Positions 1 to 64,000 of a stretch of DNA of 64,000 nucleotides are shown piece after piece. Made by a program: the position numbers and the translations under genes. The notes beneath the pieces were generated by a model. The model did no database searches and was not told the DNA's origin. It saw nothing but the letters and a program-made list of their open reading frames with translations. Location of the stretch: contig NZ_JAEUGD010000023.1 of assembly GCF_016775155.1 (NCBI RefSeq), positions 1-64,000 of the forward strand. The letters run 5' to 3'. Source of the DNA: Fulvivirga marina. Its GTDB lineage: Bacteria; Bacteroidota; Bacteroidia; Cytophagales; Cyclobacteriaceae. Within the stretch, counting starts at the first letter, position 1; each line of letters begins with the position of its first letter.

Positions 1-18
1 ATTACGCAACTCTTAAAG

Positions 19-64
19 TGGCATAGTAACACCGAAATGACTGGCATAGTCCGACCGAAATAAC
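19..64. repeat. Tandem 23-bp repeat, possible IS21-type end remnant
   Basis: Two adjacent 23-bp units, 19-41 and 42-64, share TGGCATAGT followed by CCGAAAT. They differ mainly in the three bases after TGGCATAGT and one near the end. Imperfect short repeats of this size are typical transposase-binding sites at the ends of IS21-family elements (family knowledge). No transposase gene is visible inside the window. The element, if real, would extend off the left edge or be a remnant. Confidence 0.4.
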
Positions 65-137
65 CAGCAGAAAAGGGGCTGTGTTAAAGTATATTGTAAG
101 CCTTGTAATTTACCTATGGCTTTCTTCACTTTATACT

Positions 138-568
138 TCATAAATGCTGCTCGTATTCCAATATTTTACTCTTTAGTCGAGCATTCAAGTATTCATTCTT
201 ATCCTCAAGCATCTTATCAAGCATTCTCGCTTCATTGAGATAGTTTGAAACTTTGTCTTCGCCCCAGTGGCCAGGAGGGGGTTGCAGGTTAGTGATCCTA
301 TCAGCCAACTTTACCATGCCTACTTCCTTATCTAACTCATTGATGCGGTTAAGGCTATCCATCATTTTTTCTTTCTTGGTAGAAAGGGTATCGTGCAGCA
401 AAGCAACTTGCACGGCAAAGTCTATATCAAAATTGCTGTCTGCATGGTAGGCCATCTGTATTTCCATGGCCACATTTGAAATGTGCAGCAAATAATTGGC
501 ATTGGTTTCTGATTGTAGTGTTTTTCTCCGGCAAACTTTATGGCTTTTTGGTAGAGGTCTTGGGTCAT
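138..568 (-). pseudogene. Broken HD-domain (SpoT/RelA-like hydrolase) gene
   Basis: The readable part (138-491) encodes 117 residues with an HD motif (VALLHDT) and the conserved tail VGMVKLADRITNLQPPP of small HD-domain proteins related to (p)ppGpp hydrolases. Reading from ATG at 568 gives a good N-terminus (MTQDLYQKAIKFAGEKH), but the frame shifts around 512-520 before TNANYLLHISNVAMEI resumes. A second lesion is inferred: straight after LLHDT the family normally has about 30 more residues (the EDT...ALTK segment), but here the chain jumps to LSTKKEKMMDS. Two independent lesions suggest a decaying gene, not one sequencing error. The start lies 9 bp after the stop of the neighbouring remnant, so the two were probably once an operon. 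The pyrophosphohydrolase link is family resemblance only. Confidence 0.6.
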
Positions 569-577
569 TTATGCTTT

Positions 578-791
578 CTATTTAGCTCCAAACATGTCAG
601 GCATGTCTGTATATAAATCTACTGTATTTTTAAATCTTTTAGAAACCGGATCAGTACCTAATCGCCTTGGCTACAAGGTTCAGTATCTCGTTGCAGTCTG
701 CTTCCTGGTTGTTTGCCAACACTGCAATACCAATTTGATGCTCTACCATAAGTACCACCAGCGAAGAAACCCTAAGTCCAACCATCTGCCC
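578..791 (-). pseudogene. Gene remnant, possible serine-hydrolase-like C-terminus
   Basis: In one frame (651-794) the minus strand reads SSLVVLMVEHQIGIAVLANN and continues to LVAKAIRY before a stop. Shifting one frame, it continues DPVSKRFKNTVDLYTDMPDM and ends at TAG 578. The SSLVVLM...GIAVLANN pattern resembles the C-terminal strands of CubicO/beta-lactamase-type hydrolases, but this is by-eye similarity only. It could instead be the tail of the membrane-protein remnant immediately upstream. The open frame on the opposite strand here is an artefact of this decayed gene. Confidence 0.4.
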
Positions 792-1074
792 AAATTAATC
801 CGCAGGCAATCGCCATCTGCTTCAGTTCCACCCTTTCATTTGATCTACTAAACGCCCAGATTCGCCAATAGGTAATAGCAAAACTCCAATACCACGCCAC
901 CAAAGGTGCTATAATTATCCCACCAGGGAGAAATAGCAATGGATGGATCAATTAATGGAAAGACAATTGGAATAGACCAACTCCTACTCCCAACATGATG
1001 ATTAAAACCGGAATATTTACAGTAACAAGGCCTATCATAATTGCCTTTTGTGGAGAAACAGTTTCTCTATGCAT
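772..1074 (-). pseudogene. Frameshifted small membrane protein remnant
   Basis: Starting at ATG 1074 the minus strand encodes a short hydrophilic lead and a clear membrane segment (AIMIGLVTVNIPVLIIMLGV), then a premature stop. In the next frame it reads FPLIDPSIAISP. In the third frame it reads PGGIIIAPLVAWYWSFAITY, then RIWAF and ELKQMAIACGLIWADGW before a stop at 772-774. The three pieces join into one plausible two-helix membrane protein of a kind seen as uncharacterised proteins in Bacteroidota. At least two frameshifts make it a pseudogene. A TTGACA...TATAAT-like string precedes it, but that is not the usual promoter type in this phylum. Confidence 0.5.
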
Positions 1075-1109
1075 GTTAATTATATCTGAATTGGTATTTG
1101 CTTTGTCAA

Positions 1110-1140
1110 CCTCTGACAGGGCTTCGAGCCCTGTCAGAGG
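1110..1140. repeat. Perfect 14-bp hairpin (REP-like)
   Basis: Arms CCTCTGACAGGGCT (1110-1123) and AGCCCTGTCAGAGG (1127-1140) are exact reverse complements around a 3-base loop. There is no T-tract, so it does not look like a simple terminator. Similar CCTGYCAGR-type palindromes are often dispersed intergenic repeats; a related but shorter one lies at 28965-28989. Confidence 0.6.
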
Positions 1141-1171
1141 TAGCAGTTGAAAAACGTAGTAGTTGAAAAAC

Positions 1172-1204
1172 AAAAAAGCCGATCATTTTACAATGACCGG
1201 CTTT
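1172..1204 (-). terminator. Terminator after tRNA-Leu
   Basis: On the minus strand, AAAGCCGGTCATT pairs with AATGATCGGCTTT (one mismatch), followed by a run of T. It begins 4 bp beyond the 3' end of tRNA-Leu, as expected for a rho-independent terminator. Confidence 0.75.
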
Positions 1205-1208
1205 AATG

Positions 1209-1293
1209 TACCCGGGGCGGGACTTGAACCCGCACGACCGCAATGGTCACAGGATTTTAAGTCCTGCGTGTCTACCAATTCCACCACCCGGGC
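1209..1293 (-). tRNA. tRNA-Leu (anticodon TAA)
   Basis: An 85-nt cloverleaf with a long variable arm. The acceptor GCCCGGG pairs with CCCGGGT (G1-U72, as in other bacterial tRNA-Leu) and the discriminator is A. The anticodon loop CTTAAAA gives TAA (1257-1259), reading UUA codons. The T arm is GCGGG-TTCAAGT-CCCGC. No CCA is encoded. A short palindrome, GTCTAC/GTAGAC (1297-1311), lies just upstream. Confidence 0.95.
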
Positions 1294-1335
1294 TTAGTCT
1301 ACATCGTAGACAAATTTCTTTTTAGAAAAGCCCTC

Positions 1336-1364
1336 TAAAAATAAAGCCTGCTATTGATGCAGGC
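1336..1364 (-). terminator. Terminator after tRNA-Gly
   Basis: On the minus strand, GCCTGC and GCAGGC form a stem with a 7-nt loop, followed by TTTATTTTT. It lies 32 bp downstream of tRNA-Gly, so the two tRNAs may be separate transcription units or partly attenuated between. Confidence 0.65.
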
Positions 1365-1396
1365 GAATTTTCTAATTTTCACGTTTTGAAAATCTG

Positions 1397-1469
<73 letters not shown>

Positions 1470-1715
1470 TTATTTGAATCTTGAAAGCTATTCTCTCAAG
1501 TGGACTGCAAATTTAAGTAAGGGATTTTAATTTGCAACGCCTTTTCAAAAAAAATTATCTTATTGTAAAACTTTTTTTGCCGTACGCAAAAGTAAGACCG
1601 TATCTAGAGCCCAAAAATAAGTAATTTATGACAAATGGATAAAATAAGCAGATGATTTTGCCTCTATAACAAATTACCTTAACCCATTTGCTGTGCTGTT
1701 GATACGGTCCTTGCA

Positions 1716-2054
1716 CTAATACATGCTCTTCGTAAATAAATCTGCATACTGTCGTAGCTTCCGGGACAGATAATCTTTTCGGCGGATAACAAAAAGGATT
1801 GCAAAAAGTAACACATAAATACCTGCCACTATAAAGAAACCACTTACCGCAGAGTCAAAAAGCAAATTGAAGTAAATGGCTAGCCCTATACTTAAAAACA
1901 GCACCGCAAAAAGCATCAAAACGGCCAAGGAGATAACCAGGATAAGTTTATGAACTTTCTCAGAAACCTCCTCGCGGATACCTTCCTTTACTTTATGAAC
2001 CTGATGCTCAACAAAATCGGCAGGTTTACGAATTACTCTTGACAATAATGACAT
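1716..2054 (-). CDS. Holin-like membrane protein (phage_holin_3_6 / DUF1469 type)
   Basis: 112 residues. A charged, amphipathic N-terminus (about 1-33, rich in K/E/V) is followed by two membrane helices (about 34-60 and 70-90) and a basic C-terminal tail. This layout fits the phage_holin_3_6 superfamily, which despite its name is a common non-phage envelope or stress protein in Bacteroidota. It is the last gene of a three-gene minus-strand operon with YtxH and YkvA proteins; the gap to the YtxH gene is 4 bp. A role in envelope maintenance is inferred from that company only. No lysis gene is nearby, so a phage function is unlikely. Confidence 0.7.
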   Translation of the reverse strand: MSLLSRVIRKPADFVEHQVHKVKEGIREEVSEKVHKLILVISLAVLMLFAVLFLSIGLAIYFNLLFDSAVSGFFIVAGIYVLLFAILFVIRRKDYLSRKLRQYADLFTKSMY

Positions 2055-2058
2055 CTGC

Positions 2059-2271
2059 CTAGTTGTGGTTCTTCACAGCGTGTAATTCATTTTTTGCAGA
2101 CTTTACCGTTTCAGCGCCATATTCAAATAGGTCATTTGCGGCGTCTTTAATAGCACCCTCAACTTTCTTATAAGTTACCGTACCTTTATCTGGCGCAATT
2201 AATAAACCTAAAACAGTACCTACCCCAATGCCTGCGGCAAGTCCGAGGAGAAATTTTCCATTATCATTCAT
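2059..2271 (-). CDS. YtxH domain protein
   Basis: 70 residues. One glycine-rich N-terminal membrane helix (FLLGLAAGIGVGTVLGLLIA) is followed by PDKG and a helical, charged tail containing AIKDAANDLFEYG. This is the typical YtxH/GvpP-like pattern (apolipoprotein-like amphipathic tail) of general stress proteins. It sits between the YkvA gene (27 bp upstream) and the holin-like gene (4 bp downstream), almost certainly in one transcript. The biochemical role of the family is not settled. Probably a single-pass inner-membrane protein with a cytoplasmic tail (inference). Confidence 0.8.
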   Translation of the reverse strand: MNDNGKFLLGLAAGIGVGTVLGLLIAPDKGTVTYKKVEGAIKDAANDLFEYGAETVKSAKNELHAVKNHN

Positions 2272-2298
2272 AGTTATATATTTAGTTGTTTTTAAAAT

Positions 2299-2805
2299 TT
2301 AAACTTCATCAATGACCTCCGTGTAAGCCGACTCCCACCTTTCAAAATCTTCAATTTCACGGTTTAGTCCATTATATACCCACACAATTACGGCCAGATC
2401 ATCAGCAAGACCAAGTATAGGTATAAAATCAGGGACCAGGTCAAGTATCCAAACAAAATATACGAACCCTCCAAGGATTCGGAGTACTGCTGTGGCAGGA
2501 ATTTTTCTATAGTCCCCATAGTAGTAAGCCTTAACCATGCGCATAAGAATTTGACTTTTTTCTTTAAGGTCTCTTTGGAGACGGTGCCTGGTACTTTCTT
2601 GCTTCAACTTTTCAAAAGCATGCTGCAGCAGCCTGTAAACGTTACTTTTACTGTAGGTATATTTTTCAGCAACTTTCATAGCCATAGAGAATGCCCTGGA
2701 TTCCAGCACTTTGCCGAGGGTGAGTTGGCCAGAACTTTTTTCTTCAGAAACGCCTTCGTTTTCTGAATGGTTGTAGTCAGTTATAGGTTTTGTCACTTGT
2801 TCCAT
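2299..2805 (-). CDS. YkvA / DUF1232 family protein
   Basis: 168 residues. The C-terminal half (about 95-150) carries the DUF1232 signature: a hydrophobic segment followed by LDLVPDFIPILGLADDLAV, matching the family pattern D-L-I-P-D-x-I-P-v-l-G-x-x-D-D. The N-terminal 90 residues are hydrophilic and helical (YRLLQHAFEKLKQESTRHRL) and not recognised. DUF1232 proteins are small membrane-associated proteins of unknown function. First gene of the operon with YtxH and holin-like proteins, a combination that recurs in Bacteroidota and suggests an envelope-stress role (inference). Confidence 0.8.
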   Translation of the reverse strand: MEQVTKPITDYNHSENEGVSEEKSSGQLTLGKVLESRAFSMAMKVAEKYTYSKSNVYRLLQHAFEKLKQESTRHRLQRDLKEKSQILMRMVKAYYYGDYRKIPATAVLRILGGFVYFVWILDLVPDFIPILGLADDLAVIVWVYNGLNREIEDFERWESAYTEVIDEV

Positions 2806-3022
2806 ATGCGATAAGGTGAAAATATCAAATCAAAGTAAAAACATCTTGCTCGTAAATATTTGCAAGTCATTCAATCCTATAACACATAAATTACCCCAGA
2901 TGTTTCTAAATGCCGTTGGTGGAAACAATATTCCAGAAAAGAGGTCAAAGCTGAGTTTACCTAACGGATTTTTAATAACAAGTCACTCAATAAATATCTC
3001 TTATTATGGTTAATTTAGTGAA

Positions 3023-4390
3023 GTGTACGCTATTGTAGATATAGAAACTACCGGAGGGTTTGCAGGAAATAACCGTATTACAGAAATAGCAATTTTCTTT
3101 CATGACGGAAATTCAATCGTTGATTCCTATGAAACGTTGATCAACCCCGAGCAGATCATTCCTCCTTACATTACCGGGCTCACGGGAATCAGGCAGGATA
3201 TGGTTGATTCTGCACCATCATTTGAGGAAATAGCTCATGAATTGTATGATCACCTAAAAGACAAGATATTCGTTGCACACAACGTGCATTTTGACTACTC
3301 CTTTCTAAAAAAAGAATTTGAAAACGTAAACCTCAGTTTCAACCCTAAAAGACTCTGCACAGTGCGGGTAAGCAGAGTAATATTTCCTGGCTTGAGGTCA
3401 TATGGGCTGGGTAATCTTTGCGAACAGCTCAATATAGAAATACAAAACCGTCACCGGGCGGGAGGAGATGCTCAGGCCACCGCCATTCTTTTCGACATGC
3501 TAATCAAAAAGGATAGTGAATATGTGGCTCTTGCTTTAAAGAAAAACTCCAAAGAAACTACACTGCCGCCCAACCTGCCCAAAGAAGAGTTCGAAAGCTT
3601 GCCAGAGCAGCCAGGGGTTTACTATTTTCTGAACCAAAAGAGTGAAGTGATATATGTGGGTAAGGCTATAGACATCAAAAAAAGAATAACCGGACACTTC
3701 TCCGGAACCAGCAAGAACAGAAGAAATCAGGCCATAAGAAACGAAATTCACCATATCAGTTATGAGCTTACAGGCAACGAGCTGATAGCACTGCTGCTGG
3801 AATCACATGAGATCAAACGGCTCTGGCCTAAATATAATAAGGCTCAGAAAGTATTGACCAACACCTGGGGTATTTACAGATATGAAGACCGTCAGGGCTA
3901 CCTGAGATTTAATATCAGTAAAAACGTCAAAGGCCTGCAACCTTTAATTTTCTTTCATTCGCATTCGGATGCCTGGCAATTCATGATGAATAAGATCCGT
4001 GATTTTGATTTATGTCCAAAACTATCAGGGATTCAAAAGTCTGATGGCCCATGCTGCGACCTCGCACTAGGCCAATGTGAAGGGGCCTGCGATGGCCAGG
4101 AGACCCCACAGATATACAATGACAAGGTTCAACTGGCCGTAGAGTCATTTTTTGAAACTAAAAAATCTTTTGCCATAGTAGGGTCGGGGCGTACAGAAGA
4201 AGAAAGTTCGGTAGTACTAGTAGAAAAAGGCACATACTGTGGCTTCGGGTTTTGTGACAAGGGTGTATCCATAAATCATCTGGATGAGATTAAAACATTG
4301 ATTAGCAACTACAAGGCTACCGTTGAGATTGAACACTACATACAGAGTTACATGAACAGCCCTCAGGCTGATATTATTGAGTTGCTCTAG
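3023..4390 (+). CDS. DEDDh exonuclease fused to GIY-YIG (UvrC/Cho-like) nuclease
   Basis: 455 residues, GTG start directly followed by YAIVDIETTGG. Residues 1-165 form a DnaQ-type 3'-5' exonuclease with the DEDDh set D6, E8, D91 (HNVHFDYSF), H144 and D149 (HRAGGDA). Residues about 193-275 form a GIY-YIG nuclease (GVYYFL at 198, VIYVGKA at 210, R221, then NELIALLLESHEIK), as in the N-terminus of UvrC. The remainder includes a Cys cluster (CCDLALGQCEGAC) like the UvrC cysteine region. The UvrB-binding and RNase H-like halves of UvrC are absent, so this resembles Cho or epsilon-UvrC fusion proteins. Likely role: DNA repair or nucleolytic processing (inference). Stands alone on the plus strand. 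Confidence 0.85.
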   Translation: MYAIVDIETTGGFAGNNRITEIAIFFHDGNSIVDSYETLINPEQIIPPYITGLTGIRQDMVDSAPSFEEIAHELYDHLKDKIFVAHNVHFDYSFLKKEFENVNLSFNPKRLCTVRVSRVIFPGLRSYGLGNLCEQLNIEIQNRHRAGGDAQATAILFDMLIKKDSEYVALALKKNSKETTLPPNLPKEEFESLPEQPGVYYFLNQKSEVIYVGKAIDIKKRITGHFSGTSKNRRNQAIRNEIHHISYELTGNELIALLLESHEIKRLWPKYNKAQKVLTNTWGIYRYEDRQGYLRFNISKNVKGLQPLIFFHSHSDAWQFMMNKIRDFDLCPKLSGIQKSDGPCCDLALGQCEGACDGQETPQIYNDKVQLAVESFFETKKSFAIVGSGRTEEESSVVLVEKGTYCGFGFCDKGVSINHLDEIKTLISNYKATVEIEHYIQSYMNSPQADIIELL

Positions 4391-4520
4391 AAAAACATAT
4401 CTTTTATTCCCCGACTTATCGCAATAAACCAATCCCTTATCGGCCATTACTGCGGCTTGTCCAAAGTACCACTTACCTCACCAAAATAAGTCATATCTAT
4501 ATTCACCTTAAAGAATACTT

Positions 4521-7352
4521 ATGAAGATACCAATACTGAAAAGTCTAATTGTCTGTTGGCTATTTATTACAAGTGGCTACTTATCTGCTCATGAGGGCTT
4601 GCCCAAAGATTGTGGAGATAGCTGCTTTCAAACACAAGTACAAAGCGTTACCGAAACGGAAGGGGGATGTTTAAAATACACCTTACTGGTAACTAATAAC
4701 GGAAGCTGCGCACATGCTCTTTCGCATTACGCGGTGTCTATACCTTGCGGCAGTGTTTCTTCTATTACTAACTCCGAAGGGTGGAATATAGAAGTAGGTA
4801 CCGATCCTAAAAGCGGCATAACCGGTTTTAAAGTTGATAATATCAATGGCTTTGGAGAAAACGGTCAGGCTGGTGATTTCACTGTAGAATTTACGCTTTG
4901 CCCTGAGAACGAAACATGCAGTGCCTCACTGAACTGCTGGGCACCAGAAGTAGCTTATAAAGCAGCTACGTGTATTTTTTACGAACAAACTGAAATTTCA
5001 TGCTCACAGCTTTCTGCACACATCGAAACCAACGATGTTTCTTGCTTTGGTTTAAATGATGGTAGCGCAGAGGTAGTTATAGAAGAGGGTGAAGCTCCCT
5101 TTACATACCAATGGTCTAATGGTAGCAGTACTGCCCAAAACACCAACTTGTCTGCAGGAGAATATTCGGTAACCATCACTGATTCAAATGGAGAGAGTGT
5201 TACGTTAACGGCGTTGATCAACCAACCCGGAGCTTTAAATACTACGGCCAACGTTAACTCCGCATCGTGCAGTGGCTCTAACAACGGAAGTATCAGTGTG
5301 GATGTAACGGGAGGCACAGCTCCTTATACTTACCAGTGGTCTAATGGTGCTACAACCGCTTCAATCAGTAATTTAAGTGCTGGTTATTACGAATTGGATG
5401 TTACTGATAGCCGTGGTTGTTCAGTAAAAGTACCAGCCGTAGTTGAGAACCTGACTACAATAAATCTAACAGCTGCTGTTGAAAAAACAAGCTGTAGCGG
5501 TAATACCGGAAGCATCAACATTACGGTTACCGGAGGTTCTGAGCCTTATACTTTTGCCTGGTCTAATGGATCAACATCTGAGGATATTAGTAGATTAGCT
5601 GCAGGTGTTTATAATGTTCAGGTAACTGATGCGAACGGATGTTCTAGTAGCCGATCTTTCATTGTAAAAGAAAATAATCCGCTGGATTTAAGTGCTATCC
5701 CTTCACCTACATCTTGTATTGAAGACAACAGTGGTAGTATTGACCTTATGGTATCAGGAGGTACAGAACCTTACACTTACTCCTGGTCTGATGGCAGCAC
5801 TACGGAAGATTTGTCAGGACTTGCTAAAGGTATATATAGCGTAACGGTGACTGAAGCTGGAGGTTGTAGTGCAACACTCAGAGTTTCTGTAGTAGCAGAA
5901 ACTTTTCAGGTTAGCACTGACTCACAAAACCCTACTTGTATGGGTGCTGATGGTTACATTCAGGTTACTCCTTTAGGTGGCCAAAGCCCTTACACATACC
6001 TTTGGTCAAATGGTGGTACTACTGCTGAGATCTCTGGTCTTTCTAGCGGGATGTATGATGTAACTGTAACTGATGCGACAGGTTGTTCAAGAAAGTTATA
6101 TTTCTACTTAACTGAGCCTGATCCGTTAACATTGTCTGCAGAAATAGAAAATCTTAACTGTGTCGAAGGTGAGTTCAGCCTTGATTTAACAGTAACTGGC
6201 GGTACAGGACCATATGACTACAACTGGTTGGATGAAAGTACGCTTGAAGATAGAACCGGCCTAACATCAGGTTCATACATCGTAACAGTTACCGACGTGA
6301 ACGGTTGCTCAGTAGCTCAGGAGTTTATTATTGATGCAAACTCCGCAGGATGCCCTGACCTGAATAACCCTGGAGATAATGGTACTAACGACGGTAGTGA
6401 TAATGGTACGGATGATGGAAGCGACACAGGTACAGATGATGGCTCTGATACGGGCACAGATGACGGAACGGATAATGGTACCAACGACGGTAGTGACAAT
6501 GGTACGGACGATGGAGGAGACTCAGGAGCCGATGGTGGTGAAGGTACTGACGGATCTGGAGACGGAGATGGAACTGACGGAGACAACGGTGGTAATGATG
6601 GAACGGATAATGGTGGCGACGCTGATGGCGGAAGCGACGATGGAGATGGTTCTGATAGTGACGGCGATAACGGCTCTGGTAACGACGGTTCCTGCAACAA
6701 TCCTTTTGATACTGATATTGTGTTAGTATCCGTAGACGGAAACTGCTACACTTACACAGCAACTGTTGAATACAGCGGTTCTCATTCTTATGGACTTTCT
6801 CACTTGAGCATAGCAGTGCCTGAGTGTGCATCTATTGCTGAAGTAAGTAACTCAGAACACTGGAAGATCGAATACGGAACTGATCCTCGCACAGGCTTAT
6901 CAGGATTCAAGGTTGATGATATCAATAACTTCGGAGAAGGTGGATTTGGTGATAGCTTCACCATTGACTTTACCGTATGTACTTCAGATAACCAGTGTGC
7001 ATATGACCTATCGGGCGGTACTTATACCATAGGTTACAAGTACGGACAGTGTGTTAGTTTCGAAACTGTAGACGTAGAGTCTGATAATCAGGATACTGAA
7101 GTACTGGCTTATCCTAATCCATTCAGTGAAACTACAAGAATAGAGTTTGTTGCTACATATGAGGGTAGCACTACAGTAGAGCTTTATAACCAACGGGGGG
7201 AAAGAGTAAGTTTATTGTTTGAAGGACAAGTGAACAAAGGATCGAAATATTCATTTGATCTTAATGCCGCAGGTCTTCCAAATGATATATATACTTACAA
7301 AGTAACTACTCCAGGAAAAGTGTACAGAGGAAAACTTCTTCTGACCAGATAA
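4521..7352 (+). CDS. Secreted SprB-repeat protein with T9SS C-terminal sorting domain
   Basis: 943 residues with an N-terminal signal peptide (about 1-23, ending near LSAHEG). Domains: an N-terminal Cys-containing domain (about 28-155); six SprB-type repeats of about 75 residues (about 155-612), each with a GGxxPYTYxWSNG core and ending in VTVTDxxGCS; an Asp/Gly/Asn/Thr-rich linker (about 616-728); a second copy of the N-terminal domain (about 729-855, sharing GTDPxxGxxGFKVDxIN); and a type A T9SS sorting domain starting at LAYPNPF and ending in KLLLTR. The protein should cross the outer membrane by T9SS and be attached to the surface or released. SprB repeats occur in gliding adhesins, so adhesion or motility is plausible but inferred. 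A possible factor-independent terminator follows. Confidence 0.88.
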   Translation: MKIPILKSLIVCWLFITSGYLSAHEGLPKDCGDSCFQTQVQSVTETEGGCLKYTLLVTNNGSCAHALSHYAVSIPCGSVSSITNSEGWNIEVGTDPKSGITGFKVDNINGFGENGQAGDFTVEFTLCPENETCSASLNCWAPEVAYKAATCIFYEQTEISCSQLSAHIETNDVSCFGLNDGSAEVVIEEGEAPFTYQWSNGSSTAQNTNLSAGEYSVTITDSNGESVTLTALINQPGALNTTANVNSASCSGSNNGSISVDVTGGTAPYTYQWSNGATTASISNLSAGYYELDVTDSRGCSVKVPAVVENLTTINLTAAVEKTSCSGNTGSINITVTGGSEPYTFAWSNGSTSEDISRLAAGVYNVQVTDANGCSSSRSFIVKENNPLDLSAIPSPTSCIEDNSGSIDLMVSGGTEPYTYSWSDGSTTEDLSGLAKGIYSVTVTEAGGCSATLRVSVVAETFQVSTDSQNPTCMGADGYIQVTPLGGQSPYTYLWSNGGTTAEISGLSSGMYDVTVTDATGCSRKLYFYLTEPDPLTLSAEIENLNCVEGEFSLDLTVTGGTGPYDYNWLDESTLEDRTGLTSGSYIVTVTDVNGCSVAQEFIIDANSAGCPDLNNPGDNGTNDGSDNGTDDGSDTGTDDGSDTGTDDGTDNGTNDGSDNGTDDGGDSGADGGEGTDGSGDGDGTDGDNGGNDGTDNGGDADGGSDDGDGSDSDGDNGSGNDGSCNNPFDTDIVLVSVDGNCYTYTATVEYSGSHSYGLSHLSIAVPECASIAEVSNSEHWKIEYGTDPRTGLSGFKVDDINNFGEGGFGDSFTIDFTVCTSDNQCAYDLSGGTYTIGYKYGQCVSFETVDVESDNQDTEVLAYPNPFSETTRIEFVATYEGSTTVELYNQRGERVSLLFEGQVNKGSKYSFDLNAAGLPNDIYTYKVTTPGKVYRGKLLLTR
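6370..6690 (+). repeat. Asp/Gly-rich low-complexity repeat inside the SprB-repeat gene
   Basis: The DNA is an imperfect repeat of short GGTACNGAYGAYGG-like units coding alternating DDG, DNG and GTD steps. The high Asp/Gly content suggests a flexible, calcium-binding-like linker between the SprB repeats and the duplicated C-terminal module. The long open frames on other strands here are composition artefacts. Such tracts are prone to length variation by slippage. Confidence 0.8.
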
Positions 7353-7375
7353 GGGGGTAGGTTAAAATTGATAGA

Positions 7376-7416
7376 AACTGCTTCATAGCCCTAAAGTACG
7401 GATCTGTGAAGCAGTT
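7376..7416. terminator. Hairpin between convergent genes
   Basis: Arms AACTGCTTCATA (7376-7387) and TGTGAAGCAGTT (7405-7416) pair with one mismatch. The structure sits between the stops of the SprB-repeat gene and msrA, so it probably acts as a terminator for one or both; flanking T-tracts are short. Confidence 0.55.
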
Positions 7417-7437
7417 CTTATTTATACAGGTTTAAAC

Positions 7438-8007
7438 TTATTTCGTTTGCTCTTTGAGCCTGTCTGCAAACAATCTTTTAACTTTCTCAACCTTTGGGCG
7501 GACTACATATGAACAGTAAGGTTGCTGTGAATTTTGGTTATAGTAGTTCTGATGGTAATCTTCCGCTTTGTAATATTCCTTTAGAGGAGATATCTCCGTT
7601 ACTATAGGGTCATCAAAAAACCCCGCACTATCCAGTTTCTCCTTATACTTTTCCGCTATCTCCTTTTGCTCATTGTCATGATAAAATATGGCAGATCGGT
7701 ATTGCGTACCTACATCAGCACCTTGCTTATTGAGGGTTGTGGGATCGTGTGTTTTCCAGAATATTTCAAGCAAGTGTTCAAAGTCTACAACCTCTGGATT
7801 ATAGGTAATCTGGGCAACCTCTGCATGGCCGGTTAAGCCACTGCAAACTTCACGGTAAGTAGGGTTTTTAACTTTGCCTCCCGTGTAGCCCGACTCCACA
7901 GAAACTATACCCTCAACCTGTTGAAAAACGGCCTCAACACACCAGAAACACCCTGCTCCAAAGGTTGCCTTTTTAAATACATCTATTCCCTGATTTTGTG
8001 ATTCCAT
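7438..8007 (-). CDS. msrA: Peptide-methionine (S)-S-oxide reductase MsrA
   Basis: 189 residues. Reduces the S epimer of methionine sulfoxide in proteins. The catalytic motif GAGCFWCVE places the nucleophile at C20 and a second Cys at C23. Other family blocks are present: ESGYTGG, TGHAEVAQI, HDPTTLNKQGADVGTQYRS and the C-terminal YCSYVVRPKV. There is no N-terminal export signal, so it is cytoplasmic, and no MsrB domain is fused. Convergent with the SprB-repeat gene, 95 bp from the histidine kinase stop, and probably transcribed alone. Length is normal for the family. Confidence 0.95.
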   Translation of the reverse strand: MESQNQGIDVFKKATFGAGCFWCVEAVFQQVEGIVSVESGYTGGKVKNPTYREVCSGLTGHAEVAQITYNPEVVDFEHLLEIFWKTHDPTTLNKQGADVGTQYRSAIFYHDNEQKEIAEKYKEKLDSAGFFDDPIVTEISPLKEYYKAEDYHQNYYNQNSQQPYCSYVVRPKVEKVKRLFADRLKEQTK

Positions 8008-8102
8008 AGTTAAATATTTCTTTTTGTGAAGTAACTGAACTGGTCTGCTAAAGTTTCAAAAAATATCATACTTTGCCCCGGTAAGTCCTAACACCGACAA
8101 AT

Positions 8103-10445
8103 TTATTCGCTGTTAGGTATCTCTACAATAAAAGTTGACCCTTCGCCTTCAGCTGTAACAAGTTTAATTTTTCCGTTGAGCTTATCAACTGTCTCCTTTA
8201 CTATGTACAAGCCCAGACCAGTACCAGAGCCACTTTCATCAGCTCTATAAAACATATCAAATATCCTCCTCCTGTGCCGCCCGCTAATCCCCGGCCCATA
8301 ATCCTGTATTTTAATGATGGCTTTTTCTTCACTAACCTGACAGTTAACATCAATCCGGTTGTCCCCTTCATGGCTACAGCCATACTTTATAGCATTGCTT
8401 ATAAGGTTTCTAAAAATAACCTTTAAACGAGTCGGGTCAGTTTTAAAAATTACATTTTGAGTGACCTCTACATTTTTCTCGATATCTCCGGCATCTGTCA
8501 TATAAGCAAGGTCATTAAAAACTTCTTGAATGGTCTCCTCAAACTTAACAGACACAGCTTCTTTTTGGAGCCTTGCATTTCGTGAATAATCAATAATATC
8601 GCTAATGAATTGATCAAGCCTGGCGATGGATCGCTCCATCATGTCATAGTAAGGTTGACGGTTTTGTATTCCCTCTTCCCTTCTTACGAGCGATATCAGG
8701 CCGGCGATAGAGGCCAACGGTGCCTTTAAATCGTGTGATGCACTGTAGACAAAGCTATCAAGCTCCTTATTTACTTTTTGCAATGCATTATTCTGTTCTT
8801 TGAGTTGATCCAATGCATTGACTCTAATGCTTATGTCTCTGGCAAAAATAGATACACCTGTTGTCTCTCCATTGTTAGCAATGGGGAATGTATAGATCTC
8901 AAAATGATGGTCTTTACCTGCCACATGATACTGGTCAATGAATACTCCACGTTTTCCACTCAAAGCCTCATTATATCTTTTCCTCCATCTCTTTTTTTCC
9001 ATACCCACCGGAGTAATATCCAGTACGGACTGGTTTCGTTCGGGATAAGTATCGTATACCTCATGGCAAAGCATAGCAAAAACATTATTATAGTCTATTA
9101 ACCTGTATTGCTTATCAATAAGCCAAATCGCACTATCAGTATTTTCCAGAATAGCCCTCAGGTTAGTTTCTTTGATTAGTATATCCCGAGTTCTTTCAGC
9201 AACTTTCACTTCCAATTCCCTTCTTTTCTGCTCAATAAGGTGCTTTTTCTCTTGCTCACGTAGCAGATAGTTTTTGTAAAGCTCATAAATTCGGACCCCT
9301 AGGCCATATGAAAGAATGATTATACTTAACATATAACCAAAATGTATCGAATACTGTACCCAAAAAGTATAGTCAACAAGCCTAAACAAGTTTAAAATAA
9401 AAATCAGAATAAAGCCTCCAAAAAAGATATAAGCCAGCAGGTAGTATACTCCCTGAGGTATTTTTCTGATAGTACCAAAAACACCACCCGTGAGCATAAG
9501 TATGAGCCCAATAATACCATATATGTTCAGAAGGGGATAGCTATAAGCCGGATAGGTAAAGAAAAGCATTACAATAGATAGCCCAACAAAACCAACAAAA
9601 CCTATTACGATGTTAAAAAAGAGTTTAGACCAGCTTCGCACCTGGAGGAATTCGAGCATAAACAAAAGTCCCAGGATGTTGCTTAGCGTAGCGGTTATCA
9701 TATCTTGATACCCCCCAGTCCATTCAATTAAAAAATGTAAATAGAAAGGCGTAAAACCATCCGCAGCACCGGTAAAAATAGCAATTGTAAAAATATACAG
9801 CCCATAAATAAAGAACACACGCATGCCAGTAATGACAGATAGCAGCAAGTTGAAAACCATAAGTATCAAAACCGCCCCATAGAACATTCCCAGAAAAGTT
9901 CTCTCTTCCATATTTTCCTCAAGAGCGCGGTCATCGTCAAGCAACCTCGCCGAGACGGTCATGTAGTTCGAGGAAGAGATCTTGAAATAGATTTGAGTAG
10001 TTTGTCTTCTTGGAAATTCGATTAAAAAGTTATTTTTATTCGAAAATACGCTTTTTTCCCTAGGGTGAAGTCCCGTTCCAGTAGCATATTTGAGCAATCC
10101 ACTTTCCGTGAACTTATAAAGCTCTATTAGCTCCAGGGAAGGGTCAACAAAGTCAATAATCACATCTGCCCGGGCATTATGGGGGTTCGTTACAGTCAAC
10201 TTCGCCCAAATTACATCATTAGTTACGTTGGTTCTCAGGCCAGCCTTGGGTATTGGTTGAAAGTTTTTAGCAGGCAACGCCATCACCTGCTCAAGAGAAA
10301 GCGAGCGAGAAGTATCAATGTAAGCAGACAAATAGGTATTCAGGTTGATCTCCTTGTCATAAGAGATCAACGTCAGCGAGTTTTGGCCCAAAGCACCAAT
10401 ACTTTGACACAAAATAAAAACCAACAACAGACACCCTCCTTTCAT
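8103..10445 (-). CDS. 7TMR-DISM sensor histidine kinase with PAS domain
   Basis: 780 residues. Signal peptide (about 1-20), periplasmic 7TMR-DISM extracellular domain (about 30-170), seven membrane helices (about 180-390), short coiled coil, PAS domain (about 425-540), HisKA domain with phospho-acceptor H571 in SASHDLKAPL, and HATPase_c with the N box (RNLISNAIKYG), G1 (DYGPGIS) and G2 (GSGTGLGLYIVKE). 7TMR-DISM receptors often sense carbohydrates or other small ligands. No response regulator is adjacent. The gene begins 4 bp after the stop of the phosphofructokinase gene, so the two are almost certainly co-transcribed, hinting at sensing linked to sugar metabolism (inference). Confidence 0.9.
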   Translation of the reverse strand: MKGGCLLLVFILCQSIGALGQNSLTLISYDKEINLNTYLSAYIDTSRSLSLEQVMALPAKNFQPIPKAGLRTNVTNDVIWAKLTVTNPHNARADVIIDFVDPSLELIELYKFTESGLLKYATGTGLHPREKSVFSNKNNFLIEFPRRQTTQIYFKISSSNYMTVSARLLDDDRALEENMEERTFLGMFYGAVLILMVFNLLLSVITGMRVFFIYGLYIFTIAIFTGAADGFTPFYLHFLIEWTGGYQDMITATLSNILGLLFMLEFLQVRSWSKLFFNIVIGFVGFVGLSIVMLFFTYPAYSYPLLNIYGIIGLILMLTGGVFGTIRKIPQGVYYLLAYIFFGGFILIFILNLFRLVDYTFWVQYSIHFGYMLSIIILSYGLGVRIYELYKNYLLREQEKKHLIEQKRRELEVKVAERTRDILIKETNLRAILENTDSAIWLIDKQYRLIDYNNVFAMLCHEVYDTYPERNQSVLDITPVGMEKKRWRKRYNEALSGKRGVFIDQYHVAGKDHHFEIYTFPIANNGETTGVSIFARDISIRVNALDQLKEQNNALQKVNKELDSFVYSASHDLKAPLASIAGLISLVRREEGIQNRQPYYDMMERSIARLDQFISDIIDYSRNARLQKEAVSVKFEETIQEVFNDLAYMTDAGDIEKNVEVTQNVIFKTDPTRLKVIFRNLISNAIKYGCSHEGDNRIDVNCQVSEEKAIIKIQDYGPGISGRHRRRIFDMFYRADESGSGTGLGLYIVKETVDKLNGKIKLVTAEGEGSTFIVEIPNSE

Positions 10446-10449
10446 ATTT

Positions 10450-11550
10450 TTAATCCCCGAAAGATATGCCTATGCTTCTAGCGGCTCTAACCATGAAGGA
10501 ATTTTTATTTACATAATTATATTTACTTATAGCCTCCTCAATACTAACAGATGTAACTTTGTTATTCTTAAAAGAAACCATTTTACCAAATTCACCCTCA
10601 AGCACCAATTCAAAAGCTTTAACTCCAAACAAGGTAGCTAATATTCTGTCAAAAGCTATTGGAGTACCTCCCCTTTGGGTATGCCCAAGTACAGTTTCTC
10701 TAATATCAGCTTCACAACCCGCTGCCCTTAATTGCTCAGACAATTGATATGCTACACCTCCAAGGCGTTTATGTTCATATCCAACTTCTTCACTCTCTAC
10801 CGCAGTTACCTCGCCCTTAATTGGCCTGGCTCCTTCTGCAATTACTATATGAGCAAAACCTTTCCCCCGATCATAGCGCTGATTAAGTCGTTCAACTACC
10901 TTATTGATATCATAGGGTATTTCCGGAATCAGGCATACTTCTGCTCCTCCAGCTATGGCTGTATGTAGAGCTATCCAACCTGCATCACGCCCCATCACCT
11001 CCATGATCATCACTCTGTGGTGGCTTTCAGCTGTACTTACAAGCTTATCAAAGCTATCCGTAGCAATTTGAACCGCCGTACGAAAACCAAAAGTAAAATC
11101 AGTACCAGACAGATCATTATCAATGGTCTTTGGAACACCAACAATATTAAGCCCCTGCTCATAAAGCCTCTGTGAAATACGCTGAGAACCGTCTCCTCCA
11201 ATACTAATAACCGAATCAACTCCCAAAGAATTTATACGATCAATCAACTCTTTGGATCTATCTATGGTACTCCAGCTACCATCCTTTTGCTGCACGGGAA
11301 ACTCCAAAGGATTGCCTTTGTTAGTGGTTTTCAAAATAGTACCGCCCTTCACATGTATACCTGCGGTTACTTTATCGTTAAGTTCCATTATTTCAACAGG
11401 ATCTCTCAAAACACCATTAAATGCCTCCATGCTACCTATTATTTCCCAGTTCTTTTCAGATTTGGCTCGTTTTACTATGCCACGAATTACTGCATTAAGG
11501 CCAGGACAATCTCCTCCTCCTGTGAGTACGAGTACTTTTCTTTTTGCCAT
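10450..11550 (-). CDS. pfkA: 6-phosphofructokinase, ATP-type or mixed subgroup
   Basis: 366 residues. Phosphorylates fructose 6-phosphate to fructose 1,6-bisphosphate in glycolysis. Visible motifs: GGGDCPGLNAVIRG (11-24), GGDGS (118-122), PKTIDND (140-146), MEVMGRDAGW, and LGHTQRGG. The second Gly of GGDGS is typical of ATP-dependent enzymes, while Lys141 in PKTIDND is the residue seen in PPi-dependent enzymes and in group III (Streptomyces-like) ATP-PFKs. The donor is therefore probably ATP but not certain. Longer than E. coli PfkA (320 residues), with a short insert around 85-97. Co-transcribed with the downstream histidine kinase; divergent from the TPM gene with only 55 bp between starts. 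Confidence 0.9.
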   Translation of the reverse strand: MAKRKVLVLTGGGDCPGLNAVIRGIVKRAKSEKNWEIIGSMEAFNGVLRDPVEIMELNDKVTAGIHVKGGTILKTTNKGNPLEFPVQQKDGSWSTIDRSKELIDRINSLGVDSVISIGGDGSQRISQRLYEQGLNIVGVPKTIDNDLSGTDFTFGFRTAVQIATDSFDKLVSTAESHHRVMIMEVMGRDAGWIALHTAIAGGAEVCLIPEIPYDINKVVERLNQRYDRGKGFAHIVIAEGARPIKGEVTAVESEEVGYEHKRLGGVAYQLSEQLRAAGCEADIRETVLGHTQRGGTPIAFDRILATLFGVKAFELVLEGEFGKMVSFKNNKVTSVSIEEAISKYNYVNKNSFMVRAARSIGISFGD

Positions 11551-11605
11551 ACTTGATCTAAACTTTTACTCATAATTTAGTGATATATTTAGTAAGTTTA
11601 ACGAC

Positions 11606-12478
11606 ATGTACGAAAAGAGTTTACATGCTTCCGTGAAAAAGTTAATTCTGCTACTTTCTTTGTTAGCTTTTCTTTCAACTGCATACGCGCAGAAGCTTCA
11701 GCCCGTACCTGAATTATGGCAACATGTTACAGATCAGACACGCACATTAAGTGATTCGGAGATCAGTCAGCTGGAAAATAAACTTCAAACACTAGAACAA
11801 AGCAAAGGCAGTCAAATTGCCGTACTAATTGTCGCCACCACGGAGCCTGAACCTATTGAAGATTATAGCATCCGTGTGGCAGAAAAATGGAAGTTAGGTA
11901 GAAAGGATATTGATGACGGGGTCATATTACTTGTGGCTAAAAAGGACAGACGGGTACGTATAGAAGTAGGGTATGGACTTGAAGGAGCTATTCCAGACGC
12001 TATCGCCAAAAGAATTATAGACAAATATATTACACCAAATTTTCGACAGGGAAATTTTTATGCTGGCATCAATGAAGGAATAAATGTACTTTCAGTAGCT
12101 ATTCAGGGAGAGGAGCTTCCTGAGCCAACGGCTACCGGTACACCTTCCTCCGATGATACTGAGTTTCCTTATTTTATTCTTGTTGTTGTTTTTGTAATAG
12201 CTGCACAGGCTCTCGGTAAAAGAATGGGCAAGTGGAAAGGAATTTCCATTGGAGCTATCGTGTCTATGGTAACTGGTATTATAGCTGTTGGCCTAAGTGG
12301 AGGCTTGATCATGCTAGCTATTTATACATTCATATCACTGCTAACACTAGTTTCAAGGGGTAGAGGGAGAAGTGGCGGAGGTTATTATGGTGGGGGCTTC
12401 GGTGGAGGTAGCAGTGGCGGCGGCTTCAGCGGAGGAGGGGGAAGCTTTGGTGGAGGGGGTGCATCAGGAAGCTGGTAA
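11606..12478 (+). CDS. Secreted/membrane TPM-domain protein (YgcG-like)
   Basis: 290 residues. Signal peptide (about 1-28, ending TAYAQ), TPM domain (about 35-170, with IAVLIVATTEPEPIEDYSIR and RVRIEVGYGLEGAIPD), two membrane helices (about 190-250), and a Gly/Ser-rich C-terminus ending in GGGGASGSW. TPM proteins are implicated in photosystem II repair in plants and as metal-binding proteins of unclear function in bacteria. The glycine tail is typical of the YgcG type. The next gene also carries a TPM-like domain and starts 10 bp downstream, so they are an operon, with the reductase-like gene behind them. Confidence 0.85.
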   Translation: MYEKSLHASVKKLILLLSLLAFLSTAYAQKLQPVPELWQHVTDQTRTLSDSEISQLENKLQTLEQSKGSQIAVLIVATTEPEPIEDYSIRVAEKWKLGRKDIDDGVILLVAKKDRRVRIEVGYGLEGAIPDAIAKRIIDKYITPNFRQGNFYAGINEGINVLSVAIQGEELPEPTATGTPSSDDTEFPYFILVVVFVIAAQALGKRMGKWKGISIGAIVSMVTGIIAVGLSGGLIMLAIYTFISLLTLVSRGRGRSGGGYYGGGFGGGSSGGGFSGGGGSFGGGGASGSW

Positions 12479-12488
12479 ATTTGAGATT

Positions 12489-13142
12489 ATGATGAAAAGT
12501 AATTTTCTATTCACAGATGAAGAAAAGCGGCAGATCAAAGAGGCTGTCGCATCAGCTGAAAGTAGAACTTCAGGTGAGATTGTCCCTTATTTTGTACAGC
12601 AAAGTGATAACTATGAAGTGGCTCCACTCAGGGGAGCTCTTATTTTTATAGTTGGTGCACTATTTACATCAGGAATGCTTTCATATACCTGGGCCCTTCC
12701 ATTTCCAATAACGATACTTGAGATTATATTTTTTACACTTGCCATGGGAGTAATTGGTTTTATATTGGCTAGATATATTCCCACATTAACGAGAATCCTT
12801 ACCCCTGCGGAATTGATGCGACAAAGCGTAGTTCAAAAGGCATTAAACGCTTTTCTGGAAGAAGAGGTATTCAACACTGAGAATAGAACCGGTATATTAA
12901 TCTTTGTAAGCCACCTAGAACATATGGTAGAAGTAATAGGCGATAGTGGTATCAATGCCAGCGTAAAACCAGAAGAATGGGAGAGCGTGGTAAGGTTAAT
13001 TATAAAGGGAATCAGGGCCGGAAAACCGGCAGAGGGATTACTCGAAGGCGTACATCTTTGTGGAAAACTATTAGAAAGAAGCGGTATTAATAAACCACCT
13101 CAAAACCCCAATGAATTGTCGGATGATGTCCGACTAGGATAA
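12489..13142 (+). CDS. TPM-domain membrane protein
   Basis: 217 residues from ATG 12489 (ATG 12492 is equally possible). A longer frame upstream overlaps the Gly-rich end of the previous gene and is only its shadow, so the later start is preferred. The N-terminal part (FTDEEKRQIKEAVASAESRT, then SGEIVPYFV) and the later TGILIFVSHLEHMVEVIGD belong to the TPM fold, interrupted by two membrane helices (about 50-70 and 77-97). Paired TPM genes like this are common in Bacteroidota, usually beside lemA; no lemA gene is seen here. Function unknown. Confidence 0.85.
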   Translation: MMKSNFLFTDEEKRQIKEAVASAESRTSGEIVPYFVQQSDNYEVAPLRGALIFIVGALFTSGMLSYTWALPFPITILEIIFFTLAMGVIGFILARYIPTLTRILTPAELMRQSVVQKALNAFLEEEVFNTENRTGILIFVSHLEHMVEVIGDSGINASVKPEEWESVVRLIIKGIRAGKPAEGLLEGVHLCGKLLERSGINKPPQNPNELSDDVRLG

Positions 13143-13147
13143 TTACT

Positions 13148-14209
13148 ATGGCAAATATTGTAGTTTACGGCGCATATGGATATACAGGAGAACTCATAGT
13201 GAGAGAGGCTAAGAAACAGGGTGTCTCACTTATTCTTTCAGGAAGAGACGAGAAAAAGTTGAAGGTACTCTCGCAAGAAACAGGGTTCGCATATACAGCC
13301 GTTGACCTCAATAATAACCAAGCCCTTCACAACCTTCTTCAAAATGCCCAAGTGGTCATCCACTGTGCTGGCCCTTTTCAATTTACTGCAAAAGCAATGG
13401 TAGAGGCGTGCCTGAAAACCCAAACACATTATCTCGATATCACTGGAGAGTATCAGGTTTTTGAGCTTATACACAGCTATCATGATGCAGCCAAAAGAGT
13501 TGGTATTATGCTACTCCCCGGTGCAGGATTTGATGTAGTTCCTTCAGATTGTCTTGCGTCGCACTTAAAAGCTCAGCTCCCAAATGCCCAGAAGCTACAA
13601 CTCGCATTTGCAACTACTGGCGGTGGTCTTTCCCGAGGCACTTCAAAAACCATGATAGAGGGGGCTGGAGAAGGCCAGGTTTATCGCTCTAATCATCAAT
13701 TAAAAACAAAACCCTTGGGGAAATCCACGCCACTAATAGACTATGGGCCGTTTAAAAAACTGTCTGTAGGTATAAGTTGGGGGGATATTTCATCTGCATA
13801 CTTCAGCACCGGAATTCCAAACATTGAGGTTTTTACCGGTTCATCAGAAAAGCAGATTAAGGCTTTGAGGTGGTCACATAGATTAGGCTTCTTGTTGAAA
13901 GTAAAATGGGTCAAAGCACTTCTTAAAAAGCAAGTAGATAAAAAACCTGCAGGCCCTACTGCGGAAAAAAGAGGGAAAAGCAATACCTATCTATGGGGTA
14001 AAGTTGAAAGTACTAACGGAAAGACTTATGAAGCCCGACTTAAAACCCCCAATGGCTATACACTTACCGCCAAAGCCACCTTACTCTTTGCAAACAAAAT
14101 ACTTAATAAGGATTTTAAAGCAGGTTTTCAGACACCTGCTCTGGTTTACGGAAGTAATGTGATATTTGAAATTGAGGGGTGCAAGTTTGAAAACAGGGCT
14201 AGTCATTAG
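13148..14209 (+). CDS. Saccharopine dehydrogenase-like NAD(P)-binding reductase
   Basis: 353 residues. An N-terminal Rossmann fold with VVYGAYGYTGELIVREA (GxxGxxG) and ILSGRDEKKL, then CAGPF and LPGAGFDVVPSDCLA, the hallmarks of the saccharopine dehydrogenase/trans-acting enoyl reductase family. No membrane segments. True saccharopine dehydrogenase activity is unlikely; such proteins often act on lipids or are uncharacterised. Starts 5 bp after the TPM gene, so probably the third gene of that operon. Its 3' end overlaps the converging gene at 14199-14209. Confidence 0.85.
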   Translation: MANIVVYGAYGYTGELIVREAKKQGVSLILSGRDEKKLKVLSQETGFAYTAVDLNNNQALHNLLQNAQVVIHCAGPFQFTAKAMVEACLKTQTHYLDITGEYQVFELIHSYHDAAKRVGIMLLPGAGFDVVPSDCLASHLKAQLPNAQKLQLAFATTGGGLSRGTSKTMIEGAGEGQVYRSNHQLKTKPLGKSTPLIDYGPFKKLSVGISWGDISSAYFSTGIPNIEVFTGSSEKQIKALRWSHRLGFLLKVKWVKALLKKQVDKKPAGPTAEKRGKSNTYLWGKVESTNGKTYEARLKTPNGYTLTAKATLLFANKILNKDFKAGFQTPALVYGSNVIFEIEGCKFENRASH

Positions 14210-14552
14210 CCCTGAGCTTTTCAATTTTTTCAGGCATTCGCTCAAGTAATGTCCACCATTCTTCATCATCCCGGTAGCTTCGTATTGCTCCTGCTCTAAC
14301 AAGAATCTTTCTTAATTCGTCATCATCAAAGCCTCCCAGTCCCTTCTTGATGGTTTCGAACCTACGATCAGTGTAGCTTTTATGAGATAGATAATAACGG
14401 GCCGTTCTTTCTGCCATATGCTCAGTTTTCAACTCTTCAATTTTGATTTTGAAAGCATTACGTAACTGATTTCTTTGCAATAACAATGATATACCCCCAC
14501 CAATAAGTACTCCTGACAGAGATGATACCAAGCTAAGTATTTCAGGTTTCAT
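14199..14552 (-). CDS. Uncharacterised single-pass membrane protein
   Basis: 117 residues, not recognised. One N-terminal hydrophobic helix (LVSSLSGVLIGGGISLLL) is followed by a basic, helical cytoplasmic-type region (RNQLRNAFKIKIEELKTEH) and an acidic, Trp-containing C-terminal segment (DDEEWWTLLERMPEKIEKL). It lies 14 bp downstream of the thioesterase gene on the same strand, so co-transcription is likely. Its last 11 bp overlap the end of the converging reductase gene. Codon use and composition look like the neighbours, so it is probably a real gene of unknown role. Confidence 0.7.
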   Translation of the reverse strand: MKPEILSLVSSLSGVLIGGGISLLLQRNQLRNAFKIKIEELKTEHMAERTARYYLSHKSYTDRRFETIKKGLGGFDDDELRKILVRAGAIRSYRDDEEWWTLLERMPEKIEKLRAND

Positions 14553-14566
14553 AGTTTGTAGATTTA

Positions 14567-14950
14567 CTATAATCTGTCTTTGACATACGTTATTTCCGTC
14601 TTACCATGAGGCACCGGGTTGCCATGTTCATCAAGACTCACAAAAACTATCTTATCTATAGCCAGTATAGTTTTTCTCGTCAGCTTATTACGAACTTCAC
14701 ATGCTATAGTCAAAGAAGTTCTTCCAAAATGAGTGGCCATCATGCCAAGTTCTATAATATCTCCTTTTTTAGCTGAGCTTACAAAGTTTATTTCTGACAT
14801 ATATTTGGTAACACATCGCTGGTTCTCCAACTGTACTATAGCATAGATAGCTGCCTCTTCGTCTATCCAACTCAACAGGCTTCCGCCAAACAAGGTGCCA
14901 TTGGGATTAAGGTCTTCTGGCTTCACCCATTTTCTGGTATGGAAATTCAT
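14567..14950 (-). CDS. Acyl-CoA thioesterase, hotdog fold (YciA-like)
   Basis: 127 residues, a single hotdog domain. The signature NPNGTLFGGSLLSWIDEEAA matches the YciA/BACH acyl-CoA hydrolase pattern (NPxGxxFGGxLLxxxD), and INFVSSAKKGDIIELG and KIVFVSLDEHGNPVPHG fit the rest of the fold. Predicted to hydrolyse acyl-CoA thioesters in the cytoplasm; the substrate range cannot be told from sequence. Likely co-transcribed with the small membrane protein 14 bp downstream. Confidence 0.88.
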   Translation of the reverse strand: MNFHTRKWVKPEDLNPNGTLFGGSLLSWIDEEAAIYAIVQLENQRCVTKYMSEINFVSSAKKGDIIELGMMATHFGRTSLTIACEVRNKLTRKTILAIDKIVFVSLDEHGNPVPHGKTEITYVKDRL

Positions 14951-15094
14951 AGTCTATAAATTTAAAAGAAATATTTATTCATGTTAACAAAAAGTATCCT
15001 TAACCTACTTATCTTCCTTCTATCAAATGTCTCAAACTAATGTGTAAGGGATTTCGTTTCTTAACCCAAACTATATAACAATCTTCAACAAAAG

Positions 15095-17002
15095 ATGAAA
15101 AAACTATTTATACTAAGCCTATTAATTATTTGTTCAGCTTGGTCTTTTGCCAATGACCACTATAAATATACAATTGATCTGACTAAAGTAAGTGAAGACA
15201 AAGTCTATGTAGAACTAGAGCCGCCTACTATCAAGAAAAACGAAATTACTTTTTATCTTCCTAAGATCATTCCAGGTACGTACAGTATTGCTGACTATGG
15301 AAGAATGGTTACAGAGTTTTCTGCTTTTGATAAAAAAGGAAGAAAACTTGAAGTTGAAAGGGTGGATGACAACTCATGGATCATTAAAGGCGCCAAAAAA
15401 CTGGTTAAGATTAGCTATTGGGTTGATGATACTTATGATACAGAAAAAGAGGGACCGAGCATATTTGAACCTGCGGGAACAAATATTGAAGCGGACAAAA
15501 ACTATGTGCTCAATCCCAGCGGATTTTTTGGGTATTTTGAAGGTATGAAGGAAATGCCTTTTAACATTAATGTTATACGGCATGAAAATTTTTATGGAGC
15601 TACAGGTTTGGTTCCGGTTAATACAGGTGCCGAGCTCCATACCGTAGTTAATCTTGAAAAATCAGAAAAAGAAACTCCTTCAGATAAAAAAGTGGATCAG
15701 TTTAAAGTAGGAGACTATGATCGACTTGTTGACTCACCCATCATGTACAGTGCACCCGACACCGCGCTGATTAAAGTAGCTGACACTGAAGTACTTATTG
15801 CTTCGTACTCTCCCAATAAAGTGGTAAATGCGAAAGAAATTGCTGCAAGCATTAAAGAAATATTACAGGCGCAAAAGGAGTATTTGGGAGGTGAACTACC
15901 GGTAAATAAGTATGCTTTTATATTCTACTTTACGGATCAGCCTGTACTTTCATATGGTGCTCTTGAGCATTCATATAGTTCATTTTACTATATGCCTGAA
16001 ATGCAAATACAAGCAATGGCTTCTCAACTTAGGGATTTCGCAGCCCATGAGTTCTTTCATATAGTAACCCCCCTGACCATTCATTCTAAAGAAATAGAAG
16101 ATTTTGATTTCAATGATCCAAAAATGTCCAAACACCTCTGGATGTATGAGGGTGTGACAGAGTACTTTGCCGGTAATATGCAAATTCAATATGACCTGAT
16201 AGGCCCTGATGAATACCTGGAAATACTGAGAGAAAAGATGATTACTGCATCTCATTTTTTGGATACCGTGGCGTTTACCGATATCAGCAAGTTTACCCTG
16301 AACCAATATTCAGATCAGTATTACAACGTATACCAAAAAGGTGCCCTGATAGGTCTGGCTCTGGACCTGAAATTACTGGAACTATCCAATGGTGAGTACG
16401 GGCTGCAAGAGCTCATGCATGACCTCTCAAAAAAGTATGGAAAAAATAGCGCTTTCGATGATGAACAGCTTTTCGATATCATTACGGCTATGACATACCC
16501 AGAAATAGGTGAGTTTCTGAAAACTTATGTAGGGGGATCTACACCGCTACCTTATAAAAAGATGTTCGAAACTGTCGGCATTAATTACAAAGCGGAAGAA
16601 AATGTAGAGTTCTATAGCCTTGGCCTTCAGCAATCAAATATCACCATAGCTGAATATGAGGGCCAAAAGTATTTAGCTATTGCCGATGTTGCTAGCCTAA
16701 ATGCTATGGGTGATTCTCTTGCCTTTAAAGAAGGTGATATATTATTAGAAATTAATGGACAAGAGTTGCCCCCTTTAGGCCCTGAAACCGGACCATTCAT
16801 TGGTGATGTTCAAGACAGCCTGGATGAAGGACAAACCCTGTCTTATACTGTATTACGACAAGATAACGAAGGAAATTATAAAGAGGTTGAGCTAAGCTCA
16901 CCTGTTTTTAAAGTTCAGGCAGCGCAACAGCATTTGTTTGAGTTGATGGAAAACCCAACTGAAAAACAACTATTGATTAGGGAAGCCTGGCTCAGACCAT
17001 AA
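15095..17002 (+). CDS. M61 family metallopeptidase with PDZ domain
   Basis: 635 residues. Signal peptide (about 1-20, ending SFAND), an N-terminal beta-rich domain, then a zinc peptidase core with HEFFH (H318, E319, H322) and WMYEGVTEYFAG (E352 region), the pattern of M61 glycyl aminopeptidases. A PDZ-like domain follows (about 510-600, with DSLAFKEGDILLEINGQ). Probably periplasmic. M61 enzymes release N-terminal residues, classically Gly/Ala. The length is normal for the bacterial M61-PDZ type. Monocistronic, ended by a strong hairpin terminator. Confidence 0.9.
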   Translation: MKKLFILSLLIICSAWSFANDHYKYTIDLTKVSEDKVYVELEPPTIKKNEITFYLPKIIPGTYSIADYGRMVTEFSAFDKKGRKLEVERVDDNSWIIKGAKKLVKISYWVDDTYDTEKEGPSIFEPAGTNIEADKNYVLNPSGFFGYFEGMKEMPFNINVIRHENFYGATGLVPVNTGAELHTVVNLEKSEKETPSDKKVDQFKVGDYDRLVDSPIMYSAPDTALIKVADTEVLIASYSPNKVVNAKEIAASIKEILQAQKEYLGGELPVNKYAFIFYFTDQPVLSYGALEHSYSSFYYMPEMQIQAMASQLRDFAAHEFFHIVTPLTIHSKEIEDFDFNDPKMSKHLWMYEGVTEYFAGNMQIQYDLIGPDEYLEILREKMITASHFLDTVAFTDISKFTLNQYSDQYYNVYQKGALIGLALDLKLLELSNGEYGLQELMHDLSKKYGKNSAFDDEQLFDIITAMTYPEIGEFLKTYVGGSTPLPYKKMFETVGINYKAEENVEFYSLGLQQSNITIAEYEGQKYLAIADVASLNAMGDSLAFKEGDILLEINGQELPPLGPETGPFIGDVQDSLDEGQTLSYTVLRQDNEGNYKEVELSSPVFKVQAAQQHLFELMENPTEKQLLIREAWLRP

Positions 17003-17011
17003 ATAGCCATC

Positions 17012-17040
17012 AAAGCCGGATTTGAGTCCGGCTTTTTTGT
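17012..17040 (+). terminator. Rho-independent terminator of the M61 gene
   Basis: AAAGCCGGA and TCCGGCTTT form a stem with a 5-nt loop, ending in TTTTTT. It begins 9 bp after the peptidase stop and also abuts the converging gene's stop at 17042. Confidence 0.85.
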
Positions 17041-17041
17041 T

Positions 17042-18010
17042 TTACTCTTTTAAATATCGATAGTACTTTGTTGCGGTCGTAACACCAACTGGACCTTTCC
17101 ATATACCTCCTGTCATACCAATATCTTCAACTTCAATGATTATAGTATTCTTTTCGTTTAATTTAATGAGGCCCGGAGGTATGGTGTAGGCCCTTGATTC
17201 ATAGTAAGAGATACTCTTGCCCAAAGGTCGATCGTCTCTTGTGATACCAATCAGTTTGCCATTGAGATAAGTACGATCAAAGTCGTCGATTTTTCCAAGG
17301 ACTAAAACAAGATTTTCAACAGAAGTGCCCGCAGGCAGCACAAAGCTTTTCTTATATGTTGCCCAACCATCATAATTCTCATAGCCTTGCGGTTCCCATG
17401 GAATAGGCACCATGATTTGCTCCCAATCTGTTTTCATATAGCCTCGGGCATCTATTCTGAAAGACCAAACACCCTGAAGATCAACTATTAAGCTGGAAGA
17501 ATAACTCGATGCATAAATCCCCAACCTCCCACTGGAGATGCCACCTTCACGAGTTACATCAAACACACGCACAGCAATCACATTCGGACCATTCTTATTG
17601 AGATATTGCGCGGGGAAAGTATACTGTCTTTCGGCTTTATAAGCTGTTTTAAATTTGGGAGGCATATGACCCGAAAAACCTATGAGCTTTCCGTTAAGGT
17701 AAACTTCATCTGCATCATCGATATGACCCAGGTGCAGATACAGACTTTTACTTTTGGGCAGGTTAGTAACATCAAAGGATTTCCTATACCAGGCAAAACC
17801 GTCATAACCATGAAAACCTTGATTTTCCCATATCTCGGGAGCATGAATGGTTTCCCAAGAACTGTCATCATAAAAAGGATCTGCCCATGATTGCTTATCA
17901 CCAATAGAAAATTTCCAACTCCCTTCAAGGTTAATCAGCCGCTCCTGAGCCAGAGAAGCATTTATAAGAAAAGACAAGACGGATAAAAATACTATTCTCA
18001 AATTTCCCAT
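17042..18010 (-). CDS. Secreted protein with two galactose-binding (GH2 jelly-roll) domains
   Basis: 322 residues with a signal peptide (about 1-21). Two homologous domains of about 150 residues (about 25-175 and 178-318) each carry the series WxF, WExQGxxxYDGxAxYxKSF, lYLhLGxIDDxDxxYLNGKLIG and a closing valine-rich strand. This is the sugar-binding jelly-roll found at the N-terminus of GH2 beta-galactosidases. No catalytic TIM barrel follows, so the protein is probably a carbohydrate-binding or accessory protein, not an enzyme. The strong similarity of the two halves indicates an internal duplication. Monocistronic by appearance. Confidence 0.8.
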   Translation of the reverse strand: MGNLRIVFLSVLSFLINASLAQERLINLEGSWKFSIGDKQSWADPFYDDSSWETIHAPEIWENQGFHGYDGFAWYRKSFDVTNLPKSKSLYLHLGHIDDADEVYLNGKLIGFSGHMPPKFKTAYKAERQYTFPAQYLNKNGPNVIAVRVFDVTREGGISSGRLGIYASSYSSSLIVDLQGVWSFRIDARGYMKTDWEQIMVPIPWEPQGYENYDGWATYKKSFVLPAGTSVENLVLVLGKIDDFDRTYLNGKLIGITRDDRPLGKSISYYESRAYTIPPGLIKLNEKNTIIIEVEDIGMTGGIWKGPVGVTTATKYYRYLKE

Positions 18011-18087
18011 ATTAGCTTATAAAGTTAAGGGGTTCCACATTCTTTTCCAGAACATGTTACCCCTAAATCACCCCCCAGTGATATCTT

Positions 18088-18486
18088 CTATCTAGCCGCG
18101 ACCTCTGTCTGAGGTGTATAGTTGTTCCAGTAGCTGACCCACATGATATCATCAGTGAAAATTATTTCATACCTGATAGACATTTCCGAATCTGCTATTT
18201 CCACCCAATACGAACCCGACTTCATTGATTTCAAATCATAATACTTTATGAATCCATTTTTGAACTGGTTTGATTTAATCTCTTCATTGAAAAGGAGACC
18301 TTTCTTGCCATAAAAATTTATAGAAACCTGACTTTCTCCTGGGTTTACATATAGAAGTTTTACAATACCCCTCTCACCAGATGGTAATATTTTAGCACCA
18401 ATCTGATCACCTTGAGGCCCTTGAGCCAAAGCACCAGAGCTTATTAAAAGCAAAAGCAGTAAGATTTTGTGTTGTAGTAATTTCAT
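18088..18486 (-). CDS. Secreted hypothetical protein
   Basis: 132 residues. A clear signal peptide (LLLLLLISSGALAQ) is followed by about 110 residues with a beta-sandwich feel (VSINFYGKKGLLFNEE, MKSGSYWVEIADSE). The middle resembles the short exported domains of Bacteroidota that carry GxYxxxI/V strands like a sorting-type domain, but no T9SS signature end (KLLK/R) is present. Unrecognised; periplasmic or outer-membrane-associated by inference. It lies 120 bp from the response regulator stop on the same strand and so could be part of that regulated group. Confidence 0.6.
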   Translation of the reverse strand: MKLLQHKILLLLLLISSGALAQGPQGDQIGAKILPSGERGIVKLLYVNPGESQVSINFYGKKGLLFNEEIKSNQFKNGFIKYYDLKSMKSGSYWVEIADSEMSIRYEIIFTDDIMWVSYWNNYTPQTEVAAR

Positions 18487-18606
18487 ACCTGTGTTGTTTT
18501 GACCTTAAATTGGTTTCTATAGGCAATAACGACACTATCACAATTCAGGGTGTCATCAAAAAGTAATCAAATGTAAAAGGTTGTCACAGGCGTAAAATAC
18601 TGTATA

Positions 18607-19293
18607 TCAATAAATCAATTTGTACCCGGCACCATGAACAGTAAGAATGACGCGAGGCTGATTCGGGTTAATTTCTAGTTTCTGCCTTAGTTTTACTATA
18701 AAATTATCAACCGTTCTCGTTGTGGGTTTTTCCTCATAGCCCCATACATTCTCCAAAAGGTCATATCGGCTCACAAGCTCATTTTTATGCTGATACAGGT
18801 ATAGAAGTACCTCAAATTCCTTATGAGACATTTTTACATCTATCCCTCCATCGGAAGCCGTATAATTACCAAAATGAACCGATAATTTACCAATATCAGT
18901 AGTTATGCTCTCTGCATGATTTCTATCATTCTTTACACGACGAAGCAAAGCCTTAATTCTAGCAACCAGCTCCCTTACGCTAAAAGGTTTTGTAACATAG
19001 TCATCAGCCCCAATTTCCAAACCTAAAACCTTATCGACCTCCTCTCCACGAGCAGTTAGCAATATTACAGGAGTTAAATTTCCATTTTGTCTGAGCTTTT
19101 TGCATACATCCAAACCAGATTGCTGTGGCAGCATTACATCCAATAATATCAAGTCATAAACCCCTTGAATGGCCTTTTCATAACCCTCTTTACCATCAAC
19201 CGCCAAATCAATATGATAACCTTCAAACTCCAGGTTATCCTTAAGCCCTAAGCGCATCAAAGGTTCGTCTTCAATGATCAGGATATCAGTCAT
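18607..19293 (-). CDS. OmpR-family response regulator
   Basis: 228 residues. Receiver domain (about 1-115) with the phospho-acceptor D52 in LILLDVMLP, acidic pocket D8-E9, and conserved T/K (LLTARGEE, DYVTKPFSVREL). The C-terminal winged helix (about 130-228) has LLENVWGYEEKPTTRTVDNF and the closing GAGYKLIY. DNA-binding transcription regulator partnered with the histidine kinase encoded 4 bp upstream. The target genes are not evident; the secreted gene at 18088 is a candidate neighbour. Confidence 0.95.
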   Translation of the reverse strand: MTDILIIEDEPLMRLGLKDNLEFEGYHIDLAVDGKEGYEKAIQGVYDLILLDVMLPQQSGLDVCKKLRQNGNLTPVILLTARGEEVDKVLGLEIGADDYVTKPFSVRELVARIKALLRRVKNDRNHAESITTDIGKLSVHFGNYTASDGGIDVKMSHKEFEVLLYLYQHKNELVSRYDLLENVWGYEEKPTTRTVDNFIVKLRQKLEINPNQPRVILTVHGAGYKLIY

Positions 19294-19297
19294 ATCA

Positions 19298-20863
19298 CTA
19301 TTGTTTAAGTGGAAGATATATGGTGAAAGTAGTTCCTCTCCCTAATTCACTTTTTACTTTAATTTTACCGTTATGTCTTGAAATAATATGTTTTACCAGC
19401 GATAACCCTAACCCTGTACCCTGACCTTTAGCCAGGTCACCGGTAGAGACTCGGTAAAACTTGTCAAATATATTTTTTTGATCCCTCGCAGATATTCCTA
19501 TGCCATGATCCTGGATAGAGAGATAGGCCATGTTTCCTAAATTTGCGATCTGAATATTAATATTCCTGGTTTTATTACTGTATTTGATGGCATTGTCCAA
19601 CACATTAATTATTACCTCCTGTAACGCCTCTTTATCTGCTTCAATGATAAGGTTATCCTCCTTTGTAAAAGAATAATCAAATCCTTTGCTTTCCAAGTGA
19701 TAAGTATAAGTTTTAAGTACCTCATCCACTGCACCTCCTAAGTCAAGTGGCTCCAAAGTATAACTGCTTTTATTAGCTTCGACCTGTGAAAAATTCAAAA
19801 TCCTATTAACAATTGCTGTCAGCCTTTGCGCTTCTTTACTGATGATCTCATAATATTCCTGTTGCTTCTCCTTGGTCTGCACCCGTCCCATTTCCAAAGT
19901 TTCCGCGAACATACTGATCAACGATAGGGGTGTTCTGATTTCATGAGAAACATTTGAAACAAATACAGACTTGTTTTCAGCCAACTGGATTTCCTTTTTA
20001 ACATTTCTAAATACAAGCCACACTCCAAAAAGAAGCACAATATTCAAAACCAGAATCAAACCAAGGTTAAGATAAGTCCTTTCTCTAACGATAGCATGGA
20101 TCCCTCTCCCTTTCATATTAATGCCCAGATAATAATCGGGCAATATCCAAAAATCCTTTGTGATGGCCTGCGCCTTATAATCATACCTATTGACGGTATC
20201 TATGGTAGTAAAGACCAACTCATCAGTCTGCTTTCGGTGTGCCGAAAGAATAAACTTATCAGCTGCTATAGTTTGCAGTTTTGGTCTTAGTGTTTCAGCA
20301 ATAAACAGTTCAGGGTTAAACACTATTCCACAAACCAAATTATTGTTAAATGGTTTGTTGAGAATAAAAAGCAAAGTCTCCATATGGTTATTGTCTCCAT
20401 TCAAATCAAAGCTGATAGGCTGTAATTTTTGAAAACCATTATCCATATATACAATCAATCGATCAATCTCGGGTTTGTTGTCCTGCACTGCCTGAAAAAA
20501 ACGGCTTGCTATAACTTGCTTTAAGGGGTCACTATTTGTGTATAGCAAAGGCTGCTGCCTAAGTGAAGTATCTGCCAAAAATATTAGGGCTACATCTGGG
20601 TTTACATCCAGAAACTCGTGTATAGCTGAGGATATAGTATCAGAAGATATAAGCGCAGATTCAATTTTAGTGGTCCAACTGTCTGCTACATCATCAGAAT
20701 ATTGATTTACAGAATAGAGGATTGCATCAAGTTGATTCTGATAAATATTATTAATAACCTCTTCATTTCTACTTAAAGAAGATATTTCATACACAGAATA
20801 AAAAACTGCTGGCAGTAAAAATACCAGCAGTAATATCAGTCCGGTTTTTCTTATTGAATGCAC
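19298..20863 (-). CDS. Membrane sensor histidine kinase
   Basis: 521 residues. An N-terminal membrane helix (about 9-27), a periplasmic sensor region (about 30-260, unrecognised), a second helix (about 263-285), HisKA with H307 (SNVSHEIRTPLSLI), and HATPase_c with VLDNAIKYS, DHGIGIS and GQGTGLGLSLVKH. Partner of the OmpR-type regulator encoded 4 bp downstream. No PAS or HAMP domain is obvious, so the periplasmic domain is the likely input. Signal unknown. Confidence 0.93.
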   Translation of the reverse strand: MHSIRKTGLILLLVFLLPAVFYSVYEISSLSRNEEVINNIYQNQLDAILYSVNQYSDDVADSWTTKIESALISSDTISSAIHEFLDVNPDVALIFLADTSLRQQPLLYTNSDPLKQVIASRFFQAVQDNKPEIDRLIVYMDNGFQKLQPISFDLNGDNNHMETLLFILNKPFNNNLVCGIVFNPELFIAETLRPKLQTIAADKFILSAHRKQTDELVFTTIDTVNRYDYKAQAITKDFWILPDYYLGINMKGRGIHAIVRERTYLNLGLILVLNIVLLFGVWLVFRNVKKEIQLAENKSVFVSNVSHEIRTPLSLISMFAETLEMGRVQTKEKQQEYYEIISKEAQRLTAIVNRILNFSQVEANKSSYTLEPLDLGGAVDEVLKTYTYHLESKGFDYSFTKEDNLIIEADKEALQEVIINVLDNAIKYSNKTRNINIQIANLGNMAYLSIQDHGIGISARDQKNIFDKFYRVSTGDLAKGQGTGLGLSLVKHIISRHNGKIKVKSELGRGTTFTIYLPLKQ

Positions 20864-20920
20864 TCAAACTTAGAACGTAAGGGGAGTTGTTTAGGTTATT
20901 GATTACGGCTTTCAGACAAG

Positions 20921-21085
20921 CTAATCAATAATATCAACCGAAGGCTCCAGATCTTCATCTTCAAGCCAGAATTTTGTCATTCTATCAACTTCCTGAAACA
21001 AAGCAAAGGCTTCCTGGAAGCCTTTAAAGTGTACTCTTCCGGATTTCCTGAATTTAGACCTAAATTCAACAAACAACGAAGTCAT
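20921..21085 (-). CDS. Small hypothetical protein (54 residues)
   Basis: A complete short frame from ATG 21085 to TAG 20921. It begins MTSLFVEFRSKFRKSGRVHF and ends in an acidic tail (LEDEDLEPSVDIID). Basic N-terminus and acidic C-terminus, no membrane segment, no recognised motif. It fills the gap between the desaturase terminator and the histidine kinase gene. The composition (charged/aromatic pattern, coding-like third positions) favours a real small gene, but no homology can be checked here. Confidence 0.5.
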   Translation of the reverse strand: MTSLFVEFRSKFRKSGRVHFKGFQEAFALFQEVDRMTKFWLEDEDLEPSVDIID

Positions 21086-21127
21086 GATTAATCATATTAT
21101 TTTCCTAAAAACGATACGCCCCACAAA

Positions 21128-21157
21128 GAAAAAGGTTGCCATCTGACAACCTTTTTC
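21128..21157 (-). terminator. Terminator of the desaturase gene
   Basis: On the minus strand, GAAAAAGGTTG and CAACCTTTTTC form a perfect 11-bp stem with an 8-nt loop, giving a T-rich end. It begins 20 bp after the desaturase stop. Confidence 0.8.
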
Positions 21158-21177
21158 TATAGATATTTTATTTGATT

Positions 21178-22128
21178 TTATGCGGTTTTTCGAAAATCAC
21201 TCACGCTCAGCTCATTATGTTTGAACTTTGCAGCGAGCTCTTTCGCATGCTGTTTATCTTTTGAATAAAGTATATGTTTGGGCACACCTTTCAAATCCCA
21301 TACCAGTCCAAGCCAGCTAAACATTTTTAAACCATAATAGGTAAAATCAACTTCCCACCAAAAAAATCCGTTTTTGGCAGCTACCTCATAATAATGGTGG
21401 TTATTGTGCCAGCCTTCGCCTAATGTAAGCAAAGCAAGCCACAAACTATTTCTGGATTCATCGCCCGTTTTATAGCGCTGTTTTCCAAATTTATGCATGA
21501 TAGAATTAATCGAAAAAGTACCATGATAAAGAATTACGGTACTCAGAAAAAAACCTATAAACAAACTAGAGAATCCTGCTGTGGTAAACATTAGTAGAGG
21601 GCTACCTCCATTAACCCACGCCCCCAAAACCATAACTACAAGGGCCAAAACAAGCGGTGGTACGAGATAGTTTTTATTCAACCAAACTAATTCAGGGTAT
21701 TTTGCATAATCCCCTATTGTTTTATAATCAGTCTTCTTGTAATCAGGCCCAACAATCCAACCGATATGGGAGTACCAAAAACCATACAATTTCATAGAGT
21801 GCGGGTCCTCTGGCTGGTCACTATATCTATGATGGTGCCTATGATGTGCAGCCCACCACAAAGCTCCCTTTTGAGCCGATGTTTGTGCCATAAAGGCAAT
21901 TACAAACTGAAACCAGCGAGATGTCTTATAGGATTTATGCGAAAAATAACGGTGGTAGCCACCCGTTATCCAGAACATTCGTCCAAAGTATAAAACCGCA
22001 CATACCACCCAGTCAAACCAGGTTGCTCCTGTCCAGATTGCACCTAAAGGAAGCAAGTGCATCATTGCAAAGGCGATCTCTTGTTTTAGTATGGGTTTGT
22101 TTCTTTTTTCTAATACTAATTCTGCCAT
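21178..22128 (-). CDS. Acyl-CoA / fatty acid desaturase
   Basis: 316 residues. Integral membrane di-iron desaturase, with the three histidine boxes HRYFSH (in GGYHRYFSHKSYKTS), HHRHHHRY, and HNNHHYY. Hydrophobic stretches between them (about 25-60 and 165-215) span the membrane. Predicted to introduce a double bond, most likely delta-9, into saturated acyl chains for membrane fluidity. Length and box spacing match the acyl-CoA desaturase class 1 family. Monocistronic, ended by its own hairpin. Confidence 0.93.
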   Translation of the reverse strand: MAELVLEKRNKPILKQEIAFAMMHLLPLGAIWTGATWFDWVVCAVLYFGRMFWITGGYHRYFSHKSYKTSRWFQFVIAFMAQTSAQKGALWWAAHHRHHHRYSDQPEDPHSMKLYGFWYSHIGWIVGPDYKKTDYKTIGDYAKYPELVWLNKNYLVPPLVLALVVMVLGAWVNGGSPLLMFTTAGFSSLFIGFFLSTVILYHGTFSINSIMHKFGKQRYKTGDESRNSLWLALLTLGEGWHNNHHYYEVAAKNGFFWWEVDFTYYGLKMFSWLGLVWDLKGVPKHILYSKDKQHAKELAAKFKHNELSVSDFRKTA

Positions 22129-22250
22129 TTCAGGTCATTTAATAAATTCATTCGCAAAAATACGGATTATTTAGTAGTAAGTTAAATAACCAGATAAAGG
22201 TTCAATAATGTGCATTGGAAATAAGGAAAACGGCCAATGAGCTTATAAAT

Positions 22251-22280
22251 AAAAAAGGCCGTTCGTAATGAACGGCCTTT
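22251..22280 (-). terminator. Terminator of the beta-barrel/lipoprotein operon
   Basis: On the minus strand, AAAGGCCGTTC and GAACGGCCTTT form a perfect 11-bp stem with a short loop, then TTT. It lies 21 bp after the stop of the last lipoprotein gene. Confidence 0.85.
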
Positions 22281-22301
22281 AACTATTACTATATGAGCAA
22301 T

Positions 22302-23429
22302 TTAGAGGATTTCTCCTAATTCTGTTCCTGTTCCGTAGTTAACGTCGATTATATAAACATCACCAGATTCTACTCTCTCTGTTTCGTTTAAATAATCACA
22401 GTTGTTCCATTTAAACCCACCAGGGTGCATGGTAGAAACATTTATATTAGCTTCATAATCTGGATATCCTGCACCTCCATCATAGATATAAATCTCATTG
22501 GGATCCAGTCTGTAATATTCAGGATAGCAATACGAACTATTATAGTCATAGTCAACCTTAATGTTAGCCCCTGAGCCTCCGTCTAAAGAATTAATGTAAA
22601 CAGTAGGGTTTATTGAATACCCATATCCAATATCACCCAACTCTACAGCGGTAATCACCCCTGCTTCAACTGTTAAGGATTCAACATAAGCCTGACGCCC
22701 TCTAGAATAGTTAGGGTTAGCGACTGTTGCTAAAATATTGGCTGTTGAAGGTAAGGCCATAGCTTTATCATAAGGCCTGAATATTGTACCTTTAACTGTT
22801 TTCGAAACAACAACACCTTCTTCACGAATGGCAACCTTCTGGTCAAATTCAAGATCCGGAAAATGGATAGTAACATACCTGCCATTAGCTGTAGTAGGTA
22901 TTATCAGAGAATAATTACCATCAGCATCAGTCTTGGTAGATGAAATTACAGTGTTATTGTATTTTGCGTAAATATCAATTCCAGCAGGATTCTCATATGC
23001 CTCAGAGGTGAGATCAATCTGAATCTTAACATTTCCTCTAACAACAGCTGCCATTTCCTCAGAGTACATCCTCAGGGTAATATTATCACCGGCTAATCTA
23101 CCATTTGAAAAAACCTCAGCTTCTTGAGACAAATCAAAGTAACCCTCCTTTTGTAGAGCTATGATCACGTCACCTTGCTCCACATTTTCGAAATAGGCAA
23201 CACCAAATTCATCTGAAGCTGATGTATAAACATTACTACCTGCTGAAATAGTTACATCAACAGCGGCTAAAGGTTGGTTTGTTCCTTCTTCCCTTATATT
23301 AACCGCAAAAGTAGTTTTCTGGGTAAGGTCAAGAACTTCTTCTTCAGTTAAACCATCTTTTTCGCAAGCAGTAAAAGTAATACCTAACCCTATAAAGAGC
23401 AGAAACAAATAATTTCTTAATTTATACAT
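22302..23429 (-). CDS. Outer-surface lipoprotein with carboxypeptidase-regulatory-like domains
   Basis: 375 residues. Lipoprotein signal with C22 (GITFTACEKDG). Residues about 40-125 and 130-215 look like tandem Ig-like carboxypeptidase-regulatory domains (NQPLAAVDVTI...SDEFGVAYFENV; SSTKTDADGNYSLIIP). The C-terminal part has glycine-rich repeats (GDIGYGYSINPTVYI, GGAGYPDYEANI) and ends VESGDVYIIDVNYGTGTELG. The same end motif closes the paralogue upstream, so the two are related. Third gene of an operon: beta-barrel, lipoprotein, lipoprotein. Surface location and joint function with the beta-barrel are inferred. Function unknown. Confidence 0.7.
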   Translation of the reverse strand: MYKLRNYLFLLFIGLGITFTACEKDGLTEEEVLDLTQKTTFAVNIREEGTNQPLAAVDVTISAGSNVYTSASDEFGVAYFENVEQGDVIIALQKEGYFDLSQEAEVFSNGRLAGDNITLRMYSEEMAAVVRGNVKIQIDLTSEAYENPAGIDIYAKYNNTVISSTKTDADGNYSLIIPTTANGRYVTIHFPDLEFDQKVAIREEGVVVSKTVKGTIFRPYDKAMALPSTANILATVANPNYSRGRQAYVESLTVEAGVITAVELGDIGYGYSINPTVYINSLDGGSGANIKVDYDYNSSYCYPEYYRLDPNEIYIYDGGAGYPDYEANINVSTMHPGGFKWNNCDYLNETERVESGDVYIIDVNYGTGTELGEIL

Positions 23430-23470
23430 GCTTTCTTATTTAGTATACTTTAATAAAGTAATGAAATCTG

Positions 23471-23497
23471 ATTAACCCCTAAAAACAAGGGGTTAAT
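23471..23497. repeat. Intercistronic hairpin
   Basis: ATTAACCCC and GGGGTTAAT pair perfectly around a 9-nt loop in the 71-bp gap between the two lipoprotein genes. There is no T-tract in the transcribed direction, so it is more likely an mRNA-stability or attenuation element than a full terminator. Confidence 0.5.
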
Positions 23498-23500
23498 CTA

Positions 23501-24646
23501 TTACTGAATTTCTTCCGCTCTGATAGTACCAGTTCCATAATGACCGTTAATCAGCCTTACTTCACCAGATTGAATGTCTACATAGTTGTCGAAACTAGGG
23601 TTAATTTCACCTGCTTTGTTAGCTTCATAAGACGTAGGGTATCCGCTACCTGCATCAGATATGTTTGCGTTTCCACTTACATTACCAGACCCATCAACAG
23701 TCCAGGTGGCCACCAAACCAGAACCTCCAAATAGTGAAGTCACTGTTACATCTAGTACAGCAGACGCAGTATAGCCTGTTCCGTTCACCTCAACATCAAA
23801 GTCGCCAATACCAGCATCTCCAGTCATGCTTCCGAAATCAACTACAATTACCGCTTGTGTACCACCTGCATCTGTAGGAGCAGGTAAAGTAGCAACAAGA
23901 GAAGGAACACTTGGCATCTCAATAGCAGAACCTACTGGATTAAAAGTGGTTGCAATATTCCCAATACTTGGGATAGTAGCTGGGAAGTCTGCATCTCCCT
24001 TGTTTCCATTTTTAGCGATTTTTTGATCAAGCACAAGGGTCTGATACTTCAACTGATAGTCAACTCCTGTGTTAGTTGCAGGCACTACAAGCTCATAAAA
24101 ACCATTAGCATCTGTAGTAGCGACAAACTCAACTGTATTCATTCCTTCAAGATTAAGGAAAGCTTTTACTTCAGTTCCTTCAGGAACAACTTCAGTTTCA
24201 TCATTAGTCACGTCTGACTCTATCTCCAACTTTCCTTTGATGGTCGCCGTATTCTCTGTAAGAGATAATACACCAAGCGTTGTAGTGAAATGACCTTGAC
24301 GGTAGTCATTAACATTAACGTCCACCAAGTTCTGAACTTTAGTAAAACCCTCTTTCTCAACAGTTACAGGCAATCCACCACCAATTTTAACATCAGAGAA
24401 AGAAGCGATACCCTGCTCATTGGTTTGTGCAGTTACTGCAGCCCCATCTTTAATAATAGATACCGTAGCACCAGTTACTGCAGTAGTATTAAAGTAATCA
24501 ATAACATAAACCGATACATCAACAGTTTGTTGAGCATTCAGGGCATCCTCCTCAGTAAAATCATCTTTACAAGAAGTGAATACTCCTGCAAGTAAGACCA
24601 CCAAAAGAAACGATAGGATTCTTGTTGTTTTCATTATAGAACTCAT
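23501..24646 (-). CDS. Outer-surface lipoprotein, paralogue of the next gene
   Basis: 381 residues from ATG 24646; ATG 24634 (MKTTRILSF) is an equally likely start. Lipoprotein signal with C26 (GVFTSCKDD). It has Ig-like regulatory repeats (VTGATVSIIKDGAAV...QGIASFSDV; TDANGFYELVVPATN) and glycine-rich strands (DVEVNGTGYTASAVLDV, ISDAGSGYPTSYEA). The C-terminus, IQSGEVRLINGHYGTGT, matches the end of the downstream lipoprotein. Starts 27 bp after the beta-barrel gene, so it is the middle gene of the operon. Function unknown; exposed at the outer membrane by inference. Confidence 0.7.
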   Translation of the reverse strand: MSSIMKTTRILSFLLVVLLAGVFTSCKDDFTEEDALNAQQTVDVSVYVIDYFNTTAVTGATVSIIKDGAAVTAQTNEQGIASFSDVKIGGGLPVTVEKEGFTKVQNLVDVNVNDYRQGHFTTTLGVLSLTENTATIKGKLEIESDVTNDETEVVPEGTEVKAFLNLEGMNTVEFVATTDANGFYELVVPATNTGVDYQLKYQTLVLDQKIAKNGNKGDADFPATIPSIGNIATTFNPVGSAIEMPSVPSLVATLPAPTDAGGTQAVIVVDFGSMTGDAGIGDFDVEVNGTGYTASAVLDVTVTSLFGGSGLVATWTVDGSGNVSGNANISDAGSGYPTSYEANKAGEINPSFDNYVDIQSGEVRLINGHYGTGTIRAEEIQ

Positions 24647-24673
24647 GATTTATTTAGTTTTTAATTTTTAAGC

Positions 24674-25396
24674 TTATTTTAATTTTACTCCGACAGTGAA
24701 TGAAAGTGCATTTGCAGTTACATCCTCAGTAACCTCTACAAAATCTATATAACTGAAAGATTCTTTAACCGGTGTAATGCCATACTGGTACGAGGCACCA
24801 ATGATCAGGTCAAAGCTATAGTCTGTAGGAATATCAAATTGAAAACCCGCAACCGCACCAAATTGAAAGTTTTTGTACTGATCAGATACTACATCTTCAC
24901 CTGCAGCAGTCACAAATACATTACCGTTTAGCTGACCTGTTTTCTGATATGACTCAGTAGCTGAAATGTTGTAAGCAACATATGGCCCTACCAAAAACTT
25001 AGGCAATGCAGAACTTGAAAAAGGAGCAAACCTGGCCTGAATAGGAACATAAATATTGTGTAAGGTAACGGAAGCATCCATCACGTGCTTATTGAAAAAG
25101 TCGGATGAACCACCAAACCTTGACTCATCTACAAACTGCAAGTAAGTTCCTCCTGATTGAAAATAGGCCACTTCTGCTTGAACAGCAATCAGGTCATTAA
25201 TCTGGTAAGAACCGAAAGCCCCTGCCGTAAAACCGAATTTGGATCCTGTATGATAAGAAGAATTTAACTCACTCATAACAGCACCCGCTTTAAACCCATA
25301 ACCAATTGTGCCAGAAGCCTCCTCCTGCGCCAATGCAGGTGAAACACAAAACAGCATCATGAGAGCCTTTGCAAATACCACTTGGATTAACTTCAT
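24674..25396 (-). CDS. Outer membrane beta-barrel protein
   Basis: 240 residues. Signal peptide (about 1-23, ending ALAQEE), then alternating beta-strand pattern typical of the OmpW/PF13568-like eight-stranded barrel: FGFTAGAFGSYQIND, VGPYVAYNISATES, FQFGAVAGFQFDIP, and the terminal strand ALSFTVGVKLK. It is the first gene of the operon with two lipoproteins. No substrate can be inferred; small barrels of this family may be structural or porin-like. The upstream 280 bp are AT-rich and presumably hold the promoter. Confidence 0.85.
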   Translation of the reverse strand: MKLIQVVFAKALMMLFCVSPALAQEEASGTIGYGFKAGAVMSELNSSYHTGSKFGFTAGAFGSYQINDLIAVQAEVAYFQSGGTYLQFVDESRFGGSSDFFNKHVMDASVTLHNIYVPIQARFAPFSSSALPKFLVGPYVAYNISATESYQKTGQLNGNVFVTAAGEDVVSDQYKNFQFGAVAGFQFDIPTDYSFDLIIGASYQYGITPVKESFSYIDFVEVTEDVTANALSFTVGVKLK

Positions 25397-25678
25397 TTTG
25401 TTTAATTTTAAATTATAATTATATAAGTAATGATACCAAAATTCAACTAATAAAAATATTATGTTTATTTATTACCACAAACAAGACCTATAAACAGGGC
25501 GCAAATCTAATGGGCTATTTTGAATAATTCAAATCATTTTTTGATAATTTTTACAAAAAAAAGCACAAATTTAAAGTATTCCACAAATATGTTGGCGTGT
25601 TGATTTAAGCCATATGCAGGCTAATTGCCTCTTAGACAGTCAGAAAAAGGAAGGTTGGGAGCGGGAAAATATTAGTAG

Positions 25679-28291
25679 TTAAGGCTTACTTTTTAACACA
25701 CCCTTAATTTCATTTAGTTTAAGAAGGGCCTCCACGGGTGAAATGGTATTGATGTCCAGTGCATCCATCATTTCCTGTACTTGCTTATACCTGGGATCTG
25801 CCTCGAAAAGGTTCATTTGGTAATTAGCTTTTGGAACTTCTTCCAGTTTCTTTCGAGTATCGTTCTTATTCTTATCTTTTTCAAGAAAGTGCATAATTTC
25901 ATTAGCACGTATTACCACCTTATTAGGCATACCTGCCAGCTGAGCTACATGAATACCAAAGCTATGCTCGCTTCCCCCTTCCTTCAGTTTTCGCATAAAA
26001 ATAATTTTATCACCAACTTCTTTAACCGAAACATTGAAGTTTTTAATACGGGGAAAATCTTCAGTCAACTGATTAAGTTCATGATAATGTGTAGCAAATA
26101 AGGTTTTAACCCGATAATCCGGATGGTTATGCAGAAACTCTACAATAGACCAAGCTATAGAAACTCCATCGTATGTACTGGTTCCTCGACCAATCTCATC
26201 CATCAATACCAGGCTGCGATCGCTGAGATTATTAAGAATACTGGCCGTTTCGGTCATTTCGACCATAAATGTGGACTCTCCTTTTGACAAGTTGTCAGAA
26301 GCTCCTACACGTGTAAAAACTTTGTCCACCATACCTATGGCAGCTTCTTTTGCGGGAACAAAAGATCCCATTTGAGCCATGAGCACAATTAAAGCGGTTT
26401 GCCTGAGGAGTGCAGATTTACCCGCCATGTTTGGACCAGTAATGATCATTATCTGCTGATGATCATTATCCAGAAAAACATCATTCGGGATATAAGATTC
26501 CCCAAGCGGTAGTTGCTTTTCTATAACCGGATGTCTTCCTTCTTTTATATCAATACCCGTTGAATCATTGACCTCAGGCATTACATACTTATTACTTTGA
26601 GCAATGATGGCAAAAGAATTCAGGCAATCTACAGTAGCTAAAACTCTGGCATTTTGCTGTATTTGAGTTACATAATCAGCTGCACTCACTACCAGCTCAT
26701 AAAACAATTTTTGCTCTATAACGAATAACTTATCCTCCGCATTAAGGATTTTTTCCTCATAGACCTTCAGCTCTTCCGTAATGTAACGCTCAGCATTAAC
26801 CAGGGTCTGTTTTCTGATCCACTCACCAGGCACTTTATCCTTATGAGCATTGCTTACCTCCAGGTAATAACCAAATACTTTATTGTATGCTATTTTTAGA
26901 GAGGAAATCCCAGTTCTTTCAACTTCCCGTTTTTGTATTTGAATCAGATAATCTTTACCAGAATAAGCAATTTTCCGCAGCTCATCCAATTCTTCATTGA
27001 TACCATCTTTGATAAGCCCTCCAACATTGGAAGTTAATGGAACCTCTTCTTTCAACTCATTTTCTATCTTTTCAAGCAAGAACTCACATGGATTAATCTG
27101 ATCGGCTAGTTTTTTCAACTCATCAAACTGGCTATCCTGCAAAATCCTCTTAATAGGCAATGTATTTCTTAACGCCTTCTTAAGCTGATTCATTTCCCGC
27201 GGGTTAATCCGCCCCACGGCTACCTTGGATATCAGCCTTTCCAGATCACCAATTTGCTTAAGGCTTTGCTGAATGTCATCAAGAAGATCCGCATTTTCCG
27301 TAAAACCTTTGACAGTATTTAATCGCTCATTAATAGAGGCTATTTCCTTCAAAGGCAATACCATCCACTTCTTCAGCAGCCTTGAGCCCATAGGAGTAAC
27401 CGTGCAGTCCAGTATGTCAATTAAGGGGACACCTCCATCATGCTGTGGGTAGATCAGTTCAAGATTTCGTATAGTAAATTTGTCAAGCCATACATACCTG
27501 TCTTCATCAATTCTTGAGATGGACGAAATATGTTTTACTTCTCGATGTTCAGTTTCTTCCAGGTAATGTAATACCGCACCAGCAGCAACAATAGCATCAT
27601 CCATGCCCTCAATTCCATAGCCCTTTAGGGTGTTGGTCTGAAAATGAGCCGTCAGTTTTTCATAGGCAAAATCAAAGCTATATATCCACTCATCTAATGA
27701 GAATGTATTGTAGTCATCCTGAAAAAGTAGTCTGAGATCCTCTTTTGCAGATTTGCAGAAAATAACCTCAGAGGGGTTAAAGCCCTGAAAAAGCTTAGAG
27801 ATATAATCCTTTGACCCCTGGGCCGCCATAAATTCACCTGTAGAAACATCCAGAAAGGCCACGCCTGCACGTTCTTTTGAAAAATGTATTGAGGCCAAAA
27901 AGTTGTTTGCTTTCTTCTCCAGCACATTATCATTGAACGAAAGCCCTGGGGTAACAAGCTCTGTTACACCCCGCTTAACTATACCCTTCACTGACTTTGG
28001 GTCTTCCAACTGATCACAAATGGCGACACGATTGCCTGCCCGTACTAACTTAGGTAGGTAAGTATCTAATGAATGATGAGGAAAACCTGCCAACTCAATA
28101 TGAGAAGCGGCCCCATTGGCACGCTTGGTCAATACTATATCAAGTACTTTACTGGCTTTAACAGCGTCCTCCCCAAAAGTTTCATAAAAATCGCCAACCC
28201 TGAATAGCAACAAAGCTCCCGGGTACTTCGCTTTAATAGCGTTGTACTGCTTCATTAACGGAGTTTCTTTTGCTTCTTTCGTTTTAGCCAT
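25679..28291 (-). CDS. mutS: DNA mismatch repair protein MutS
   Basis: 870 residues from ATG 28291 (MAKTKEAKETPLMKQY); a longer frame starting at 28342 adds 17 residues of unlikely leader (MLIVSKKLIFVTLIDHK) and is not preferred. N-terminal mismatch-reading motif LLLFRVGDFYETFGEDA (F-x-E). C-terminal ATPase: Walker A GPNMAGKS, signature GESTFMVEM, Walker B VLMDEIGRGTSTYDG, and FATHYHEL. Detects mismatches and recruits MutL. Length normal for MutS1. Encoded alone, divergent from the SpoU methyltransferase gene. Confidence 0.97.
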   Translation of the reverse strand: MAKTKEAKETPLMKQYNAIKAKYPGALLLFRVGDFYETFGEDAVKASKVLDIVLTKRANGAASHIELAGFPHHSLDTYLPKLVRAGNRVAICDQLEDPKSVKGIVKRGVTELVTPGLSFNDNVLEKKANNFLASIHFSKERAGVAFLDVSTGEFMAAQGSKDYISKLFQGFNPSEVIFCKSAKEDLRLLFQDDYNTFSLDEWIYSFDFAYEKLTAHFQTNTLKGYGIEGMDDAIVAAGAVLHYLEETEHREVKHISSISRIDEDRYVWLDKFTIRNLELIYPQHDGGVPLIDILDCTVTPMGSRLLKKWMVLPLKEIASINERLNTVKGFTENADLLDDIQQSLKQIGDLERLISKVAVGRINPREMNQLKKALRNTLPIKRILQDSQFDELKKLADQINPCEFLLEKIENELKEEVPLTSNVGGLIKDGINEELDELRKIAYSGKDYLIQIQKREVERTGISSLKIAYNKVFGYYLEVSNAHKDKVPGEWIRKQTLVNAERYITEELKVYEEKILNAEDKLFVIEQKLFYELVVSAADYVTQIQQNARVLATVDCLNSFAIIAQSNKYVMPEVNDSTGIDIKEGRHPVIEKQLPLGESYIPNDVFLDNDHQQIMIITGPNMAGKSALLRQTALIVLMAQMGSFVPAKEAAIGMVDKVFTRVGASDNLSKGESTFMVEMTETASILNNLSDRSLVLMDEIGRGTSTYDGVSIAWSIVEFLHNHPDYRVKTLFATHYHELNQLTEDFPRIKNFNVSVKEVGDKIIFMRKLKEGGSEHSFGIHVAQLAGMPNKVVIRANEIMHFLEKDKNKNDTRKKLEEVPKANYQMNLFEADPRYKQVQEMMDALDINTISPVEALLKLNEIKGVLKSKP

Positions 28292-28389
28292 TTTATGATC
28301 AATTAAAGTCACAAAGATTAATTTTTTTGATACGATTAGCAAGGCAAGAGACTTGCTCTATTTTTAATTATACATTACTCAGTAAATGT

Positions 28390-28397
28390 TAGCTTTG
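28390..28397 (+). promoter_or_regulatory. Candidate Bacteroidota -7 promoter element
   Basis: TAGCTTTG matches the TAnnTTTG consensus of Bacteroidota housekeeping promoters, 30 bp upstream of the methyltransferase ATG at 28428. A clean -33 TTTG was not found, so the call is tentative. Confidence 0.4.
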
Positions 28398-28427
28398 CAT
28401 TGTTAGATCAAAAGCTTACATAGATAA

Positions 28428-28961
28428 ATGCGCAAACTTGCCAACGAAGAACTAGAAAGGAAATCCGTAGCAGAATTTAAGAAAAGCAAAAAACTGCCGG
28501 TGGTTATATTTCTGGATAATATAAGGAGCCTTAACAATGTTGGCTCTGCCTTTCGAACTTCAGATGCTTTTATGGTAGAAAAAATTTACCTTGGAGGTAT
28601 TACGGGTACCCCTCCGCATAGAGATATTACCAAAACCGCACTTGGTGCTACAGAATCAGTAGAGTGGGAGCATATGCCTGATACACTTGCTGGCATAAAA
28701 AAATTGAAAGAGGATGGCTACCGCATCATTTCTGTTGAGCAGGTGGACAAAAGTATAATGTTAAACGAATTTGTGCCAAAGACAGGTGACAAGTATTGTC
28801 TGGTGTTTGGAAATGAAGTTTTTGGCGTAGATGAAAAGATTGTGGAAAACTCAGATGAGTGCATTGAAATACCTCAGCATGGTACTAAACACTCTCTAAA
28901 TATTTCCGTGAGCCTGGGAATAGTAATTTGGGATTTCTATAACAAGCTTGGCTATAAGTAA
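28428..28961 (+). CDS. SpoU/TrmH-family RNA methyltransferase
   Basis: 177 residues, a SPOUT fold. Motif 1 NVGSAFRTSDAF, motif 2 LVFGNEVFGVDE, and motif 3 SLNISVSLGIVIWDF are all present, forming the knotted SAM-binding site. It methylates tRNA or rRNA 2'-O ribose; the exact target (TrmL/TrmH-like) is not decided by sequence. There is no substrate-binding N-terminal extension. Divergent from mutS. A -7-like element lies 30 bp upstream and a hairpin just beyond the stop. Confidence 0.9.
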   Translation: MRKLANEELERKSVAEFKKSKKLPVVIFLDNIRSLNNVGSAFRTSDAFMVEKIYLGGITGTPPHRDITKTALGATESVEWEHMPDTLAGIKKLKEDGYRIISVEQVDKSIMLNEFVPKTGDKYCLVFGNEVFGVDEKIVENSDECIEIPQHGTKHSLNISVSLGIVIWDFYNKLGYK

Positions 28962-28964
28962 GCC

Positions 28965-28989
28965 CTGGCAGACCTGAATGATCTGCCAG
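28965..28989. terminator. Hairpin between convergent genes
   Basis: CTGGCAGA (28965-28972) and TCTGCCAG (28982-28989) form an 8-bp stem between the converging stops of the methyltransferase and subtilase genes. No strong T-tract, so termination is only likely. The arms resemble the hairpin at 1110-1140 in base content. Confidence 0.5.
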
Positions 28990-29003
28990 AGTTTACTAAC
29001 TAT

Positions 29004-30545
29004 TTAATTAACCGCTGCCAACGCATCTAACGTACCCCATCCATACTCTGAACTTTTATTCGGATACAGATCGGCTGTTTGCTTCATTTTATTAAGTACC
29101 TGGTCACGGCTCCAGCTTGGGTTTTTAGACCAAACCAAAGCTGCTATACCTGCAGCAGTAGCAGTAGCCACAGAAGAACCTCCTACAGTAGAAGGTGTGC
29201 TACCACTCATAGCTAACGTAAGGGCATGGTTTTCAGAACCAGACCTTTCCATTATCACGGTGAAATCCACTTTACTTCCTGAATGGCAAATATCACAACG
29301 GTTGTATCCACCACCTTCTTTAATACCGGTCACTGCCACTGTCTCACTCATCGAAGCAGGGAAGATAACACCATACCAATTAGTGAATGAAGTCGAAGTT
29401 CCTGCTGCAGAAAATATCAATTTACCCTTACCATAAGCGTAACGTACTGCATCAGCTACTTTAGAATTACTGAAAACATCACCTATGGACATGCTGATAA
29501 TTTTCACATCGCTACGGTTGCCAAGAAACACTAAAGCATCAGATACTCCGGTTTGCTCGCTGCCACCGTTAATAACAACATCACCTGTTCCTCTTACAGC
29601 CACAAGGTTAGCATTATACGCTACACCTACAGAACTTCCGGAAGTACTTCTTGGTGCTGCAATAGTACCAGCCATGGCAGTACCGTGGCCACATTGGTCA
29701 TTAGGACCATCTGGATCATCCCATGGCCACCAGCTGCTAACATAAAAGCCATATTTATGAACATATCTTCCACTTGAATAGCCAGAGTTAAACTCTCCAT
29801 TAAGTTTGGTTTGATTGGGAGATATTCCTGTATCAATGAGGCCAACAGCTATTCCACTACCAGTGCTATAATTCCAAGCCTGCGGGATATTCATATAGCT
29901 ATAGTTCCAAGACATTTTAGCATTTGGAGCTATAACCGAATAATCTCCTGAAGGTATACCATAGTCAGGATCATTAGAGCATCCTTTGCTACTTTCCTCT
30001 CTACCTTCAACCACAAATCGGCTAAAATCTACCTCATAACCCAGGGGTTCTACATATCTAACACTGGGTAGAGATCGGAGCCTTGCTATAACAGCAGGGT
30101 CTGTTACACGAAGTTCGAAAAAAGGAAGAACCTCATGGGCCTTAAGGTTAACATCCTCAGCATTTAAGGGCTGATCGTTGTTTTTGTTGATAATATAAAG
30201 TGCTTCTTCAACAACATTCTCCCGAGCCTGAACCCAGTTTTTACCTTTTATGTCAATTGTTGCCATTCTTGAAGAGATGTCTCCCTCACCTTCTGGCATA
30301 TAGCCCACGGTTAATATGGTGTCTGCATGCATCAATGCACTCCAAACCACCTGATCAGAGGCATCCTTCCAGTTAAATTCATCAGTAGCTTTTAATGATT
30401 CAAAAATTTGATCATCGATCTTGTCTCGTGAAATAAGTTGTAACTTCTGGTCCTCCTGAGGAGCTTCCAGTTCGTTGGGGTCATTAGTACACCTCATAAG
30501 CATTGCGCCCAGGAATACTAATAATAGTAATTTGTTGTTGGTCAT
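29004..30545 (-). CDS. Subtilase-family (S8) lipoprotein peptidase
   Basis: 513 residues. N-terminal lipobox-like signal with C19 (FLGAMLMRC), an I9-like propeptide-type region ending at VRYVEPLGYEVD (163-173), then the S8 catalytic domain with D238 (VGLIDTGIS), H287 (CGHGTAMAG) and S458 (GGSSVATA). The usual oxyanion-hole Asn (AAGN) is replaced by Thr383 (SAAGTS). Near residue 417 there is a CxxCH sequence (RCDICH), unusual in subtilases. Predicted to be outer-membrane-anchored and to cleave peptides, but the altered oxyanion site lowers confidence in activity. Monocistronic; a 9-bp inverted repeat lies just upstream. Confidence 0.85.
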   Translation of the reverse strand: MTNNKLLLLVFLGAMLMRCTNDPNELEAPQEDQKLQLISRDKIDDQIFESLKATDEFNWKDASDQVVWSALMHADTILTVGYMPEGEGDISSRMATIDIKGKNWVQARENVVEEALYIINKNNDQPLNAEDVNLKAHEVLPFFELRVTDPAVIARLRSLPSVRYVEPLGYEVDFSRFVVEGREESSKGCSNDPDYGIPSGDYSVIAPNAKMSWNYSYMNIPQAWNYSTGSGIAVGLIDTGISPNQTKLNGEFNSGYSSGRYVHKYGFYVSSWWPWDDPDGPNDQCGHGTAMAGTIAAPRSTSGSSVGVAYNANLVAVRGTGDVVINGGSEQTGVSDALVFLGNRSDVKIISMSIGDVFSNSKVADAVRYAYGKGKLIFSAAGTSTSFTNWYGVIFPASMSETVAVTGIKEGGGYNRCDICHSGSKVDFTVIMERSGSENHALTLAMSGSTPSTVGGSSVATATAAGIAALVWSKNPSWSRDQVLNKMKQTADLYPNKSSEYGWGTLDALAAVN

Positions 30546-30571
30546 GAAAATTTGGTTTAGGTTAAAACTTT

Positions 30572-30605
30572 AGTTTAGGCACAGAAGCCTAATTTCGCCT
30601 AAACT
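30572..30605. repeat. Inverted repeat upstream of the subtilase gene
   Basis: AGTTTAGGC (30572-30580) and GCCTAAACT (30597-30605) are exact reverse complements, 26 bp upstream of the subtilase ATG. It may be a protein-binding operator or a 5'-leader hairpin. No known motif is recognised. Confidence 0.4.
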
Positions 30606-30698
30606 CGAAATTTTATTCTCCTAAAACAACCAAAAACTACAGAATCTCGTCGGATGTAAGATTTTCTTCAACTATTAACAAAATAATTTATGGAAGTA

Positions 30699-31439
30699 TC
30701 AAAAGTTCAAGACCCCTTTTAGAGAAGTATAGCCTGACCTGCTTACTGAGATTTTATTACCCGTTTTAAGTATGGCAAGGTATGAATCTTTGGACATAGC
30801 TTCCAAACGGTCTATGCTATTGATAGAAACAATAAAGGATCGATGCACTCTAACAAACTGATTTTTAGGCAGAGAGGCTTCGAGATATTTCATTGTAAGC
30901 TGTTTCAGATATTTCTTGCCTTCACTATGAATAGCCACATAATCATCCTGAGCCTCTATATAATCAACCTTATCAAGCGAAATGATGACAATTTTACTTC
31001 CTACTCTCACCACCAGGCGGTCTAACTCTTCATTGACATCTGCTCGGCTTTCCTGTATTTTGGATATAAGCTCAGTATCACCTTCTTTGAGGCGTTGTCT
31101 GGCCTTCGAAATCGCTTCATCAAAGCGACTCTGAGCATATGGTTTAAGCAAGTAGTCCGCAGCACTTTTTTCGAAAGCTTTCAGAGCAAATTCGTCGTAT
31201 GCCGTGCTGAATATAACAACAGGCGTCCTGTCCAAAAGCTCAAGCATTTCGAAACCGGTTAGTTTAGGCATTTGTACATCGAGAAAAACCAGGTCCGGTA
31301 TATATTTATTAACCGCTTTAACTCCATCAAACCCGTTGGCACATTCCTCCACCACTTCAATATCAGAGTGGTTCTTTAAATATGCCAGAATAACATCCCG
31401 GGCCAGCTTTTCATCGTCAATTATTAATGCTTTTATCAT
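30699..31439 (-). CDS. LytTR response regulator
   Basis: 246 residues. Receiver domain (about 1-115) with D8-D9 pocket and phospho-acceptor D54 (LVFLDVQMPKLTG), and a C-terminal LytTR DNA-binding domain (about 140-240, with DYIEAQDDYVAIHSEGKKY and FVRVHRSFIVSI). It regulates genes by binding short direct repeats. The gene overlaps the LytS-type kinase gene by 4 bp (ATGA), forming a tight two-component operon with the LiaF-like gene upstream. Confidence 0.95.
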   Translation of the reverse strand: MIKALIIDDEKLARDVILAYLKNHSDIEVVEECANGFDGVKAVNKYIPDLVFLDVQMPKLTGFEMLELLDRTPVVIFSTAYDEFALKAFEKSAADYLLKPYAQSRFDEAISKARQRLKEGDTELISKIQESRADVNEELDRLVVRVGSKIVIISLDKVDYIEAQDDYVAIHSEGKKYLKQLTMKYLEASLPKNQFVRVHRSFIVSINSIDRLEAMSKDSYLAILKTGNKISVSRSGYTSLKGVLNF

Positions 31440-32488
31440 TTATCCGATGTTTGTGGGATCAACAAATGCACCGTAAAGATCGTTTTGCTCTTCTCGATAG
31501 TCATCAAGCCCAAAATTCCATAAGTTAATTCCAGCCGGTTGCTTACATTTTTCAGACCAATGCCCTTTCCTTTTTGGGGCACTCCTTCAGAGTCATAGTT
31601 ATTGGAAACCGAGATTTTTAAGTTTCCATCTTCGCATTTACATACCGTACTAATCTCTACTTCTTCCAGTTGTTCATAAATACCATATTTAATGGCATTT
31701 TCATAAATAGGCTGTAGAATCATATTTGGCAGAGTCATATTCGCACAAGCTGGATCAATTTCATGCACTGCTGAAAGCCTCTCGCCAAAACGCACCTTTT
31801 CAATATCAAGATACAACTGCATCTGAGCAAGCTCATCTTTTAATAAATGCTTCTCTGGACTTTGGCTTCCCAGCGAAGATCTCAAAAAATCTGAAAGCTT
31901 GATAACCATATCTCTAGCCTTATCAGGATCAGTAATTGTCAAGGAGCTTACCGAATTTAAGCTATTAAATATAAAGTGTGGATTAATCTGAAACTTTAGC
32001 ATTTCAAGCTCCGAATGCCTCAACATTCCTTGCAGTTGTATTTCTTCCTGCTCTTTTTGAAGCAGATTACTATTATATCGTAGCAGATAATAGACCATAA
32101 CGATCAGAGTGAGATAAAATATATCGACAATTATCCTCCAGACAAAAGACTCCGTAACCAGGGTGAGATAGTTTGCATTTGTTGAAAAAAAGCCGGACAA
32201 AGCCACATTAGCCCCATATACTACCAATAATGCAGAAACTGTAACACCCAAAACATGACTAATAACAACCCCAAATACTCCCTGACCTTCAGGAGAAACA
32301 TATTGTACTACATACCAATAGCTTAAACCTATGCCTGCTAGTATTACATTGGATATAGCTGCATCGGCTAAGGAAATAGATAGCGGAAAACCGTAGCTCG
32401 AATATAGAAAAACCGCATGTGCAGCGATTACTGCTACCCATGCGGTTACATAAAATATTATAGCTTTACCTGCCAGAGGGTGTTTCAT
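31436..32488 (-). CDS. LytS-type sensor histidine kinase
   Basis: 350 residues. Four membrane helices (about 8-28, 43-63, 70-94, 116-138), then a His_kinase (PF06580) domain with H171 in FQINPHFIFNSLNS, and a GHKL ATPase (PIYENAIKYG, GKGIGLKNVSNRL). Partner of the LytTR regulator that overlaps it by 4 bp. Starts 51 bp downstream of the LiaF-like gene, so the three are likely one operon. No large periplasmic domain; the input may be the membrane or the LiaF-like partner (inference). Confidence 0.93.
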   Translation of the reverse strand: MKHPLAGKAIIFYVTAWVAVIAAHAVFLYSSYGFPLSISLADAAISNVILAGIGLSYWYVVQYVSPEGQGVFGVVISHVLGVTVSALLVVYGANVALSGFFSTNANYLTLVTESFVWRIIVDIFYLTLIVMVYYLLRYNSNLLQKEQEEIQLQGMLRHSELEMLKFQINPHFIFNSLNSVSSLTITDPDKARDMVIKLSDFLRSSLGSQSPEKHLLKDELAQMQLYLDIEKVRFGERLSAVHEIDPACANMTLPNMILQPIYENAIKYGIYEQLEEVEISTVCKCEDGNLKISVSNNYDSEGVPQKGKGIGLKNVSNRLELTYGILGLMTIEKSKTIFTVHLLIPQTSDK

Positions 32489-32539
32489 GCTTGTTAATAT
32501 TGGGTATTAAGATCTTGGAATTGAGTATCACGCCACTAA

Positions 32540-33253
32540 TCATTTCTGCAATTTAACATCTCCACCCCCAAACATAACAAAGCCTTTGATAATCAAAACT
32601 TTCTCGGGATTAGGAATCACCTTTAACGCAGTAGAACGTTTATCACTAAAAGCACCTAACAATGAGAATACCTCAACGTGGACAGTCCAATCAGGCGGTA
32701 CGATAATCTCAGTTCCACCGAATATCACAAACACATCCAGTACATTATTACCATTTGCCAAATCTGCAGACCTTAAATCCATCTGAGAACCTCCAAACAT
32801 GGCTGTTATCCGGCCTCCTTTAAAGTTTTGCGAATCTATTGTTCGTTCACGTCCTCCAAAAATGGCAAAGTCATCAATATAGTCTAAATCATTTTTTTTT
32901 TCATCTCCATCCAGATGCCTGCCCAATGCTGACCTACGCATAATGAGCGAGACACCAATAACTATTACTATCGCAGGCCAGAAGATATGCCAGATGTTAC
33001 GGATATAAAACCATCCTGTATCCTGAAGCAGAAATACCCCTCCAATAGCAATCATAATAATACCAGCTTCGACTTTCTTTCTGCCTAGAATAAAGTATAA
33101 ACCAAGTATTATTAAAAACGACTCCCACGAAAACAGGATGTGGGAAAAATAATAGGGAATAATATCTAAATTCTTCAATAGCCAGGCTCCACCAAAGATG
33201 ACGAGGATAATTCCCAGCCAGAACCTTTTGTCATTTGTATTGTATTCACTCAT
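32540..33253 (-). CDS. LiaF-like / DUF5668 membrane protein
   Basis: 237 residues. N-terminal hydrophobic segments (about 12-35, 37-55, 57-75 and 85-105) form the LiaI/LiaF-like membrane part, with a conserved GIILVIFGGAWLLKNLDIIP repeat style. The C-terminal part (about 130-237) has the toastrack-like beta repeat (IFGGRERTIDSQNFKGGRI, MFGGSQMDL, FVIFGGTEIIVPPDW) of LiaF-type proteins. In Firmicutes LiaF restrains a kinase that responds to cell-wall antibiotics. Its place before a LytS/LytTR pair suggests a similar cell-envelope stress system (inference). Confidence 0.8.
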   Translation of the reverse strand: MSEYNTNDKRFWLGIILVIFGGAWLLKNLDIIPYYFSHILFSWESFLIILGLYFILGRKKVEAGIIMIAIGGVFLLQDTGWFYIRNIWHIFWPAIVIVIGVSLIMRRSALGRHLDGDEKKNDLDYIDDFAIFGGRERTIDSQNFKGGRITAMFGGSQMDLRSADLANGNNVLDVFVIFGGTEIIVPPDWTVHVEVFSLLGAFSDKRSTALKVIPNPEKVLIIKGFVMFGGGDVKLQK

Positions 33254-33312
33254 GATCCTAATTTTAAGTTTTCAACTACTCAATTTTACCCGTATTCAAT
33301 TAAAATAGTTGA

Positions 33313-33328
33313 CACTAATCGGTTAGTG
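33313..33328. promoter_or_regulatory. Palindrome between the LiaF operon and fumC
   Basis: CACTAA and TTAGTG flank a 4-base centre (TCGG). It sits between two divergent transcription units, 60 bp from the LiaF-like start and 144 bp from the fumC start. It may be an operator for either, but no bound regulator is known. Confidence 0.35.
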
Positions 33329-33439
33329 ACGGGTGATTACCGGTAAACGACGAACAAAGCAACGTAAAGATATCAATGGAAATATCATATTTTCCACAAG
33401 TTGATAGATAAGCAGAGGCTGTTAAGCCAAATATTTTTC

Positions 33440-33447
33440 TAAATTTG
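33440..33447 (+). promoter_or_regulatory. Candidate -7 promoter element of fumC
   Basis: TAAATTTG matches TAnnTTTG and ends 24 bp before the fumC ATG at 33472, a suitable distance for a short 5' leader. No clear -33 element was found. Confidence 0.45.
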
Positions 33448-33471
33448 CCCAAAACGGAAAAGTATTTACAA

Positions 33472-34872
33472 ATGGACTTCAGAATAGAAAAAGACACCAT
33501 GGGCGAGGTTAAAGTACCCGCAGATAAATATTGGGGCGCCCAAACAGAACGATCTAGAAACAACTTCAGGATTGGCGAATCGGCAAGTATGCCTCTCGAG
33601 CTTATCTATGGCTTTGCCTATCTTAAAAAAGCCGCTGCGCATACCAACCATGCTCTTGGTGTGCTCTCTGAAGAAAAACGAGACCTGATCTCTCAGGTTT
33701 GTGATGAAATATTAGAAGGAAAACATGATGACCAGTTTCCATTGGTAATCTGGCAGACAGGGTCCGGTACACAGTCTAATATGAATACCAATGAGGTAAT
33801 AGCCAACAGAGCCCATGTATTGGCTGGCAATAAACTGGGGGAAGGAAAAACCTTCATTCACCCTAATGATGATGTTAATAAGTCGCAGTCCTCAAATGAT
33901 ACGTTCCCTACGGGCATGCACATTGCATGTTATAAAATGGTGGTAGAAAATACTATACCTGGTGTTGAAGTACTCAGAGATACTTTAAAGAAAAAATCTC
34001 AGGAGTTTATCAACGTGGTTAAAATTGGAAGAACTCACCTGATGGATGCCACTCCACTGACTTTAGGTCAGGAGTTTTCAGGCTATGTATCTCAGCTGGG
34101 TCATGGCTTGAAGGCGTTAAAAAACACACTTGATCACCTTTCCGAATTGGCTTTGGGTGGTACAGCGGTAGGTACAGGGATCAATACACCTGAAGGATAC
34201 GCAGCGCATGTTGCTAAACAAATAGCTGAATTCACAGGCTTACCTTTCAAAACTGCAGAAAACAAATTTGAAGCTCTGGCTGCTCACGATGCGATTGTGG
34301 AGGCACATGGAGCACTTAAACAACTGGCGGTATCTCTCAATAAAATTGCCAATGATATAAGAATGCTTGCCTCAGGCCCAAGGTCAGGTATTGGAGAAAT
34401 CAACATCCCTGCGAATGAACCAGGATCCTCAATTATGCCTGGTAAAGTTAATCCTACACAATGTGAAGCTTTAACCATGGTATGCGCTCAGGTTATGGGT
34501 AACGATATGGCCATCACCGTAGGTGGTGCACAGGGACACTATGAACTTAATGTATTCAAGCCTGTTATGGCGTACAACTTCCTGCAATCAGCCCGCCTGA
34601 TTGGAGATGCTTGTGTTTCTTTCAACGAACATTGTGCTGTAGGTATTGAGCCTAATTATAAAAGCATAGAGCAACACCTGAATAACAGCTTAATGCTTGT
34701 AACTGCTCTTAATACACATATTGGTTACGAAAAGGCTGCAAAAATTGCTAAATCAGCACACGAAAATGACACTACATTAAAAGAAGAAGCCATTAAATCG
34801 GGTTTTTTAAGCGAAGAGGAGTTTGATAAATGGGTACGACCAGAAGATATGGTGGGAAGCCTTAAAAACTAA
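33472..34872 (+). CDS. fumC: Class II fumarate hydratase
   Basis: 466 residues from ATG 33472. A TTG nine codons upstream (33445) extends the frame but is disfavoured, because a -7 promoter element overlaps it. Interconverts fumarate and malate in the TCA cycle. Visible motifs: [50 protein letters not shown], and the superfamily signature [15 protein letters not shown]. Normal length and no odd residues. Divergent from the LiaF-like operon; the SPOR-like gene follows 60 bp downstream. Confidence 0.96.
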
Positions 34873-34932
34873 TTTTTTTAATATTTTAATTATATTGAGT
34901 ATATTTTCGAAGATTTTACAAAAAATAGGATA

Positions 34933-35574
34933 ATGAAAAAACTAACTGCGATACTCACACTTGCTATGATTATGGCTTTTTCTGTGAATTCATTTGCCCA
35001 ATTATCTAAGGCTGAAATGAAGGAATGGAAGAAAAAGGCTAAAGAATATGCAAAGAACCCTGAACAAATGAAGCAATTGGTTGAAGAAAACCAATCACTT
35101 CAAGGTCAGGTAACCAGCCTAAAAACTGAAAATACTGCTATGCAATCGCGCATGAGCGATAAAGACGCAAAAATCAGTGAATTGCAAGATGATTTGACAA
35201 AGCTTAGAGGCGACCTTTCTTCAGCAAAAGCAGAGTTGCGTGATATGAAGTCACAGCCAGCGGCAAGCTCGTCAGAAGGACCAATAATGGATGGTGTGGT
35301 TTTCAAAGTGCAGATCGGAGCATTCAGAAATAAAGACCTTTCGAAGTATTTTGAAAATAATGAGAACTTCAGTGGAGAAAACGAGGATGGTATGCAAAAA
35401 ATCACGCTTGGTCAGTTCAGAGATTACTGGGAAGCTGATACTTTTAAAAAGTACCTGAGAGAAATGGGTGTAAAAGATGCCTGGATCGTTCCTTACAAAG
35501 ACGGAGTAAGAGTACCTATTAAAGACGTACTTGAAGGCGTAATCGCTGATGATGGTGCGGCAGACTCTGAATAA
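34933..35574 (+). CDS. Periplasmic coiled-coil protein with SPOR-like domain
   Basis: 213 residues. Signal peptide (about 1-22, ending NSFAQ), coiled coil (about 45-108: QLVEENQSLQGQVTSLKTEN), then a C-terminal SPOR-like region (about 120-200) with GVVFKVQIGAFRNKDLSKYF and ITLGQFRDYWEADTFKKYL. SPOR domains bind denuded peptidoglycan in the periplasm, and this arrangement occurs in Bacteroidota envelope proteins. Cell-wall binding is inferred. Follows fumC and precedes recJ, with an inverted-repeat element between it and recJ. Confidence 0.75.
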   Translation: MKKLTAILTLAMIMAFSVNSFAQLSKAEMKEWKKKAKEYAKNPEQMKQLVEENQSLQGQVTSLKTENTAMQSRMSDKDAKISELQDDLTKLRGDLSSAKAELRDMKSQPAASSSEGPIMDGVVFKVQIGAFRNKDLSKYFENNENFSGENEDGMQKITLGQFRDYWEADTFKKYLREMGVKDAWIVPYKDGVRVPIKDVLEGVIADDGAADSE

Positions 35575-35598
35575 TAGATAGTAGTAAAATTACTTAAG

Positions 35599-35681
35599 AG
35601 GCTGTCTTAAAAGTCAACTCGTTTGGAAAAACGAGACCGTTTATCGGAAAAATACATATGGCTTTTGGGACAGCTTTTTTA
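35599..35681. repeat. 82-bp element with terminal inverted repeats, probable terminator
   Basis: AGGCTGTCTTAAAAG (35599-35613) pairs with CTTTTGGGACAGCTT (35662-35676), with 3 mismatches, followed by a T-run. An inner hairpin CTCGTTT/AAACGAG lies at 35619-35636. It ends the SPOR gene and lies just before recJ. The GAGGCTGTCT(C/T)AAAAG-type ends are reminiscent of dispersed short elements in this phylum. Confidence 0.45.
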
Positions 35682-35697
35682 TGTTTTAAAAATGTGC

Positions 35698-37404
35698 ATG
35701 GTAGAGAAAAGGTGGGTATTAAAAGATAAGCCTGACAAGGAAATTGTTGATTCATTATCACATACTATAAATGTAAGTCCTCCAATAGCCACCATCCTGG
35801 CACAACGTGGCATCACAGATTTTAACGGCGCCAAAAAATTCTTCCGACCTACCCTCGATATGCTTCATGATCCATTTTTGATGAAGGATATGGATCTGGC
35901 TGTATCAAGAATTGAAAAGGCCATTGTAAACCAGGAAAAAATACTGGTCTATGGTGACTATGATGTGGATGGCACCACATCGGTTGCCCTCTTCTTTACT
36001 TTTCTTAATTCCTTTTACTCTGCATGTGATTTCTATATACCGGACAGGTACAAAGAAGGCTACGGTATTTCCGAAGCTGGAATTGAATTTGCTGCTGAAA
36101 ACAATTTCAACCTGATTATCTCGCTTGATTGTGGGATCAAATCGGTAGGGCTAGTCGAAAAAGCCCGTTCTTATGGTATCGATTTTATTATATGTGATCA
36201 CCACCGACCGGGAGACAAGCTGCCACCAGCCATTGCTGTATTAGATCCCAAAAGGTCTGACTGTCAATATCCTTACAAAGAGCTACCGGGATGTGCTATC
36301 GGTTTCAAGCTGGTTCAAGCATTGGTTTTACAAAATCCGCACTGGTATAAAGATCCTCTGGATTTCCTGGATCTTGTTGTGGTAAGTATTGCCTCAGACA
36401 TTGTACCCATTACAGGAGAAAACAGAGTGCTGGCCTATTTCGGACTTCAACGTTTAAAAAACAGTGCCCGACCTGGCTTACGAGCTCTGATCAAGCTGGC
36501 TGGTATCAAATACAAAATGACCATTACAGGCATCGTGTTTGGCATGGCTCCAAGAATAAACGCAGCTGGTAGAATATCTCATGCAAAAACAGCAGTTAAC
36601 CTACTCCTGTCAGAATCTGAAGAAGAGGCTTATCACTTCGGAGAACAACTGGACGTAAAGAACGATAAACGCCGTGACTTTGATGCCAGCATTACTGAAG
36701 AGGCATTGGCCATGATTGAGGGAAATGAACGTCTGAAAACTTCAAAAACAACGGTTCTCTTTAAAAATGACTGGCATAAAGGGGTTATTGGTATAGTGGC
36801 TTCACGATGTATAGAGCGCTACCACCGTCCTACGATTATCATGACCATGTCTAACAACAAGGCCACCGGTTCTGCCAGATCTGTTCCTGGTTTTGATGTT
36901 TATAATGCTATAGAAAACTGTAGCGATCTGCTGGAGCAGTTTGGCGGACACATGTATGCTGCCGGACTTACAATGGATATCGATAAAGTAGAGGCTTTTC
37001 AGAAAAAATTTGAAGAAGTAGTTTCGAGCTCCATTTCAGAGGAACTGCTAACTCCACTAGTTAATATTGACTCAGAGATAACATTTAACAGGATCACTCC
37101 AAAGTTCTTTAATGTTATTAATCAGATGGAACCCTTCGGGCCGGAAAACCTATGTCCTGTATTTTTAGCAGAAAATATAAGTGTGGCAGGTTCTTTGAGG
37201 CTAATCAAAAACAAACACCTTAAATTCATCGCGCAGCAGGAGGGAAGTACTAACCGACTGGAAGCTATTGGCTTTAATCTGGGGGAATATGAAAAGAGGA
37301 TAAAGAATGGCGAAAAGTTCAGAATGGCATTTTCCATTGAGGAAAATAACTACATGGGCTATCAGTCTATTCAGTTAAATATAAAAGATATAAAGTTCGA
37401 TTAG
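35698..37404 (+). CDS. recJ: Single-stranded-DNA exonuclease RecJ
   Basis: 568 residues from ATG 35698 (MVEKRWVLKDKPDKEIVDSL); ATG 35692 adds two residues. A longer frame from 35623 runs through the terminator-like element and is not real. Degrades single-stranded DNA 5' to 3' in recombination and mismatch repair. DHH phosphoesterase motifs: LVYGDYDVDGTTS, NLIISLDCGIKS, IICDHHRPGDKLP, and the DHHA1-type GHMYAAGLTM (GGH). An OB-like C-terminal domain follows. Length normal. Followed by lptB with a 15-bp gap to the ATG. Confidence 0.95.
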   Translation: MVEKRWVLKDKPDKEIVDSLSHTINVSPPIATILAQRGITDFNGAKKFFRPTLDMLHDPFLMKDMDLAVSRIEKAIVNQEKILVYGDYDVDGTTSVALFFTFLNSFYSACDFYIPDRYKEGYGISEAGIEFAAENNFNLIISLDCGIKSVGLVEKARSYGIDFIICDHHRPGDKLPPAIAVLDPKRSDCQYPYKELPGCAIGFKLVQALVLQNPHWYKDPLDFLDLVVVSIASDIVPITGENRVLAYFGLQRLKNSARPGLRALIKLAGIKYKMTITGIVFGMAPRINAAGRISHAKTAVNLLLSESEEEAYHFGEQLDVKNDKRRDFDASITEEALAMIEGNERLKTSKTTVLFKNDWHKGVIGIVASRCIERYHRPTIIMTMSNNKATGSARSVPGFDVYNAIENCSDLLEQFGGHMYAAGLTMDIDKVEAFQKKFEEVVSSSISEELLTPLVNIDSEITFNRITPKFFNVINQMEPFGPENLCPVFLAENISVAGSLRLIKNKHLKFIAQQEGSTNRLEAIGFNLGEYEKRIKNGEKFRMAFSIEENNYMGYQSIQLNIKDIKFD

Positions 37405-37419
37405 TTATTTTTGCCAGAT

Positions 37420-38151
37420 ATGATATTACGAGCAGACCATCTAGTTAAAAAATATAAAAAGAGGACCGTTGTTAACAACGTATCTGTACAGGTAGAACAA
37501 GGTGAAATTGTTGGTTTACTTGGACCTAACGGAGCAGGTAAAACTACCACCTTTTACATGATCGTAGGGCTCATCAAGCCCAATGAAGGCCAGATCTTTT
37601 TAGATGATAATAATATCACTGACTTGCCCATGTACAGAAGAGCAAAACTGGGCATAGGGTATCTGGCTCAGGAAGCTTCGGTATTTAGAAAACTGACGGT
37701 TGAAGAAAATATTATGGCTGTTTTGGAAATGAGAAATATGCCCAAAGCTGCTCAAAAGGAAAAGTGTGAATCTCTTTTGGAAGAATTTAGCCTCACTCAT
37801 GTTCGTAAAAACCTGGGTATGGTCCTTTCAGGAGGTGAACGCCGCCGTACAGAAATTGCCAGAGCTTTAGCTGTTGACCCAAATTTTGTACTCCTTGATG
37901 AACCTTTTGCCGGTGTAGACCCCATTGCCGTTGAAGAGATACAAACTATTGTTGCCCAACTCAAAAAGAAAAATATAGGTATACTCATCACTGACCATAA
38001 CGTAAATGAAACCCTTTCTATAACAGATCGCGCATACCTTATGTTTGAAGGTAAACTGCTCAAAGCCGGATCTGCTGAAGAACTGGCAGCTGATGAGCAG
38101 GTAAGGCGTGTATACCTGGGACAGCATTTTGAGTTAAAAAGAAAAATTTGA
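37420..38151 (+). CDS. lptB: LPS export ABC transporter ATP-binding protein LptB
   Basis: 243 residues from ATG 37420 ([18 protein letters not shown]); a TTG three codons upstream is less likely. ATPase of the LptBFGC complex that extracts lipopolysaccharide from the inner membrane. Walker [13 protein letters not shown] loop [20 protein letters not shown], signature [15 protein letters not shown], Walker [20 protein letters not shown]-loop TDHNV. The insert [16 protein letters not shown] is typical of LptB. LptF/G partners are elsewhere. Recently separated from recJ by 15 bp, so co-transcription is plausible. Confidence 0.93.
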
Positions 38152-38217
38152 TCGGCCATATCACCAACAAACTGTTTTATTTCTATTTTTAAGTTATTTC
38201 AAATCAAATAATAGCTG

Positions 38218-39741
38218 GTGGATATACTGAATTCGATACTAACCTGGGTGATGAAGAAGCGGATACATGATATCGAACTTTTCATCAAATACCCACATGA
38301 CGTACAGCAAGAACTTTTTAAAAAATTACTTTCCGAAGCCAAAAACACGGAATTTGGAAAAAAATACGATTTTAAAAGTATCTCAAATTATCAACAGTAT
38401 AAAGATAGAGTCCCTGTTCATGCTTATGAAAACCTGTTCCCTTACATTGAGCGATTAATGCGAGGTGAGCAAAATATCTTATGGCCATCGGAAATCACCT
38501 GGTTTGCAAAATCTTCGGGAACTACCAATGCCAGAAGTAAGTTCATTCCGGTTTCTCCTGAAGCATTGGAAGACTGTCATTTCAAAGGAGGGAAGGACCT
38601 GATTTCTATTTATGTCAATAATTATCCTGAAACCAAAATGTTTACGGGCAAGGGATTGACGATAGGCGGAAGCCATCAGATTAACGAGTACGATCCTAAT
38701 GCCAACTCTTATTATGGTGACGTTAGTGCGGTTATTATGCAAAACCTTCCTTTATGGGCCCAACTGATCAGGACACCTAAACTGAATGTTGCTCTCATGG
38801 ATAAATGGGAGGAGAAAATCGAGAAAATGGCGGCCATTACCTCTGAAGAGAATGTAACCAACCTGGTAGGTGTCCCTACCTGGACGATTCTACTCATACA
38901 GCAGGTGTTAGAACTAAAGGGCAAGGATAACATCCTTGAAATCTGGCCCAACCTGGAAGTATTTTTTCATGGGGCAGTAGCCTTCACTCCTTACCGAGAG
39001 CTTTTTAAAAAGCTGATCCCGAAAAGTGACATGAATTATTGTGAAACATACAATGCTTCGGAGGGTTTCTTTGGCATTCAGGATCAGAAAGATTCTAACG
39101 AACTGCTTCTCATGCTGGATTATGGTATTTTCTATGAATTCATTCCATTTGATGACATAAATAACCCAAATCCGCAAACGATTTCGCTTGATGAAGTAGT
39201 GATAGGGAAAAATTACGCCATGCTCATCAGTACCAACTCCGGACTTTGGCGCTATAATATCGGTGATACAATAAAGTTTACGAGCACGTCCCCATACAGA
39301 ATTAAAATTTCCGGACGCACCAAGCATTTTATTAATGCTTTCGGAGAGGAGTTGATTATAGAAAATGCCGAATCTGCGATTACCGATGCCTGCTCAAAGA
39401 CAGGTGCCATTATAGATAATTTCACTGCAGCGCCCATCTACTTCGACGAAGGAAACAAAGGTGGCCATGAGTGGATAATTGAATTCAAAAAGCAGCCCGA
39501 TAATTTGGAACGGTTTACACAGTTCCTTGATGAAAAGCTCCGTGAAATAAACTCAGACTATGACGCCAAGCGCTACAAAGACATGGCCCTTTTACCTCCG
39601 GTAGTACATAGCGCCAAGGAAGGAACTTTCTATGCCTGGATGAAAAAAAGAGGTAAGCTGGGTGGTCAAAACAAGGTGCCCCGACTATCCAACAACCGGG
39701 AACACCTAGATGACATCCTCAAAATGATGAAAAGCATCTAA
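38218..39741 (+). CDS. GH3 family (auxin-responsive-type) acyl-adenylate protein
   Basis: 507 residues; GTG start at 38218 followed by DILNSILTWVMKKRIHDIEL, which matches the usual N-terminus of this family in Bacteroidota. Motifs include FAKSSGTTNARSKFIPVS (adenylate P-loop region), YNASEGFFGIQ, and LWRYNIGDTIKFTS and KISGRTKHFINAFGEE. GH3 enzymes join amino acids to carboxylic acids through an acyl-adenylate; in bacteria the substrate is unknown. The gene follows lptB by 66 bp on the same strand. Cytoplasmic, no membrane helices. Confidence 0.85.
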   Translation: MDILNSILTWVMKKRIHDIELFIKYPHDVQQELFKKLLSEAKNTEFGKKYDFKSISNYQQYKDRVPVHAYENLFPYIERLMRGEQNILWPSEITWFAKSSGTTNARSKFIPVSPEALEDCHFKGGKDLISIYVNNYPETKMFTGKGLTIGGSHQINEYDPNANSYYGDVSAVIMQNLPLWAQLIRTPKLNVALMDKWEEKIEKMAAITSEENVTNLVGVPTWTILLIQQVLELKGKDNILEIWPNLEVFFHGAVAFTPYRELFKKLIPKSDMNYCETYNASEGFFGIQDQKDSNELLLMLDYGIFYEFIPFDDINNPNPQTISLDEVVIGKNYAMLISTNSGLWRYNIGDTIKFTSTSPYRIKISGRTKHFINAFGEELIIENAESAITDACSKTGAIIDNFTAAPIYFDEGNKGGHEWIIEFKKQPDNLERFTQFLDEKLREINSDYDAKRYKDMALLPPVVHSAKEGTFYAWMKKRGKLGGQNKVPRLSNNREHLDDILKMMKSI

Positions 39742-39781
39742 ATCTAAAAGGTTTAGAAAGACATCTCTTCTATTCTTTTTA

Positions 39782-42160
39782 CTATTCCTCTTTAAGGGTT
39801 TTAGCAGGATTTATCATTGATGCCTTAAGGGTATTGAAAACTACCGAAGCCAGAGCAATAACAATGGCAATTATACCTGCAAACACAAATGGCGCCGGTT
39901 CCAATTCAAAATGGTACGCATAATCTGACAACCAGTTGTCAGTATAAATCCAGGCGAGTGGTAAAGCTATCACAATAGATATAATAACCAACTTCAGAAA
40001 ATCTTTAGAAAACAAATAGAGCAAGCTGGCTACATTAGCACCTAATACTTTTCTTACACCTGTTTCTTTAGTCCGTTGTTGCATAAGGAAAGCCGATAAG
40101 CCAAAAAGACCCAATGCACTGATGAAAATCGCTGCCATTGTAAATATGCTACTTAGCCAGCCAACCGTCTGCAAGCTGGCATAATTACTTCTATAATCGC
40201 TTTGTATGTAAGTATAGTCAAAGGGATATTGATCTTCGTACTTCTTATACACTCGTTGAACCTTATCAAGTATTTCTTTAGTATATGCCTGATCATAGCT
40301 GATATAGGCGTTCCAGGTTTCTTCAGGATTACACAAGATTACCACGGGTTCAATGCGCTGTGTCAACGGTTGATGATGATAATTTTTTGCGATACCAACC
40401 ACTAAAGCTTTATTACCCCATACGGTCAACTCTGTTCCCATAGGTTGATCCAAACCCAATGATTTAGCCGCTTCTTCGTTTAGTATTACTTGTTTAAGCG
40501 AATTTAACTTACTGGAATAGACTTTGTCAAAAGCGCGTCCTTCTACAAGGCCGACCTCAAAAGTCTCAATAAAGTCTTGACTGACCTGAATCACATTGAA
40601 GAAAGTATTATTGTCCTCCGGCTTTCCTGGCCAGAGTACTCCTTTATTTTTATTCATGGTATTCAATGGATCCTGCTCTGTAAAACTTACTGATTGAATT
40701 CCCGGAATACTTAATAGTTCTTCCTTATACAATTGCTGTTTTCCCCGTATACCATGCAATACATGCCGCAAAATCTGAGTTGTTTTTATCCCCAGATCAC
40801 TGTTATGTATAAATTCAATCTGATTAAATACTACGGAGGTAAAGACAATGAACGCAATAGATAAAGTGAATTGAAATACCACCAGAAATTTTCTTAACCC
40901 TGTTAAACCACCACCAATATTGAGCTTTTGCTTCTCAGATAAAAGGCTAAAAGATGAGAACAACAATGCTGGATAGATTCCTGCAAGGAAACCAATACTT
41001 ATACTACCAGCAATTAGGACTATTATAAATAGTGGTGATGAATATGGAAGAGCAATATGTTTACTGGTAAGCGCATTAAAAAATGGCATGAGCATCTCAA
41101 TCAGTGTAATAGCTAACAACATTGAAATAACTGCTACTAGAACGGATCCTGTTAAGAACTGAAAAGTTACCTGCCTTCTTTGCGCCCCAACAGCTTTTCT
41201 AAGCCCAACTTCCTTGTGCCGCTTGCTAGCCATAACTGTATACAGGTTTATAAAATTAATACAAGCAATTATGAGTACTATAAATGCTACAGCAGAAATC
41301 AGTCTGAGGTAAACAATTCTACCAGAAGCATTTCTTCCTGCCGAGAAGTCATTGCGGAGATAAACATCCACAAACGGATAGGCAAACAGTGCGTCATCCG
41401 TTTCGGCAATACTATGTCGGGTTAAAACGGCAGTTAATTTTTTGTCAATATCTGCACGCCGGATCCCTGGCACCGTTTCAATAAAGACATGAACATTAAA
41501 ATTTGAAAAGGAGTATTTATTTGAGCTTTTCCACCAGGGTCGCTGCGTATCCTCAAAATGTTGATAGGGCAAAATAAAGTCAAAACGCAGGGAAGACTGA
41601 TAGGGTATTTTTTTAAGTACACCCGTTATCTTGTAGGGCTGTTTTTCTTCTTGTACGATGTCAATATATTCACCCAATGCCGATTGACCCGGAAAGTATT
41701 TCTCAGCCATCTCGGTAGAAATAACAATAGAGCGAGTTTCCTTAAATGCATTATCAAGGCTGCCTTCCTTCAATGGAAAACTAAAGATCTGTAACAAAGC
41801 AGAATCGGCATAGACTCCCTGCTCAGAAACGGACATTGTTTCTTTTGCAAATACAGCATGAGCAGGAAAGGCTCTGGCTATAGTCTTTACTTCAGGAACT
41901 TCCCCTTTTATCAACGGCACCAAAGATGACGAGGCGTAAGGTACAATTACACTTTCTCCAGACCTGTCCTTTTCAGCAAAAATCTGGTATACATTATCCT
42001 TATTCTCATGGAATCTATCAAAGCTATATTCATCCCAAACCCAAACGGCCATGAAAATAAAACAAACCAATCCAAACGTTAACCCGAATATATTGATGAC
42101 TGTAAAAGTCTTCTGTTTAAGAAAATACCTGAGGGTGACTTTGATATAATTTTTAATCAT
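39782..42160 (-). CDS. FtsX/MacB-type ABC transporter permease
   Basis: 792 residues. Begins MIKNYIKVTLRYFLKQKTFT and has the permease layout: one N-terminal helix (about 20-42), a large periplasmic MacB_PCD domain, a cluster of helices (about 282-425), a second periplasmic domain, then three C-terminal helices (about 680-780), including GVRKVLGANVASLLYLFSKD typical of FtsX domains. Two FtsX halves make it the full-length fused type common in Bacteroidota. No ATPase gene is adjacent, so its partner is encoded elsewhere. Substrate unknown; efflux or lipoprotein-type transport is possible (inference). Confidence 0.85.
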   Translation of the reverse strand: MIKNYIKVTLRYFLKQKTFTVINIFGLTFGLVCFIFMAVWVWDEYSFDRFHENKDNVYQIFAEKDRSGESVIVPYASSSLVPLIKGEVPEVKTIARAFPAHAVFAKETMSVSEQGVYADSALLQIFSFPLKEGSLDNAFKETRSIVISTEMAEKYFPGQSALGEYIDIVQEEKQPYKITGVLKKIPYQSSLRFDFILPYQHFEDTQRPWWKSSNKYSFSNFNVHVFIETVPGIRRADIDKKLTAVLTRHSIAETDDALFAYPFVDVYLRNDFSAGRNASGRIVYLRLISAVAFIVLIIACINFINLYTVMASKRHKEVGLRKAVGAQRRQVTFQFLTGSVLVAVISMLLAITLIEMLMPFFNALTSKHIALPYSSPLFIIVLIAGSISIGFLAGIYPALLFSSFSLLSEKQKLNIGGGLTGLRKFLVVFQFTLSIAFIVFTSVVFNQIEFIHNSDLGIKTTQILRHVLHGIRGKQQLYKEELLSIPGIQSVSFTEQDPLNTMNKNKGVLWPGKPEDNNTFFNVIQVSQDFIETFEVGLVEGRAFDKVYSSKLNSLKQVILNEEAAKSLGLDQPMGTELTVWGNKALVVGIAKNYHHQPLTQRIEPVVILCNPEETWNAYISYDQAYTKEILDKVQRVYKKYEDQYPFDYTYIQSDYRSNYASLQTVGWLSSIFTMAAIFISALGLFGLSAFLMQQRTKETGVRKVLGANVASLLYLFSKDFLKLVIISIVIALPLAWIYTDNWLSDYAYHFELEPAPFVFAGIIAIVIALASVVFNTLKASMINPAKTLKEE

Positions 42161-42762
42161 GTTGAGCTAATCTATCTATTAGTGAAGCTAAGTCATAGCC
42201 TAAAATAGTGCCATTCAACAAAAACCTATATTTTAACCAAAACAAGCAAACCGATCTAATAGATATCAAGCTGTTGTTTCACTCTGAAACAGTTAAGTGT
42301 TTTGTTTTGAAACATATCAAGGGCTATGAAAAGCCTTTCAGGTATAAAAGCAATGTACGAAAAATCAATGTTCGATTACAGCAAAGGAACTAAATGGCTC
42401 AATAATATTTACTGCGACAGGTCTCCTTTCTCATAGCCCGAATGTCATTATTGAAAGTACTTTTTGAATTGAACAAAACTAAAACCCCAAGCCCATAAAA
42501 CCAATTCAAAATTGCAGTGATTTGGCCTTGTTTTCATCAAACCAAATGTAATTCAGATAGGCTACGGGTCTGTTATCATCAGCTGTACCATTGCTGCATA
42601 AAAATATACGTCTCAAAAATCACTCAACGTAAAGGACATGCTTATACAACTAAAACCAGTTTAATAAAACAAATACCCATTTTAAAACTAACTTAACTTA
42701 TCCTTCACATTACTCTTTTCAATATTTTCCTACCTTTGCAACTTAATTTTTAGGGCAAAAGC
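42161..42762. other. 602-bp intergenic region, no gene seen
   Basis: Between the permease start and mfd. A short plus-strand frame (42208-42393) has no coding character and is not called. A palindrome TGTTTCA-CTC-TGAAACA lies at 42275-42291 without an assigned role. A TACCTTTG element (42731-42738) lies near the mfd start. The rest is AT-rich and unstructured. Confidence 0.6.
42731..42738 (+). promoter_or_regulatory. Candidate -7 promoter element of mfd
   Basis: TACCTTTG matches TAnnTTTG, 24 bp before the GTG start at 42763. A -33 motif is not obvious. Confidence 0.45.
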
Positions 42763-45700
42763 GTGAAGGCAGGCGACCTGTTAAAACTGTACAAAGCGGA
42801 TAGCATTATCCAAACGATAGCCGAGATAACCAAGGCTAATGAGGATCTTCATGTCCAGGTCAAAGGGCTGACCGGTAGTTTGGATGCCGTATTGATTGCA
42901 TCACTATATCAAATCAATCATCAAAACCACCTGATTGTACTACACGACAAAGAAGAAGCGGCTTACTTTCACAACGACCTGCAAAATTTACTCTCTGGTA
43001 AGGAGGTACTTTTCTTCCCAACCTCATATAAGAGACCCTACGAGTTTGAGGAAACAGAAAACGCCAACGTATTGATGCGCGCTGAGATCCTCAACCGGGT
43101 AAATCATAAAGCCTCATCTGGAGAACTAATTGTAACTTACCCTGAAGCCCTAACAGAAAAAGTTATCAACAAAAAATCGTTGACTAAAAATACTTTTTCT
43201 GCTAAAGTGGGGGAAGCTGTAGATGTAGAGTTTCTTAGCGAACTGCTCATGTCATATGACTTCGAAAAAACAGACTTTGTTTATGAAGCCGGACAGTTTG
43301 CCGTAAGAGGGGGTATTATAGACGTTTTCTCGTATGCACATGACCTGCCCTACCGTATAGAGCTTTTTGGAAATGAAATAGATAGTATCCGGACATTTGA
43401 TCCAAACTCGCAACTTTCGGTGGATGCTGTGAAAGAGATCAACCTGATTCCGAATGTACAGACAAAGTTGATACATGAGGAACGTCAGAGCTTTCTGGAT
43501 TTCCTACCCAATAACACAAAAGTCTGGTTTAAGGATTATCAACAAACACTGGATATTATTGACAGTTACTTCAAAAGAGCCAAAGAATGCTTTGATGATA
43601 TACTGAAAGCCAGTGGAGAAACACAGGTAATTTTAAACCCTGAGGATCTGTTTGAAACCTCTAAAACATTTAAGAAGCAGGCCGTTCCTTTAGTGAAAAT
43701 TGAATTTGGCAATCGCTTCTATTTTAAAAACCCTGAAAGTTTTAGTTTTGATTCTGAACCCCAACCCTCTTTTAACAAAAATTTTGAGCTACTTGCTAAA
43801 AACCTGACAGAAAATCAGGAGTTGGGTTTTACAACACTAATTGCTTCAGATTCTCAACAACAACTCCAAAGGCTGCACTCAATCTTTGAAGAAATTGATC
43901 CAACTATCGACTTTCAAGATCTGAATGCCAGTTTGAGACAGGGTTTTATTGACAGGATTCTTAATATCGCTTGTTACACAGACCATCAATTGTTCGAGCG
44001 ATTTCACAGGTATAAAACCAAAGATAAACATTCCAAATCCAAGGCTCTAACGCTAAAAGAGCTTCGTACACTACAGCCTGGTGATTTCGTAACGCATATT
44101 GATTACGGTATAGGCAAGTTTGCCGGCTTAGAAAAGCGTGAGGTCAATGGCAAGATACAAGAGGCCATACGACTGATATACAGAGATGATGACTTGCTTT
44201 ATGTGAGTATTCACTCCCTGCATAAAATTTCCAAGTATACGGGTAAAGAAGGTACACCGCCATCTATAAGTAAACTTGGTTCCCCAGAATGGGAAAATAA
44301 GAAGAAGCGGGTTAAAAAGCAGGTTGTCGACATTGCCAAAGACCTGATCAACCTTTATGCAAAGCGGAAACAGGCTCCAGGATATGCGTTTTCAAAAGAC
44401 AGCTTCTTACAGGCTGAACTGGAATCTTCATTTATCTATGAAGATACACCTGACCAGGCAAAGGCCACGGCAGACGTAAAAGACGACATGGAGCTAAAGC
44501 ATCCCATGGACCGTTTGGTATGTGGAGATGTAGGTTTTGGCAAAACAGAAGTTGCAATTCGGGCTGCATTCAAGGCCGTAACGGATAACAAGCAAGTGGC
44601 AGTGCTGGTTCCAACCACCATTTTGGCAATGCAACACTATAGAACTTTTCAATCAAGATTATCTGATTTTCCTGTAAAAGTGGAGTATATCAACCGCTTT
44701 AAGAGCAGTAAGCAGATCAAGGAAACGCTGAAAAGAGTAAAGGAGGGAGAAACTGACATTCTTATTGGTACACATCGGATTGTTAACAAGGATGTTGATT
44801 TCAAAGACCTGGGTCTAATGATTATTGATGAGGAACAAAAGTTTGGGGTCAAAGTAAAAGAAAAGCTGAAGGAGATGAGAGTTAATGTCGACGCTCTTAC
44901 GTTAACAGCAACACCAATACCGCGAACTTTACATTTTTCATTAATGGGAGCTCGTGATCTAAGCATTATCTCCACCCCACCACCTAACCGCCAGCCGGTT
45001 ACTACGGAGCTTCATACTTTTAATGAAGAAATCACACGTGATGCTATCAGTTTTGAGTTGAGACGAGGCGGACAGGTATTTTTTGTTCACAATAGAGTTA
45101 GTGACATTGAAAGTGTGGCCAACATTATCATGCGCCTCGTACCTGATTCTCGCGTAGGCATTGCGCACGGACAAATGGATGGCGCCACACTGGAAAAGGC
45201 TATGCTCAAATTTATTGAAGGTGAGTATGATGTTCTTGTTTCCACCAATATTATTGAATCTGGTCTGGACATTCCTAACGCCAATACGATAATCATTAAT
45301 TCGGCTCATATGTTTGGCTTGTCAGATTTGCATCAGATGCGCGGAAGAGTAGGGAGAAGTAATAAAAAGGCATTTTGTTATTTATTAACGCCACCAACCA
45401 TTGGTCTTTCATCTGATTCCAGAAAAAGACTAAGCACCCTGGAAGAATTTTCTGATCTGGGCGATGGGTTTAAAGTTGCCATGCGGGATCTTGATATCAG
45501 GGGTGCGGGCAACCTTTTGGGAGCTGAACAAAGCGGTTTTATTTCAGATCTTGGTTTCGACATGTACCACAAAATACTTGACGAGGCGGTACAAGAGCTA
45601 AAAGAAACAGAGTTTCGCGATCTATTTGTTAAAGAACTATCAGAGACTACTAAAGTGCTTGTTCAGGACTGTAACATCGAAACCGATCTGGAAGTGATTA

Positions 45701-46131
45701 TTCCTGAGGATTATGTAAATAACATTTCTGAACGATTAAGTCTTTATTCCAAACTTGATAATATCAAAACCGAACAGGAATTAGAGAGCTTTAGGAGTTC
45801 AATCATTGATAGATTCGGACCTATTCCCGAATCGGTAGAAGAGCTAATACAGACTGTAAGACTTAGATGGCTGGCGGAAAAATTAGGCTTTGAAAAGCTC
45901 ACACTCAAGGGTGAAAAGATGAAGAGCTATTTTGTATCATCTGACAAGGAAGAATACTTTAAATCGGAAGTATTTGGCCGGGTATTGGCATTTGCACAAA
46001 CCAACCCGAAAAGATGCCGTTTAAAAGAAGTGAAAGAAAAACTGATTCTCACAGTCAATGAAGTATTGACTGTGAATCAGGCGATATCTCTACTTTCTGG
46101 CATTGTTCATAGGGAACAATCAAACGCTTAG
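42763..46131 (+). CDS. mfd: Transcription-repair coupling factor Mfd
   Basis: 1122 residues, GTG start. Removes RNA polymerase stalled at DNA damage and recruits UvrA. UvrB-homology N-terminus (about 10-330, with FFPTSYKRPYEFEETENANV and YEAGQFAVRGGIIDVF), RNA polymerase-interacting CarD-like domain (about 430-520: LQPGDFVTHIDYGIGKFAGL), then the RecG-like motor: Walker A GDVGFGKTEVAIRAAF, IIDEEQKFGVK, LTATPIPRTL, and helicase half 2 with IESGLDIPNANT and RGRVGRS. C-terminal TRCF domain present. Length normal. Its last 12 bp overlap the converging small gene. Confidence 0.96.
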   Translation: MKAGDLLKLYKADSIIQTIAEITKANEDLHVQVKGLTGSLDAVLIASLYQINHQNHLIVLHDKEEAAYFHNDLQNLLSGKEVLFFPTSYKRPYEFEETENANVLMRAEILNRVNHKASSGELIVTYPEALTEKVINKKSLTKNTFSAKVGEAVDVEFLSELLMSYDFEKTDFVYEAGQFAVRGGIIDVFSYAHDLPYRIELFGNEIDSIRTFDPNSQLSVDAVKEINLIPNVQTKLIHEERQSFLDFLPNNTKVWFKDYQQTLDIIDSYFKRAKECFDDILKASGETQVILNPEDLFETSKTFKKQAVPLVKIEFGNRFYFKNPESFSFDSEPQPSFNKNFELLAKNLTENQELGFTTLIASDSQQQLQRLHSIFEEIDPTIDFQDLNASLRQGFIDRILNIACYTDHQLFERFHRYKTKDKHSKSKALTLKELRTLQPGDFVTHIDYGIGKFAGLEKREVNGKIQEAIRLIYRDDDLLYVSIHSLHKISKYTGKEGTPPSISKLGSPEWENKKKRVKKQVVDIAKDLINLYAKRKQAPGYAFSKDSFLQAELESSFIYEDTPDQAKATADVKDDMELKHPMDRLVCGDVGFGKTEVAIRAAFKAVTDNKQVAVLVPTTILAMQHYRTFQSRLSDFPVKVEYINRFKSSKQIKETLKRVKEGETDILIGTHRIVNKDVDFKDLGLMIIDEEQKFGVKVKEKLKEMRVNVDALTLTATPIPRTLHFSLMGARDLSIISTPPPNRQPVTTELHTFNEEITRDAISFELRRGGQVFFVHNRVSDIESVANIIMRLVPDSRVGIAHGQMDGATLEKAMLKFIEGEYDVLVSTNIIESGLDIPNANTIIINSAHMFGLSDLHQMRGRVGRSNKKAFCYLLTPPTIGLSSDSRKRLSTLEEFSDLGDGFKVAMRDLDIRGAGNLLGAEQSGFISDLGFDMYHKILDEAVQELKETEFRDLFVKELSETTKVLVQDCNIETDLEVIIPEDYVNNISERLSLYSKLDNIKTEQELESFRSSIIDRFGPIPESVEELIQTVRLRWLAEKLGFEKLTLKGEKMKSYFVSSDKEEYFKSEVFGRVLAFAQTNPKRCRLKEVKEKLILTVNEVLTVNQAISLLSGIVHREQSNA

Positions 46132-46377
46132 TTCAGAAATACTTATAAAATTCAAATAAGGTTCAAGATCACCAGTCTCGATAAAAGCTTTAATACCCAA
46201 AACTTTGTTTTCATACGGAGCGTAACAAACTTCGATAAAATATGAGTCTACATGATAGAGGTAAAACTTTTTTTCATCTTCAACTCTGTAAATCATATAG
46301 TCTGCAAAGATGGTGATGTAGTCACATTTCTTGTCAAAAGGTAAAATTTGGAAGTCATTTAGAGGTATCATAGCCAA
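46120..46377 (-). CDS. Conserved-type hypothetical protein, 85 residues
   Basis: 85 residues, not recognised. It is rich in aromatic residues, mixed alpha/beta by appearance (CDYITIFADYMIYRVEDEKK, FYLYHVDSYFIEVCYAP), with no signal or membrane segment. Small proteins of this pattern occur beside mfd in related bacteria (recollection, unverified). Converges with mfd, overlapping its last 12 bp including the stop. Followed on the left by mfd only, so it is probably monocistronic. Confidence 0.65.
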   Translation of the reverse strand: MAMIPLNDFQILPFDKKCDYITIFADYMIYRVEDEKKFYLYHVDSYFIEVCYAPYENKVLGIKAFIETGDLEPYLNFISISELSV

Positions 46378-46592
46378 TGTAATTTTTAATTCTTAGCTCA
46401 AGAGAGATAAAGATTGTGCCATTGGCATAAATTGCCTAAAACGCCAAATTTAAGGGTTGCAACAATTAAAAGATGCTCAATTCTGGATGATCATTCCCAA
46501 AATGGGACGTGACTTATCGTCTATAATGTACATTTGGCGTCAGTTTTTGGATATTATCGCCAGTTTCTGTACTCTATCCTGAAATAGGAAAA

Positions 46593-47309
46593 CTAAAAGC
46601 TCATCAGCTCTTTGAATCTTTGCGTCTGTCTTCTGGAAACGTCCACTTCATGTCCACCCTTCATATAAATTTTAATGCTTCCACTAAACCAAGGTTCTAT
46701 CCTTTCCACCCATTTTAGATTAATAATTTGCTGTCTATTTGCCCTAAAAAAGGTTTTTGGATCAAGGCGAGATTCAAGGTAATTAAGTGTCCGCGGGATC
46801 ATGGGTTTATGCTCATCAAAATATAGCTTGGTATAGTTACCGTCAACTTCAAGCATGCGTACATTAGCTAATTGCACAAACCAACAATTATCCCCATCCT
46901 TAACAAAAACCTGATCGTTTTCGGTCATACGCGGCTCATCGCTTTTTTCTTTCAGTTTCTCCCTCTTTTCTGCAACCTTACTAACAGCCCCGGCCAGCCT
47001 ATCTTTTTGAATAGGTTTCTGCAGATAATCTAGCGCATTGTACTCAAAAGCTTTGATGGCATATTCATCATAAGCTGTTGTAAATATTACCTCCGGAGAG
47101 GACTCAAGCTCTTCCAAAAGCTCAAAACCATTTTTCCCTGGCATTTGAATATCAAGAAAGATAAGGTCCGGCTTATCTGCTTCTATTTTTTCTTTGGCCT
47201 CCATTGCGTTTGCGGCCTCGCCTATTACCAGCACGCTATCAAATTCTTTGAGCAATCTTTTCAACTCATTTCTTGCTAACCGGGAATCATCTACTACAAG
47301 TGCTTTCAT
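46593..47309 (-). CDS. LytTR response regulator
   Basis: 238 residues. Receiver (about 1-115) with D7-D8 pocket and phospho-acceptor D53 (LIFLDIQMPGKNG), T/K conserved (TTAYDEYAIKAFEYNALDYL, QKPIQKDRL). LytTR DNA-binding domain about 140-238 (VRMLEVDGNYTKLYF, FFRANRQQIINL). Gene 4 bp downstream of the LytS-type kinase, so a two-component pair. Similar in layout to the pair at 30.7-32.5 kb. Direct repeats near 46541-46570, beyond its stop, could be a binding site. Confidence 0.95.
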   Translation of the reverse strand: MKALVVDDSRLARNELKRLLKEFDSVLVIGEAANAMEAKEKIEADKPDLIFLDIQMPGKNGFELLEELESSPEVIFTTAYDEYAIKAFEYNALDYLQKPIQKDRLAGAVSKVAEKREKLKEKSDEPRMTENDQVFVKDGDNCWFVQLANVRMLEVDGNYTKLYFDEHKPMIPRTLNYLESRLDPKTFFRANRQQIINLKWVERIEPWFSGSIKIYMKGGHEVDVSRRQTQRFKELMSF

Positions 47310-47313
47310 AATA

Positions 47314-48366
47314 TTATTGAGTTAAAGGAATTGTAAATCTAGCGGATACAAAATTACTATCCAGGTTTTCAATTTTTAGATCTGATAATTTACCAAAGAG
47401 CAATTTCAATCTGTCTGAGGCGTTTTTAAGACCTATACCAGTACTATCTTCACATTTTTTTATTTGACCTGAGTTGATCACTTCAACAATCAGTGTATCA
47501 TTTTCTAAAGAAGATTTGATATTGATTATGCCCCCTTGCGGCAAATCTGAAATACCATGCTTTATAGCATTTTCCACAAGCAACTGCACAGCCATCGGTG
47601 GAATTTTAAGGTCGAGCGTTTCTGGTTTTATTTCCAACTTATAGCTCAGGCGATCTTCAAACTGAATGGATTCCAGATTAAGATAATTTTGAACGATCTC
47701 GAGTTCATGTTCAAGACTCACCCGCTCCATATTATTAAACTGAATAGAATACCTCAACAAACCCGATAAGTGCGTGATCATATCCCTTGCCTTTTCAGGG
47801 TTTTCTATCACCAGAGACCTAATATTATTCAGACTATTAAATATAAAATGTGGATTAACCTGTGATTTAAGAGCGATGAGTTCCGCGTCCTTAACTGCCG
47901 CCTCAAGTTTCCATTTTTCAACCTCACTTTTTTTGAAATTGATAAATATTTGAAAGAGGAAATAAATAAGGGACCATCCCAAAGTCATAACTGAAAGGTT
48001 GAAAACTATAACCAGCGCGATAAACCAGGTGAGTTCCTGACTTTTTTCTACATTAAAAAACGTTTTATTTATTGGCAAAATAATCATTGCCCAGATCAAT
48101 GCAATAAGGAAAGAAGCTGCTATAACCTTAAGAGCCAACTTGAAGATCCCAAGTTTCACCCATTCATGCTTTTTAATATAAATACGATAGAAATGGGTAA
48201 GCAAAAAGCCGACTATCACGGTATTTATATAACCTGCAAATACCTGCCACTGAAAATTTGTAAAGTAGCCAGCCATAAGGCTATAAATTATAAAAAAAGA
48301 TGTCCAGCCAAATAATTGAAATATCCAGTACAGCTTTTTTCTATCTATGTTATCAATGGTGATCAT
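47314..48366 (-). CDS. LytS-type sensor histidine kinase
   Basis: 350 residues. Membrane region with four helices (about 11-35, 40-62, 75-97, 113-145), then the His_kinase domain with H173 (SQVNPHFIFNSLNNIRSL) and a GHKL ATPase (LVENAIKHGIS, STGIGLKNASDRL). Partner of the LytTR regulator 4 bp downstream. No extracellular domain of size. Divergent from gldJ with 384 bp between starts, so it might sense envelope or motility state, but that is only context. Confidence 0.93.
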   Translation of the reverse strand: MITIDNIDRKKLYWIFQLFGWTSFFIIYSLMAGYFTNFQWQVFAGYINTVIVGFLLTHFYRIYIKKHEWVKLGIFKLALKVIAASFLIALIWAMIILPINKTFFNVEKSQELTWFIALVIVFNLSVMTLGWSLIYFLFQIFINFKKSEVEKWKLEAAVKDAELIALKSQVNPHFIFNSLNNIRSLVIENPEKARDMITHLSGLLRYSIQFNNMERVSLEHELEIVQNYLNLESIQFEDRLSYKLEIKPETLDLKIPPMAVQLLVENAIKHGISDLPQGGIINIKSSLENDTLIVEVINSGQIKKCEDSTGIGLKNASDRLKLLFGKLSDLKIENLDSNFVSARFTIPLTQ

Positions 48367-48750
48367 TCAATATTCATTGTATATTCTTAGTGTAGGAATT
48401 TGAAACAATTAAGGAGGTTTATCCAATCATTTTCAAAGATGCGAGAATTTTATTTATGGCTTTTTAATTACTTATTCTACGGTTTATGAAAGCGGTAAGT
48501 GGTAAAAAACTGCCGGCAATCCTGAGTTCATTGTTTTTATAGATAATAATGTGGTACTTTTGCTGTTATTTAAGAACAACCGAATAGTGGTATAGGTTGA
48601 TTAACATAAACTTCACGTTCAAAAATTTACAATTTGTTTAATATTTGTCGTCGAGAAATGTTATTTTGCCTGCTCATAAACTTGTATAGGATGGGTTTAT
48701 ATCACTATATTAGTAGTTGCATTTGATTTTTTTGAATAAATAGAACAGGT
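48367..48750. other. 384-bp divergent intergenic region (LytS and gldJ)
   Basis: No gene is seen. The stretch is AT-rich and should hold promoters for both neighbours. A TTG (48531-48533) and TACTTTTG (48555-48562), 21 bp apart, form a fair Bacteroidota promoter pointing at gldJ, about 190 bp upstream of its ATG, implying a long leader if used. Confidence 0.5.
48531..48562 (+). promoter_or_regulatory. Candidate promoter for gldJ
   Basis: TTG at 48531-48533 and TACTTTTG at 48555-48562 (TAnnTTTG) are 21 bp apart, close to the phylum consensus spacing of about 19. The long distance to the ATG (48751) leaves the call uncertain. Confidence 0.4.
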
Positions 48751-49998
48751 ATGAAAAGAACTGCAAGCTTTTTTAAGAGTGCTTTGTTAGTTGTCAGTGG
48801 TTCAGTGTTACTTACTTCTTGCTTCCTCGGAGGGGGCGGTCGTCCCACCAGTGTACACCCTGGTGCATTAAGTACTGCCACAGGTTTGGCTTATAATGAT
48901 GAAGACAACAACGGTTTTATGGTTAATCCTTATAGTGGACAACCAGAAGGCCCTAACTTGGTTTTCATTGAAGGTGGACGTGCAGTAGTTGGCTCGTACG
49001 AGGAAGACATTTTGAACAGAAGAGATAACCTGGAAAGAACAGTTTCCGTGGCTTCATTCTATATGGATGAAACTGAAATTGCTAACATTCACTGGTTAGA
49101 ATATCTTCACTACCTGAATGTTTCGGATTCGTCAAGAGAAGCTTACATTGCTGCGTTGCCAGATACATCTGTTTGGGTAAGCCGACTGGCGTATAATGAC
49201 CCGTACGTTGATCACTATTTGAGATATCCTGGTTTTAGATATTTCCCGGTAGTAGGTGTTAGCTGGGTGCAAGCCAACAACTATGCAGAATGGAGAACCC
49301 GAGCGGTAAATATGAAGCTTGCAGAAAATGCTGGCGAAGAATACGCTGAAACGGATGGAAGAATTCCTTTGGAATCCGGAGTTGTACTCCCCAACTACAG
49401 ACTTCCTTCAGAAGCTGAGTGGGAGTATGCTGCTACTGCATTAATTGGTACTCAATGGCTTGATGAAAATCAGACACACCAAAGAGTTTATCCTTGGGAT
49501 GGTCATGCACTTAGAAATCCTTATGGAAAAGAAATGGGTTACTTCCTTGCTAACTTTAAGAGAGGTCGTGGTGACTATGCTGGTATCGCTGGTAAATTAA
49601 ATGATGGAGCTTTAATTACCTCTTACATCTATGAATTCCCACCTAACGATTTCGGTCTTTACAACATGGCTGGTAACGTAAGTGAGTGGGTACTTGACGT
49701 TTATCGCCCAATGTCATTCCAGGACTTTGATGATCTTAACCCAATAAGAAGAGATGGTTATCTGGATGAAACAAAAAATAGCGCCACTGGTGAGCAATAT
49801 TATAACAGTGATATAGAAAATAACCCTGAGGGTTTCACTTCTTTGATTACTGACCAAGCAAGAGTTTATAAAGGAGGTTCGTGGAAAGACGTTGCTTATT
49901 GGATGTCTCCAGGTACCAGAAGATACCTTGATCAAGACTCATCAACAGCTACCATTGGTTTCAGATGCGCAATGATTAGAGCAGGATCTAATTACTAA
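48751..49998 (+). CDS. gldJ: Gliding motility / T9SS lipoprotein GldJ
   Basis: 415 residues. Lipoprotein signal with C24 (GSVLLTSCFLGG). A SUMF1/FGE-sulfatase-like domain follows: VFIEGGRAVVGSYEEDI, SFYMDETEIANIHWLEYL, YRLPSEAEWEYAA, FGLYNMAGNVSEWVLDVYRP, RVYKGGSWKDVAYWM and IGFRCAMIRA. The ANIHWLEYL motif and the ending match GldJ more than GldK. GldJ is required for gliding and for stability of the T9SS ring in Flavobacterium. Fits with the T9SS substrate at 4.5 kb. Monocistronic with its own terminator; porU, often its neighbour, is absent here. Confidence 0.88.
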   Translation: MKRTASFFKSALLVVSGSVLLTSCFLGGGGRPTSVHPGALSTATGLAYNDEDNNGFMVNPYSGQPEGPNLVFIEGGRAVVGSYEEDILNRRDNLERTVSVASFYMDETEIANIHWLEYLHYLNVSDSSREAYIAALPDTSVWVSRLAYNDPYVDHYLRYPGFRYFPVVGVSWVQANNYAEWRTRAVNMKLAENAGEEYAETDGRIPLESGVVLPNYRLPSEAEWEYAATALIGTQWLDENQTHQRVYPWDGHALRNPYGKEMGYFLANFKRGRGDYAGIAGKLNDGALITSYIYEFPPNDFGLYNMAGNVSEWVLDVYRPMSFQDFDDLNPIRRDGYLDETKNSATGEQYYNSDIENNPEGFTSLITDQARVYKGGSWKDVAYWMSPGTRRYLDQDSSTATIGFRCAMIRAGSNY

Positions 49999-50966
49999 AT
50001 AATAAAGAGATAAAGATTAGTAACCTCGGTTTTTAATAAGCCGAGGTTTTTTTATGTCCATACTTTTCAACTAAATCAAATGCTTAAGCAGGTAGGATAA
50101 ATGTGGTACATAAGAAAGTACAGAAGTAGAGATTAGCTAATTCCGACACTATTGTAATTTACAATGACTAACCTGTCATCCATACTATTGAGCCATTAAG
50201 CCTTATTATGTTTTTAGCAAAAGAGGTGGTTAGGTCATGGATATTTATTGTGCTTATTCAGTTATTATAATTTTCTGGCTAATAACGTATCTGGATAGAT
50301 TTCTTACAAAATACATCATTCCATTAACCAAACTGGATTAGCGTATGGTAAAGAACAGTCCAAAATGTAACACGTAATAGAGAACTGATAAATTGACTGT
50401 ATAGGTAAATGATCGGTTCTAACTATTTTCCATATACATATTTTATCAATCCAGACCATTCAAATACACTGAAGTAATTCAGAAGCTTTCCTTAATATCA
50501 GAAGTAGATTAAGAGATGAACCACAAGGTAAGGTTGAAAATTTATAAGCCTTATGATTTAGAGAATTACAGGATTCAATATTTTGCAATGAAAATAAATT
50601 TATTTCAAGGTTTTTGTTTTAATATCAAATAACATTTGCACATGCGGATTTAAATGCGATTCTAAATTAAGATTTTCCTGATCATTACTTTCGACTTTAA
50701 CAATTTTATAAGGGCCTTCTATCGCTTTTTATATACACATCAAGGTATAAAATAGCTTAAAAAAGCGTATTTTATGAGTAAGAGCAGCAGATTTATTTGA
50801 AAATTTATATTAAAAAAACAAAATTCTCTATTTAAAAGCTTCATACATGTCGTATACAACTTCTAACTGGTATATGGGTCGTATGATGCCAAAATATGGG
50901 CTTTAGAGACCCAACTGTTCAGGTTCAACTAACAAAATTCTTTGGATTAAATTTGCTTTTTTCAAC
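49999..50966. other. 968-bp gap, no convincing gene
   Basis: Holds the gldJ terminator and then about 900 bp of AT-rich sequence. The longest plausible frame is a 34-residue hydrophobic one at 50237-50341, too weak to call. A short palindrome ATTGTAA/TTTACAAT lies near 50153-50168. No tRNA-like fold was spotted. An unidentified small RNA or a decayed gene cannot be excluded. Confidence 0.5.
50022..50053 (+). terminator. Terminator of gldJ
   Basis: AACCTCGG (50022-50029) pairs with CCGAGGTT (50041-50048), 11-nt loop, then TTTTT. It begins 24 bp after the gldJ stop. Confidence 0.85.
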
Positions 50967-51647
50967 TTATTTTGCCGCTGCTATAGCAGCTACACCTACC
51001 TTCTGACATCCGGAATCTAACAGTACCTGAGCGCACGACTCTATTGTTGCACCTGTCGTTATGACATCATCAACAAGTAACACTCTCTTCTCAAAAATTT
51101 CGTTAGGCATAGGCACCTCAAAAATATTATCTACGTTATGCCATCTTTCCATTCTAGACTTTCTTGTTTGAGTTGCTGTACTTACCGTTCTCCTCATGGC
51201 ATGCCCACTAACCGGAATATTGAGTACCTCACCAAGGCCCAATGCAAATTCAGTACTTTGGTTATATCCTCTACTTTTAAGTTTTGCCTTGTGTAAAGGA
51301 ACAGGTACTATCAAATCGTAACATGTTTGAATTCCTGAATTTAACAGTTCGGCCGCATACTTTTGCCCAATAAACCGACCTAATTCAGGTTTATTATGAT
51401 ATTTTAACCTGTGTAAGATACGTTGTACACGTCCACTCTTTGAAAATTTGTAATAAGCCAAAGCATGCTCCAGTTGCACCTTACCATAAAACTTAGCAGC
51501 AATATAATCGTTTGTATCCAGATGATTGGATGTCTTAGGAAGTTCATAATCGCATCGTAAACAGATCATTTTTTCTCCTTTTACCAGACTATTGTTACAA
51601 GCCATACAGTATTTTGGAAAGAACAATGAAATGAAATCACTTAGCAT
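50967..51647 (-). CDS. comF: ComF family phosphoribosyltransferase-like protein
   Basis: 226 residues. N-terminal zinc-finger-like Cys set (YCMACNNSL...MICLRCDYEL) and a C-terminal PRTase fold with the PRPP loop VLLVDDVITTGATIES. Such proteins are linked to DNA uptake (ComFC) in competent bacteria; the enzymatic activity is uncertain. Also contains KSRGYNQSTEFALGL, typical of the family. Transcribed away from the AhpD-like gene, with 46 bp between starts. Confidence 0.88.
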   Translation of the reverse strand: MLSDFISLFFPKYCMACNNSLVKGEKMICLRCDYELPKTSNHLDTNDYIAAKFYGKVQLEHALAYYKFSKSGRVQRILHRLKYHNKPELGRFIGQKYAAELLNSGIQTCYDLIVPVPLHKAKLKSRGYNQSTEFALGLGEVLNIPVSGHAMRRTVSTATQTRKSRMERWHNVDNIFEVPMPNEIFEKRVLLVDDVITTGATIESCAQVLLDSGCQKVGVAAIAAAK

Positions 51648-51661
51648 TGGCCGATAATAGA

Positions 51662-51669
51662 TATATTTG
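51662..51669 (+). promoter_or_regulatory. Candidate -7 promoter element
   Basis: TATATTTG matches TAnnTTTG, 24 bp before ATG 51694 of the AhpD-like gene. No convincing -33 element. Confidence 0.4.
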
Positions 51670-51693
51670 TAACTATTTTAAACGTCCAAATTA

Positions 51694-52044
51694 ATGAATA
51701 AAGTAGAAGAATTTAACGCATATAGAAGCAAGATGAATGAAAAGATACTTGCTGCTGATAATAAAGTTATAAAAAGAATCTTCAATCTGGACACCAATAC
51801 GTATGCTGAGGGCGCGTTAGATACTAAAACAAAGGAGCTTTTAGGGCTAGTAGCTTCCATGGTACTTAGATGTGACGATTGTGTTAAGTATCATCTGGAA
51901 AAATGTCATGAAATCGGATTTGATAAAAATCAGATGTTTGAAGCATTTGCAGTGGCAAACTTAGTCGGCGGAACAATTGTCATCCCTCATTTGCGAAGAG
52001 CAGTAGAATTTTGGGAGGACCTGGAAGATAATAAGAATGATTAA
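51694..52044 (+). CDS. Carboxymuconolactone decarboxylase family (AhpD-like) protein
   Basis: 116 residues, all-helical. The C-x-x-C motif at C60 and C63 (LRCDDCVKYH) with H67 is the AhpD-type redox site, and VANLVGGTIVIPHLRRA fits the rest of the family. Members are alkylhydroperoxidase-like or decarboxylases; the specific activity is unknown. No AhpC gene nearby. Its stop overlaps the start of the next gene by 8 bp, so the two are translationally coupled. Confidence 0.85.
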   Translation: MNKVEEFNAYRSKMNEKILAADNKVIKRIFNLDTNTYAEGALDTKTKELLGLVASMVLRCDDCVKYHLEKCHEIGFDKNQMFEAFAVANLVGGTIVIPHLRRAVEFWEDLEDNKND

Positions 52045-52408
52045 ACGAGATCTGGAGCTAGAACGTGCGTGGAACGCATTACTTGCGGAATTAGAGCAGA
52101 TTATTGGCAAACGCCCCAAGGACTTGAATGCCGTTTTATTTCTTATAGGGGTACAAGAGTTAGGCAAAGGCGTTAAAGTTTTTGACAAAGAAGAAAAGCA
52201 GGATCTTATGCACATAGCTATATGCAAAGTACTTAGTCTTTCAGGCTTTTATGAGTTAGAGGGACTTGATGAACAAGGTTGGCCACATTGGAAACTTGCA
52301 AAAAAATTACCCCATTTCGATCTTCTCGAACAGGAGAAGCTATTAAAAATGCATGTGATAGAGTATTTTGAAAAGGAAGTTGGGCTTAAAATGAACTATA
52401 AGGATTGA
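52037..52408 (+). CDS. Uncharacterised conserved-looking protein
   Basis: 123 residues, soluble, helical, rich in charged residues. Motifs visible are RPKDLNAVLFLIGVQELGKG and DEQGWPHWKLAKKLPHFDLL, not recognised. Overlaps the AhpD-like gene by 8 bp, implying coupled translation and a shared process. No signal or membrane segment. The gene is probably real by length and coding character; function cannot be stated. Confidence 0.7.
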   Translation: MIKRDLELERAWNALLAELEQIIGKRPKDLNAVLFLIGVQELGKGVKVFDKEEKQDLMHIAICKVLSLSGFYELEGLDEQGWPHWKLAKKLPHFDLLEQEKLLKMHVIEYFEKEVGLKMNYKD

Positions 52409-52519
52409 TTTTGGTTTGAAATGTTTATAAAGGATTATATTTAACCTAGATACAAATGCTATTCAAACTCTGATTAAATTAAATTCGTATAATCTATATT
52501 CTGCAAGTAGTAATCGTGT

Positions 52520-55500
52520 ATGACAGACAATGAACGTCACATTAACGCTAATCTCAGATCGTATAGGAGAAAATATTATCTTAACCTTACGCTCAAGGGT
52601 TTAATAATTTCTCTGGGACTTACTCTATCTATATTTCTCATACTCAATACCCTTGAATATTCCTTCCGATTTAATTCCGTTGTAAGAGCCATATTACTGT
52701 TCTCATTTATCATTTTCGGTTTTTATGCTATGGGAACATACGTCATTTTGCCACTGTATAGAATGATGAGTAAAAAGCATGGGATGACCAATGAAGAAGC
52801 AGCTTTAAAAATTGGATCGATATTTCCTGAAATTGGAGATAAACTTCTGAATATCATACAATTACAAAAACAGAAAGGAGGGCTTGTTGAGGCAAGTATT
52901 ACCCAGAAAACAGAAACAATAAAAAAGTATCATTTCAAAGATGCTGTTGATATTAAGAAAAACAAACGTTATTTAAAGTATCTGTTCGCTCCATTGTTCA
53001 TCATTGCATGGGTACTTGTATTAAGTCCAGCTTTTATTACAACAAGTTCTTCCAGAATTATTCATTTTAATAATGAATTTACCCCTAAAGCTCCATTTAA
53101 CTTTAACATACTCAACGAAAAGCTACTAGCTTTTAAAAACGAAGATTTCACGATATCCCTTGACCTAAGGGGTGAGGCCATTCCAGAAAATGCTTATATT
53201 TTGAATAATGGTAGAAAAATCAAAATGTCTAAGGCTGAATCCAATGTATTCTCATACACTTTCAGAAAGATTCAAAATAATCAAACATTTCAGTTTGAGG
53301 CAGCCGGCTTTACCTCCAGAGAGCATGGTATAAAAGTGGTTAGCAGGCCTAATCTGAGAAGCTTTAATGTTTACCTTCATTATCCCAATTATCTCGGTAG
53401 AAGTAATGAAGTACTTAATAATGTTGGCAATCTTCAGATTCCAGAGGGCACATCAATTAAGTGGCAATTAAAAACTATACAATCAGACGAAGTATTGGTA
53501 AACTTTCAATCAACTGATGAAAGTCATCAGCTTAAGCTTACTGATAAATCAATATTTGAGCTAGAAAAAACATTCAAAAAATCTCAAGTATATAGTATCA
53601 ATCTCAAAAATAAGTACAGCGAAAATAAGGAAAAAATCCTGTACAAAATTGAGGTCATACCTGATCAGCATCCTCAAATAGACTTAAATGTATACCCAGA
53701 CACCACCTTATACTCATTTATTGCTCTTGGAGGCAATATATCCGATGATTACGGCTTAACGAAACTGAAACTATTTTATCAAATACTACAGGGGAGCAAA
53801 GAGTCTGTTTATAAATCCATAGACATACCTATTGCCCGTGCTCAGAATCAACGATACTACTATCAGTGGTTTCTTGATTCCCTGGGACTGACTGAAGACA
53901 CTTCTATTAAATACTTTCTAAAAGTCTGGGACAATGATGGGGTCAACGGCAACAAAGCGTCTAAGACAGGTACTTATATATTCAGATTGCCTTCAAAAAA
54001 AGAGTTAAAACGGGACATAGAGAAAACCACGAGCGAAACTCAGGAGAACATCGATAAAACCATAACTGAAGCAAAGGAACTTAAAGAAAAAATAGAAAGG
54101 GCTGAAAAGAAACTCAAGGGCCAAAAGGAGATGAGTTGGCAAGATGAAAACCTACTCAAAGACATTATTAAGAAAAGAGAGGAACTTAATAAGGCGATTG
54201 ATGAGCTTAAAGAACAAAACAGAAGTAATGAGCTTAAAAGAGAACGGTTTTCCAAGCAAGATAAGCGCATTAAAGAGAAGGTAGAGCAACTCCAGGAGCT
54301 TATGGATGAACTGCTTGACGAAGAAACTAAAAAGCTCTATGACGAGCTTCAAAAGCTACTAGAAGAGCAAAGTGAAATTAATGATATACAGGATGTATTG
54401 GATAAACTTAACAACAAAGAAAACAACCTGGAGAAGGAGCTAGAGCGAACGTTGGAGCTATTTAAAAAAATGAAGTTTGATTACAAGCTTAATGAGGCAA
54501 TAAATGAACTCAAAGAGCAGATCGATGATCAAGAACAGCTTATAAAAGAAACATCAGATAAAAATAAGAAAAACGAAGAATTATCAGAAAAACAGCAAGA
54601 ATTACAAGAACAATTTAAAGAATTCAAAGAGCAGATGAACGCTCTGGAAGAGTTCAACCAAGACTTAAAAAACCCGGAATCTCTCCCTGATATACAAGAG
54701 GAACAACAAAACATAGATAGGGAACAACAAAAGTCTAAAGAATCTCTGGATAAAAACAAAAGAAAGCAATCAAAGGAATCGCAGCAAAATGCCAAAGAAC
54801 AGATGCAAAAAATGGCAAAGCAGATGGAGCAGATGCAAAGCAGCATGGAAATGACCATGATGCAGGAGAACCTGGATGACTTAAGAGATATAGTTCATAA
54901 CTTACTTAAGCTATCATTTGATCAGGAAGAGTTGATGAAAGAGTTCTCTGAAGTAAATCAAAGTGATCCCAGATTTGTAGAACTGGGTCAACAACAGCTC
55001 AAACTAAAAGATGATGCAAAAATTGTTGAAGATAGCTTGCTTTCATTAGCCAATAGAGTATTTCAAATAGCCTCATTTGTAACTCGTGAAGTAGGTAAAA
55101 TGAACAACCACATGGATAAAAGCACGGAAGCCATCAAAGAAAGAAAGAAACCAGTAGCAGTTTCTGAACAACAATTTGCTATGACATCTATAAATAATCT
55201 GGCTCTTTTACTTGATGATGTGCTACAGCAAATGCAAAATGCCATGAGTGATGCCATGGGAAAACCTCAAAAAGGTAAAGGAAAAGACAAAAGTCCATCA
55301 CTAAGTGAACTGCAACAACAACTCAATAATAAGATAGAGAACCTGAAGAAAAGTGGTAAGTCCGGAAGAGAGTTATCAGAAGAACTAGCCAAACTGGCTG
55401 CAGAGCAAGAACGCATTCGACAGGCATTACAACAAATGCAAGAAAAGGCAGGAGAAGGAGATGGTGGAAAAAAACCAGGAGATGGAATTCCACAAAAAAT

Positions 55501-55807
55501 GGAAGAAACAGAAATTGACTTGGTTAATAAGAGAATTACTCAGGAGACTATTAAACGCCAACGTCAAATACTTACAAGGCTTTTAGAAGCTGAAAATGCC
55601 ATGCGTGAAAGAGAACTAGATAAAGAGAGAAAAGGTGAAACCGCTAAAGACTATGAAAAGGCTCTTCCTAAGGCCTTTGAAGAATATTTTAAAATGAAAG
55701 AACAGGAGATAGAGCTACTAAAAACTATACCTCCTAAATTGTATCCATATTATAAAAAGGAAGTTAACGAATACTTTAAAAGACTAGGAAAAGAATCTAA
55801 TAACTAA
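52520..55807 (+). CDS. DUF4175-type membrane-anchored coiled-coil protein
   Basis: 1095 residues. Two N-terminal membrane helices (about 26-46 and 55-80) plus a third (about 148-170), a beta-rich domain (about 170-490), then a very long Glu/Lys/Gln-rich coiled coil (about 495-1000), with several heptad blocks (e.g. EELNKAIDELKEQNRSNELK). The last 80 residues are helical (KRQRQILTRLLEAENAMRER). This is the DUF4175 layout, found in Bacteroidota and alpha-proteobacteria, of unknown function. Downstream gene is 6 bp away, so it heads an operon with the RsbW-like ATPase, ybeY and perhaps mnmG. Confidence 0.82.
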   Translation: MTDNERHINANLRSYRRKYYLNLTLKGLIISLGLTLSIFLILNTLEYSFRFNSVVRAILLFSFIIFGFYAMGTYVILPLYRMMSKKHGMTNEEAALKIGSIFPEIGDKLLNIIQLQKQKGGLVEASITQKTETIKKYHFKDAVDIKKNKRYLKYLFAPLFIIAWVLVLSPAFITTSSSRIIHFNNEFTPKAPFNFNILNEKLLAFKNEDFTISLDLRGEAIPENAYILNNGRKIKMSKAESNVFSYTFRKIQNNQTFQFEAAGFTSREHGIKVVSRPNLRSFNVYLHYPNYLGRSNEVLNNVGNLQIPEGTSIKWQLKTIQSDEVLVNFQSTDESHQLKLTDKSIFELEKTFKKSQVYSINLKNKYSENKEKILYKIEVIPDQHPQIDLNVYPDTTLYSFIALGGNISDDYGLTKLKLFYQILQGSKESVYKSIDIPIARAQNQRYYYQWFLDSLGLTEDTSIKYFLKVWDNDGVNGNKASKTGTYIFRLPSKKELKRDIEKTTSETQENIDKTITEAKELKEKIERAEKKLKGQKEMSWQDENLLKDIIKKREELNKAIDELKEQNRSNELKRERFSKQDKRIKEKVEQLQELMDELLDEETKKLYDELQKLLEEQSEINDIQDVLDKLNNKENNLEKELERTLELFKKMKFDYKLNEAINELKEQIDDQEQLIKETSDKNKKNEELSEKQQELQEQFKEFKEQMNALEEFNQDLKNPESLPDIQEEQQNIDREQQKSKESLDKNKRKQSKESQQNAKEQMQKMAKQMEQMQSSMEMTMMQENLDDLRDIVHNLLKLSFDQEELMKEFSEVNQSDPRFVELGQQQLKLKDDAKIVEDSLLSLANRVFQIASFVTREVGKMNNHMDKSTEAIKERKKPVAVSEQQFAMTSINNLALLLDDVLQQMQNAMSDAMGKPQKGKGKDKSPSLSELQQQLNNKIENLKKSGKSGRELSEELAKLAAEQERIRQALQQMQEKAGEGDGGKKPGDGIPQKMEETEIDLVNKRITQETIKRQRQILTRLLEAENAMRERELDKERKGETAKDYEKALPKAFEEYFKMKEQEIELLKTIPPKLYPYYKKEVNEYFKRLGKESNN

Positions 55808-55813
55808 ATCAGA

Positions 55814-56215
55814 ATGAACACCATTAAAATTCAGATCCCTTCCCTTGCAGAGAACATCCGAATGATCGAGAGCTTTATTGATAATGCGAAGGAAAAGTTT
55901 CAGCTTGATGATGATATCTATGGCAATATAATGATAGCCGTAACAGAAGCTGTCAACAATGCCATCAAGCATGGAAACCAACATGATAAATCAAAGAATG
56001 TTGCATTATCATTATCATTACAAGACAGCCAGATCAGATTTACAATAAGTGATGAAGGAAGAGGCTTTGACTACAAAAACCTACCCGATCCTACGGCACC
56101 AGAGAACTTAGAAAAACCTGGTGGCAGAGGAATATTCCTCATGAAACATCTCTCCGATGAAGTAACTTTCATGGAAGATGGTAAAGTAGTAGAATTAAAC
56201 TTCTATATAAACTAA
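55814..56215 (+). CDS. RsbW-like anti-sigma / ATP-binding protein
   Basis: 133 residues, a single GHKL ATPase domain. N box VTEAVNNAIKHGNQHDKSKN, G1 ISDEGRGFDY, and a G2 loop GGRGIFLMKHLSDEV. Members act as serine kinases that switch off anti-sigma antagonists, or as binding partners of phosphatases. No sigma factor or antagonist gene is seen next to it, so its target is unknown. Tight in the operon: 6 bp from the DUF4175 gene, and its stop shares a base with the ybeY start. Confidence 0.88.
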   Translation: MNTIKIQIPSLAENIRMIESFIDNAKEKFQLDDDIYGNIMIAVTEAVNNAIKHGNQHDKSKNVALSLSLQDSQIRFTISDEGRGFDYKNLPDPTAPENLEKPGGRGIFLMKHLSDEVTFMEDGKVVELNFYIN

Positions 56216-56637
56216 TGCAAGCTGTTAATTTCTTTCAAGAAGATATAGACTTCAAATTAAACAATGAAATCCTTACTACAGACTGGATAAAAACAATCAT
56301 AAGTAAAGAAGGATTTACACTACAAGAGTTAAACTACATATTCTGTTCAGACGAATACTTATATCAAATGAATATCGAGTACTTAAATCATGATACGTAT
56401 ACCGATATCATCACGTTTGACAATTCAGATGAAGAGAATCAAATAGAGGGTGATATATTCATAAGCATAGACAGGGTACAAGACAATGCAGCACAAACAA
56501 ATTCTCATTTCGATGACGAACTAGCCCGTGTATTAATACATGGCGTTTTGCACTTAATAGGATACAAAGACAAGACCTCCATAGAAAAAGATGAGATGCG
56601 TAAAAAAGAAGAAGCTTGTTTATCTTTGCGACCTTAA
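56215..56637 (+). CDS. ybeY: Endoribonuclease YbeY
   Basis: 140 residues. Conserved metal-site region RVLIHGVLHLIGYKDKTSIE supplies two His (HGxxH), followed by EMRKKEEACL. In many bacteria a third His comes as GYDH; here GYKD stands instead, which is a usual variant in this phylum (recollection). Required for 16S rRNA maturation and ribosome quality control. Translation is coupled to the RsbW-like gene (shared base). The region after its stop holds the parS-like palindromes, so transcription from here may or may not read into mnmG. Confidence 0.9.
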   Translation: MQAVNFFQEDIDFKLNNEILTTDWIKTIISKEGFTLQELNYIFCSDEYLYQMNIEYLNHDTYTDIITFDNSDEENQIEGDIFISIDRVQDNAAQTNSHFDDELARVLIHGVLHLIGYKDKTSIEKDEMRKKEEACLSLRP

Positions 56638-56651
56638 TACAACAACTCAAC

Positions 56652-56667
56652 TGTTCCACGTGGAACA
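56652..56667. promoter_or_regulatory. parS-like ParB binding site 1
   Basis: TGTTCCACGTGGAACA, a perfect 16-bp palindrome extended by three further symmetric bases on each side (56649-56670). It is very close to the bacterial parS consensus TGTTTCACGTGAAACA and identical to parS variants seen in other bacteria (recollection, to be checked). Lies between ybeY and mnmG, 67 bp from a second copy. Confidence 0.75.
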
Positions 56668-56718
56668 GTTGCACAACCAGTATCAATACCAATATTTAAG
56701 ATTATAAATTTAACTAAG

Positions 56719-56734
56719 TGTTCCACGTGGAACA
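56719..56734. promoter_or_regulatory. parS-like ParB binding site 2
   Basis: A second TGTTCCACGTGGAACA, symmetric from 56717 to 56736, 20 bp before the mnmG ATG. Two identical palindromes in a 115-bp gap are far beyond chance. The location beside mnmG (gidA) and near a likely origin matches where parS sites occur. Confidence 0.75.
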
Positions 56735-56753
56735 CTCAATAAAATATTAGAAT

Positions 56754-58619
56754 ATGTTCCCGGAATATGATGTTATAGTAGTAGGGGCAGGCCATGCCGG
56801 ATGTGAAGCTGCACATGCAGCAGCTAAAATGGGATCCAAAGTTTTATTAGCTACCATGAATATGAATACGATTGCTCAAATGTCATGCAATCCTGCTATG
56901 GGTGGCGTAGCAAAAGGTCAAATCGTACGAGAGATAGATGCACTTGGAGGAATGTCAGGAATAATATCTGACAAATCAATGATTCAGTTTAGAATGCTAA
57001 ACAAGTCCAAAGGTCCTGCCATGTGGAGCCCTAGAACACAAAATGATCGAATGAGATTTGCTGAAGAATGGCGGCTAACACTAGAAAATACTCCTAATGT
57101 AGATTTTTGGCAAGAAATGGTAACAGGGGTTACGGTACAAAGCAATAAAGTAACGGGTATTACTACAGGTATGGGTATTAATATTAAGGCCAAAGCTGTA
57201 GTACTAACTAATGGAACCTTTCTCAATGGTATCATACATATAGGAGAAAAACAATTTGGAGGCGGAAGAACTGGTGAGCATGCTGCCAAAGGTATTACTG
57301 AACAACTTATTTCTTTAGGTTTTGAAGCAGGTCGCATGAAAACAGGTACGCCTCCAAGAGTGGATGGTAGATCGCTTGACTATAGTAAAATGGAAGAACA
57401 ACGAGGCGATGAAAACCCTGAAAAATTTTCATATAGTTCATTGACAAAACCCTTAGAGAATCAAAAGAGCTGCTTTATAACATACACCAATAATGATGTG
57501 CATGAAATACTTCAAACAGGTTTCGATAAATCTCCCATGTTCAATGGCCGTATTCAAGGTGTAGGCCCACGTTATTGTCCATCAATTGAAGATAAAATTA
57601 ATCGCTTCGCTGAAAGAGATAGACATCAAATATTTGTAGAACCAGAAGGATGGAATACAGTAGAAATATATGTCAACGGCTTTTCTACATCCTTACCAGA
57701 AGATGTTCAATATAAAGCTATGCGCCAAATAGCAGGTTTTGAAAATGCTAAAATGTTCAGGCCCGGCTATGCTATAGAGTATGATTACTTTCCACCAACA
57801 CAACTTAACTTAACGCTAGAAACAAAACTAATAGACAACCTATATTTTGCAGGGCAGATAAACGGAACAACAGGTTATGAAGAAGCTGCCTGTCAAGGAC
57901 TAATGGCAGGAATTAATGCTCATAACAAGATCAATGATACCGAACCTTTTATACTAAAAAGATCTGAAGCATATATTGGTGTACTTATTGATGATCTTAT
58001 CAACAAAGGGACTAAAGAACCATACCGTATGTTTACTTCTCGTGCGGAATTTAGGATATTACTACGCCAAGACAATGCCGATATAAGATTAACTGAAAAG
58101 GGTCATGCTTTAGGGTTAGCTACAGATACGAGATTAAAAGATATGTTAGATAAGAAAAAAGAAGTATCAAAGCTTTTAAATGATCTACAGCAAAAACGAA
58201 TAGAACCGGAAGATGCTAACGAAAATTTAACAAGTATAAAATCTTCACCAATCAAACAAAGAATACCTGTTATAGGCCTTCTAAAAAGACCAGAACTAAA
58301 CATACAGCATCTAAAGTCTTTGAACAGCGATCTTAATACTTATTTAAGCAAATATCATCAGCATGTATTAGAACAAGCTGAGATACTTATAAAATATGAT
58401 AACTACATAGATAAGGAAAAACAGTTGGCTGATAAGATGGAACAACTAGAAGATAAAAAAATAAGAAAGGACTTTGACTACGATCAAATCAAAGCACTTT
58501 CGTCAGAAGCAAAAGAAAAACTAAAAACTATTAAACCGCAGACTATAGGTCAGGCCTCACGAATAAGTGGGGTGTCTCCAGCCGACGTTTCAGTACTGAT
58601 GGTATATTTAAGTAAATAA
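56754..58619 (+). CDS. mnmG: tRNA uridine-5-carboxymethylaminomethyl modification enzyme MnmG (GidA)
   Basis: 621 residues. FAD-binding N-terminus VIVVGAGHAGCEAAHAAA, MnmG signature AMGGVAKGQIVREIDALGG, and QINGTTGYEEAACQGL. With MnmE it places carboxymethylaminomethyl on wobble uridine 34 of tRNAs. Length normal. Placement next to the parS-like sites and 3-5 kb from the origin candidate agrees with its frequent position near oriC in bacteria. The methyltransferase gene follows after 2 bp. Confidence 0.97.
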   Translation: MFPEYDVIVVGAGHAGCEAAHAAAKMGSKVLLATMNMNTIAQMSCNPAMGGVAKGQIVREIDALGGMSGIISDKSMIQFRMLNKSKGPAMWSPRTQNDRMRFAEEWRLTLENTPNVDFWQEMVTGVTVQSNKVTGITTGMGINIKAKAVVLTNGTFLNGIIHIGEKQFGGGRTGEHAAKGITEQLISLGFEAGRMKTGTPPRVDGRSLDYSKMEEQRGDENPEKFSYSSLTKPLENQKSCFITYTNNDVHEILQTGFDKSPMFNGRIQGVGPRYCPSIEDKINRFAERDRHQIFVEPEGWNTVEIYVNGFSTSLPEDVQYKAMRQIAGFENAKMFRPGYAIEYDYFPPTQLNLTLETKLIDNLYFAGQINGTTGYEEAACQGLMAGINAHNKINDTEPFILKRSEAYIGVLIDDLINKGTKEPYRMFTSRAEFRILLRQDNADIRLTEKGHALGLATDTRLKDMLDKKKEVSKLLNDLQQKRIEPEDANENLTSIKSSPIKQRIPVIGLLKRPELNIQHLKSLNSDLNTYLSKYHQHVLEQAEILIKYDNYIDKEKQLADKMEQLEDKKIRKDFDYDQIKALSSEAKEKLKTIKPQTIGQASRISGVSPADVSVLMVYLSK

Positions 58620-58621
58620 TT

Positions 58622-59506
58622 ATGTTTGAAAAACTAACGAACTGCCCGCTATGTAATAGTGGGCGTTTTAATAATTATCTAAGGTGCAAAGACTACACAG
58701 TCTCCGGTAAAGACTTCAACCTGGTCGCCTGTGCAGAATGTAAGTTTATTTATACTAATCCAAGACCACGACCACAAGACCTGCATTTATATTACGAGTC
58801 TAAAGACTATATATCACATAGTAATGAATCTAACAGTCCAATTAACTTTATTTATAAACTCGCTAGAAATTTCACTCTCAAACGGAAAGTTAAACTAGTA
58901 AATAGCTTAAGCCAAAAAGGAACAATACTAGACATTGGTTGCGGAACCGGTCATTTCATTACAGCATGTCAACAAGATGGATGGAGCATTAAAGGTGTTG
59001 AACCAGATAGTAAAGCACGTACAATAGCAGCACAAAAAACGGGTATTGATATAGTGGATGATATATCCAATATAAATGAAACACAGTATGACTTAATATC
59101 CATGTGGCATGTATTGGAACACATTCCTAATCTAAATGAATTCTTTCAACAATTGCTGTGCAAAGTTAAAAAAGATGGTAAGCTTATAATTGCTGTACCT
59201 AATTACAAAAGTCATGATGCACAACACTATAAAAAATATTGGGCTGCTTATGATGTTCCTCGTCACTTGTATCATTTCGATCAAACTGCAATGACTCAAC
59301 TTGCAGATAAATATCAGCTAAAAGTTAATAAGATATTACCCATGTCTCTAGATGCATATTATGTCAGTTTATTAAGTGAATCATATAAAGGGACTGGCAT
59401 ATTAAAATACATTAAAGCACCTTATCGAGGATTTATTTCTAACATGAAAGCCAAAAGCAATAATCTTAACTACTCAAGTTTAATATACATACTAACTAAA
59501 AAATGA
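58622..59506 (+). CDS. Class I SAM-dependent methyltransferase with zinc-ribbon N-terminus
   Basis: 294 residues. N-terminal CPLC...CAEC zinc-ribbon (about 8-45), then the Rossmann fold with ILDIGCGTGHFITACQQDG (motif I) and VEPDSKAR, and MWHVLEHIPNLNEFFQQLL. The substrate is unknown; zinc-ribbon methyltransferases often act on small molecules or cell-surface sugars. Starts 2 bp after mnmG and its last 4 bp overlap the next gene, so it is in the same operon. No membrane segments. Confidence 0.85.
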   Translation: MFEKLTNCPLCNSGRFNNYLRCKDYTVSGKDFNLVACAECKFIYTNPRPRPQDLHLYYESKDYISHSNESNSPINFIYKLARNFTLKRKVKLVNSLSQKGTILDIGCGTGHFITACQQDGWSIKGVEPDSKARTIAAQKTGIDIVDDISNINETQYDLISMWHVLEHIPNLNEFFQQLLCKVKKDGKLIIAVPNYKSHDAQHYKKYWAAYDVPRHLYHFDQTAMTQLADKYQLKVNKILPMSLDAYYVSLLSESYKGTGILKYIKAPYRGFISNMKAKSNNLNYSSLIYILTKK

Positions 59507-61323
59507 ATCGAATTATTTTCATACTCTTAGTATTAAATATAGCTCTCATATCAGCTTGTGCCAATCAAACAGCGCCAACCGGAGGTGACAAAGATGAAAC
59601 TCCTCCAGTCCTGGTATCATCCATACCCAATCAAGGAGAGTTGAACTTTCAAGGTAATGAGATCATACTTACCTTTGATGAACTAATAAAGACCGATAAT
59701 CCAAAAGAACAGTTTCTGATAACACCAAGAATTAAAGATGAATACGACATCAAATATAAAAAGAACAAGGTAATTATTCGGTTTGAAAAACCTCTTGATG
59801 ACAGTACTACATACTCCATCAACTTTCGTGAAGGAATCAAAGACCTAACTGAAGGTAACCCAGCAGATACACTTAAACTAGCATTTAGTACAGGTAGCTA
59901 TCTTGACTCACTAAGCATATCTGGTTATGTATATGACCTTATGACCAATCGTAAGGCTCAAGATATTACCATCGCGATATATGACGCAAAAGATACACTA
60001 GATATATTCAATAGCCCGCCTGTTTACTATACTAAAACGAATTCACAAGGTATATATAATATAGAAAACCTAAAGAACTCAGTATATAAAATATATGCCT
60101 TGCAAGATAAAAATAAAAATCTAACTCTAGAAAGTAAATCTGAAAAGTATGGATTTATTTCAGAAAACATTCATTTAGATAGTAATTTTTCTAAAATAGA
60201 TATTCCCATACAACTATTGGATGTTAGAGATGTTGAGCTACAAAGTTCAAGACCTTCGGGTACCACCTATAGTATCAAATACAACAAACATCTAATAGAC
60301 TACAATATAAACAGCTTAGATTCAACAGTGCATCTATATAGCAACTATACAGATAAAACACACAACACCATACAACTATTTAATGATATAAAATATCAGG
60401 ACAGTATAGCCATATCAATACTAGCAAAAGATTCACTTTTCAATGAAATAACAGATACAATTAAAATCAAATTTGAAGCCACCCAACGCAAACCTGCAGA
60501 CTTTACAGCAATATCTACTATCCCGACAATCATAACTAAAACTCCAGTATTTAAAGCTGAGTTGAAATTCAATAAGCCTGTAAAAAAGATAAACTATGAC
60601 AGTATCTATCTTTATCTCGATAGCGCCAACATTGTATACTTTAAATCAAAAGATTTGAATTGGAACCAACACCGAGACGAGGTTACATTGACGTACGACA
60701 TCGATCCAGCATTATTTATTAGTAAGCCAGAAAACATAGCATCACGAAATAGAAACACACAAAAACCATCTTCTAACGCAGACACTCTTAAAGCTAACCG
60801 AAGAAATATATCAGATTTAAGACAATCAGTAAATGAAACTGATAAAGACAACCAGCTAATAAATAAAAAGCCATCAACTGATAAGGATTCAACAAAGCTC
60901 AAACTAGAGGAACCACAGCAACCACATTTTTATGCGGCACCTTCAACCTTCATTAGTGCTGAATCAGATTCAAGCAAAAGGATAAAGGAAAAGCTCTCTT
61001 TCGTTAAACCAGAGGAGTTAGGAGTCCTACTAATGGATATACAAACTGATTACAAACATTACTTTGTACAGCTTATCAATTCTAAATATGAAGTCATAGC
61101 TGAAGAAGTAAACGGCAAAACCTTTCAATTTAAAAATATTGAACCAAGTGAATATAGGATAAGAATACTTGTGGATAGTAATCTTAATGGAATTTGGGAT
61201 TCAGGTAATGTAAAGAATAATCAAGAACCAGAACCCGTTATTTTCTATAAAAATAGCGAAGGAAACGAAATACTTACACTAAGAGCAAACTGGGAGTTAG
61301 GGCCAAACGTTATATCATTTTGA
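59503..61323 (+). CDS. Ig-like (Big_5) domain lipoprotein
   Basis: 606 residues. Lipoprotein signal with C19 (IALISACANQT). N-terminal Big_5/SbsA-like Ig domain (about 30-130: PPVLVSSIPNQGELNFQGNE, TFDELIK, TTYSINFREGI), followed by carnitine-like peptidase-regulatory and beta-rich domains. Surface-exposed protein of unknown function. Overlaps the methyltransferase gene by 4 bp. It is the last gene before the origin candidate; its stop at 61323 touches the first DnaA box. Codon use here is strongly A-rich with C over G on this strand. Confidence 0.75.
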   Translation: MNRIIFILLVLNIALISACANQTAPTGGDKDETPPVLVSSIPNQGELNFQGNEIILTFDELIKTDNPKEQFLITPRIKDEYDIKYKKNKVIIRFEKPLDDSTTYSINFREGIKDLTEGNPADTLKLAFSTGSYLDSLSISGYVYDLMTNRKAQDITIAIYDAKDTLDIFNSPPVYYTKTNSQGIYNIENLKNSVYKIYALQDKNKNLTLESKSEKYGFISENIHLDSNFSKIDIPIQLLDVRDVELQSSRPSGTTYSIKYNKHLIDYNINSLDSTVHLYSNYTDKTHNTIQLFNDIKYQDSIAISILAKDSLFNEITDTIKIKFEATQRKPADFTAISTIPTIITKTPVFKAELKFNKPVKKINYDSIYLYLDSANIVYFKSKDLNWNQHRDEVTLTYDIDPALFISKPENIASRNRNTQKPSSNADTLKANRRNISDLRQSVNETDKDNQLINKKPSTDKDSTKLKLEEPQQPHFYAAPSTFISAESDSSKRIKEKLSFVKPEELGVLLMDIQTDYKHYFVQLINSKYEVIAEEVNGKTFQFKNIEPSEYRIRILVDSNLNGIWDSGNVKNNQEPEPVIFYKNSEGNEILTLRANWELGPNVISF

Positions 61324-61634
61324 TGTGGATAAGTGTGGATTAACTCTGTGGAAATCTAAAGTTAACATGTGCTTAACCTCAATATTGAGTCAAAAAACAA
61401 AAACTTCTGTTGATTAATAAAGTTAAGTTGACTTGTTAATTATAAAATCCACAGACTTATACAGTACCGTATAATTATCCACAATTAAGAAGTCAAAATG
61501 TTAACATCTTATAACTCACATATTTTCAGTAAGTTACAACATTTAATGAGTGTGGATAACTAATAGAAAACAATCAATACATCCACAACTTAAAAAAACA
61601 AGATATAAATTAAGTATTTATCCACGTATCCACA
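61324..61634. other. DnaA-box cluster of the candidate replication origin
   Basis: Boxes, consensus TTATCCACA on either strand. Perfect: 61324-61332, 61475-61483, 61551-61559. One mismatch: 61334-61342, 61618-61626, 61626-61634. Two mismatches: about 61347, 61445, 61579. Nine boxes in about 310 bp is far above chance. No gene is present, and top-strand GC skew changes sign across it. Confidence 0.8.
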
Positions 61635-61700
61635 TTATAATAGATAATAATAACTTTAATATATAATAGAATATATAATATAGAGCTGTGTGAATTGTTA
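61635..61700. other. AT-rich candidate unwinding element (DUE)
   Basis: About 50 bp of almost pure A/T (TTATAATAGATAATAATAAC, then ATATAATAGAATATATAATA) follow the last DnaA boxes and precede the TPR gene. This is the expected shape of an origin's duplex-unwinding element. Confidence 0.7.
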
Positions 61701-61712
61701 ATAAATGGATCT

Positions 61713-63551
61713 ATGAAAAAATTTTTCATCTTTACTCTTTTTACATTTATATCTTTGATTGCCACTGCTCAATCTCAGGAAGTCCGGTTGGCCAATGAAT
61801 ATTATTCTCAAGGTGAATATGAGAAGGCTAAAAAATTATACGACGATCTTGCTCGGGATTTGAATAATATACCACTTATCCACAATAACTATTTCTTTTT
61901 GTTGGTAGAGCTGGCTGAGTACAAGGAGGCCGAAAAATATGTTAAGCGCCTGATCAAAAACTTTCCCAATAATCTCTATTATCAGCTCGATCTCGGAGTA
62001 TTATTGAAAAGTTCCGGTCAAGAATCACAATCCCAAAAATACTTTGATAACATAATAGATGAGATTAAGTACGATAACTACCGTACACGCATAACTGCCG
62101 ACTACTTTGTAAATAAACAGTTAACCAACATGGCTATCCGTACATTTAAGGATGCACGAACTGCTATTAATAATCAGTATGCCTATGCACTGGAGATGGC
62201 CAATATTTACCGAATCATGAATGAAAAGGATCTGATGGTTCAGGAGTACTTAAATTATGTGAGTCAAAACCCTTCTAACCTGAACTATGTAAAGAATACA
62301 CTTCAAAGTCTGCTTGCAAAACCCGAAGAGCTCCAAAGTTTGGAAATGTTGCTTTATGACAAAATCCAGAACGAACCAAATAGCGAAATATATGGTGAAT
62401 TACTTATTTGGGTTAATCTTCAACAAAAGAATTTCTATGGTGCATTTATTCAGGCACGAGCGATTGATAAAAGACTGAGAACTGAAGGTAGCAGAAGTAT
62501 TAACATTGGTCTAATGGCTCTGGAAAATAATGACTACAACAGTGCCATTAAAGTATTTACCTATATCATAAAAGAGTTTCCGGGTACTTATAATTACCTA
62601 TTAGCAAAAATGTATCTGATAAAGTCTTATGAGAAACGCGTCAGAAATACTTATCCTATAGATGAACGCGAGATACGTAACCTAATTAATGACTATAACA
62701 ATTTTATCAGCGAGTTAGGTATTACCAGAAATACACTCGAGGCTTTGCGAAATAAAGCACTGTTGCATGCATTCTATTTGGATGAAAAAGACTCTGCCAT
62801 TACTATCTTGAAACAGATTATTGCTACTCCACGTGCTAATCCGGATATTAAGGCCAGATCTAAGCTGGATTTAGGGGATATCTACATATTGACTGAAGAG
62901 CCATGGGAATCCACATTGCTCTATTCGCAGGTTGAAAAATCTCACAAGGAGGATCTACTGGGCTATGAAGCCAAACTAAGAAATGCAAAACTCTCGTACT
63001 ACAAGGGAGATTTTCAGCTTGCTCAGGAGCACTTGGATATACTGAAACAAGCCACTACGCGTGAAATAGCTAACGATGCCATGGCATTAAGCCTATTGAT
63101 AAAAGATAATATAGCTTTCGATAGTACTGAGACCGCTATGAAAAAATATGCGGCCATAGAATTGATGCTCTTTCAAAATAAAATCGCGCCGGCGCTTCGC
63201 GCCATACAAGCCATGCGTGAAGAATACGCCGGTCATAGTTTATCTGATGAGCTTTTATGGAAAGAGGCCGATATACAAAAGAAACTGGGTCATTTTGAAG
63301 TAGCCATTTCACTACTTCAGAAAATTGTAGATGAATACGATACTGATATCCTAAGCGATGATGCTTACTTTACTCTTGGTTCTATCTATGATCGACAACT
63401 TAATGATCCTCAAAAGGCCATGGAAATATACAAAACCTTTCTTACCAAATATCCAGGTAGTGTTTATGTTGCAGAGGCCAGAAAGCGTTTTAGACAGCTG
63501 CGAGGTGATTACAATATGCATGAAGGAAAATTGCAAAATAATGAGTTATAA
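61713..63551 (+). CDS. Periplasmic TPR protein
   Basis: 612 residues from ATG 61713 (MKKFFIFTLFTFISLIATAQ), a typical signal peptide; an upstream ATG at 61695 adds 6 residues and is less likely. Multiple TPR units follow (e.g. EYYSQGEYEKAKKLYDDL, LGDIYILTEEPWESTLLY, AYFTLGSIYDRQLNDPQKAM). A protein-interaction scaffold; no partner can be named. The first gene right of the origin candidate, transcribed away from it. A perfect DnaA box (61876-61884) lies inside it. Followed by an acyl-CoA ligase gene. Confidence 0.82.
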   Translation: MKKFFIFTLFTFISLIATAQSQEVRLANEYYSQGEYEKAKKLYDDLARDLNNIPLIHNNYFFLLVELAEYKEAEKYVKRLIKNFPNNLYYQLDLGVLLKSSGQESQSQKYFDNIIDEIKYDNYRTRITADYFVNKQLTNMAIRTFKDARTAINNQYAYALEMANIYRIMNEKDLMVQEYLNYVSQNPSNLNYVKNTLQSLLAKPEELQSLEMLLYDKIQNEPNSEIYGELLIWVNLQQKNFYGAFIQARAIDKRLRTEGSRSINIGLMALENNDYNSAIKVFTYIIKEFPGTYNYLLAKMYLIKSYEKRVRNTYPIDEREIRNLINDYNNFISELGITRNTLEALRNKALLHAFYLDEKDSAITILKQIIATPRANPDIKARSKLDLGDIYILTEEPWESTLLYSQVEKSHKEDLLGYEAKLRNAKLSYYKGDFQLAQEHLDILKQATTREIANDAMALSLLIKDNIAFDSTETAMKKYAAIELMLFQNKIAPALRAIQAMREEYAGHSLSDELLWKEADIQKKLGHFEVAISLLQKIVDEYDTDILSDDAYFTLGSIYDRQLNDPQKAMEIYKTFLTKYPGSVYVAEARKRFRQLRGDYNMHEGKLQNNEL

Positions 63552-63603
63552 TAAATTGATAGGATTTGATTAATTTAAGCTCCATTTTTGCAAAACCTTA
63601 CCT

Positions 63604-64000
63604 ATGGAGATAACCCGAATTTTTGACGTACTAGATTTTCAATTAGCCGACAGACCTAAACAGGATGCCTTAGCCAATAAAGTTGATGGTCGTTGGGTTA
63701 AATATTCAACTTCCGAGATTGTTGAAATTGTAAACCAGTTAAGTACAGGTTTGCTTGAAATGGGAGTGAAGGAAGGAGACAAAATTGCTATAGCTTCATT
63801 TAATAGACCCGAATGGGTTTTTGCAGACTATGCGATATTGCAGATTGGGGCCATAAATGTTCCTATGTACCCAAACTCAACAGCCGATGATTATGCATTT
63901 ATAATGCAACATGCAGAGGTTAAGCTTGTCTTTACAGGTGATTTTGAAGTAACGGCAAAAATAAATGAAGCAAAACAGTCGCTGGAGCATGAGCTCCAGG
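63604..64000 (+). CDS. AMP-dependent synthetase / long-chain acyl-CoA ligase (partial)
   Basis: Starts at ATG 63604 and runs off the right edge of the window with 132 codons seen. The protein begins MEITRIFDVLDFQLADRPKQ and continues LSTGLLEMGVKEGDKIAIAS and VFADYAILQIGAINVPMY, the typical N-terminal fold of FadD-type acyl-CoA ligases. The ATP-binding P-loop motif and C-terminal domain lie beyond the edge. A CATTTTTG element (63583-63590), one mismatch to TAnnTTTG, precedes it. The substrate cannot be judged from the fragment. Confidence 0.8.
   Translation, partial: MEITRIFDVLDFQLADRPKQDALANKVDGRWVKYSTSEIVEIVNQLSTGLLEMGVKEGDKIAIASFNRPEWVFADYAILQIGAINVPMYPNSTADDYAFIMQHAEVKLVFTGDFEVTAKINEAKQSLEHELQ

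Follow-up and report, generated by a model that had tools for sequence, protein, structure and literature searches.

A very probable chromosomal replication origin between a lipoprotein-like gene and a TPR-repeat gene in a Fulvivirga-like member of the Cytophagales

Where does chromosome replication start in a Fulvivirga-like genome whose dnaA gene gives no indication of the place? Within the window (the whole stretch of 64,000 nucleotides that was analysed), an earlier note had pointed to a probable oriC in the gap between a lipoprotein gene and a TPR gene, not next to dnaA or dnaN. This proposal is supported by a conserved position, a conserved box module, nearby parS sites and skew polarity, and the agreement of these several lines of sequence evidence indicates that the gap is very probably the oriC. 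The neighbours were also as described, dnaA lying on a different contig. The features on which the argument is built are the following, in window coordinates:

56652 to 56667, no strand assigned: parS site 1 (TGTTCCACGTGGAACA), from the parS scan
56719 to 56734, no strand assigned: parS site 2, from the parS scan
56754 to 58619, plus strand: mnmG (gidA), left neighbour (PF01134, E 5e-165)
59503 to 61323, plus strand: lipoprotein-like protein that carries a Big_5 domain and flanks the putative oriC on the left, called a lipoprotein from reading its start
61324 to 61712, no strand assigned: very probable oriC, intergenic region of 389 bp (box, alignment and conservation evidence)
61324 to 61332, minus strand: perfect DnaA box TTATCCACA, from the box scan
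61334 to 61342, minus strand: one-mismatch DnaA box TAATCCACA, from the box scan
61475 to 61483, plus strand: perfect DnaA box, from the box scan
61551 to 61559, minus strand: perfect DnaA box, whose aligned column reads TGTGGA in 13 of 18 sequences
61618 to 61634, plus strand: tandem DnaA boxes TTATCCAC-GTATCCACA at an 8-bp step, pointing toward the AT-rich block
61635 to 61690, no strand assigned: probable unwinding element, AT-rich, opening with conserved TAATA(G/A)ATAATAATAA-like triplets (unwinding predicted)
61713 to 63551, plus strand: TPR-repeat protein, right flank of the putative oriC and landmark for the comparisons
61876 to 61884, plus strand: perfect DnaA box near the beginning of the TPR coding sequence, a position shared by several congeners

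The gap contains no ORF of at least 60 aa in the ORF list, in agreement with the earlier statement that no gene lies in between; for the TPR ORF, an ATG lies at 61713 and the mechanical start is a TTG at 61695. The three perfect, three one-mismatch and weaker boxes described previously were all recovered: the one-mismatch boxes start at 61334 (minus), 61618 (plus) and 61626 (plus), and seven more sites with two mismatches are present in 61324-61712, for a total of 13 at no more than two mismatches. This intergenic cluster exceeds chance, as expected of an oriC. In 2000 first-order Markov resamplings of the gap's own 389 bp, boxes with at most one mismatch had a mean of 0.19 and a maximum of 3 (6 observed), and those with at most two mismatches a mean of 2.3 and a maximum of 10 (13 observed). 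Genome-wide, TTATCCACA is not enriched (99 copies in the 6.78-Mb draft versus 96 for the reversed pattern), yet three perfect boxes per 500 bp are found in the gap only, with a maximum of 2 anywhere else, so the box is exceptional by its clustering and not by its abundance. When boxes were counted per 400 bp over 324 kb of the contig, the five highest counts started at 61170-61551 and the next one outside the oriC was 3. The tandem pattern TTWTCCACNTATYCACA has a single exact match in the genome, at 61618 to 61634. An AT-rich stretch adjoins the boxes, as AT content and conservation would have it for an origin with a putative unwinding site: the peak touching the gap reaches 85% AT over 60 bp, a value matched by 0.09% of the 60-bp segments in the 324 kb read. 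The block is thus AT-rich as claimed, 'extreme' being slightly too strong a word for it. The only other pair of perfect boxes within 500 bp is located on contig C65 (102554 and 102567, 13 bp apart). An Rfam scan of the window identified two tRNAs and nothing else.

The TPR protein was searched in 58 genomes, own included, and found in 51 of them, among which 13 of 14 congeners, the best segments showing 92% identity to Fulvivirga kasyanovii and 82% to F. imtechensis. Loci were compared for the best-scoring 30 of the 51 matching genomes, own included, one of them (L031) being cut by a contig end. At least four boxes with no more than one mismatch are present in the 700 bp preceding the TPR gene in all 29 testable loci (own and 28 relatives), compared with none of 1318 control 700-bp pieces from non-origin stretches of four congeners. 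Masked bases occur in three of the sampled stretches (L079, 5000; L099, 10637; L120, 822); skew was computed from G and C only, and the separate background box densities of G004, G006 and G011 come out slightly low on this account. A tandem box pair, with at most two mismatches per box, is found in 26 of the 30 loci (8-bp step in 24, 9-bp step in 2) and in 10 of 1507 control pieces. Across an alignment of 18 of the 30 loci much of the gap drifts and one module is still recognisable, consisting of two same-direction boxes, a few bases and then the TAATA(G/A)ATAATAATAA-like triplets. When the comparison was widened to 25 genomes, remote members of the order included, each with about 10 kb on either side, 21 of them had at least four boxes in the 700 bp; the exceptions at the TPR gene are G050 (3 boxes), G044 (2), G055 (1) and G047 (0). 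The position is therefore kept in relatives, as an oriC should be, in all 29 testable loci, with four of the 25 genomes of the wider set carrying three boxes or fewer; it is stable within the genus and the family members examined, not across the whole order. Exact parS and tandem-box strings were also considered as class-wide markers and rejected, since they match in just 21 and 10 of 198 genomes, respectively, and neither marks the whole class. In locus L148 (G043), 13 boxes with at most one mismatch, 7 of them perfect, occur on the left flank of the TPR gene, within 8.8 kb of the origin, together with a second box cluster about 1.4 kb upstream, and the origin in this family is perhaps two-part.

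The dnaA gene of the own genome lies on contig C12, and in the closed congeners it is 1.2 (G014), 0.9 (G004), 1.3 (G006) and 1.0 Mb (G011) away from the gap, so that the textbook layout of an origin next to dnaA is absent from the own genome and the four closed congeners. Such a separation is expected, since oriC is commonly reported far from dnaA in Bacteroidetes, as stated with reference to DoriC in a passage of the Prevotella intermedia paper (PMC4755523). The dnaA locus was considered as a second origin and rejected, with one box at no more than one mismatch in 4.4 kb.

The parS consensus used in the scan is a TGTTCCACGTGGAACA-like palindrome. At no more than one mismatch it has just two occurrences in the genome, both between ybeY and mnmG and 4.6-4.7 kb from the gap, which were absent from the earlier note; mnmG itself is 2.7 kb from the gap, with two genes in between. 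The four closed congeners carry all their parS copies of this threshold at the corresponding place, 4.8-5.1 kb away from where the TPR gene starts, and at no more than two mismatches parS is present in the 20-kb neighbourhood of 23 of 25 genomes, being absent from G055 and G047. A single ParB-family match is present in the genome, located on contig C63. Palindromes near the origin together with a parB gene in the genome are the signature of chromosomal parS, for which ParB binding is predicted, and the pair represents probable centromere sites.

The cluster might alternatively be a DnaA reservoir or a DnaA-regulated promoter of the TPR gene (datA- or DARS-like), the real origin being elsewhere. 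The boxes are indeed situated where the TPR promoter is expected, and a further box-rich region occurs 5-11 kb away. However, three perfect boxes cluster nowhere else in the genome, the dnaA locus has its single box at no more than one mismatch in 4.4 kb, and skew polarity, parS, and the conserved tandem boxes with the AT block all coincide at the gap. This explanation is highly unlikely.

GC skew was the check proposed with the earlier reading, under which the minimum would lie at the gap. The draft consists of 69 contigs, and skew was therefore analysed on the 324 kb of the window's contig and in closed congeners. The polarity came out as predicted, the switch being displaced: on the contig the cumulative curve reaches its lowest point between about 40 and 48 kb, which is 13-21 kb short of the gap on its left side, and then climbs to the end with local reversals. 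Twenty stretches of 20 kb were sampled in each of G014, G004, G006 and G011, and the predicted sign was found in 68 of the 80 (16, 18, 18 and 16 of 20, respectively), a count that includes one value of -0.000 and some values within 0.01 of zero. The sign was also as predicted in 9 of 10 stretches of G026 and in 6 of 10 of G039, where the values are near zero and amount to no signal. In this distant relative (locus L142), the chromosome measures 9 Mb and 13 boxes fall within the 700 bp at this place, with almost no GC skew in the ten stretches sampled. The raw switch is located 30-70 kb toward the mnmG side in G004 and G006 and is blurred in G011 and G014; it thus sits at the gap or tens of kb mnmG-ward, where genes run one way. 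In the window, all eight called ORFs in the roughly 10 kb left of the putative oriC (51694-61323), including mnmG, point toward the origin and would therefore be head-on to a leftward fork.

These displaced minima raise the possibility of a true origin 13-70 kb to the left, at the raw sign change, in line with the contig minimum and with the switch of G004 and G006 between -70 and -30 kb in TPR orientation. Against it, no box cluster occurs there (outside the oriC the maximum is 3 per 400 bp over 324 kb), and the displacement is consistent with genes to the left of the gap all running the same way. Moreover, fourfold sites in plus-strand genes place the step at the gap or to its right: their skew passes from -0.24..-0.34 in the 12 kb on the left to -0.05..-0.13 in the 12 kb on the right in all five genomes, turning positive only past +12 kb in G000. 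The step is unclean, the bin just left being more negative than the next one out in four of five genomes, and minus-strand genes (1-3 per bin) rise in two and fall in three. It is weaker than it appears because the left flanking genes are homologous across the five genomes, and because of the bin beyond -12 kb and the minus-strand genes. Raw and fourfold skew bracket the gap without pinning it, and an origin farther left is most unlikely. Finally, the origin of an integrated plasmid or chromid, which a draft of 69 contigs might suggest, is a negligible prospect, given that four one-contig congeners carry the orthologous place on a 4.1-7.0 Mb chromosome, that the neighbours in the window include the household genes ybeY and mnmG, and that no replication-initiator family appears among the seven neighbouring proteins scanned.

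We therefore hold with high confidence, on sequence grounds, that the gap is the chromosomal oriC of this Fulvivirga-like Cytophagales member, with an AT block that DnaA would open and segregation that would rely on parS. DnaA would bind the high-affinity boxes at 61324, 61475 and 61551 and the tandem pair at 61618/61626, and an oligomer growing from the tandem pair would probably open the AT-rich 61635-61690. The helicase would then be loaded and two forks would depart in opposite directions, while ParB, encoded on another contig, may bind the parS pair that lies 4.6-4.7 kb leftward and segregate the new origins. According to passages of PMC8287927 and PMC10721633, the boxes of Bacillus subtilis and several other bacteria direct DnaA to triplets in the neighbouring DNA, with 3'-GAT-5' on a 5' tail beside the boxes as the preferred form. 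Here, a run of three 3'-TAT-5' triplets was read by eye on the minus strand, at a distance of 9 bp from the second box; 3'-GAT-5' is absent from it, so that the triplets gave no match to the preferred DnaA-trio on the expected strand. For the basal unwinding system (BUS), composed of DnaA boxes, a spacer and DnaA-trios, the relaxed pattern asks for three or more 3'-NAN-5' triplets no farther than 16 bp from a box; the triplets here fit this relaxed form only, and it is easily satisfied in AT-rich DNA. The triplet-bearing strand reads 5'-TTATTATTATC, which resembles the T-rich unwinding strand of Escherichia coli. We propose that DnaA is loaded from the tandem pair into 61635-61690 by either strand-binding mode. 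The origin is well built but ordinary for bacteria, another case of an already known kind.

The least ordinary feature is the box-rich, one-sided and strand-biased flank 5-11 kb to the right, which is possibly DnaA-titrating. Beyond the window, positions 66349-72571 of contig C16 (L004 2349-8571) harbor five perfect boxes over 6.2 kb, of which four fall within ORFs, whereas perfect boxes elsewhere outside the oriC never exceed 2 per 8-kb stretch and random placement of 95 boxes reached five in 6.3 kb in 0 of 2000 trials. Box density near the origin is thus above the genome background, as predicted for a region that binds and titrates DnaA. At no more than one mismatch, 14, 12, 13 and 17 boxes are found 0.3-12 kb to the right in G000, G014, G004 and G006, respectively, and 2 in G011; pooled over the first four, the minus strand carries 44 of them against 12 for the plus strand, and the left side of the same genomes has 1-5 such boxes in 10.8 kb. 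In 9.7 kb of right flank, G007 has 10 boxes and G009, G010, G012 and G013 have 0-4, and none of 15 genomes outside the genus exceeds 5. The excess, which was noticed after looking and without prior prediction, therefore concerns five of the ten genus genomes with enough sequence (G000, G014, G004, G006 and G007). It was first assumed to be chance, an assumption rejected by permuted 9-mers of the same letters, which equalled or exceeded the box count in 0 (G000), 0 (G014), 2 (G004), 0 (G006) and 7 (G007) of 400 cases, and in at least 85 of 400 in the other 20 genomes of the 20-kb set; with only 7.5 kb available, F. kasyanovii gave 93 and F. imtechensis 22 of 400. Some boxes are common to G000 and G014, and likewise to G006 and G007. 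When the genes lying past about 3.7 kb in G000 and G014 were compared by blastp (E 1e-8) with those of the same stretch in G004, G006 and G007, no match was obtained, so inheritance of a single gene does not by itself explain the excess. In E. coli a box excess near oriC, biased to the lagging strand, is discussed as DnaA titration in the relevant part of PMC12371093. It is possible, though we put it somewhat short of an even chance, that this lineage maintains, in addition to oriC, a one-sided belt on the right replichore (C16 66.3-72.6 kb) that titrates DnaA, made of scattered in-gene boxes, in genes that differ between lineages, with TTATCCACA mostly on the strand opposed to fork movement; duplicated right after initiation, such a belt would soak up DnaA and be rebuilt in whatever genes are present.

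A literature search for Fulvivirga and oriC returned no paper, a result that concerns this search and not other papers or databases such as DoriC. The present locus gives one Cytophagales genus a precise, testable origin with probable centromere sites, in a phylum whose origins are not marked by dnaA, and may serve for genome orientation, growth estimates from coverage and the building of oriC plasmids. The box-rich flank could offer a comparative test, outside enterobacteria, of selection for near-origin DnaA sites that time replication.

Among known systems, the oriC of E. coli lies between gidA and mioC. By layout it resembles the gap in having mnmG/gidA nearby, boxes toward an AT-rich unwinding region and, on one of the strands, TTATT-like repeats lying 5' to the boxes; it differs in that here mnmG is 2.7 kb off with two genes between, and parS sites are present. 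Plasmids based on the oriC of Cytophaga hutchinsonii were reportedly described by Xu et al. in 2012. Notes in the plasmid tables of PMC5891637 and PMC5288383 mention such plasmids, in which a Cytophagales chromosomal origin acts as a plasmid replicon, a likeness by description and not by sequence. Predicted oriCs of Bacteroidetes (DoriC/Ori-Finder), for example that of Prevotella intermedia OMA14 as presented in part of PMC4755523, have multiple boxes at the skew transition and a long distance to dnaA; the gap shares the boxes and the distance, with skew of the predicted polarity around it. For the present gap, two parS sites and mnmG lie in the vicinity, and the position is conserved over the genus and most family members examined. 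The BUS of B. subtilis oriC (passages of PMC8287927, PMC10721633 and PMC6669920) similarly has tandem boxes beside a triplet tract, whereas here the expected strand bears three 3'-TAT-5' and not 3'-GAT-5'. Finally, the titrating region of E. coli, as outlined in part of PMC12371093, shares with the right flank dense near-origin boxes and a one-strand bias, while the flank described here is one-sided, spans about 12 kb, is predicted from sequence and belongs to part of one genus.
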